Assembly: GCA_028684935.1 (NCBI GenBank)
Contig: JAQUEX010000014.1
Location: 1-33,015, forward strand
Length of the DNA stretch: 33,015 bases
From: Kiritimatiellia bacterium
GTDB taxonomy: Bacteria > Verrucomicrobiota > Kiritimatiellia > RFP12 > UBA1067
Direction of reading: 5' to 3'
How positions within the stretch are numbered: position 1 is the first letter of the stretch; each line of letters opens with the position of its first letter. Under the pieces are notes generated by a model. It had not been told where the DNA came from. It saw only the letters and a list, made by a program, of their open reading frames with translations, and ran no database searches. Shown here one piece after another: positions 1 through 33,015 of the stretch. The position numbers were made by a program, and so were the translations under genes.

Positions 1-2
1 GC

Positions 3-1046
3 GGCACGCCCGACCACACGCACGCGATCATCGCGATGGCCGCGCTGCGCGCCAAGAAGCATCTCTGCTGCGTCAAACCGCTGACGCGCACGGTCGAAGA
101 GTGCCGCGCCGTCGTGGACGCCGCGCGACGGGCTGGCGTGGCGACGCAGGTCACCACGCGCCCGAACACCGGCGAGGAGGGGTGCCGCACAACTGAACTG
201 ATCGCGGCCGGCGCCATCGGCCCTGTGCGCGAGGTGCACGTCTGGTCTTACCGGCCGGTCTGGCCGCAGGGCATGCCCGGCCGGCCCGAGGGCGAGGACC
301 CGGTTCCCGGCACGCTGGACTGGCGGCTCTGGATTGGCCCGGCGCCGATGCGCCCGTTCAAGGATGCCTGGCCGGACGGCCATCCGATTCCGGAGATGCC
401 GCCCAAGAACTGGGGCGGCCGCAAGGTTTACCACCCCTTTAATTTCCGCGGCTGGTGGGACTTCGGCACCGGCGCGCTCGGCGACATGGGGTGCCACTAC
501 CTGAACACGCCTTACCGCGCGCTCAAGCTCGGCTATCCGTCACGTGTCTCGGCCTCCACCTCGCGCCGCTCGAACGAGGCCTTCCCGCTCGCGTCGATCG
601 TGACCTACGACTACCCGGCGCGCGAAGGCCTGCCGCCCGTGCGGGTCGTGTGGTACGACGGCGGCCTGCAGCCGCCCAAGCCGGCCGGGCTGGGCACGGC
701 GGCACTGCCGGACGAAGGGGTGCTCTACATCGGCGACAAAGGCAAGATGGTCTTTGAAAAGATTTTGGATCCCGCGCTGGCCGAAGCGTGCGCCTCCATC
801 CCAAAGAGCCTGCGGCGGCGCGAGGGCACGTGGGGCGAATGGCACACCGCTTGCAAGGGAGGCGACCGCGCGGGGTGTGACTTTGAGTGGTCAGGGCCTG
901 TCACCGAATTCGTGCTGCTCGGCAACATCGCGATGCGCACCGGCAAGGAGATCGTGTACGACGCCGTTGCCGCGCGAATCACCAATTCACCGGAGGCCGA
1001 CGCCCTGTTGCGCCAGCCTTACCACAACGGCTGGACGCTGGCGTGA
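3..1046 (+). CDS. Gfo/Idh/MocA family oxidoreductase (5' truncated by window edge)
   Basis: Frame is open from base 3 (GTPDHTHAIIAMAALRAKKHLCCVKPLTRTVEECR...), with the 'TPDHTHA..AM..KH..CVKPLT' pattern typical of the family and the downstream W-rich substrate domain. Confidence 0.9.
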   Translation, partial: GTPDHTHAIIAMAALRAKKHLCCVKPLTRTVEECRAVVDAARRAGVATQVTTRPNTGEEGCRTTELIAAGAIGPVREVHVWSYRPVWPQGMPGRPEGEDPVPGTLDWRLWIGPAPMRPFKDAWPDGHPIPEMPPKNWGGRKVYHPFNFRGWWDFGTGALGDMGCHYLNTPYRALKLGYPSRVSASTSRRSNEAFPLASIVTYDYPAREGLPPVRVVWYDGGLQPPKPAGLGTAALPDEGVLYIGDKGKMVFEKILDPALAEACASIPKSLRRREGTWGEWHTACKGGDRAGCDFEWSGPVTEFVLLGNIAMRTGKEIVYDAVAARITNSPEADALLRQPYHNGWTLA

Positions 1047-1101
1047 GGATCCGGCCGATGCCGCCGGAACACCAGATCCGCCCAAACCAAGGAATGGAAC
1101 C

Positions 1102-1800
1102 ATGAAAAGGCCATTCGCATTGCTCGCCGCGCTCGCCGTCTGGGCGGGCTGCCGATCCGCGCAGGACGCCGCCGAAACCGATGCCCCGACGCCGGCCGCC
1201 TGCGCCACGCTCGCGCCCGTCGAACGCATGGCCCTCGTCTCCGCCGAACTCAAGGCCATCGGCACGGCAGTCAAGGCGTACCGGGCGCGGCACGACGGCC
1301 GCTGGCCCACCAGTCTCTCCGCGCTGATCGTCGAGCGGCTGTTGCCCGCCGGCGCGCTCATCTCCGCGGCCGACCCCAGCGGCGGCCGCGAGGGTGGCGT
1401 GCCCGACCGCTACGACACCTGGCAGCAGTCCGCCGAGACCGATGAGGCCAACAGCAGCTTTCTCTATGAACTCAGCGGCGCGGCCGCCACCTGGGACTGG
1501 AAGTCCTATCTCGCCGGCAAGCCGACGCTGTCCGCGCTCGACACCGACAAAAACGGCGAAGTCTCGTGGCAGGAGGCCAAGCTCTGGCAGCTCGCGCACG
1601 GCGACGCCACGCAGACCAATGCGCCCGCCGCCTACGCCACCCACCGATTCCCGGTCGTGCGCTGTTACTGGCATGCCTACCCCGGCGCCAAAGACGACCT
1701 CACACAGCGTTCGGTCATCAGTCTCGCAGCCGACCTCGACACCGTCTTTCTCTCGCAGCCGTGGTGGGAGAAGGACCTCATGCCGGTCACGCTGCGCTAG
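1102..1800 (+). CDS. hypothetical lipoprotein with one EF-hand-like motif
   Basis: ATG at 1102; lipobox-like signal MKRPFALLAALAVWAGC; EF-hand-like DTDKNGEVSWQE. The 754 start in the ORF track is a frame extension. Confidence 0.65.
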   Translation: MKRPFALLAALAVWAGCRSAQDAAETDAPTPAACATLAPVERMALVSAELKAIGTAVKAYRARHDGRWPTSLSALIVERLLPAGALISAADPSGGREGGVPDRYDTWQQSAETDEANSSFLYELSGAAATWDWKSYLAGKPTLSALDTDKNGEVSWQEAKLWQLAHGDATQTNAPAAYATHRFPVVRCYWHAYPGAKDDLTQRSVISLAADLDTVFLSQPWWEKDLMPVTLR

Positions 1801-1870
1801 CCCGAGCGATCGGCCAGGCCGAGATTCGACGCGTTGACATCACCATCACTGACACTGAGGAGAATTTGAT

Positions 1871-3412
1871 GTGAAAGCCCGACTTCTACCGCTGCTTCTG
1901 ACCCTTGCCGGTCCCGTGTTTTCCGCGTCCGCGCAAACCCAGGCCCCCGCGCCCTACGGCGCCGTGCCGTCCGAGCGCCAGTTGCGCTGGCACGAGACCG
2001 AGATTTTCGCGCTGATCCACTACGGCCTGAACACCTACACCGACCGCGAGTGGGGGTACGGCGACGAAGATCCCGCGCGCTTCAATCCGGCGCATCTCGA
2101 TGCCGGCCAGGTGGTGGCGGCGCTCAAGCGCGGCGGCATGAACGGCGTGATTCTGGTGGCGAAGCATCACGACGGCTTCTGCCTCTGGCCCACCCGGACC
2201 ACCGCGCACAACATCGCGCGGACGCCCTGGCGCGACGGCAAAGGCGATCTCGTGCGCGAGTATGCCGACGCCGCCAAGAAGCACGGCCTCCGCTTCGGGC
2301 TCTACTGCTCGCCCTGGGACCGTAACAGTGCGGCCTACGGCACGCCGGCCTACCTGCCGATCTACCACGGCCAGCTCCGCGAGCTGCTCACCCGCTACGG
2401 CACCCTGTTCGAAGTCTGGTTCGACGGCGCCAACGGCGGCGACGGCTACTACGGCGGCGCCCGCGAAAAACGCAACATCGACCGCTTCACCTATTACGAC
2501 TGGCCCGCCACCTGGGGCCTGGTGCGCCAGCTCCAGCCCTCGGCCTGCATCTTCGGCGACGTCGGGCCGGACTGCCGCTGGGTCGGAAACGAGAAGGGGT
2601 TCGCCGCCGCAGAGAGCTGGGCCACCTTCACGCCCAAAGGACGGACCGACCCCGCGCGCCCGGCCAACGGCGACTCCATGAACCACATCGAGGGGCCCGC
2701 CGGCCACCGCGACGGGACGGCCTGGATTGCGGCCGAGTGCGACGTGCCGCTGCGCAAGGGCTGGTTCTGGCACCCGAACGAAGACGCCACCGTGCGCAGC
2801 CCGGCCCAGCTCATGGAGATCTATTTCAACAGCGTCGGCAAGGGCGGCTGCATGAACCTCGGCGTGGCACCCGACCGCGACGGACGGGTGTGCGCGGCCG
2901 ACATCCGCTCGCTGGATGAATTCGGCGGCCTGCTGCGCACCCTCTTCGCGAACGACCTCGCGCGCGGCGCACTCGCCGCCGCCGATCTGGTGCGCGCCGC
3001 GCCGACGGCCGCGCCGGGCGACCCCGCGCCCTTCGCGCCGTCGCGCGTGCTCGACGGCGACCGCTACAGTTTTTGGTCCACGGACGATGGCGTGACCAAC
3101 GCCACCCTGACCCTCACCCTGCCGGCCGTCTCCGAGTTCAACGTGATCCGCCTGCGCGAAAACATCAGGCTCGGCCACCGCGTGGACGCCTTCGCGATCG
3201 ACACTTGGCAGGAGGGCGTGTGGCGCGAATACGCCAAGGGACAAAGCATCGGCGCATGCCGGCTCTTCCGGGGACCCAAGATCAAGAGCGACCGCGTCCG
3301 ACTGCGCATCACCCAGGCTGCGGCCTGCCCCTGCATCAGCGATTTCGGCCTCTTTCTCATGCCTGCCGCCTTCACCCCCGCCCCCGAGATTCCCATAACT
3401 CCTAAGTCCTAA
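1871..3412 (+). CDS. alpha-L-fucosidase (GH29), secreted, with C-terminal discoidin-like region
   Basis: GTG start, signal peptide, W-H-E-T-E-IFALIHYGLNTYTDREWG, AKHHDGFCLWPT, FEVWFDGANG motifs. Confidence 0.9.
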   Translation: MKARLLPLLLTLAGPVFSASAQTQAPAPYGAVPSERQLRWHETEIFALIHYGLNTYTDREWGYGDEDPARFNPAHLDAGQVVAALKRGGMNGVILVAKHHDGFCLWPTRTTAHNIARTPWRDGKGDLVREYADAAKKHGLRFGLYCSPWDRNSAAYGTPAYLPIYHGQLRELLTRYGTLFEVWFDGANGGDGYYGGAREKRNIDRFTYYDWPATWGLVRQLQPSACIFGDVGPDCRWVGNEKGFAAAESWATFTPKGRTDPARPANGDSMNHIEGPAGHRDGTAWIAAECDVPLRKGWFWHPNEDATVRSPAQLMEIYFNSVGKGGCMNLGVAPDRDGRVCAADIRSLDEFGGLLRTLFANDLARGALAAADLVRAAPTAAPGDPAPFAPSRVLDGDRYSFWSTDDGVTNATLTLTLPAVSEFNVIRLRENIRLGHRVDAFAIDTWQEGVWREYAKGQSIGACRLFRGPKIKSDRVRLRITQAAACPCISDFGLFLMPAAFTPAPEIPITPKS

Positions 3413-3428
3413 ATCTTCCTTTCTCCCT

Positions 3429-4487
3429 ATGCCCACCCCTGTCCCTCTTCTGATCATCGGCGGCGGCGCGGCAGGCCTGTTCGCCGGCTGCCTCGCCGGC
3501 GAGCAAGGCTTCGGCGCGCTGATCCTTGAACGCAAACACAAGCCCGGCCGCAAACTGCTGATGTGCGGCAACGGCCGCTGCAACCTCACCAAGGACATCG
3601 CGCCCGCGCAGATGCTGAGCGACATGGGCGCGCCGATGTCTGACTTTCTCGCGCCCGCGCTGAACGCCTGTCCGCCTGCGGCCGTGCAAGCCTGGTTCCA
3701 GCGCCACGGCGTGCCGCTCAAACAGATGGATGACCGCCGTGTCTTTCCTCGCTCCGAGCAGGCCTCAGACGTGGTGCACGCCCTGACCGACGCCCTGCGC
3801 GACACCGGCACCGCGCTCTGCCTCAACGCCCCCGCGACCGGCATCGAGCGTCACGCTGCCGGATTCCATGTCGCCACCGCCCACTTCTCGCTGCTGGCGC
3901 AACGCGTGCTGATCGCCACCGGCGGCGTGAGTTATCCCAAGACCGGTTCGGTCGGAGACGGACAAAAATTCGCCAAAGCCCTCGGCCACTCGCTCAAGCC
4001 CTACCGTCCCGGCCTGATCGGGTTTGTCATCGCGCACCCGTGGATCGAGGCGCGCGCCGGCACCCCCTGCGACGAGGCGGTCTGCCGCGTCTTCCACAAG
4101 GGCCGGCGCCTCTATGAGGGACGGGGGCAACTTGACTGCGAACGCTGGGGACTCGGCGGCGCGGCGGCCTATAACGCCAGCCGCTGCGTCGCGCGCCAGA
4201 ACCTCAACGACTTCGAACTGGAATGGCAGGTCGGCCGCGACAGCTTTCGTGTCAGGCGGCCGTCCACGCGCCCGCTCAAGGAGGCGATCGTCACCCTCGG
4301 CGGCGTGCCGCTCAACGAGGTCGACCCCGCCACGCTGCAGTCACGCGTTTGCCCCGGCCTCTTCTTCGCAGGCGAGGTCATGGACATCGACGGTCCCACC
4401 GGCGGCTACAACCTCACCGCCGCCTTCGCCACCGCCGCGCTGGCGGTCCGCTCAATCAGCGGCCAGAGCCGAAATATTAACGGTTGA
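3429..4487 (+). CDS. NAD(P)/FAD-dependent oxidoreductase, HI0933/BaiN-like
   Basis: N-terminal GGGAAGL dinucleotide-binding motif, KPGRKLLMCGNGRCNLT, C-terminal GEVMDIDGPTGGYNLTAAFATA. Confidence 0.9.
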   Translation: MPTPVPLLIIGGGAAGLFAGCLAGEQGFGALILERKHKPGRKLLMCGNGRCNLTKDIAPAQMLSDMGAPMSDFLAPALNACPPAAVQAWFQRHGVPLKQMDDRRVFPRSEQASDVVHALTDALRDTGTALCLNAPATGIERHAAGFHVATAHFSLLAQRVLIATGGVSYPKTGSVGDGQKFAKALGHSLKPYRPGLIGFVIAHPWIEARAGTPCDEAVCRVFHKGRRLYEGRGQLDCERWGLGGAAAYNASRCVARQNLNDFELEWQVGRDSFRVRRPSTRPLKEAIVTLGGVPLNEVDPATLQSRVCPGLFFAGEVMDIDGPTGGYNLTAAFATAALAVRSISGQSRNING

Positions 4488-4616
4488 CCTTTTTCCTTAA
4501 CTCTGCTTTCATGCCGGCATACTGATGGGTGAGGCTCACTGTGCACATGTGGTATGTCTGCAAGGTCTCATCGCGGCCGGACGTGTTTTCGCACGCACCG
4601 GCGGAAAGGGTACGCC

Positions 4617-5027
4617 ATGGCCAATTATCCGATTGAGGAAGTCGAGGGCATCGGCCCGATCATGGGTGAAAAGCTGCGCACCGTCGACGTCAAGGACACC
4701 GACACGCTGCTGGAGAAATGCCTTACGCCGAAAGCGCGCGAGGAACTTGCCCGGTCAACCGGCATCGCTGAAAAGCTCATCCTGAGGTTCGCCAACATGG
4801 TGGATCTCTTCAGGATCAAAGGCGTGGGCTCCGAATTCGCGGAACTGCTTGAGGCAGCCGGCGTCGACACGGTCCCCGAGCTGGCCAACCGTAATCCGGG
4901 GCACCTGGCCGCCGCGATGGTGAAGGTCAACGAGGAGAAGAAGCTGACGCGCCGTACGCCCACCGAAGCCGAGGTCGCCAAATGGGTGATCGAGGCCAAG
5001 GAACTGCCGCGCAAGCTTTCCTATTGA
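4617..5027 (+). CDS. DUF4332-like helix-hairpin-helix protein
   Basis: [21 protein letters not shown]...; two HhH-type segments ([34 protein letters not shown]). ATG at 4617 preferred to the 4554 start. Confidence 0.75.
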
Positions 5028-5057
5028 GCGACAAGACCGCTGGCTTGGAGACACAAG

Positions 5058-5086
5058 AAAACGCTCCCCTCCGGGGGGGCGTTTTT
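5058..5086 (+). terminator. intrinsic terminator
   Basis: acgctcccc-tccg-gggggcgt stem followed by TTTTT, between the DUF4332-like gene and recA. Confidence 0.75.
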
Positions 5087-5099
5087 GGTATCATGACCG

Positions 5100-5115
5100 C
5101 TGTTTTAAAACACAG
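5100..5115 (+). promoter_or_regulatory. LexA-like SOS box upstream of recA
   Basis: CTGTTTTAAAACACAG fits CTG-N10-CAG and contains the 12-bp palindrome TGTTTTAAAACA; located 16 bp before the recA ATG. Confidence 0.55.
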
Positions 5116-5130
5116 AGCAAGGAGCGAGAT

Positions 5131-6168
5131 ATGGCCGAGAAAAAGGCGGGTACGACACAATTAGAGGCGGTTTTGTCACAGATTCGCAAAGAGTTCGGCG
5201 ACGCCGCCATCATGCGCTTGGGCGACGCGGAAGCCTCCAAGGATATCCCGGTCATCCCCACCGGCGCGTTCTCGCTCGATCTCGCCCTCGGCGTCAACGG
5301 CCTGCCGCGCGGCCGTGTGGTCGAAGTCTACGGCCAGGAGTCCTCCGGCAAGACGACCCTCGCGCTCCATATCATCGCGAACGCCCAGAAAGCTGGCGGC
5401 CTGGCGGCCTTCGTCGATGCCGAGCACGCGATGGACCCCAACTACGCACGCCGCATCGGCGTGGACCTGGACAATCTGCTCGTCTCGCAGCCCAACTCGG
5501 GCGAGGAGGCGCTCACCATCACCGAGCAGCTCGTCAAGAGCGGTGCGCTGGACGTGATCGTGATCGACTCCGTTGCGGCCCTCACCCCGCAGGCCGAGAT
5601 CGACGGCAACATGGGCGACTCCCACATGGGCCTGCAGGCGCGTCTGATGTCGCAGGCGATGCGCAAGCTCACCAGCGCCATCTCCCAGACCAAAACCCTC
5701 TGCCTTTTCACCAACCAGGTGCGCGACAAGATCGGCGTGATGTTCGGCAATCCCGAGACCACCCCCGGCGGCAAGGCGCTCAAATTCTACGCCTCGGTGC
5801 GCCTGCAGGTTCAGCGCATCGGCGCGATCAAGGATCCCACGGGCACCGTGATCGGCAACCGCACGCGTGTCAAGGTCGTCAAGAACAAGGTCGCGCCGCC
5901 TTTCACCGAGGCGGAGTTCGACATTCTTTACGCCCGCGGCATCTCGTGGGAGGGCTCGGTGCTCGACGCCGCGATCGCGCGCAACGTGGTCGCCAAGCGC
6001 GGCTCGTGGCTGAGCTTCGAATCGGAACAGATCGGCCAGGGCTCGATCGCCGCCACGGAGTTTCTGCGCAGCCATCCCGAGGTCGTCGCGCAGATCATCG
6101 CCAAGATCAAGGCCGAGCCCGCCCCCGCCATCGGCAAGGCGACGTCCAAAGCCGACGACGCGGATTGA
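5131..6168 (+). CDS. recA: recombinase RecA
   Basis: [13 protein letters not shown] Walker [56 protein letters not shown]. Confidence 0.99.
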
Positions 6169-6220
6169 AACGCCTATCGTGTCTAACGAATCAACCAACA
6201 CAATCAATAACAAATTGTTT

Positions 6221-6326
6221 CTCACACGAAGGCGCGAAGGGCACGAAGGTGAATGGTAGATCATGCCCCCCTTTGTGTCCCTTGTGCCTTTGTGCGAGAT
6301 GAAATTGGGTTGCGGGCTCGCCCGCA
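6221..6326. repeat. composite inverted word-repeat module R1 (copy a)
   Basis: cacgaaggcgcgaagggcacgaagg ... cctttgtgtcccttgtgcctttgtgcgag followed by tgggttgcgggctcgcccgc; related in reverse orientation to 31222-31327. Confidence 0.8.
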
Positions 6327-6339
6327 CTGAAAACGCACC

Positions 6340-8133
6340 ATGAAACTCACTGCTGACCAACTTCGCGACAAGTACCTCTCCTTTTTTGCTTCCAAGGGCC
6401 ACGCGGTCATCTCGGGCGCCTCGCTGATTCCGGAGAATGATCCGACCGTGCTCTTCACCACCGCCGGCATGCATCCGCTCGTGCCCTATCTGCTGGGCGA
6501 GAGGCATCCGTCCGGCACGCGCCTGACCGACGTGCAGAAGTGCGTGCGCACCGGCGACATCGACGCCGTGGGCGACTCCTGCCACCTGACCTTCTTTGAG
6601 ATGCTCGGCAACTGGTCGCTCGGCGACTACTTCAAAAAAGAGGCGATCACGTGGTCGTTCGAGTTTCTCACGCAGCACCTCGGCTTCTCGCCCGACCAGC
6701 TCAGCGTCACCGTCTTTGCGGGCGAGGACGGCATCCCGCGCGACGAGGAGTCGATCGCCATCTGGAAGAGCCTGGGCATCCCTGAGGCGCGTATCCACGC
6801 GCTGCCCAAAGAGGACAACTGGTGGGGTCCGGCCGGCGCCACCGGCCCCTGCGGGCCCGATACCGAGATGTTCATCGACAACGGCCAGCCGGCCTGCGGC
6901 CCGGCGTGCCGCCCCGGTTGCCGCTGCGGCAAATACATCGAGATCTGGAACGATGTCTTCATGCAGTACAACAAGACGGCGGAGGGCACCTACGAGCCGC
7001 TCAAACAGCACAATGTCGACACCGGCATGGGCGTCGAGCGCACCATCTGCATGATGAACGGTTGCGCCACGGTCTTCGAGACCGAACTCTTCGCGCCGCT
7101 CATGGCCCAGATCAAGGCGCTCTCGACCGTCCGTCCGGAGGAGGAGTCCGCCGTGCGCGCCGAGCGCATCATCGCGGACCACATGCGCACCTCGGTCTTT
7201 ATCCTCGGCGATCCCAAGGGCGGCGTCAAGCCCGGCAACGTCGGCGCGAACTACGTGCTGCGCCGCCTGATCCGCCGCTCCGTGCGCTATGCCAAGCTGC
7301 TCGGCATCGCCCCCGGCTACACCCGCTCGCTGGCTGAGATCGTGATCGACAACTACAAGCACGTCTATCCCGAACTGGAGAAGAACCGCGAGACCGTGAT
7401 CGGCGAGCTGACCGCCGAGGAGGAGCGCTTCGAAAAGACGCTCACCGCAGGCCAGCGCGAGTTCGACAAGGTCGCGGGCGCGCTCAAACAGCACGGCCAG
7501 ACCACCCTCTCGGGCCGCACCGCCTTCAAGCTCTATGACACCTACGGCTTCCCGCTGGAGTTCACCGAGGAACTCGCCGCCGAACTGGGGCTCGCCGTGG
7601 ACCGCGCGGGCTACGAAGAGGCCTTCAAGAAGCATCAGGAACTCTCGAAGCAGGGCGACGCCACCTTCAAAGGCGGGCTGGCCGACAACACGGTCGCCAC
7701 CACGCGCCTGCACACCGCCACCCACCTGCTGCACAAGGCGCTGCAGATGGTGCTCGGTCCGCATGCCCAGCAGAAGGGCTCCAACATCACGCCCGAGCGC
7801 CTGCGCTTCGATTTCTCGCACTCAGAAAAGATGACGCCCGAACAGCTCAAGCAGGTCGAGGAGATCGTCAACGACGCAATCCGCCGCAACCTGCCGGTCA
7901 CGATGGAGACCATGACCATCGAGGAGGCCAAGGCACGAGGCGCGACCGCCTTGTTCGCCGCCAAATACGGCGAGCAGGTCAAGGTCTACGCCGCCGGCGA
8001 CTTCTCGATGGAGGTCTGCGGCGGCCCGCACGCCGCCACCACCGGCGAACTGGGCGGCTTCAAGATCCAAAAGGAGGAGTCCTCCTCAGCCGGCGTGCGC
8101 CGCATCAAGGCCGTGATCACCGCGAAAGAGTGA
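6340..8133 (+). CDS. alaS: alanine--tRNA ligase, short form ending after the editing domain
   Basis: TTAGMHPLVPYLLGERHPSGTRLTDVQKCVRTGDID, TATHLLHKAL (HxxxH), CGGPHAATTGELGGFKI (CxxxH); 597 aa, no C-terminal C-Ala region. Confidence 0.95.
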   Translation: MKLTADQLRDKYLSFFASKGHAVISGASLIPENDPTVLFTTAGMHPLVPYLLGERHPSGTRLTDVQKCVRTGDIDAVGDSCHLTFFEMLGNWSLGDYFKKEAITWSFEFLTQHLGFSPDQLSVTVFAGEDGIPRDEESIAIWKSLGIPEARIHALPKEDNWWGPAGATGPCGPDTEMFIDNGQPACGPACRPGCRCGKYIEIWNDVFMQYNKTAEGTYEPLKQHNVDTGMGVERTICMMNGCATVFETELFAPLMAQIKALSTVRPEEESAVRAERIIADHMRTSVFILGDPKGGVKPGNVGANYVLRRLIRRSVRYAKLLGIAPGYTRSLAEIVIDNYKHVYPELEKNRETVIGELTAEEERFEKTLTAGQREFDKVAGALKQHGQTTLSGRTAFKLYDTYGFPLEFTEELAAELGLAVDRAGYEEAFKKHQELSKQGDATFKGGLADNTVATTRLHTATHLLHKALQMVLGPHAQQKGSNITPERLRFDFSHSEKMTPEQLKQVEEIVNDAIRRNLPVTMETMTIEEAKARGATALFAAKYGEQVKVYAAGDFSMEVCGGPHAATTGELGGFKIQKEESSSAGVRRIKAVITAKE

Positions 8134-8141
8134 GGCTCCCG

Positions 8142-9422
8142 ATGCCCAGCAAGAAGTCCAAGCGGAAGGCGGTAGCCGGCATACGTTCGCAGGCCAAAAC
8201 ATCCGCACCGGACGCCGATCCACACACCGTCGGCCTCGTCTTCACGGGCAAGCCAAGCGAACTCAGCAAAACGCAACGCGCCTTCTTGAAGGCCAAGAAC
8301 AAGGTCGAGCGCTTGCGGAAAGAGCTTGCCGACAAGACGGACACGCTCAATCGGCTCCTGGCCCAGCACACCGAAATCGTGGCGCCGCAACTGGACCGCG
8401 TCACGAAACGCCAGAAGCGCTTGATCGAGGTCTGCTCCTTGTTCCTCTCCGGCGACGGCAAGCCGCCGGCCAAGACAATCCGCAAGAAACTGGCGCAGTG
8501 CATGCTGGAGCTGTTCAGCAGCCTTTTTGATCGCGAGGTCCAGTTGGACCAACGGCTTGTAGACCTCCACCAATCGCTTCTCGAAACCTATTACCCGACG
8601 GCGGCTGATGACGATCAGGACGCACAAGACGAGGGAGTTGGCGCTCATCACGCCGAAGCCGTGTTCAATATCCAAAAGGGCCTTTTGGAAGAGGAGCTTT
8701 TCTTAGAGACCGGCGTACGGTTTGACTTGAGCGGACTGCGCAGCGACATGAGCGAGGACGAGGCGATGGCGCATCTTGCAAACCTATTGGATGATCATCC
8801 GCAGAATCCAAAAAACCGCAAGAAAACCAAGCGGCAACAGGACAAAGAGGCGAAAGAAAAGCTCGCCGCCGAGGCCCGCGCCAAAAACATCAACACTGTG
8901 TACCGGCAGTTGGCACGGCTGTTTCATCCCGACCTTGAGCAAGATCCGGAACTCAAGAGCAAAAAAGAGCGTCTGATGAAGGAGCTGACCGCCGCGTATG
9001 AAGCGGGCGACCTCCACACGATCCTGGGGCTTGAGCTGCGCTGGCTGCAGAACAATGACGGTGATATCTCACGTCTCAGCGACGACAAACTCCAGGCCTA
9101 CACCGCCGCGCTCGAAGAGCAGAGTACCGAAATCGAAGCAGAGATTTGCGTGCTTGCGCATCATCCCCGTTTTGCGCCGTTGCGTCTCGACATGTTCAGA
9201 TCTGGCCTCTCTTACGCCGAGCTTCTGCGCGACCTGAAGAACGAGGCGAATCAGACGCGCGCATGGGCTGCGGATTTGGACATCTGTACCGCCAGCCTTG
9301 AACGGATCAAGACCCAAACGTCCGGCAGTGCGCGCGACAAGGCGTTGGGCGCCTGTCTGCGCGATCTTTACCCTGTGCTCATCGACCAGACAGACGAGCA
9401 TCGCTTGGATATGCCGTTCTGA
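8142..9422 (+). CDS. coiled-coil protein with J-domain-like segment
   Basis: INTVYRQLARLFHPDLEQDPELKSKKERLMKELTAAYEAGDLHTILGLELRWL has an HPD tripeptide in J-domain context; start just after the alaS stop. Confidence 0.7.
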   Translation: MPSKKSKRKAVAGIRSQAKTSAPDADPHTVGLVFTGKPSELSKTQRAFLKAKNKVERLRKELADKTDTLNRLLAQHTEIVAPQLDRVTKRQKRLIEVCSLFLSGDGKPPAKTIRKKLAQCMLELFSSLFDREVQLDQRLVDLHQSLLETYYPTAADDDQDAQDEGVGAHHAEAVFNIQKGLLEEELFLETGVRFDLSGLRSDMSEDEAMAHLANLLDDHPQNPKNRKKTKRQQDKEAKEKLAAEARAKNINTVYRQLARLFHPDLEQDPELKSKKERLMKELTAAYEAGDLHTILGLELRWLQNNDGDISRLSDDKLQAYTAALEEQSTEIEAEICVLAHHPRFAPLRLDMFRSGLSYAELLRDLKNEANQTRAWAADLDICTASLERIKTQTSGSARDKALGACLRDLYPVLIDQTDEHRLDMPF

Positions 9423-9470
9423 CACAGACCTCTCGCCCTTTCGCGACGCCGCCGCGCGGCGGTCCTGTCC

Positions 9471-9504
9471 AAAAAAACCGGGGCCGGTTTTACCCGGCCC
9501 CGGT
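9471..9504 (-). terminator. intrinsic terminator of the htrA-like gene (minus strand)
   Basis: accggggccgg / ccggccccggt stem; the A7 tract on the plus strand is a U7 tract for minus-strand transcripts. Confidence 0.75.
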
Positions 9505-9547
9505 GCTGCATGACAGGAGTGGTCTTATATCTAGTTTGGTTGTGTGG

Positions 9548-11023
9548 TTAATCGCTGATCGGCAGGTTCATGAAGACGGTGCCTTCGCGGGTTTTCACGC
9601 GCAGCAACACGCTCTTGTCTTTCCCTTTCCCCACCGCTTTTTCAAAGTCTCTGATGCTTTTCACCTCGCTCCGGTTGACCTCAATGATCAACATGCCGGC
9701 CCTGAGTCCCTTCTCGTAAGCGGCTGAAGCCGGATCCACATCCGACACCACCACGCCGCTCGCCCCTTCGTACCCGAGCTGCTGCGCCACGTCCTCCGTA
9801 AGCTCCTGCACCTCAAATCCGATCCGTTCGGCCAAACCCTCGACGCCCTGCGGTCCGCCCGCCAGCGCGGCATCGTCCGGAAAAGTCCCGACTGTCACCG
9901 TCACCTTCTTGGGCTTGCCGTCACGGTACAACGTGATCTCCGCCTTCTTATTAGGCATGATCCGTGCCACTTCGTTACGGAAGCTGGTATTGTCCTTAAT
10001 TTTGGCCCCGTTCAGCTCGGTCAGGATGTCTCCACTGCGTATGCCGGCCTTGCCGGCGGGGCCCTCTTTTTCGACTTCCGCGATCAACACACCGCCTGCC
10101 TCGCTGCGCCCGAACGAGCGCGCCATCTCTTCGGTAACCTCGCCGGGATTCAAAAATACACCGATGTAACCCCTTGTCACCTTGCCACTTGCGACGAGTT
10201 GTTCTTTGATGCTCATCGCCATGTCAATCGGCACCGCAAAGCCGATCCCCATGTACCCGCCACTGCGGCTGAAGATGGCGGTGTTGATTCCGACCACCTC
10301 GCCGTCGATGTTGAGCAGCGGACCGCCGGAATTCCCGGGATTGATCGCCGCGTCGGTCTGAATGAAGTCTTCATAATCGGTGATGCCGATGTTACTGCGT
10401 CCTTTAGCACTCACCACACCGACAGTAAGTGTCTCCTTCAGTCCAAACGGATTGCCGATCGCGACGACCCATTCGCCGATCTGCAGATCCTCCGTGCTGC
10501 CGATCTCCAGCACCGGCAGGTCACCCTCGGACTCAACCTTGATCAGGGCCACCTCGGTGCGCGGGTCAGCGCCGATACGCTTGGCCTGAAATTCGCGCCC
10601 GTCCGCCAGCCTCACCGTGATCTTGTCCACATCGCCGACGACGTGGGTGTTGGTCAGAATGTAGCCGTCTTTGCTGATGATAAAGCCGGAACCCTGCCCG
10701 GTCTGGCGATACATCTGCTGCCTGCCACGGTTCGGCGCCCGGCGATCCGGCTGCCCGGGGCGCGCCTGACGCGGAACCCCGAAAAACCGCTCGGCGAAAT
10801 CCTCGCCGAACAGGTCGAACGGGTTGTTGAACGAGTACATGTTGCCGACCGGCACCTGCTTCTCCACTTGGATGAAAACCACGGCCGGCGTCGCTTTGGC
10901 CGCCACCCCGGCAAACCCCTTGCGAAAATCAAACGCCCCGCCATCCTTCGCAAACCCTTCAAAACCCAGCGCGGCAACCGCTACCAGCACGGCCACGACT
11001 TTCATCAAACGTCCTCTCGTCAT
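9548..11023 (-). CDS. HtrA/DegQ family periplasmic serine endoprotease with two PDZ domains
   Basis: GSGFIISKDGYILTNTHVV, TDAAINPGNSGGPLLNIDGEVVGINTAI, two PDZ-like segments; start at ATG 11023 with GGAGG upstream. Confidence 0.95.
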   Translation of the reverse strand: MTRGRLMKVVAVLVAVAALGFEGFAKDGGAFDFRKGFAGVAAKATPAVVFIQVEKQVPVGNMYSFNNPFDLFGEDFAERFFGVPRQARPGQPDRRAPNRGRQQMYRQTGQGSGFIISKDGYILTNTHVVGDVDKITVRLADGREFQAKRIGADPRTEVALIKVESEGDLPVLEIGSTEDLQIGEWVVAIGNPFGLKETLTVGVVSAKGRSNIGITDYEDFIQTDAAINPGNSGGPLLNIDGEVVGINTAIFSRSGGYMGIGFAVPIDMAMSIKEQLVASGKVTRGYIGVFLNPGEVTEEMARSFGRSEAGGVLIAEVEKEGPAGKAGIRSGDILTELNGAKIKDNTSFRNEVARIMPNKKAEITLYRDGKPKKVTVTVGTFPDDAALAGGPQGVEGLAERIGFEVQELTEDVAQQLGYEGASGVVVSDVDPASAAYEKGLRAGMLIIEVNRSEVKSIRDFEKAVGKGKDKSVLLRVKTREGTVFMNLPISD

Positions 11024-11053
11024 GACGCACCTCCCTAAAAACGTGGTTAAAAC

Positions 11054-11129
11054 TAGGCCATAACCCCATCCAACAGACGGCAACCTTTTTGAACCCTCTG
11101 GCCAGGCGAGTGAATGGAGTTATGGCCTA
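11054..11129. repeat. inverted repeat upstream of the htrA-like gene (16-bp arms, 1 mismatch, 44-nt spacer)
   Basis: taggccataaccccat (11054-11069) versus atggagttatggccta (11114-11129). Confidence 0.8.
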
Positions 11130-11230
11130 TACGGACCTGTTTCTGTCAACCTCTTGCCGTCTCTCGCTTTGGCATTTTGTACTAAGCGATTAACGTGCCA
11201 AATGATCAATTGCTCAACTTTAGGCAAACT

Positions 11231-11250
11231 ATTTGACATATTTGTCAAAT
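11231..11250. promoter_or_regulatory. operator-like palindrome
   Basis: atttgaca-tatt-tgtcaaat, perfect 8-bp arms in an AT-rich intergenic region. Confidence 0.45.
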
Positions 11251-11337
11251 TGATGAAGGAAATTAGCCATTTCTAAGATTCATGCGACAACACGCTCAGC
11301 CACATCGCGACACGATGTCCGTGAGGCTGTGACAGAT

Positions 11338-11362
11338 TGACGCGAGCGCACGGCTCGCGTCA
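11338..11362. terminator. hairpin 3' of lpxD, possible terminator
   Basis: tgacgcgagc-gcacg-gctcgcgtca perfect 10-bp stem; no clear U tract. Confidence 0.4.
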
Positions 11363-11382
11363 CGGCAGCGGCCGATCCCGCG

Positions 11383-12426
11383 TCATGTCGCGGGGCGGTC
11401 GCCACGCAGCCGCGCTTCCAGCGCCTCGACGCGCGCCTTGAGCTTCTCGACCAGACGCGGCAACAGCAGCGTGCTGGCGAACTCGCGCTTGGGCAGGGCC
11501 GGCAGGCCGAGCACATATTCGCCGGGCGGCACATCCTTGGAGAGGCCGCTCTTGGGACCGACCTGCGCGCGGTCGCCGATCGTGAGGTGACCGGAGATGC
11601 CGGCCTGCGCCCAGATCAGGCAGCCCGACCCGATGCGCGTGCTGCCCGCCACGCCGGCCTGGGCGATGACGCCGCTGAAATCGCCGATCTGGACGTTGTG
11701 GCCGATCTGCACCAGGTTGTCGATCTTCGTGGCGTTGCCGATGCGGGTGCGGCCGAAGCGCGCGCGGTCGATCGTCGTGTTGCAGCCGATCTCCACATCG
11801 TCGCCCAGCTCGACGATGCCGAGCTGAGGAATCTTCTCGACCGCGATCGTGCCGTCCGGCTTGAACACGGGGTTGTACCCGTAGCCGTCACCGCCGACGC
11901 GCACGCCCGAATGCAGGATCACGCGCCGTCCGAGCAGGCAGCCCTCACGGACCGTGACTTGAGGATAGAGATGACAGCCCTCGCCCAGCCGCACGCGCTG
12001 TCCGATGAAAACCTGCGCCTCGATCACGGAGCCGTCGCCGATCTCGGCCCCCGCCTCGATGACCGTCCACGGCCCGACATGCACATCACGGCCCAGCCGA
12101 ACATCGTCCGCGATCACGGCGGTGGGATGAATGCCGGGGGCGCGAACCACGGGCGGCGGCGCGAACCACAGCGCCGCCTGCGTGCAGGCGGCATCCGGGT
12201 CTTTCACATGGATCCGCGCGGGCGCCGAACACTCGCCCTGCCAGCCGGCCGGCACCAGCACCGCGCTCGCGCGCGTGGCCGCCGCCTGGCGGGCGTACTT
12301 GGCGTCCTTGACAAACGACACGTCGCCGGGGCGCGCCTCCAGCAGGCTGGCCAGCGCGCAGATCTCCAGCGCACCGTCACCGGACAGCTCGCCCCCCAGT
12401 CGTTCAGACAATTCCCTGACGGTCAT
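11383..12426 (-). CDS. lpxD: UDP-3-O-acylglucosamine N-acyltransferase
   Basis: Left-handed beta-helix hexapeptide repeats; IHPTAVIADDVRLGRDVHVGPWTVIEAGAEIGDGSVIEAQVFIGQ, HSGVRVGGDGYGYNP, TIDRARFGRTRIGNATKIDNLVQIGHNVQIG. Confidence 0.96.
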   Translation of the reverse strand: MTVRELSERLGGELSGDGALEICALASLLEARPGDVSFVKDAKYARQAAATRASAVLVPAGWQGECSAPARIHVKDPDAACTQAALWFAPPPVVRAPGIHPTAVIADDVRLGRDVHVGPWTVIEAGAEIGDGSVIEAQVFIGQRVRLGEGCHLYPQVTVREGCLLGRRVILHSGVRVGGDGYGYNPVFKPDGTIAVEKIPQLGIVELGDDVEIGCNTTIDRARFGRTRIGNATKIDNLVQIGHNVQIGDFSGVIAQAGVAGSTRIGSGCLIWAQAGISGHLTIGDRAQVGPKSGLSKDVPPGEYVLGLPALPKREFASTLLLPRLVEKLKARVEALEARLRGDRPAT

Positions 12427-12446
12427 CACAGCACCCTCATCTTAAA

Positions 12447-12509
12447 ACACGGAGAGCACGGAGGCCACAGAGGAGAATGGGTTTTCTCTGTGCCCTCTGT
12501 GCTCTCTGC
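12447..12509. repeat. cacagag/cacggag inverted word-repeat module R2 (copy a)
   Basis: cacggagagcacggaggccacagaggagaa ... ttctctgtgccctctgtgctctctg; imperfect inverted repeat in the lpxD/skp gap. Confidence 0.75.
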
Positions 12510-12524
12510 AGTTATTCCCGAAAC

Positions 12525-13127
12525 CTATTTCTTCTCGGCGGCGGCTTTCTCGGCTTTCTCCTTGTCGGCCTTCTCCTGCGCCTCTTTGCGCAGCTTGGGA
12601 TCGACGCCCATGCGCTTGAGGACCTCGTCGGTCACCTCCAGCTTGGGATCGAAGTAGGCGATGGTCGTACCGTCGAGGATGATGCTGACTTTGGCCTCCT
12701 GCGCGTATTTGGTCAGGACCTCGCGGATGTCGCCGGTGACCTGACGCAGCAGGCGCGCGTCGAGATCGCCCAGCTCGCGCTGCAGCTTCTGCATCTCCTG
12801 GCGCAAATCGCGGTCAGCCTCGGCCAGCACGTCGCGATGCTTCATGGCCTTGTCCTCGGCCTCGGCCTTCGCCTTTTCGTTGAGGGCCGGGTTACGCGCC
12901 TCCTTGACAGCCTTCTCATACTCTTCGCGCAGCTCTTCGAAGCGGTCGCGCTGCTTGTCGAGTTTGGCCTGGAACTCCTTTTCGGTGTCCTGCATCAGCT
13001 TGCGGTCGCGCTCGCGGCTCGGGTGGAAACGCACCAGGTCCACCATGTTGACCACTGCGGTCTTTTCCTGCGCCAGCATTACGGTCGCGGCCAACACCGC
13101 AGCCAGCATCACCATCATCTGTTTCAT
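12525..13127 (-). CDS. OmpH/Skp family periplasmic chaperone
   Basis: Signal peptide MKQMMVMLAAVLAATVMLAQ, VVNMVDLVRFHPSRERD, long coiled coil; located between bamA and lpxD. Confidence 0.85.
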   Translation of the reverse strand: MKQMMVMLAAVLAATVMLAQEKTAVVNMVDLVRFHPSRERDRKLMQDTEKEFQAKLDKQRDRFEELREEYEKAVKEARNPALNEKAKAEAEDKAMKHRDVLAEADRDLRQEMQKLQRELGDLDARLLRQVTGDIREVLTKYAQEAKVSIILDGTTIAYFDPKLEVTDEVLKRMGVDPKLRKEAQEKADKEKAEKAAAEKK

Positions 13128-13191
13128 ACGTATCCTTTTTGCCACAAGGCAAACGGGCGGGCGGACGAACCGCCCGCCCGCCTTCAGGTCC

Positions 13192-15546
13192 TTATTCAAA
13201 GCCGATCGCGAACGAGAACACCTCATCGTCCGTGTAGTCATCATCCTCGACCACCGGCACCGCGAAATCGAAGCGGATCGGGAAGCCCGGGATGTCGATG
13301 CGCAGGCCCACGCCGGCCGTCACGCACACGTCGGAAAGCTCGGGATCAAAGGCGTCCTCGCCGATCGAGCCCACGTCCATGAAGGTCGCGAAGCGCACCG
13401 CCTTGAAGACCGGGATCGTGTACTCCGCCGTCACCAGCGCCAGCGTCTCGCCGCCGATCGGCGCGTGGGCGCCATCCACGCTGCCGCGAAACACCTTGGG
13501 GCCGATGTCGCGGTATTCGACACCGCGCACGGTGCGCGGGCCGCCCAGGAAGAGGCGCTCGTAGATCGGCACCTCGTCGTCGCCGTACGAATCCACGGTC
13601 TCGACGCGGCCGCGCAGGCTCAGCACGTGCTTGTACCACGGCATGCGGAACCAGTGGCGGTAGTTGGCACCCAGCTTGTAGTACTCGGTCTCGCCGATGC
13701 CGCTCTCGGAAGCCTCGCCGAAGACCGTCGTCTGGTAGCCTTTGGTCGGGATAAAGGCGTGATCGCGCGTGTCGTGCGCCCAATAGAGGCGCAGCACGCT
13801 GTTGATCGCGTCGCCGTACAGCTTCTCCTGATATTTGAAGTAAGAATCAAAATCACCGGTTTCGACGGGGTCGTCGTTCATGTCCGTATCCCAGTCGCCA
13901 TCCTCCACATCGTCCATCTCGACCAGCTCGAGGGTGTAGCGCATGCCGACGCGGCCGACCTTGACGGGATAGGAGAGACCGACCGAGCCGCCGGTGCGGA
14001 TCTCGTCGTACTGATCGTACCAGCGCATGCGGCGGTAGGCCTCGACGGTCAGCGCCAGCGGCCGGTCCATGAACCAGGGCTCGGTCCAAGAGACCTCGGC
14101 GGTCTGGCGGCGCGAGCCGAGTTCCACGCCCAAGCGCGCCTTCTGCCCGCCGCCCGTGAAGTTCGGCCAGTTCAGAATGTCGAAGTTGCTCTGTGTGATC
14201 TCCATGAAGCCGACCACGTTATCGATGCTGGAGACGCCCGCGCCAACCATGAAGTTGCCGGTGCGCTGCTCTTCGACTTCATACACCAGATCGCGCACGC
14301 CGGCCTTATCGGTCTGCTCGGAGTAGTGGCGCACGGTCTTGAAATACTGCAAGTTTTTCAGGCGGTTCTCGCTGCGCTCGATGCGCGGCTCGTTCATGAT
14401 TTCGCCGGGGCTGACCATCACCTCGCGGCGGATCACCTTGTCCTTGGTCTTGTTGTTGCCGCGGATCACGATATTGCGGATGTAGACCAGCTCGCCCTCG
14501 CGCACGTCGTAGGTGATCGCCATGCGGCCCGGCTTGCCCGGCACGGTGTCTTTGACCGCGCGCACGGCGGTGTCCACGTAGCCGCGCGACCCATAGTAGT
14601 CGCGGATATCCTTGGCCGCGTCGTCGATCGTCTGCTGGCCGGCCACCGCGTCCACCTTGAGGCGCTCGCCCGAGGCCAGCACTTCGCGCTCGGGGAAGAG
14701 CTTCACGCCGCGGATCGCGGTCGAATCGACCGTATACTGATCGCCCTCGGTCACGCCGAACACCACGTCCACCTTCTCCTTGCCCACCTTTTCCATGACC
14801 GGCGCGGCGACGCGGGCGTCCAGATAGCCGGCATTCTTGTAGACATCCTCGGCCATCTGGCGCGCGTCCTCAAGGTCTTGCGCCGAAACCGGCGTGTCGG
14901 TGAACCAGCCGCGCGGATCATACCACGGGCGCTGGCCGAAGGAGGAGCGCAGTTCTTTGTCGGGGATCGAAACATTACCGGTGAAGCGGTACTTGCGCAC
15001 CTTGGCGCGCTCGCCCTCCTCGACCGTGAAGATCACATTCGCCGCTCCGGCGCTGTTCGGGATCGGCTGGATCTCGGCGCCGATCTTGATGTTCGGGAAG
15101 AATTTCTTCACGTACTCGTCGCGGATCTTGGAAACCTTGGAAGAGAGGACCGGCTCATCGATGTAATCGCCGCTCTTCAGTTCGGAGAGCTTGCGGATCT
15201 TGCGCTCGCTCAGATACTCGGCGCCTTTGATGGCCAGCGGTTCCTGGAAACGGTAACGGCGCTTCACCACGTAAACCACGCGCACGCCGCCCTCGACCTT
15301 TTCCAGTTCCACGCCTGCGTACCCGTAACGTCCGGTGTCCAGCAGCGCGCGCACATCTTTGGAGAGCGCCTCCTGCGACAACTCCGCACCCGGCTGCACG
15401 CTGCAGAAGGAGAGCACGTCCGTCGCATCGGTCCCAAACTGGTCCAGCACGCGGACCGACACATCTTTGACAAGGGTTTCCGCACCCATCACACACGCGG
15501 CAGAAAACACCACCGCCGCAGCCCACGCACGAATCGACATTCGCAT
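13192..15546 (-). CDS. bamA: outer membrane protein assembly factor BamA
   Basis: POTRA repeats (VRDLVYEVEEQRTGNFMVGAGVSS), beta-barrel with FLGGPRTVRGVEYRDIGPK, C-terminal aromatic residue; conserved bamA-skp-lpxD order. Confidence 0.95.
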   Translation of the reverse strand: MRMSIRAWAAAVVFSAACVMGAETLVKDVSVRVLDQFGTDATDVLSFCSVQPGAELSQEALSKDVRALLDTGRYGYAGVELEKVEGGVRVVYVVKRRYRFQEPLAIKGAEYLSERKIRKLSELKSGDYIDEPVLSSKVSKIRDEYVKKFFPNIKIGAEIQPIPNSAGAANVIFTVEEGERAKVRKYRFTGNVSIPDKELRSSFGQRPWYDPRGWFTDTPVSAQDLEDARQMAEDVYKNAGYLDARVAAPVMEKVGKEKVDVVFGVTEGDQYTVDSTAIRGVKLFPEREVLASGERLKVDAVAGQQTIDDAAKDIRDYYGSRGYVDTAVRAVKDTVPGKPGRMAITYDVREGELVYIRNIVIRGNNKTKDKVIRREVMVSPGEIMNEPRIERSENRLKNLQYFKTVRHYSEQTDKAGVRDLVYEVEEQRTGNFMVGAGVSSIDNVVGFMEITQSNFDILNWPNFTGGGQKARLGVELGSRRQTAEVSWTEPWFMDRPLALTVEAYRRMRWYDQYDEIRTGGSVGLSYPVKVGRVGMRYTLELVEMDDVEDGDWDTDMNDDPVETGDFDSYFKYQEKLYGDAINSVLRLYWAHDTRDHAFIPTKGYQTTVFGEASESGIGETEYYKLGANYRHWFRMPWYKHVLSLRGRVETVDSYGDDEVPIYERLFLGGPRTVRGVEYRDIGPKVFRGSVDGAHAPIGGETLALVTAEYTIPVFKAVRFATFMDVGSIGEDAFDPELSDVCVTAGVGLRIDIPGFPIRFDFAVPVVEDDDYTDDEVFSFAIGFE

Positions 15547-15577
15547 CGGATACTCTCCTCAACTAGCGCTACAGCGT

Positions 15578-15612
15578 TCACCGTCTGACGTCCAACGCCC
15601 AGCGTTCACCTG
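15578..15612. repeat. heptamer word array R3 (degenerate copy)
   Basis: Reverse strand reads as heptads gtgaacg|ctgggcg|ttggacg|tcagacg|gtgaacg. Confidence 0.55.
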
Positions 15613-15701
15613 ACACCTGATTTGAATCAAAGTTCAAAAATTAAACCCCATCCCCTGCCGGAATACAAGCATGGAATCGTCCCGCCGCAAAATCCTGACC
15701 C

Positions 15702-15773
15702 CTCCGTCTCCTTTCTCCCTTCTCCTTTCTCCCTTCTCCCTTTTACTTATTCCCTCCTCCCTACCCTCTCCCG
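15702..15773. repeat. polypyrimidine tandem array R5 (14-bp unit cctttctcccttct)
   Basis: tcctttctcccttctcctttctcccttctcccttttacttattccctcctccctaccctctccc. Confidence 0.8.
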
Positions 15774-16309
15774 CATCCTCGGCGCCGCCGCCACAACAGC
15801 CAGAGCGCAATGCTCTTGCCGTCAATCAGGCCGCCGTCATCCAAAGCCGCCTCGATCTCACCGGCCGTCATCACCACAGGCTCCAGATTCTCGTCAAAAT
15901 CCGGCCGCTGCGCGCTCGGCTCCTGCGACAGCCGCGCATAGTAAAGGTGCAGACGCTCCTCCGAATAACCGGGGCACGGCACGATGACCCCCAGCTTTTC
16001 GAGAGCCGTCACCGTGTACCCGCTCTCCTCCTCCATTTCGCGCCGCGCCGCCGCCTCCGGCACCTCGCCCTCCTCCAGGCAGCCCGCCACCATTTCCAGC
16101 AGCGCCAGTTCCACGGCCTTGCGGTATTGCCGGACCAACACGAAACGTCCGTCCGGCCGTTCCCCGAGAATCACGGCCGCGCCGCGGTGACGCACGATCT
16201 CGCGCACCGACCGGCGTCCGTTCGGCAGTTCGATCGACGCGACGTCGATCGTCAGCGCACGCCCCTCAAAGGCCCGTTTCACCGCCAGCGTCTTTTCTGT
16301 CAGATTCAT
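15761..16309 (-). CDS. NUDIX hydrolase (ADP-ribose pyrophosphatase-like)
   Basis: NUDIX box GCLEEGEVPEAAARREMEEESG; start ATG 16309 with GGAGG upstream. Confidence 0.9.
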   Translation of the reverse strand: MNLTEKTLAVKRAFEGRALTIDVASIELPNGRRSVREIVRHRGAAVILGERPDGRFVLVRQYRKAVELALLEMVAGCLEEGEVPEAAARREMEEESGYTVTALEKLGVIVPCPGYSEERLHLYYARLSQEPSAQRPDFDENLEPVVMTAGEIEAALDDGGLIDGKSIALWLLWRRRRGCGRG

Positions 16310-16316
16310 GCGCGTA

Positions 16317-19300
16317 TCATACTCCTCCCCTCCCGACCCCGCCATGCAAAACCCCCGGCCCGGCACAGGCTGAAAATGCGTACAGGCGTCCCAAGCGTGT
16401 GAACAACAGGGTGGCGGTGACATGTTCAGGCGACAAGCCGAGCAATTGCGCGGCTGCGCGCGCGTAGTCGAGCATCTGGCCGGCATATCCTCGGGCTGCC
16501 TCCTGCACCTGCGGGTCGGTGGCGATGCGGTTGCTCTTAAAATCGGTGATCGTCGCGCGCACGGGGTGCCCCGCCGCATCCCACACGACCACGAGACGGT
16601 CAAAACGACCGCTCATGAGTTGCTTTTGACCGCCGGTTTTCACGAGCAGGTTGAACGGCACCTCGCGCCAAACGTCCACCGCCCCTGCACCGGCGAGGGC
16701 CGGCCTGGAAAGCGCGTTTTGAACCTCGCCCTTTTTCAGGCACGCTCTGAACTGTCGCTCCACGTCGGCCAGCAAGGTTGCGGATTCAGCCGACTCTTGC
16801 CGCCATTCAGCGATGAGGCGCTCCATGTCGGTGTCTTCAAACCACTCGATCTTCTGGAAAAGGCGGTGGATGGCGGAGCCGAAGGCACGCACGTCGCCGG
16901 CCTCGGCATTGAACAGCCACTGGGCTGGAAACGGTTGGCCGTCGACGTGCTCTTTCGAAGGTTCTCTCGTTGTGATTTCAGCCGTGAACCCGATGCGGAA
17001 CGGCGCGGCAGGGTTCTCCTGCGCGTTGGCCGCCGGAGCCTGATGCCGCCAGAACCAATCGGGGTCGCCGCGGGCATAGAGCTGTGTGAACCCGCCAGGC
17101 CCCACGCCCGGGGCGGTGTCAGGCCGCAGACGCTCGCGCAGCAAATCCGCCTCGCTGACAGACTTCGGATCTTTCGCCTTCTTTGGAACAATCAGGGCCA
17201 TCGCCCGCTGGGCGCGGGTCATAGCCACATACAGTACGCAGAGCTGGGCGAAGTTCGCGTCGGCGCGCGCCGCGTCGCAGGCCTGCAGCGGTGGGCCGTC
17301 CGCCGCCTCCAGCGCTTGCTGGCAAGGAGGATTGAGCACCCAGTTGCGGCCCGCCAGCAGCCTCGGGATCTTCGGTTTTTCAAAACTGGCCGGCCGGGTC
17401 GCAAAAGGAATGACAACCAGATCGAAACCCAATCCCTTGGCCTGATGGACGGTCATCACGCGCACCGAGCCCGCGGCGGCGTTCGCGCGGGTCTGGTAAG
17501 CGTTGACATGATCCGCGAAACGGTCGGGATCGCAGACGCCCAGCGCATCGAAACTTTCGGCACCCGCCAAGAACTCGCTCAGGCGCCTCTGACTGAAAGG
17601 GTCCAAGCGCCCCAGTTTCCCGCCCCACTCGCGCAGCGTGGCGGCGAAGCCGTGCGCCTGAAAAGCTTGCAGCAAGAGCGCCGGCAGAGCGCCGTATCCG
17701 ATTTCCGAGCAGGTGCCTCCCAGCGGGCTCATCTGAAGATGGCGCAGGGCAACCGTGTCGCCGGGGTGCGCGGCGTATTGGACCAGCGCCAGGAGCAGGG
17801 TCACGACCGGATTGTCGGTGATGCCGCCTTTGCCCTCGTGCACGCACGGGACGTCCGGCAGCAGGCGCCGGAGCGCGTCCACGCACGCGCGCCCGGCCTG
17901 ATTGCTGCGCACCAGCACGGCCGCGGTCAGCCCGCGCTGAATGGGCTCAACCTGTTTCAGGATGGCCGCGACGGCCTCAAACTGCGCCGGATACTCGGTT
18001 CCATCTTCTCCGTTGTCGTCTGCTTCGGCGGACTCCTCCGCGCCCGTTTTTTTCGGATCGTATTCGAGCAGCGACACGAAGCCCGTCCCCTCATGTGTCC
18101 TCGCGCTTTCGTGACGCGTCCAGGCGCGGGCAAAGGCTTCGACCGCTTCAGGACGCAGCCCCGCCTGCCCGCCCAGGGACGGCGTCCAAGATTCGAGGTG
18201 ATCGAAGGTCTGGTTGACGGCGTCAATGATGGCCGGCAGCGAGCGGTGGCACGTTTGAATGGACTCGCTGACGATGGCGCGCGCGCCGCAGCTCTGATAT
18301 TTTTCCCGGATGTTGTTAAACAGTCGATAATTGCCGCCGCGCCACCCGTAGATCGACTGCTTGATGTCGCCCACAAAGAAAAAAGAGCGCGCGTCGTCCT
18401 GAATGACTTCGTCCACGAGGTTCGCGAGCGTTTCCCATTGCGTGTCGCTCGTGTCTTGGAACTCATCCATCAGCCAGTGGTCCAGCCTGCCGTCCAGGCG
18501 GTAGTCGATGTAGAGCCGGTTCTCCGCGTCAGGCACGCGGCTGGGCGACGGGCCGCCTGATCCGAGAAGACGCGAGAGGTCTTCGAATGTGAAATGTCCG
18601 TCGTGCGTTTGCGCGGCGGCATAGTGCTCATCGTAACGGCCAAGTACGGTGCGCAGACCTTGGGTCTGTGTCAGCGCGCGCCCGATTTCCACGTTGATCG
18701 CATGGCGCAACGCAACCCGCACGCCGTTCCATAAAGTTTGGGGAAGAACATACTCCTGCCTGTAGTAGCTGAGCGTGGGCGGCCGGTGGTTCTTGACGTT
18801 CTCAAGGATTAACCGCGAGGCTTTGTCGTTCCGTTGCGGCCACGGCTTGTCGATCGCGTGAGACAGGAGCGCGATCGTGAAAGTTGAAAGGCTCTCACCG
18901 AGTTGGCCCGGCCGTCCTGTCTCGCCGAACACCGTGCGCAGGCTCTCGGCCACCGTGTCGGGCGGCGGCGCATCGTCGGGGTCGGGCTCCCACCAACGGT
19001 CGGCCCGCGGCCAGATGCGGTCCGGGTCGCCCCAGTGCCACGTCTGAGCGCCGTGCGTCCGGTAAAAGACGTGGTAGTCCTTGACCAGTTGATCCAGGAC
19101 CGACAACAGTTTCTTGGTCTCGCGCCCGTGCTGGGACATGCGGAAATCGCTGAGGAACGCCTCCTGCCGGCTCTCCTCGCGCGAGGATCGCGGATCGAAG
19201 AGACGGGTCAGAATCGACAGGCGAGCGGCCGCGGCTTCACCGCCGTCATTATCCATGGGCTGTGTCTCGGGCGGCACCCCCAGTTCCAACGGGAACGCGC

Positions 19301-19652
19301 GCACGACGCCGAGAATGAAGCTGTCGAGCGTGCCGATCCGCAGGCGGTGGCCGTGGTCGAGCAGGCCTCGCAGCAGGCGCAGATAGTCATCCTCCCGGGA
19401 CGGCGCGGCCAGCCCTTCCTTTGCAATCATTGCCGCGGTTTGGGCGCGCTTGACATCCTCGGTCACGGCCGCGCAAAGATGCTCGACGATCTTGTCAAAG
19501 ATCTCGCCCGCCGCTTTGCGGGAGAAGGTGAGTGCGCAGATGCGGTCCGGGGCCACGCCGGCGGCCATCAGGCCGATGTAGCGGTGGGCCAGGCGGAAGG
19601 TTTTGCCGGTTCCGGCCGAAGCGGAGATGGAGCGGTTTTGAACGGGGTTCAT
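16317..19652 (-). CDS. UvrD-type helicase/nuclease, AddA/RecB-like
   Basis: SASAGTGKTFRLAHRYI Walker A, DEFQDTSDTQWE, VGDIKQSIYGWRGGNYRLF, VMTVHQAKGLGFDLVVIPF, C-terminal nuclease-like FGSAIHRLF...ITDFKSN. Confidence 0.9.
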   Translation of the reverse strand: MNPVQNRSISASAGTGKTFRLAHRYIGLMAAGVAPDRICALTFSRKAAGEIFDKIVEHLCAAVTEDVKRAQTAAMIAKEGLAAPSREDDYLRLLRGLLDHGHRLRIGTLDSFILGVVRAFPLELGVPPETQPMDNDGGEAAAARLSILTRLFDPRSSREESRQEAFLSDFRMSQHGRETKKLLSVLDQLVKDYHVFYRTHGAQTWHWGDPDRIWPRADRWWEPDPDDAPPPDTVAESLRTVFGETGRPGQLGESLSTFTIALLSHAIDKPWPQRNDKASRLILENVKNHRPPTLSYYRQEYVLPQTLWNGVRVALRHAINVEIGRALTQTQGLRTVLGRYDEHYAAAQTHDGHFTFEDLSRLLGSGGPSPSRVPDAENRLYIDYRLDGRLDHWLMDEFQDTSDTQWETLANLVDEVIQDDARSFFFVGDIKQSIYGWRGGNYRLFNNIREKYQSCGARAIVSESIQTCHRSLPAIIDAVNQTFDHLESWTPSLGGQAGLRPEAVEAFARAWTRHESARTHEGTGFVSLLEYDPKKTGAEESAEADDNGEDGTEYPAQFEAVAAILKQVEPIQRGLTAAVLVRSNQAGRACVDALRRLLPDVPCVHEGKGGITDNPVVTLLLALVQYAAHPGDTVALRHLQMSPLGGTCSEIGYGALPALLLQAFQAHGFAATLREWGGKLGRLDPFSQRRLSEFLAGAESFDALGVCDPDRFADHVNAYQTRANAAAGSVRVMTVHQAKGLGFDLVVIPFATRPASFEKPKIPRLLAGRNWVLNPPCQQALEAADGPPLQACDAARADANFAQLCVLYVAMTRAQRAMALIVPKKAKDPKSVSEADLLRERLRPDTAPGVGPGGFTQLYARGDPDWFWRHQAPAANAQENPAAPFRIGFTAEITTREPSKEHVDGQPFPAQWLFNAEAGDVRAFGSAIHRLFQKIEWFEDTDMERLIAEWRQESAESATLLADVERQFRACLKKGEVQNALSRPALAGAGAVDVWREVPFNLLVKTGGQKQLMSGRFDRLVVVWDAAGHPVRATITDFKSNRIATDPQVQEAARGYAGQMLDYARAAAQLLGLSPEHVTATLLFTRLGRLYAFSACAGPGVLHGGVGRGGV

Positions 19653-22501
19653 GGATCGGCCCTCCAGGGGTTTGGGGGCGGCTCGATGGTTTTCGCGGCG
19701 TCGCCGAGCAGCACGCCTCTGAAATCGCCCTCAAACCGGGGACGTCCCGCCTGCCGGAACTCGCCTGCCTTGATGTTTTCGACGACGGCGCGGGCGCAGG
19801 CCATGGCGGAGGCCTGTAGCGCGTCGGTGTAACCGTCCCACAGGTTGAACGCGATGTCGCCCAATGCGCTCGGCAGATTGATGTAGCCGAGCCGGACTTC
19901 GCTCTCGCACGCCGCCTTCACAAACTCGCGGTACAGCGGCAATTGCAGGTCGGCCCAGCGTTTATCGTTCTTGCCGTTTGCGACAAGCTCCTTGGGAACC
20001 CGGGCCGCCTCTAAAAACTCGTTGTCTCCGAAGGGCGGGCCCATGTGCGCCTCCGCCGGCATTTTCGCCTTGTCCGTGGTCTTATAGTCGAGTACGCAGT
20101 AAACCGCTCGCCCGTCTTCAATCCTTCTGTCAATGCGGTCGATCCGGCCGCGGACGGTGACGCCGTCGATCACGATGCGCCGGCCCTTCTTGTCTTCGTG
20201 CTCGACGATCTCCCAGCCTTGGGCGTGCCACGCGACTTGCTTCTGGGCGAACGCCTTGAGCCGCTGCGCGGCACTGTGGACGGCCAGTTCGACACCAAGC
20301 CAAGGCCGTGCGCCATAGCGCGCGCGTGCCAGTTCCCGCAACCTCCCGTCCATCCAGCGCCCCAGCCGGTCCGCATCGGCGCACGCCCACAGGTCGCGGT
20401 CGGCGGCCATCTGCTCGAGTACGGCGTGGACCAAGATGCCGAAGGCCAGGGCGTCCGGCTCGCGCTCACGGTCGCTCTGCGCCTCCATGTCGAGCACGTG
20501 CTTCAAATAGAACTGCAGCGGACTTTCCAGGTAGTCGCGGAACAGCGTCGGGCTCAACGCCCGCCTCCGCTTTTGGTTGAGGCAGTCGGACGGCACAAGC
20601 CCCGGGTCGAGTTTGAAACCGACCGTGAAAGCCGATGCGGTGCCCGGCGGCGGCGTCTCCCGGAAAAGCTTTTTCGCGCGCGCCACCAGTTCGGTGTCGG
20701 GACACCGGAAGAGCAGGCGCGAGGGACGCAGCGGATCGCCGGCGGTGGAGGTCTTGCCGACGATCAGGATGACACGCCCCCCGCTGCGGCGCTGCGCGAG
20801 CAGTGCCGCCAGCACGTACGCGTCGCGCGCCACGCGCAGGCGGTCGTCGCGCAGTCCGAGACGGGTCCGCAGCGAGTCCGGCAGAAAGAGGTCGCCCACG
20901 TGGCCGTCGGGCACGAAGCCTTCGTTCATGCCGGCCACAAAGAGCAACGGTGCCGGGTTCCACGCCAGTTCCAGCCACCCTTCGAGGTCGAGAGGTTCGC
21001 CCTGACGCTCAGGCTTGACGCTGCTCTCGCGCAGACGGGCGAGCAGGATGTCGGCGCCATCCCTTCCCTCCTGTCCGTCAGGTCCGGCTGCCTCCAATTC
21101 GCGCAGACAGTCGTCAAAGACGGTGACGGCCTGCTGAAAGGCCGCGTCGGCCCGGCTCGCAGAGTCGAGCAGGCGCTTCTTGTAAATCTGTTGCAACACC
21201 TCGCGCAGTGCTGCGGCAAGATCGTCCTGCAACAGCCGTGTGCGCCACGCCCGCACCTGCGCCACAGCGGCCAGCGGCACTGCGGGCGGTCTGTGGTCAG
21301 GGTCTGCGGCTTCCCGATCGCGAAGGTCATCCAGCGTGACCGGCAGATACTCAGCCTGAAACGCGTCAAGTTCACGCAATGCGTCGGCGCCGTTGCCGAT
21401 CGCGCTCAGGACGTCCGGGTGGCGCAAGAGAGCGGCGACCTCGGCATAGCCGTCGGAATCGCGCAGGGCGAGCAGCGCGTGGACAAGCCGGGCAAGCGGG
21501 GTTTGCGAGAAGGGCTGGTTCTGGGGATCGAAAGCGGGCAACCCGAGGTCCGCCAGCGCGCGCTGCAGCGGCGCGACGGTTTCGCGGTCGGGGACGCCGA
21601 TGGCGAGTTGCGGCCGTGACGCGGCCGGGCGGGGCTGCGTCTTCAGAGCCTCTGCGACCGACCGGGCGATGCGCTCGGCCTGGTCGGCGGGCGTGGCTTC
21701 CAGCCACAGATCCTCGTCGTTCAACGCGATGTGCCGGTTGGCCCATGCGTCCGGCACGGGACGGCCCCATCTGTCGAACGCCGCAGCCTCGCGCGCGGGA
21801 GCGGCCACAAGGATGTCCACCGCGGCCCCGGCCTCCGCCCAACGCGCCAGCAGCTTTTCGAGCAGTCGGGGAGGATCCGGCACGGCGGCCACGACGATGT
21901 GCGCGACTTCCGCCGGCCGCGCGCCGTCACGCACATGGTCGAGCTTCGCGGCGACTGCGTCTTGCAGGCCCCGAACCGCCAACTGGCGCAGATAACGGCC
22001 TTCGAGCGTCTTCATGTCCGTCCAGCGGTCGGCCTCCTCCAGCGCGTCACCCCGGTCCGCAACGTCCGCCAGCGCGAGGTCGCCGTCCGCCAGTTCCTGC
22101 CGCAGGCGCTGAAGGTGGCGGGCGATCTGCAGCGCCCACGCGGTCGTGGCCGGCCGCTTGTCTCCGGCTCCGAGAAAGGCGCGGAATTCGTCCGCCCCGG
22201 CCGCTTTGAGGACGGCCGTCCAAGCGAGCAGACTCTGAAAGCCCGACGCCACGCCGGCCCGTTGCGGCGGCGCCAGCAGGACCGGCGGCGTGACGATTTC
22301 AGGCCCGATACAGGCGACTCCCCGCGCGTCCGCGGCCAGCGGCAGCGCGGCGCGCAGCCGCCAGCTCGACTGGCGGGTGGGCACGATAACAACGGTGTGC
22401 CGCAAATCCAGCAGGCCGCCGCCTGTCTGCGCCAACAAAAAAGCAGGTACGGTTTCGCAAAGCGGCCGGTCCCATCCGATAAATGTCCGCGTTAAAGGCA
22501 T
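19649..22501 (-). CDS. PD-(D/E)XK nuclease family protein, AddB-like partner
   Basis: 4-nt overlap with the AddA-like gene; C-terminal LAFGILVHAVLEQM ... GRIDRIDRR...YCVLDYKTTDK nuclease motifs; inactive helicase-like N-terminus. Confidence 0.8.
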   Translation of the reverse strand: MPLTRTFIGWDRPLCETVPAFLLAQTGGGLLDLRHTVVIVPTRQSSWRLRAALPLAADARGVACIGPEIVTPPVLLAPPQRAGVASGFQSLLAWTAVLKAAGADEFRAFLGAGDKRPATTAWALQIARHLQRLRQELADGDLALADVADRGDALEEADRWTDMKTLEGRYLRQLAVRGLQDAVAAKLDHVRDGARPAEVAHIVVAAVPDPPRLLEKLLARWAEAGAAVDILVAAPAREAAAFDRWGRPVPDAWANRHIALNDEDLWLEATPADQAERIARSVAEALKTQPRPAASRPQLAIGVPDRETVAPLQRALADLGLPAFDPQNQPFSQTPLARLVHALLALRDSDGYAEVAALLRHPDVLSAIGNGADALRELDAFQAEYLPVTLDDLRDREAADPDHRPPAVPLAAVAQVRAWRTRLLQDDLAAALREVLQQIYKKRLLDSASRADAAFQQAVTVFDDCLRELEAAGPDGQEGRDGADILLARLRESSVKPERQGEPLDLEGWLELAWNPAPLLFVAGMNEGFVPDGHVGDLFLPDSLRTRLGLRDDRLRVARDAYVLAALLAQRRSGGRVILIVGKTSTAGDPLRPSRLLFRCPDTELVARAKKLFRETPPPGTASAFTVGFKLDPGLVPSDCLNQKRRRALSPTLFRDYLESPLQFYLKHVLDMEAQSDREREPDALAFGILVHAVLEQMAADRDLWACADADRLGRWMDGRLRELARARYGARPWLGVELAVHSAAQRLKAFAQKQVAWHAQGWEIVEHEDKKGRRIVIDGVTVRGRIDRIDRRIEDGRAVYCVLDYKTTDKAKMPAEAHMGPPFGDNEFLEAARVPKELVANGKNDKRWADLQLPLYREFVKAACESEVRLGYINLPSALGDIAFNLWDGYTDALQASAMACARAVVENIKAGEFRQAGRPRFEGDFRGVLLGDAAKTIEPPPNPWRADP

Positions 22502-22653
22502 GATGCTGTCCTTTCATGGCCGTCATCAGCGCGGTGTTGAGCACCTGACCAGAGTAGCGGCAGACCAGCTCGATCTTCGTGTCGTGCATTTTTGCTCAAT
22601 ACAGCGAGAGTGTCAAGCGACAGACTTCTTTGAAGCCAGCCTTCGCAGGGGGG

Positions 22654-22682
22654 TTGACAGACTGGAGCTCATCGATTATAGT
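22654..22682 (+). promoter_or_regulatory. sigma70-type promoter for the Cys-rich peptide gene
   Basis: TTGACA-N17-TATAGT. Confidence 0.7.
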
Positions 22683-22747
22683 CAATCTCAACTTGAGCGC
22701 TTTAGTTTGAAGGACCGATAAGGCGCGACAACACAGGGAGGTGACAC

Positions 22748-22990
22748 ATGAAACGTTTCATGACAATGATGGCTCTGGCGGCGGCAATGGTGGCTTCGGT
22801 GGCGGTGGCGCAATGTCCCGCGACCTGTCCCAAAGAGAAGAAGGCCGCCTGCAAGTGCGAGTCGTGCGGGTGTACCGCAAAGGTCAAAAAAGCCGATTGC
22901 AAGTGCGACAAGTGCGCATGCGCCAAGCCGGCGCAGTGTCCGAAGGCCAAAGAAGGCGCTGCCAAGAAGGGCTGCTGCCCGAAGACCTGA
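22748..22990 (+). CDS. secreted cysteine-rich metallothionein-like peptide
   Basis: GGAGGTGACACATG; signal peptide MKRFMTMMALAAAMVASVAVA; 13 Cys in about 59 mature residues with repeat ACKCESCGC...DCKCDKCAC. Confidence 0.75.
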   Translation: MKRFMTMMALAAAMVASVAVAQCPATCPKEKKAACKCESCGCTAKVKKADCKCDKCACAKPAQCPKAKEGAAKKGCCPKT

Positions 22991-23015
22991 GTCGACCCCG
23001 ACCAACCGCAGAAAC

Positions 23016-23049
23016 CACGTGGGGCATGTCGTGCCCCACGTGTTTTTTT
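23016..23049 (+). terminator. intrinsic terminator of the Cys-rich peptide gene
   Basis: cacgtggggca-tgtcg-tgccccacgtg 11-bp perfect stem followed by T7. Confidence 0.9.
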
Positions 23050-23130
23050 GTGCCTTGCCACGTTCATGCCCGATTCCCCCTTGACTTGCCCCGTCCCCTG
23101 CCGTATCACATGTACCGGCGATCCACCCGC

Positions 23131-24678
23131 ATGATGCAAAGACGTATGAAAATCACGATTGTCCACCAAGCGGTCGCCGCAGACGCGCCGGCCGATGAAC
23201 GCGATGTTCTGGACCAGGCCGCAGCCATCCGCGACGCGCTGCGCGCGCGCGGCCATGCGGTCACGTTGCTGCCCTGCACGACCGATCTCGGCAATATGCG
23301 GCGCAAGCTGGAGGTACTGGCACCTGACTGCGTCTTCAATCTGGTCGAGACGCTGGACGGATCGGGCCGGCTCATCCATCTGGCGCCGGCCGCCTGGGAG
23401 GTGGCGGGCATCCCCTTCACCGGCAGCTCCGCCGAGGCGCTCACGCTCACCACGCACAAGCTGCTGGCGAAAGAGCGTATGCGGGCCGCCGGACTGCCGG
23501 TGCCGGAGTGGGTCGGCGGGGGAACGCTGAACGCTCAACGTTCAACGCTCGATGCGCAAGACGCAATGAACGGCGATTGGATCGTGAAGTCGGTGTGGGA
23601 GCATGCGTCGGTCGGGCTGGGTGACGACAGCGTGCTGCGCGGGGTGACCGCAGCCGAGGCGGCCGCGCGATTGCCGGAGGGCTTTTTCGCCGAACGGTAT
23701 ATCGAGGGGCGCGAGTTCAATGTCGGATTGCTGACCGGTGCGGATGGACCGGAAACGTTGCCGCCGGCCGAGATCGTGTTCGAGGCGTATCCGGACGGCA
23801 AACCGCGGATTGTGGGCTATCCGGCCAAATGGGACACGGATTCTTTCGAATACGCGCACACCGTGCGCCGCTTTGTCGATCCTGCGGCCGACGGTCCGCT
23901 GCTGACAGAGCTGACGCGGCTCTCGCGGCGCTGCTGGGAGGCGTTCGGCCTCGGCGGCTGCGCGCGCGTCGATTTCCGCGTGGACGCGGAGGGCAGGCCG
24001 TGGGTTCTCGAAGTCAATGCCAACCCCTGCCTGGCGCCCGACAGCGGCTTTGCCGCGATGCTGGCGCAGGCCGGCATCGATTACGGCGCAGCGATGGAAC
24101 GGATCGTCTCAGAGGCCGGAGGTCAGAGGTCAGAGGCCGGAGGTCAGAGAAAGAACGCTCAACGTTCAACGCTCAACGCGCAACGCTCAACGCCGCCGTC
24201 GCCGGTGACCATCAGGACGTCGCTCGTGCCGGAGGATGTGGCGGCCGTGCGCGAGGTGACGGCATCGACCGGATATTTTCACGAGCATGAGATTCCGGTG
24301 GCGGTCGAACTGGCGGAGGAGCGGCTGGCCAAAGGCGCGGCGTCAGGATATGAGTTTGTGTTCGCCGAGCAGGACGGACGCGTGGTCGGGTACACCTCGT
24401 TCGGGCCGATCCCCTGCACGCGGGGCAGCTTTGACTGGTACTGGCTGGCGGTGCGGCCCGAGTGTCAAGGGGCGGGTCTCGGCCGGCGCCTGCTGCAGGA
24501 GGTGGAGGCGCGCGCCCGCGCGATGGGCGGAGCCCGGCTCTACTGCGAGACTTCCGGCCGGCCGCAATACGCTTCGACCCGCTCGTTTTACGAGCGCATG
24601 GGGTTCACGCTCTGCGAGGTGCTGGCGGATTATTACGAGCCGGGCGACGGGCGCGCGACTTATGTCAAAGCGCTGTAG
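23131..24678 (+). CDS. D-Ala-D-Ala ligase-like ATP-grasp protein fused to C-terminal GNAT acetyltransferase
   Basis: ATP-grasp motifs (WIVKSVWEHASVGLGDDSVL, ARVDFRVDAEGRPWVLEVNANPCLAPDSGFAAM) then GNAT motifs (WYWLAVRPECQGAGLGRRLLQEVEARA...STRSFYERMGF). Start approximate (first of MMQRRMKITIV). Confidence 0.85.
   Translation: MMQRRMKITIVHQAVAADAPADERDVLDQAAAIRDALRARGHAVTLLPCTTDLGNMRRKLEVLAPDCVFNLVETLDGSGRLIHLAPAAWEVAGIPFTGSSAEALTLTTHKLLAKERMRAAGLPVPEWVGGGTLNAQRSTLDAQDAMNGDWIVKSVWEHASVGLGDDSVLRGVTAAEAAARLPEGFFAERYIEGREFNVGLLTGADGPETLPPAEIVFEAYPDGKPRIVGYPAKWDTDSFEYAHTVRRFVDPAADGPLLTELTRLSRRCWEAFGLGGCARVDFRVDAEGRPWVLEVNANPCLAPDSGFAAMLAQAGIDYGAAMERIVSEAGGQRSEAGGQRKNAQRSTLNAQRSTPPSPVTIRTSLVPEDVAAVREVTASTGYFHEHEIPVAVELAEERLAKGAASGYEFVFAEQDGRVVGYTSFGPIPCTRGSFDWYWLAVRPECQGAGLGRRLLQEVEARARAMGGARLYCETSGRPQYASTRSFYERMGFTLCEVLADYYEPGDGRATYVKAL
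23523..23557. repeat. heptamer word array R3 inside CDS (first)
   Basis: aacgctg|aacgctc|aacgttc|aacgctc|gatgcgc. Confidence 0.85.
24109..24150. repeat. 21-bp in-frame tandem duplication R4 inside CDS
   Basis: tcagaggccggaggtcagagg + tcagaggccggaggtcagaga, encoding SEAGGQR twice. Confidence 0.9.
24153..24195. repeat. heptamer word array R3 inside CDS (second)
   Basis: aacgctc|aacgttc|aacgctc|aacgcgc|aacgctc|aacgccg; shares 22 bp gaacgctcaacgttcaacgctc with 23529-23550. Confidence 0.9.
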
Positions 24679-24681
24679 GCA

Positions 24682-25671
24682 TCACGCCTCGGGCTTCATG
24701 TCGCGCGTCATCAGCGTCTCAACGGCGGTGCGAGCCGAAAAGCCTTCGTAGCACAGCGCGTGGACGATGTCAGTGATCGGCATCTCCACACCGTGCGTCT
24801 GGCCAAGCGTGTGAATGACCTTGGCGTTCCAGACGCCCTCGGCCACCATCTTCATGCTGCCGAGGATCGCCTCGATGCTCTCGCCGCGGCCGAGCCGCTC
24901 GCCGACCGAGTGGTTGCGGCTGTGGCGGCTGGTGCAGGTCACGATCAGGTCACCGATGCCGCTCAGGCCGGAAAAGGTTTCGGGGCGCGCGCCCAGCGCG
25001 ATACCGAAGCGCGTGACCTCGGCCAGACCGCGCGTGATGAGCGCCGCGCGCGTGTTGTCGCCGAAGCCGAGTCCGTCCGACGCGCCGACCGCGATGGCGA
25101 TCACATTCTTGACGGCGCCGCCGATCTCGACGCCCAGCATGTCGGTAGAGGTGTAGACGCGGAAGAGCGGTCCGCTGAAAAGCTGCTGCACGCGCTGCGC
25201 GACCGCCTCGTCCTCTGCGGCGGCCACCACGGCGGTCGGGATGCCGCGCGCAACCTCCTCCGCATGGCTCGGGCCCGAGAGCACGGCGATCGCGTCGAGC
25301 CCCAGCGTCGCCCGCGCGATCTCGCTCATGCGGCAGTGCGTATCCTCACAGAGTCCCTTGGTCAGGCTGACGACCAGCGTGCCGGCCGGAATCAAGCCGG
25401 CAAAAGAGGCGCAGACCGCGGCATAGAACTTGGAGGGCACGGCCAGCACCACGGCCTCGGTGCCGGCCGCGGCCTCGGCGGGATCGGCGCACCAGCGCAG
25501 ACCGTCGGGCAGCGCGATGCCGGGCAGGTAGCGGGTGTTTTCGCGGGCCGCGCGCACCTCGTCGAGATACGTCGCGAAAGGCCCCCACAGGGTGACCCGG
25601 TGTCCGTAAGCATGCAGCAGCAAGCCGATTGCTGTTCCCCAGCCGCCGTCTCCGATGATGGTGATGTTCAT
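24682..25671 (-). CDS. gpsA: NAD(P)-dependent glycerol-3-phosphate dehydrogenase
   Basis: MNITIIGDGGWGTAIGLLL, LSGPSHAEEVARGIPTAVV, GGAVKNVIAIAVGASDGLGFGDNTRAALITRGL. Confidence 0.97.
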   Translation of the reverse strand: MNITIIGDGGWGTAIGLLLHAYGHRVTLWGPFATYLDEVRAARENTRYLPGIALPDGLRWCADPAEAAAGTEAVVLAVPSKFYAAVCASFAGLIPAGTLVVSLTKGLCEDTHCRMSEIARATLGLDAIAVLSGPSHAEEVARGIPTAVVAAAEDEAVAQRVQQLFSGPLFRVYTSTDMLGVEIGGAVKNVIAIAVGASDGLGFGDNTRAALITRGLAEVTRFGIALGARPETFSGLSGIGDLIVTCTSRHSRNHSVGERLGRGESIEAILGSMKMVAEGVWNAKVIHTLGQTHGVEMPITDIVHALCYEGFSARTAVETLMTRDMKPEA

Positions 25672-26312
25672 ACTTTTTTCCCAAAGGTGAAGCGCGATTC
25701 CGTGCCGGCGCGCAGCCGGCTCATATTCGAGCGATGTTTCCAGACGGCCAGCAGGGCAAGCAGGGTCAGAACCCCCGCGAACCACACACCGTGCCGCGCG
25801 TGCAGCGCCAGCGGCCACCAGACCACGGCCGCCAGCGAGAGAGCCGCGCCAATCGAGGCGACCGAGACATAGCGCGTGCTCAGGAAGAGCGCCAGCCAGA
25901 CCGCGAAGGCGATGCCCACGCCGGCGGGCGCGAGACCCAGCAGCAGGCCCGCGCTGGTGGCGACCCCTTTGCCGCCTTTGAACTTCAGAAAACAGGTCCA
26001 GTTGTGTCCGATGACCGTCAGCGCCCCGCAAAAGACCGCCAGGCCCATGCCGTCCGCGGCGATGCCCGTGACGCGCGCGGCCAGCGCCGGGATCAGCGTC
26101 ACCCCGCCGAGCCCCTTCAAGAAGTCGAGCGCGAAGGTCAACAGCCCCAGGGGCTTGCTGACCGATCGGAAGACATTCGTGGCACCGATGTTGCCGCTGC
26201 CCAGCGTACGGATATCCTTGCCCCGGGTTTTCGCGATCAGAAATCCGAAAGGCACGGCACCCAGCAGGTAAGCGGCCGTACCGCCGGCCAGCCAGAGAAC
26301 GTAAGTTGTCAT
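25668..26312 (-). CDS. plsY: glycerol-3-phosphate acyltransferase PlsY
   Basis: GAVPFGFLIAK, GSGNIGATNVFR, KFKGGKGVATSAG; ATGA overlap with gpsA. Confidence 0.95.
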   Translation of the reverse strand: MTTYVLWLAGGTAAYLLGAVPFGFLIAKTRGKDIRTLGSGNIGATNVFRSVSKPLGLLTFALDFLKGLGGVTLIPALAARVTGIAADGMGLAVFCGALTVIGHNWTCFLKFKGGKGVATSAGLLLGLAPAGVGIAFAVWLALFLSTRYVSVASIGAALSLAAVVWWPLALHARHGVWFAGVLTLLALLAVWKHRSNMSRLRAGTESRFTFGKKV

Positions 26313-26338
26313 GCCGCCGAGGATAGCAAAAAACGGCG

Positions 26339-26389
26339 GCAAGGGGAGAGGGGGAAAAAGGAAGAAGGAAAAAGGAGGAGGGAGGAGTT
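26339..26389. repeat. polypurine array R5 (opposite orientation)
   Basis: gcaaggggagagggggaaaaaggaagaaggaaaaaggaggagggaggag. Confidence 0.65.
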
Positions 26390-26402
26390 TCAGTTCCGGC
26401 TG

Positions 26403-26457
26403 TCCCGGTAGCCTCGGCAGTCTCGGCAGTCCCGATAGTCTCGGCAGTCCCGGCTCT
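26403..26457. repeat. 9-bp word array R7
   Basis: cggcagtct|cggcagtcc|cgatagtct|cggcagtcc|cggctctca. Confidence 0.75.
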
Positions 26458-26642
26458 CACCTCGGTCGCCACCGGCACTCCCGTTTCTGCCGTCCCTTCC
26501 GATCCTGCCGGCACGAGCACCCGGCAGAAAATAGAAAATCCTGCTGGACGGGCGACCGGTGAATGCGTTATAACCGTTACTATTTGGAGAAACGCAAGTG
26601 CGTTGCGCTCCGCTTTTTATTCACGCTAGCAAGAGTACGCTC

Positions 26643-28058
26643 ATGAATAGAGTGATCGGGTTGGTTGTTTGCGCAGGATTGGCGGGTGCGGCGCGTGCCC
26701 AAGAGGTAAAACCGGCGCCGGCGGGCGGCGCGCAGCCTCCGCAGGCCGTGCAGGAGGAGAAAGGCGGCCTCGACTGGGACGGCGGCGCCGACCTCCGGAT
26801 CAGGCACGAACTGCACGACAACGTGCCGCAGTATAACGCCAACGGTGCGGTCTCAGGCAACCAGAGTTACCTGCGCATCCGCCCGCGAGTCTGGGGCCAA
26901 GTCAAGAACGAGGATTTCCGCCTCTATCTGCGCCTCGCCGACGAATTCCGGGAGTACTTTCAGCCCAGCGAGAGCCGCAACTCCCAGTTCCCGGACGAGG
27001 TCATCGTGGATAATCTCTATCTCGACCTCTATAACCTCTTCAACGACCGGGTCGACCTACGGATCGGGCGTCAGGACTTCCTAGGGCCCGACGGCTACGG
27101 TGCGGGCCGCGTGCTGCTTGACGGCACTCAGGGCGACGGGTCGCGCACGGCGTTCATGGACGCGATCAAGGCCACCGTCAAGATCGACGAGAAAAACACG
27201 CTGGACTTGCTGGCGATCTACAACAGCTCCGACAACGAACTGAGCTGGGGACACCCTAAAGGGACGAACGGCAAAGCTCCTAAGGAACGCGATCTGACCT
27301 ACAACGTGCCGGGAGCCACCGGCATGGACGAGTATGGCGGCGGATTGTATTTCAAATCGAAAGAGTGGAAAGAGTTCCCCTTCGACCTGTACTATCTGTT
27401 CAAGCGCGAGACCAAGGCGCGTCTTGCCGGCCGCGACCTGCCGGGCCGCAACACGCATACCTTGGGTGTGCGCGTGGCGCCAAAGCTCACCGAGACGCTC
27501 TCGGCCGAACTCGAGGGCGCGGCGCAAGCCGGCGAGCGCGACGGCGGCAAGTCCGTTCGGGGCTACATGGGCTATGCCGGTCTCACCTACAAACCCGCCG
27601 TCGAAACCTTCAAGCCGTTCGCCACCCTAGCGTGTTACTACCTCTCCGGTGACCGCAACCACGGCACGGACGACAACGACACTTCATGGAACCCGCTGTG
27701 GTCCCGGTGGCCACAGTACAGCGAGATGTACCCCTATCACGACAGGGGTGTCTGCTACTGGTCCAACCTGATCTACCCGAACGTCACGGTAGGCACCGCG
27801 TTTGCGAACGGCCACAAGGTGAACGTCAATGCAGGCCCGATGTTCGCAGCGGCTGAAGACGGCATGGGCGGCGGCGGCGGCGATTTCCGCGGCTGGTTCG
27901 GCATGGCCCGCTATGACTTCCCGTTGCTTAAGAAAATCTTTGGCAAACGCGGCGATCTGACGGGCCACGTGACCGCCGAGCTGCTCGATCCCGGCGACTA
28001 CTATACCTCGGATACTATCGCTTATTTCCTGCGCTGGGAAGTGATCGCGCGCTTCTGA
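26643..28058 (+). CDS. alginate_exp-like outer-membrane beta-barrel porin
   Basis: Signal peptide MNRVIGLVVCAGLAGAARAQ; GADLRIRHELHDN, SYLRIRPRVWGQV, NLYLDLYNLFNDRVDLRIGRQDFLGPDGYGAGRVLLDGT. Confidence 0.75.
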   Translation: MNRVIGLVVCAGLAGAARAQEVKPAPAGGAQPPQAVQEEKGGLDWDGGADLRIRHELHDNVPQYNANGAVSGNQSYLRIRPRVWGQVKNEDFRLYLRLADEFREYFQPSESRNSQFPDEVIVDNLYLDLYNLFNDRVDLRIGRQDFLGPDGYGAGRVLLDGTQGDGSRTAFMDAIKATVKIDEKNTLDLLAIYNSSDNELSWGHPKGTNGKAPKERDLTYNVPGATGMDEYGGGLYFKSKEWKEFPFDLYYLFKRETKARLAGRDLPGRNTHTLGVRVAPKLTETLSAELEGAAQAGERDGGKSVRGYMGYAGLTYKPAVETFKPFATLACYYLSGDRNHGTDDNDTSWNPLWSRWPQYSEMYPYHDRGVCYWSNLIYPNVTVGTAFANGHKVNVNAGPMFAAAEDGMGGGGGDFRGWFGMARYDFPLLKKIFGKRGDLTGHVTAELLDPGDYYTSDTIAYFLRWEVIARF

Positions 28059-28164
28059 AGTCATCTGGGCGAACGTCGCACAGACCGCTTTATGCGTGAC
28101 GTGCGGTGTCCGTCCCGTTATGCTGTCCCCCTCTTTCAACACGAGAAAAAGGGTTGGTTTCAGC

Positions 28165-29895
28165 ATGAATGAGACGGTGAACAGGTGTGAAGCGCAATTG
28201 GCGGATTGGCTGCAGCAGGCGTTCCGGGCCGCATTCGGCGAGGCGCAGGCATGGTCGAGTATCCGCGTGCAGCCGGCCACGGACGCGCGTTTCGGCGATT
28301 TCCAGTGCAACGACGCGATGCAGGCGTCCAAGACGCTGCGCCGCCCGCCGCGCGCCGTGGCCGAGGCGGCCCTCGCCGCCCTGCCGCTGCCGCCGATGCT
28401 GACGCGCGCCGAGATCGCCGGCCCCGGCTTCATCAACCTCACCGTCTCCCCGGCGTGGCTGGCCGAGCAGCTCGCCGCGCTCGCCGCCGCGCCGCGCTTC
28501 GGCATCCCGGACGCCGGACAGGGGCGCACCGTGGTCATTGATTACTCAAGCCCCAACGTGGCCAAGCCGATGCACATCGGCCACATCCGCTCGACCGTGA
28601 TCGGCAACGCCCTCGACCGCCTCTACCGCGCCCTCGGTTTCCGCGTCCTGGCCGACAACCACCTGGGCGACTGGGGCACGCAGTTCGGCCTGTTGATCCA
28701 GGGATACCGCACCTTCCTGGATGACGCCGAGCGCGAAGCCTTGACCGTCGAAGCGCTCGAACGCGTCTACGTGCAGAGCTACAACCGCTCCAAAGAGGAT
28801 CCTGCCTGGCTGGACCGCTGTAAGGCCGAGCTGGTCAAACTGCAGCAGGGCGATCCGGAAAACCGCGCGATCTGGGAGCGCTTCATTGCCATCAGCCGTA
28901 GCGAATTCGACCGCATCTACCGGCGGCTGGACGTCAGCTTCGATCTCACGCGCGGCGAGAGCTATTACAACGACACCCTGCACGAGACGATCCAAACGCT
29001 GCAGGAGAAGGGCTTGGCCGTGGAGAGCGAAGGCGCGCTGGTGGTGAAGCTCGATGAGGAAGGCATGCCGGTCTGCATCGTGCGCAAAAGCGACGGCGGC
29101 TTCAACTACGCCGCCACCGACATCGCCACCGTGCGCAGCCGCGTCGCCGAGTTCAATCCGGACCGCATCGTGTATGTGACCGACGAGCGTCAACAGCTCC
29201 ATTTCCGGCAGTTCTTCGCGGTGTGCGCCAAACTGGGCTACACGACGCGTCTGGAACACGTCTGGTTCGGCCTGATGCGGCTGCCCGAAGGCACCTTCTC
29301 CACGCGCCAAGGCAACGTCATCAAGCTGGAAGCGCTGCTGGACGAGGCTGAGCGCCGTGCCTTGGAGATCATCAAAACCTCGAACAGCGCCATGCCCGAG
29401 GAGGAACAGAAAGAACTGGCCGCCGCGATCGGCATCGGCGCCATCAAATACGCCGACCTCTCGCACGACCCGCAAACCCTGATCGTCTTCACCTGGGAGA
29501 AGGCGCTGGCGCTCGAAGGCAATTCCGGCCCCTACCTTCAGTACGCCTACGCGCGTGTCTGCAGCTTGCTTGACAAGTACGCCGAACAGGTGCCCGGGCG
29601 CGATCCACTCGGCAACACCCTGTTGCTGAACGAGCCGGTGGAGAAGGCGCTGGCCCTTCAGCTCATGCAGTTCCCGGCCGCCGTGCTGCGCGCCGCCGAA
29701 GCCTGCAAGCCCAGCGTGCTGGCTGACTTCCTGTTCGGCCTCTCGCAGACCTACAGCAGCTTCTACCAGCGCTCGCCCGTGCTCAAGGCCGACGAGGCGG
29801 TGCGCGACAGCCGCATCCGCCTTTGCGCGATGGTCGCCCAGGTGCTAGCCGAAGGGCTCGGCCTGCTCGGCATCCGCACCCCGCGGCGCATTTAA
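28165..29895 (+). CDS. argS: arginine--tRNA ligase
   Basis: YSSPNVAKPMHIGHIRSTVIGNALDRLYRALGFRV, LGDWGTQFG, DRIVYVTDERQQLHFRQFF, GNSGPYLQYAYARVCSLL. Confidence 0.97.
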   Translation: MNETVNRCEAQLADWLQQAFRAAFGEAQAWSSIRVQPATDARFGDFQCNDAMQASKTLRRPPRAVAEAALAALPLPPMLTRAEIAGPGFINLTVSPAWLAEQLAALAAAPRFGIPDAGQGRTVVIDYSSPNVAKPMHIGHIRSTVIGNALDRLYRALGFRVLADNHLGDWGTQFGLLIQGYRTFLDDAEREALTVEALERVYVQSYNRSKEDPAWLDRCKAELVKLQQGDPENRAIWERFIAISRSEFDRIYRRLDVSFDLTRGESYYNDTLHETIQTLQEKGLAVESEGALVVKLDEEGMPVCIVRKSDGGFNYAATDIATVRSRVAEFNPDRIVYVTDERQQLHFRQFFAVCAKLGYTTRLEHVWFGLMRLPEGTFSTRQGNVIKLEALLDEAERRALEIIKTSNSAMPEEEQKELAAAIGIGAIKYADLSHDPQTLIVFTWEKALALEGNSGPYLQYAYARVCSLLDKYAEQVPGRDPLGNTLLLNEPVEKALALQLMQFPAAVLRAAEACKPSVLADFLFGLSQTYSSFYQRSPVLKADEAVRDSRIRLCAMVAQVLAEGLGLLGIRTPRRI

Positions 29896-30437
29896 AAGGT
29901 CGTCAGCAATCCGTCAGCCACCTTGCGCGCGGTCTCGTCGCCCGCGAAGTGCTGAACCAGCACGAGCGCGAACAGCATGGCCGTGCCGGGCCCCTGACTG
30001 GTAATGAAGCTGCCGTCCGCAATCACCGGTGCCTGATCGTACGCCTCGCCCAACGCCTCCGCGCAGGCGGGGTAGCAGGTCGCGCGGCGTCCATTGAGCA
30101 CGCCGGCCTTGGCCAACACCGTCGGCGCGGCGCAAATCGCGGTCACGTACTTACCGGCCGCCGCAAACGCCTTCACCGCCGCGATGACCCGGCTGTCGGC
30201 AGCCAGATTCTCCGTGCCCTGTCCGCCGCCCGGCAGCGTGATCGCGTCGAAGGTCGCGGGATTCACGGCATCCCACACCGTGTCGGCCAACAGCGTCACG
30301 CCGCGTGAGCCGCCAACCTCCCGTTCGCTGCCCAGCGCCGCCGAGACCACCTCGATCCCGCCGCGCCGCAGCACATCGATCACCGTGACCGCCTCAAGCT
30401 CTTCCACGCCCTCCGCCAGAGGAACCAATACACGCAT
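29892..30437 (-). CDS. DJ-1/PfpI family protein
   Basis: RVLVPLAEGVEELEAVTVIDVLRRGGIEV, ITLPGGGQGTENL, AICAAPTVLAKAGVLNGRRATCYP. Confidence 0.92.
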   Translation of the reverse strand: MRVLVPLAEGVEELEAVTVIDVLRRGGIEVVSAALGSEREVGGSRGVTLLADTVWDAVNPATFDAITLPGGGQGTENLAADSRVIAAVKAFAAAGKYVTAICAAPTVLAKAGVLNGRRATCYPACAEALGEAYDQAPVIADGSFITSQGPGTAMLFALVLVQHFAGDETARKVADGLLTTF

Positions 30438-30485
30438 ACCCCTTCTCCTTTCTCTTCGTTTGAGTCCCCAACATCCGTCTCTCTC

Positions 30486-30540
30486 TCATAATCTTAATCT
30501 TAATCATAATCATAATCTTAATCTTAATCTAGATCTTGAT
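30486..30540. repeat. hexamer word array R6 (copy a)
   Basis: cataatcttaatcttaatcataatcataatcttaatcttaatctagatcttgat, period 6 (taatcN). Confidence 0.85.
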
Positions 30541-30696
30541 CCCCATCCCGATCCGGGCACCCGTCGATCCACGCTGCTTCACATAATCTGCAACCATACT
30601 ATCTCAACTTCGGCCGCCCGTCAAAACCCCCAGTCAAAAGCCCCTCGACAGACTGACACAAATGACGGACACTGTTTCCCGACGCAGGGACATTAA

Positions 30697-31164
30697 ATGA
30701 CGCGCGGGAAACCGGTTACACATCGTGCTTGCCAGTCCCGTGCCGAACGTGCAGAAGGCGTTATGCTCAGCCCGGAAACCATAGAAAAAATCAAAACGCG
30801 CATGGCCCTGGCCTCGGTGTTCGAGGAGGATCTTGAAGAGTCGTTCATCCTGGGCTCAGGCCCCGGCGGACAAAAGACCAACAAGACATCCTCGACCGTT
30901 CGCCTTTATCACGCGCCCAGCGGCCTGACGATCAAATGCGGCCTCAACCGCTCGCGTGAGATGAACCGCTGGATCGCGCGCCGCGAGCTGGCCGAGAAGA
31001 TTCTGGAGCGCGCGCAAAGCGAGCTTTCCACGCGCCGCCAGGCCGTTGAGAAAATCCGCCGCCAGAAACGTCGCCGCTCGCGCCGCCAAAAGGCGCGGAT
31101 GCTCGACGAGAAGCGCAAGCATGGCGAGAAAAAGGCCGCGCGCGCCCGCGTCGATCCGGTTTGA
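30697..31164 (+). CDS. orphan GGQ release-factor-like protein (RF-1 domain family)
   Basis: GSGPGGQKTNKTSSTVRLYHAPSGL and a long Arg/Lys-rich C-terminal tail. ATG at 30763 (MLSPETIEKIK) is an alternative start. Confidence 0.85.
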   Translation: MTRGKPVTHRACQSRAERAEGVMLSPETIEKIKTRMALASVFEEDLEESFILGSGPGGQKTNKTSSTVRLYHAPSGLTIKCGLNRSREMNRWIARRELAEKILERAQSELSTRRQAVEKIRRQKRRRSRRQKARMLDEKRKHGEKKAARARVDPV

Positions 31165-31221
31165 TATGTGGCTGAAATAACGTGCCCCTCCCGTTTGTCT
31201 GATGCCCGTATATAGTCTAAC

Positions 31222-31327
31222 GCGGGCGAAGCCCGCAACCCAAGATTCTCACCACGAAGCCTCGAAGGACACGAAGAAGGGGCAAGTCATAAAAAAAATT
31301 CGTGCTCATCTTACCTTCGTGGTGCAA
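31222..31327. repeat. composite inverted word-repeat module R1 (copy b)
   Basis: gcgggcgaagcccgcaacccaagattctcaccacgaagcctcgaaggacacgaag ... ttaccttcgtggtg. Confidence 0.8.
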
Positions 31328-31382
31328 CAACTTTTTTTTGTTGTGTTTGTCGGTAGGCGCATGGCAGTTCTGTTGGGGTCCG

Positions 31383-31420
31383 TGATTCGTAATCGTAATC
31401 TTGCTCGTAATCATAATCTT
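31383..31420. repeat. hexamer word array R6 (copy b, inside left end of element)
   Basis: tgattcgtaatcgtaatcttgctcgtaatcataatctt. Confidence 0.75.
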
Positions 31421-31454
31421 GAATGTGGCACGCACGAGCTATTACACTGTCATC

Positions 31455-31690
31455 ATGAACGGGCTATTCGACCATGAGAAGTTGACCGTCTATCAGGATT
31501 CGATCCGTTTTGTGGTGTGGGCGGGTGAACTCTTGGAAACACTTCCAAAGAGTCTGGCGGCCTACGACCAGTTGGATAGGGCTTCGACGTCGATTCCCTT
31601 AAATTGGGCTTGATCCGCAGCACGTCCGCTGATCGTATCCATGTGGAACGGGCCGAATATGAGACCGACGACCGGCGGTTAGCGGATTAG
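31455..31690 (+). pseudogene. four helix bundle protein (S23/IVP-like), internally deleted and frameshifted
   Basis: N-part MNGLFDHEKLTVYQDSIRFVVWAGELLETLPKSLAAYDQLDRASTSIPLN then stop; a C-terminal-like segment GLIRSTSADRIHVERAEYETDDRRLAD continues in another frame to the TAG at 31688. Confidence 0.75.
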
Positions 31691-31715
31691 GATTACGATT
31701 AAGATTACGATTAAG
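31684..31715. repeat. hexamer word array R6 (copy c, reverse orientation, inside right end of element)
   Basis: ggattaggattacgattaagattacgattaag. Confidence 0.75.
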
Positions 31716-31778
31716 CAGGGTATCCACCAACAGAACTGCCATGCGCCCTTTGTCGGTTCGTAAGGCACTAACCATTTT

Positions 31779-31840
31779 CTCTGTGCCTCCGTGTCTCTGT
31801 GGTGAAATTGATTAAACCACAGAGACACGGAGGCACAGAG
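31779..31840. repeat. R2 module (copy b): perfect 25-bp inverted repeat
   Basis: ctctgtgcctccgtgtctctgtggt (31779-31803) / accacagagacacggaggcacagag (31816-31840), followed by gttttttt. Confidence 0.9.
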
Positions 31841-31955
31841 GTTTTTTTGATGCCCCACCCTTCCCCTTTGTGCGTGGTAAAAGAACTTGTTTTTTATTGC
31901 TGGTGTTGGTTCCTAAGGCACTAAGAACTTTTCGGTAGTGGTATTATTCCCTCGA

Positions 31956-32783
31956 TCATTCATGGTTCTCACGCGCGGTGGGCTCGCCCATCGCCGCTAT
32001 CTCACCGAACTGCTCCACCACCACGGCCGGCGGCGAGCCGGTGTAAGCCGCCAGACTCGCCCGCGTGGTTTCGCCGGAAAGCACGCAGACAAAATCCACG
32101 CCCGCGCGGTCTGCCATGGCCTTGTCCGTATAGAGTCGGTCGCCGACCACCGCGATCTCTTCGCGCGCGAAGCGCTGCAGCACCGGGGCCATCAGGCTCG
32201 GAGAGGGTTTGCCGAAAACGTGCGCGGGCGTCATGCCGTTCGTGGTTTTGAGCAGCGCCAGCATGCCTCCGACATCCGGGATCGGACCGTTCTCGCTCGG
32301 GCAACAGGCGTCGGGATGCGTGGCGACGAAGTCAAGCTCCGGCCGCGCGTTGTGCAGCACCGCTAGGCGTCGCAGTTTTTCATAGGTCAGCTCCGGATCG
32401 TACGCCAGCGCCATCAGCTCGTTCCGTTCGAGCGCGAACTCGAACGCGACATCCGGCAGCCGCCGCTGCAGGAAGGCGGTCACCGCTTCGCTGGCGACCA
32501 GGTACACCGAGCGGTAGGCCCGCTCGCGGATGTAACTCTCCAGTGTGGCCAACGGTGTCAGGATCTGCTCATCGACAACAGGAATGCCCGCGCCGCCGAT
32601 CTTCTTGAGATAGGCCTCAGGCGTTTTCGAGGTGTTGTTGGTCAGGTAATAGAAGGCAAAACGACGGCTCTTGCATGCGTCGATCACAAAGCGGACCGCC
32701 GGCTCGATCGGCTGCGGCCCCATGAACAGCGTGCCGTCGAGATCGCACACGAAAGCTTTTTTTGCATTGAGTTCAAAAGGCAT
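31956..32783 (-). CDS. HAD-IIA family sugar phosphatase (NagD-like)
   Basis: VCDLDGTLFMGPQPIEPA, YYLTNNTSKTPEAYLKKI, FGKPSPSLM, VVGDRLYTDKAMADRAGVDFVCVLSGET. Confidence 0.95.
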   Translation of the reverse strand: MPFELNAKKAFVCDLDGTLFMGPQPIEPAVRFVIDACKSRRFAFYYLTNNTSKTPEAYLKKIGGAGIPVVDEQILTPLATLESYIRERAYRSVYLVASEAVTAFLQRRLPDVAFEFALERNELMALAYDPELTYEKLRRLAVLHNARPELDFVATHPDACCPSENGPIPDVGGMLALLKTTNGMTPAHVFGKPSPSLMAPVLQRFAREEIAVVGDRLYTDKAMADRAGVDFVCVLSGETTRASLAAYTGSPPAVVVEQFGEIAAMGEPTARENHE

Positions 32784-32809
32784 GTCGCAGCATTTCTCCT
32801 GTCACTTAA

Positions 32810-32967
32810 AAAGGGTTACCCCCTCACGCCGGGAGGGACGAGCGTCCGCTCGTCCAGGGCAAGCAGACGCTTGCCCCTCCCGTGTGTCAAAGGGTTACCC
32901 CCTCACGCCGGGAGGGACGAGCGTCCGCTCGTCCAGGGCAAGCAGACGCTTGCCCCTCCCGTGTGTC
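32810..32967. repeat. two perfect tandem copies of a 79-bp palindromic unit
   Basis: aaagggttaccccctcacgccgggagggacgagcgtccgctcgtccagggcaagcagacgcttgcccctcccgtgtgtc at 32810-32888 and 32889-32967. Confidence 0.95.
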
Positions 32968-33015
32968 CTCGTTATGTGTCATATCCGTGGGGCTTCTCGC
33001 GCCAGATGCAGGCGA

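Follow-up and report, generated by a model that had tools for sequence, protein, structure and literature searches.

Dispersed heptanucleotide repeat arrays in and around an ATP-grasp/GNAT fusion gene of a Kiritimatiellia bacterium

The stretch of 33,015 nucleotides analysed here (the window; positions 1 to 33,015 of contig JAQUEX010000014.1, assembly GCA_028684935.1) carries three arrays of seven-base repeats in frame inside one gene, which encodes a predicted fusion of an ATP-grasp ligase and a GNAT acetyltransferase. These arrays are most probably (probability of about 0.8) lineage-specific dispersed heptanucleotide satellites, which the protein tolerates where the reading frame, the strand and the fold permit. 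The initial annotation had taken them for DNA elements that are scattered over the genome and, once inserted into a protein, are tolerated there. This reading was supported genome-wide and in the loops of fumarase and fucokinase, with qualifications as to the age of the first array (site 1), the length of the interdomain linker and a supposed related array at 15578. The genome to which the window belongs is a draft of 3.8 Mb in 430 contigs, 84% complete, and the genomes of the relatives named below are metagenome-assembled.

The host gene and the repeats of the window

The host protein matches Dala_Dala_lig_C (PF07478) of Pfam at residues 113-321 and the GNAT acetyltransferase domain (PF00583) at residues 399-487, and the nearest solved chains by profile alignment are 2r7h for the GNAT part and 8evx (DdlA). 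The former is a putative D-alanine N-acetyltransferase, while the remaining nearest solved relatives are D-Ala-D-Ala ligases; judged from these matches, the protein is a predicted D-Ala-D-Ala-ligase-like ATP-grasp enzyme fused to a putative D-alanine N-acetyltransferase-like GNAT domain. An in-frame ATG at 23131 represents an alternative start of the gene. The AlphaFold model was poor (pLDDT 50, with seven sequences in the alignment), and the placement of the arrays in loop or linker is based on the Pfam matches, the profile alignment to the solved ligases and the length variation among orthologues. Directly upstream of the gene, at 22749-22990, there is a small Cys- and Lys-rich ORF whose N-terminus is signal-like and whose product, judged by eye, resembles a metallothionein. 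At the relatives' loci L014, L016, L017 and L018 a paralogous ATP-grasp gene (~30% identical), which the window lacks, lies directly upstream of the fused gene, and separate genes encode the ATP-grasp and GNAT parts at L007, L009 and L010.

Both AACGYTC arrays reported initially, with their identical 22-bp core, are present in the host gene (Table 1): the matches at lag 7 amount to 22/28 over the five imperfect heptads of site 1 and to 29/36 in the second array, and the exact 22-mer GAACGCTCAACGTTCAACGCTC, common to both, starts at 23529 and 24153. The perfect 21-bp tandem duplication said to precede the second array, TCAGAGGCCGGAGGTCAGAGG, was likewise found at 24109-24149 and is built of TCAGAGG-like heptads. 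Translation in the host frame yields GGTLNAQRSTLDAQ, SEAGGQRSEAGGQR and NAQRSTLNAQRST across the three arrays, so that the claimed NAQRSTL and SEAGGQR heptapeptides are all encoded in frame. The arrays correspond to residues ~126-138 and 322-350 of 510, the former inside the Dala_Dala_lig_C match and the latter between that match and the GNAT domain, and the Pfam boundaries thus agree with the assignment of one array to the ATP-grasp domain and of the others to the interdomain linker. The linker DNA is almost entirely repeat, with arrays of unlike units abutting, and one extra base breaks the heptad register between the TCAGAGG array and the second AACGYTC array. RNA structure was considered as the basis of the arrays and rejected because of inconsistent folds, the linker array folding worse than shuffled sequences (z +1.72) and site 1 giving a modest value (z -2.17).

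Table 1. Fusion gene and heptad repeats located in the window
Feature	Position	Strand	Product, reading or matches	Location or basis
ATP-grasp/GNAT fusion gene	23146..24678	+	510 aa	translation, Pfam, solved chains, orthologues
Site-1 AACGYTC array, ~5 units	23523..23557	+	TLNAQRSTLDAQ	ATP-grasp domain, between ..PVPEWV and WIVKSVW
TCAGAGG/CCGGAGG heptad array, 6 units	24109..24150	+	SEAGGQRSEAGGQR	interdomain linker
Second AACGYTC array, ~6 units	24153..24195	+	NAQRSTLNAQRST	interdomain linker
Degenerate heptad-like stretch	15578..15612	+	weak, 15/28 at lag 7	intergenic
TCTCCCT/TCTCCTT heptad array, 5 units	15707..15742	+		intergenic
Purine-rich heptad array, GGAAAAA/GGAAGAA type	26353..26387	+		intergenic

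The link of the degenerate stretch at 15578 to the coding arrays, proposed initially, was not established: its level of lag-7 matching is reached or exceeded at ~1% of the window positions, and being too degenerate to serve as evidence it was set aside. The TCTCCCT/TCTCCTT and purine-rich arrays are the better intergenic heptad arrays of the window. The purine-rich one is adjoined by a 9-bp/27-bp array, CAGTCCCGG, at 26391-26454; period-6 arrays of the TAATCT / GATTAC type occur at 30486-30554 and 31684-31713, and a perfect 79-bp tandem duplication with GGACGAGCGTCC-type palindromes at 32810-32967.

Dispersal of heptad arrays in the genome and among relatives

The exact doublet of the AACGYTC unit, AACGYTCAACGYTC, occurs 54 times genome-wide, while the reversed-pattern control gave 0. 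Survey of a 599-kb sample, which includes the window and is AACGYTC-biased, being partly selected for AACGYTC content and partly not, revealed 59 period-7 arrays against 2-3 at the control periods 5, 8, 10, 11 and 13 at a fixed score, and at a stricter threshold 35 period-7 arrays were observed against 0 in a Markov-3 simulation. The heptad arrays are thus dispersed genome-wide, as had been suggested. Arrays of period 6, whose units are degenerate, are likewise over-represented in the genome. That the host gene holds ordinary conserved protein sequence with a chance periodicity, for which the recurrence of the site-1 residues among orthologues might speak, is practically impossible: these counts, i.e., the period-7 enrichment and the 54 dispersed copies with zero control, refute it, and the variability of the loops stands against it as well.

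The heptad units met in the sample include AACGCTC, AACGTTC, AACTCCT, AAGGAGG, TCAGAGG, AACCAGA, AAGTAAT and others. Arrays with different units abut within 60 bp 11 times, where ~0.5 are expected, and in some abutting arrays the unit changes while the heptad phase is kept, as at 14759-14842 of locus L079. It is conceivable, though rather doubtful, that an unusual or dedicated process of replication or repair seeds period-7 arrays regardless of the unit, so that the period is what is inherited and the permissive loops of housekeeping enzymes are continually rewritten.

Only 19 of the 59 period-7 arrays lie in predicted genes, although coding sequence makes up 87% of the bases (P 9e-22; genes called for this placement with a home-made hexamer model), and some are located no more than tens of bases from gene starts or stops, the start positions in these calls being unreliable. 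Among the 35 AACGYTC arrays sampled, ten are in genes (nine distinct, one being repeated by two contig ends), and 10/10 have the stop-free orientation, in which AACGYTC reads NAQRSTL; the complementary strand carries TGA in the repeat. TCAGAGG is similarly open on one strand, with stop codons on the complement. The first filter on the survival of coding arrays would accordingly be a strand free of stop codons. The array-bearing proteins are mutually unrelated and comprise a fucose pyrophosphorylase/GHMP kinase, fumarate hydratase, a B12-binding/radical SAM protein, an HZS_alpha-FGE protein, a squalene-cyclase-like protein, an apolipoprotein N-acyltransferase with the array at its N-terminus, and a DNA polymerase A-like protein in which three types of heptad follow one another, its match being situated at the end of a contig and scoring under the curated cut-off. 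Two of these hosts resemble the window gene in having their array between two Pfam domains.

Screening of 60 relatives found the AACGYTC doublet abundant in the genus of the window and in the genera g3, g9, g12 and g17 of its family, and outside the family in two genomes (G042 and G056), while TCAGAGG has a patchy distribution, with a pattern unlike that of AACGYTC. Of 388 genomes screened in the phylum, 59 gave a match, and bursts appear in families scattered across it, for example 133 in G284, 33 in G206 and 21 in G072. Simple local slippage alone does not explain identical units in distant Verrucomicrobiota, and the bursts in distant lineages would imply recurrent dispersal or horizontal seeding.

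The arrays might also be pieces of a larger, MITE- or REP-like mobile element that contains heptads in its interior and brings them in. About nine intergenic arrays do share a left flank, GCCGCGAATGATCGAAGGGGTAACTTTCAACG, several of them also with AAGTTATGGACG on the right, and these ~9 arrays may travel in a larger element. As an explanation of the arrays in general it is unlikely, since the flank is missing at most of them, including all coding ones, GCGAATGATCRAGG is exact only twice in the genome, and other heptad units form arrays without the flank; no flanks common to the coding arrays were found among the sampled AACGYTC arrays, and no terminal inverted repeats at the coding heptad arrays. 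The flank GAATGATCGA was rejected as a carrier of all arrays, being limited to a subset. Sites with GCCGCGAATGATCGAAGGGGTAACTTTCAACG ... AAGTTATGGACG around 1-5 heptads are L091:10849, L121:13883, L078:712, and L077:1255 and 18110; further such sites around heptads are L114:1052, L115:7447 and L122:11077, and copies of the flank devoid of heptads are at L103:9500 and L075:19499.

Variability at orthologous sites

The fused gene was found in twelve relatives within the order (loci L014-L025). Heptad DNA occupies the site-1 position in L014-L017: the genomes G006, G012 and G026 have AACGYTC heptads in identical codon phase, and G028 has five drifted GACRCYC heptads, while none occur in G015, which is a congener of G028, in G007 or in the other families. 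Two genomes of one genus, G026 and G012, differ at site 1 by exactly 7 residues, i.e., three units, and the residues NAQRST/NVQRST are kept in several genera. As the phase and position agree in four genera of this family, the site-1 array is probably old and would since have been kept, shortened, drifted or lost. Its persistence in four genera exceeds what is expected of a purely neutral insert and to that extent speaks against tolerated satellites.

The linker of the host protein has 72 residues between fixed landmarks, as compared with 65-90 in the others, and is therefore not longer than in the array-free orthologues; the heptads have not lengthened it, and repeat DNA fills a linker that was already variable. 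The linkers of G006 and G015 contain a palindromic repeat, GGTAGGGACGGTTCCCCGAACCGTCC, present in 15 and 36 copies in the respective genomes, and those of G012 and G026 a repeated GGCGAGCGTCCCCGCGA-like motif. Site 1 is not a private recent insertion, its heptads recurring in three other genera. The repeats were also considered as a cause of the ATP-grasp/GNAT fusion, which was rejected because the fusion occurs in families with heptad-free linkers.

Variable or absent insertions at orthologous positions, the kind of variability that the initial annotation had put forward as a check, were encountered in fumarase and fucokinase. The fumarase loop between CHFEQ and VWLLQKGGGSENMS has a few residues in most relatives, yet it holds ~8 TCAGAGG heptads in G000, ~4 in G012 and GAAGAGG heptads in G003 (93% identical protein), whereas in G004 (L137) the place is taken by an in-frame palindromic element with GGCTCTTGCAAAACCCC arms; the arm GGGTTTTGCAAGAGC of this insert has 35 copies in the G004 genome and 0-5 in seven relatives. 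The fucokinase loop comprises five AACGYTC-type heptads in G000, two in G001 (exactly 21 bp fewer than in G000, at 93-96% identity), five with a second array of a different unit in G003, and none in G002 and G004. Between close relatives the difference in copy number is exactly three units (21 bp).

The heptapeptides could be regarded as a selected flexible polar spacer, the DNA periodicity being secondary, and both the retention of NAQRST/NVQRST at site 1 across several genera and the usefulness of polar flexible residues to linkers would agree with it. Such selection is nevertheless improbable: the arrays lie mainly outside genes, identical repeats at the DNA level occur in unrelated proteins, the signal has a period of 7 bases, which is no multiple of 3, and the peptide of the fumarase loop follows the repeat type, QRSEVRGQ giving way to GRGKKEEGGRKREE and this in turn to a palindromic insert unrelated to either. 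According to the preferred reading, that of tolerated satellites, the encoded heptapeptides would be by-products of the repeat dynamics of the DNA, near-neutral for the protein. Besides the strand, two further filters would then determine the survival of coding arrays, namely a total length that preserves the frame, with three-unit steps of 21 bp corresponding to one heptapeptide, and a location in a change-tolerant surface loop or interdomain linker, and selection would purge those arrays which break the frame, add stops or disturb the fold.

Known heptamer repeats and the origin of the arrays

Heptamer direct repeats of TAACTGA have been described in marine Beggiatoaceae, cyanobacteria and some Bacteroidetes (PMC4679880), and heptameric repeats GGGAATC / GGGGAYT in Xanthomonas and Nostoc (PMC4692102), to which the cyanobacterial STRR heptamers are related. 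The arrays reported here resemble the former (well over 100 arrays there) in the seven-base unit, the dispersed and mostly intergenic location and the occurrence of in-ORF copies in the stop-free orientation only. However, TAACTGA is one fixed unit positioned close upstream of start codons, with coding copies near the protein ends, whereas here many coexisting units grade into one another and copies are found mid-enzyme in conserved proteins. With the Xanthomonas repeats, of which 7-11% are intragenic, they have in common dispersed heptamer arrays and degenerate units, but the Xanthomonas and Nostoc heptamers are G-rich and form G-quadruplexes (PMC4692102), while AACGYTC is without G runs; the units here differ from both TAACTGA and GGGAATC.

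The coding AAGACTC heptanucleotide repeat in neuO of the E. coli K1 prophage CUS-3 (PMC3046976) provides a case in which three units encode one heptapeptide, RLKTQDS there, exactly as in the arrays described here. By this analogy, and given that the copy number varies between close relatives, the coding arrays could be contingency loci, in which one unit more or less would put the gene out of frame and turn the enzyme off. This is quite improbable, as the neuO array is perfect, long, phase-variable and beside the start codon (PMC3046976), whereas the present arrays are short (5-6 units), imperfect (74-81% identity at lag 7), mid-gene and dispersed over many genes, their hosts are housekeeping enzymes such as fumarase, and every orthologue observed is in frame, with 21-bp steps. 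The Rickettsia palindromic elements (PMC2229807) are likewise dispersed repeat DNA, situated between genes as well as in frame within many conserved proteins; they are 105-146-bp palindromic MITE-like units, and the host-gene arrays, with the folding z-scores given above, do not form a long stem-loop palindrome of that type.

Since one defining feature fails for each of these systems (the unit sequence or G4 potential, the long perfect 5' array, and the palindrome, respectively), the arrays were assigned to none of them. The closest kin in kind at the DNA level are the TAACTGA and GGGAATC repeats, the closest coding case is NeuO, and the closest example of repeat DNA read in frame within conserved proteins is the Rickettsia elements. 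No papers on such repeats in Kiritimatiellae/Kiritimatiellaeota, or on NAQRST, were found in the open-access literature.

The satellites would thus be short tandem arrays of AACGYTC, TCAGAGG, AACTCCT, AAGGAGG and other units, which recur in the genome via some dispersal step, and in which replication slippage is the probable engine that alters the copy number in place and homogenises drifting units.

Dispersed heptamer repeats are known from a few bacteria and are poorly explained. In the present genome several heptamer units occur side by side, with the period alone in common, and several conserved enzymes carry the arrays in frame. The orthologues of the fumarase loop, in which the same place is empty, filled by a palindromic repeat or filled by either of two heptad types, represent a natural experiment. 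The passage from repeat DNA to protein sequence and the preference for seven in bacterial satellites are thereby made testable, and the arrays illustrate how repeat DNA may turn into protein without breaking it.

Follow-up and report, generated by a model that had tools for sequence, protein, structure and literature searches.

rRNA intervening sequences were first described about three decades ago, and to our knowledge no function has been found for S23 proteins since then. Avd, the accessory protein of diversity-generating retroelements, is a four-helix bundle related to S23. The 23S rRNA intervening sequence (IVS) of Coxiella measures 428 nt, its 28-bp stem closes a loop that contains an S23 ORF, and tandem GACAGAT heptamers lie upstream of this ORF; the S23 protein of Xanthomonas forms a homopentamer of four-helix bundles (PMC4990558). 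The same paper cites two mobility hypotheses, and IVS mobility, present or past, has had the standing of a hypothesis only (Burgin 1990; Ralph and McClelland 1993, cited therein). Within the open literature, which most subscription journals stand outside, we found no paper placing S23 between inverted arrays, in elements with terminal inverted repeats (TIRs) or as the passenger of an insertion sequence (IS).

Here we analysed a window of 33,015 nucleotides, positions 1 to 33,015 of contig JAQUEX010000014.1 of a Kiritimatiellia bacterium (GCA_028684935.1). Near its end lies a small element with a decayed S23 gene. It is very probably a deletion derivative of a non-autonomous ISKra4-family element of the MITE/transporter-IS type, most likely moved in trans, with a captured S23 cassette inside.

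Structure, copies and empty site of the window element

The element is 394 bp long (31355-31748) and has 22-bp inverted ends and a 9-bp target-site duplication (TSD). The left TSD, TTTGTCGGT, read directly from the sequence, occupies 31346-31354 and occurs as a single copy at the empty site described below; comparison with that site delimits the right TSD at 31749-31757. The complete end, GGGCGCATGGCAGTTCTGTTGG, is found at 31355-31376 on the forward strand, where the outermost base is A instead of G, and at 31727-31748 on the reverse strand. Inverted-repeat comparison placed a left hexamer array, (TAATCN)n, at 31390-31419 (forward), and its inverted counterpart, (GATTAN)n, lies at 31685-31713 (reverse), overlapping the S23 stop codon; the two arrays are 90% complementary over 29 nt. 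Between them, on the forward strand, is the remnant of a gene for an S23 (23S_rRNA_IVP) four-helix-bundle protein (31455-31690, start ATG at 31455), identified by its PF05635 match and by comparison with an intact copy, L101. The remnant scores 26.5 bits against PF05635 (cut-off 33.8) and 23 bits against TIGR02436, also under the cut-off, and differs from L101 by an internal deletion of ~172 bp and a frameshift. The direct repeat, inverted ends, oppositely oriented arrays and decayed S23/IVP-like gene thus lie where the preliminary description had put them. Its "21-bp perfect" ends hold for the arms at 31356-31376 and 31727-31747, whose 21 nt are 100% complementary, but fall one base short of the complete end, in which the outermost left base is mismatched. 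Its span of 31346-31757 matches the element plus both duplications, the start at 31346 belonging to the left TSD and not to the element itself.

The element has a GGQ release-factor-like ORF on one side and a HAD-type ORF on the other, both named from inspection of their translations. It is inserted in an older dispersed repeat (31215-31929) that measures ~310 bp when empty, as in copy L341. This repeat, also present at 6199-6325, consists of 8-bp-period hairpins (CACGAAG.., CTCYGTGN) and has many copies in relatives. We considered whether the surrounding CACGAAG/CTCCGTG repeat is a further S23 cassette and rejected this, as such arrays occur at none of the sampled S23 loci but at two ParE-type control loci. 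A direct repeat of ~75 bp (gggttaccccctcacgccgggagggacgagcgtccgctcgtcc...) is present in tandem at 32810-32970, upstream of the HAD-like gene. The RNA fold of the intact element has a z-score of -5.9, as expected given the inverted ends, and a search of Rfam returned no match.

In the host assembly (G000), a metagenome bin of 3.8 Mb in 430 contigs that is 84% complete, the end sequence has 99 matches with at most 3 mismatches, compared to 0 for the reversed control, and the element sequence itself has 86. The end was found in 12 of the 95 genomes searched (the host included), which are spread across its genus, family and order. Many host copies are at contig ends, so the element family is a probable cause of breaks in the assembly. 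In 8 of the 31 paired copies the 9 bp adjoining the two ends are identical, and in 12 they are alike at 7 or more of 9 positions, compared to 0 of 930 when left and right flanks were cross-paired. The remaining 19 fall below 7/9; the count missed two exact TSDs, at L092 (gcggccctg) and L168 (gtgatgggt). Among the 31 copies with both ends, no exact abutting repeats of 5, 6 or 10-12 bp were seen. An empty site was identified in a related genome of the same genus (G001:C151), where the dispersed repeat carries a single TTTGTCGGT and no insert; the joined flanks of the window element align with it over ~309 bp, straight through the junction. This site is paralogous; the orthologous intergenic region of G001 has neither the dispersed repeat nor the element.

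ISKra4-type elements with matching ends and S23 as probable cargo

Two autonomous elements have ends identical to the 22-bp end. L097 (G001; 2000 bp) encodes a transposase of 528 aa and L098 (G028; 1936 bp) one of 436 aa, and each also has a DUF6788 ORF. The L097 transposase matches the NCBIfam ISKra4 model, NF033572, with 208.3 bits (cut-off 205), and that of L098 reaches 176.4 bits, under the cut-off. L097 is flanked by the 9-bp TSD CATCAGGAA. The transposase of a third autonomous element, L129 (= L118; G007), is 79% identical; the three elements measure 1.9-2.0 kb. L129 has the end variant GGGCGCATGGCAGTTCTGATGAGG (CTGATGA type) and the 9-bp TSD TGCAAAAGA, and its end variant also bounds S23 elements of G060 and G069. 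The duplication length of 9 bp is common to L097, L118 and the S23 elements. An ISKra4-type transposase was not found in the host's own 84% complete assembly; it occurs in the same-genus genome G001. From the shared ends and duplication length, we infer that the window element is moved by an ISKra4 transposase in trans, which would most likely act on the 22-bp ends and insert the element with a 9-bp stagger. In G028, the autonomous copy (L098 1-2900; G028:C260) occupies the tip of a perfect inverted repeat, ctttgctttcccg / cgggaaagcaaag, and is not flanked by a duplication, as though it had inserted into a hairpin loop.

The intact element L101 (G001) is 560 bp long and carries a full S23 ORF of 135 aa (PF05635 70.4 bits, cut-off 33.8; TIGR02436 66.8 bits). 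Pieces of S23 were detected in 25 of the 30 non-autonomous paired copies, 24 by protein and 1 by DNA; the short copies are therefore internal-deletion derivatives of an S23-carrying founder. Of the five copies without S23, one measures 220 bp and has other content, and the rest are short, at 87-116 bp. Between genomes, the S23 genes of these elements have a dN/dS of ~0.13-0.22 at dS 0.2-0.8, substitution ratios that show purifying selection. Copies within G001 differ at 0 synonymous and up to 6 non-synonymous positions, a pattern that would be expected of drifting recent copies of a constrained lineage. Clean 9-bp TSDs are also found at copies that have no intact S23 gene, so S23 is not needed in cis. 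It is for this one reason, the clean TSDs of the shorter copies, that we call S23 a passenger; it would be part of a hairpin cassette captured between ISKra4-type ends, and it may still act as a helper in trans. Among solved structures, 2gsc and 2rld resemble the S23 protein. In one G060 element (L107 650-1227), S23 is itself interrupted by a further insert with another array type (CAGAAGTCAGAATACAGG), so that the elements are nested.

The preliminary description had proposed a small TIR- and TSD-bounded unit that is mobilised in trans and carries the S23-like protein either as cargo or as a mobility factor, and had suggested looking for other copies with matching 8-10-bp duplications, intact copies of about 600 bp and empty sites in sister strains. 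The end matches in the host genome, the duplications, the 560-bp L101, the G001:C151 site and the ISKra4 partners all agree with the cargo version of this proposal, in which movement in trans is the inferred part. It could have failed on a lack of further copies, on flanks without matching duplications or on S23 genes that all lack these ends; the genomes instead hold such copies, such flanks and S23 genes between such ends.

In a strict test, 4 of 75 named S23 loci proved to be enclosed by ISKra4-like ends with a TSD matching at 7/9 or better (null 0/600); the end variants GGGCGCATATGACCTCC and GGGCGCAAGGCGGCTC occur there besides the window type. L165 and L168 are weaker cases, judged by eye. 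On the S23 tree, in which many forks are open, the end label needs 4 changes and supported branches force at least 2 of them, which disfavours a single capture of S23 by ISKra4 ends. The cassette would be an older mobile unit, probably captured more than once by ISKra4-like ends. At a locus of a Chlamydiae MAG (L206, ~1365-2060), S23 lies within a long unrelated inverted repeat, GGAAACTAGAACGAATTTTTGAATTTTTCTCAA, possibly a capture by another element, with no clear duplication.

Inverted arrays and S23 cassettes without IS ends

Most PF05635 genes of the host genome have no ISKra4 ends, and several of them are flanked by inverted short arrays built from other units. One, on contig C64, has 96-nt arms that are 94% complementary and built of TTACAGG/TTACACG units; in G003 the C64 site is occupied by a different hairpin array without S23. 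We scored array pairing across S23 genes by simple alignment thresholds. Among 73 relatives found by protein similarity, a sample close to the query, 67 reach a left-right score of at least 15 in inverted orientation, 20 in direct orientation and 4 with reversed sequence. Because this sample is so close and its members have the TAATC unit in common, we turned to 70 S23 genes from across the phylum, of which 52 reach a score of 13 in inverted orientation, 10 in direct orientation and 4 reversed. Inverted arrays were found at 0 of 28 ParE control genes, a control that represents one gene family. In one genome of genus g57, an 85-bp dispersed/tandem repeat adjoins the S23 gene (G197:C3:38-223) and is multi-copy.

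The arrays are matched across each gene. A left flank pairs with its own right flank at a median score of 15.5, compared to 8.5 with foreign flanks (0 of 2000 permutations as high), and the own right flank ranks first among 69 in 36 cases. The unit is 6-8 bp long and varies from locus to locus, yet matches across the gene. A period of 7 is seen at 37 of the 45 heptamer-type loci, and the TAATC type has one of 6 (or 12). Read from the outside in, left arms are rich in G at 41 of the 45 heptamer-type loci and at 11 of 11 loci on plasmids, but rich in C at 56 of 67 TAATC loci. Together, period, composition and own-flank pairing indicate that the unit is locus-specific and that the match between the arms is kept. 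TAATC-type S23 cassettes without ISKra4 ends occur in other bacteria as well. We rejected an assignment of the arrays to the ISKra4 element, since the autonomous copies have no arrays and S23 loci without IS ends do have them. The hexamer arrays are part of the S23 cassette, not of the IS/TIR element. In this cassette an S23 ORF occupies the loop of a hairpin whose stem is made of inverted short-repeat arrays.

On plasmids of Cyanobacteria, Gemmatimonadota, Alphaproteobacteria and Bacteroidota, inverted arms were found at 11 of 12 S23 genes. Filled and empty plasmid sites were compared by separate flank alignments. Between conserved neighbours at seven sites on cyanobacterial plasmids, an array-S23-array cassette that has no IS ends occurs in some plasmids and is missing from others. 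On Trichormus variabilis plasmid C the insert is 423 bp long with a 5-bp duplication, GTAAT, and its ends are the arrays; the plasmids of Nostoc linckia, Nostoc sp. PCC 7120 and others used for comparison are 98-99% identical. Several empty plasmids are near-identical to the filled flanks, with the neighbouring genes 13 bp apart. The further sites are Anabaena 90 (cas6/cas4, filled) versus Dolichospermum, Nostoc punctiforme plasmids 1 and 2, Picosynechococcus 7003 (cas10/cmr3) versus 7002, Aulosira versus Microchaete, and Nostoc edaphicum versus Calothrix. At most of these, 9-32 bp (273 bp in Anabaena) replace the insert with no clean duplication, and the Trichormus site is the one TIR-less site with a clean TSD. 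Two of the cassettes lie within plasmid CRISPR-Cas operons (L371 583-951, cas6/cas4; L381 583-939, cas10/cmr3). These presence/absence patterns support the 1993 idea of mobile S23 elements. In genomes of a presumably Akkermansia-like genus, one species has arrays without S23 and another a decayed S23.

Alternative readings and relation to known systems

The frequency of array-flanked S23 genes without IS ends (52 of 70 phylum loci versus 0 of 28 controls), the stronger pairing of arrays in cis than across loci, the 11 of 12 plasmid loci and the seven cyanobacterial sites, the cleanest with the GTAAT duplication and arrays as its very ends, would fit a mobile unit that is the S23 cassette itself. 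Such a cassette would have its own insertion mode, with S23 aiding mobility, e.g. by binding hairpin RNA or ssDNA, and with the ISKra4-like ends being incidental. In the window family, however, the 9-bp TSD adjoins the ISKra4-type ends and not the arrays, and partner transposases exist, whereas a clean TSD comes from one TIR-less site only. We also know of no catalytic activity of S23, and consider this reading doubtful. It seems quite unlikely that inverted arrays and S23 form a stationary regulatory or accessory module that is recombined and lost rather than transposed, with the empty sites being deletions or replacements. The 9-32 bp replacements at several empty sites point in that direction, as do the Akkermansia-like arrays without S23 in one genome and the decayed S23 in another, but at independent sites the edges of the insert are also those of the arrays, and several empty plasmids are nearly identical to the filled flanks, down to neighbour genes 13 bp apart.

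Repeats and chimeric joins in metagenome bins can mimic TIR elements, and many copies do lie at contig ends. However, the ends, interior and 9-bp duplications recur in several independent bins and the empty site is in another genome; end counts, TSD statistics and this site rule out chance, and we give an assembly artefact practically no credence. A non-autonomous ISKra4-family element with a captured S23 cassette accordingly remains our preferred reading of the window element. More broadly, and only tentatively, S23 with matched inverted arrays could represent widespread tiny mobile elements (~0.42-0.7 kb seen) with the arrays as ends and S23 as the sole protein aiding their spread, of which rRNA IVSs and copies with ISKra4 ends would be special cases.

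The S23 gene described here belongs to a transposing unit for which the ends, the duplications and an empty site are known and a candidate transposase can be named. Its position inside locus-specific, mutually matched inverted arrays that are present or absent as a block offers a testable handle on protein recognition and element spread. Like ISKra4 insertion sequences and their MITE/transporter-IS derivatives, the window element has the inverted ends and the 9-bp duplications of elements that encode an NF033572 transposase, and like these derivatives it is non-autonomous, multi-copy and internally deleted. Unlike them, its interior is an S23 gene with hexamer arrays rather than a deleted transposase. 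As in the S23-encoding 23S rRNA IVSs of Leptospira and Coxiella, an S23 ORF sits in the loop of a complementary-end stem, here enclosed by complementary arrays and the TIRs. In contrast to these IVSs, the window element is outside any 23S rRNA gene, has IS ends and a TSD, and its stem is made of short-unit arrays; purifying selection on S23 between genomes, as judged from dN/dS, further sets the window family apart from them.
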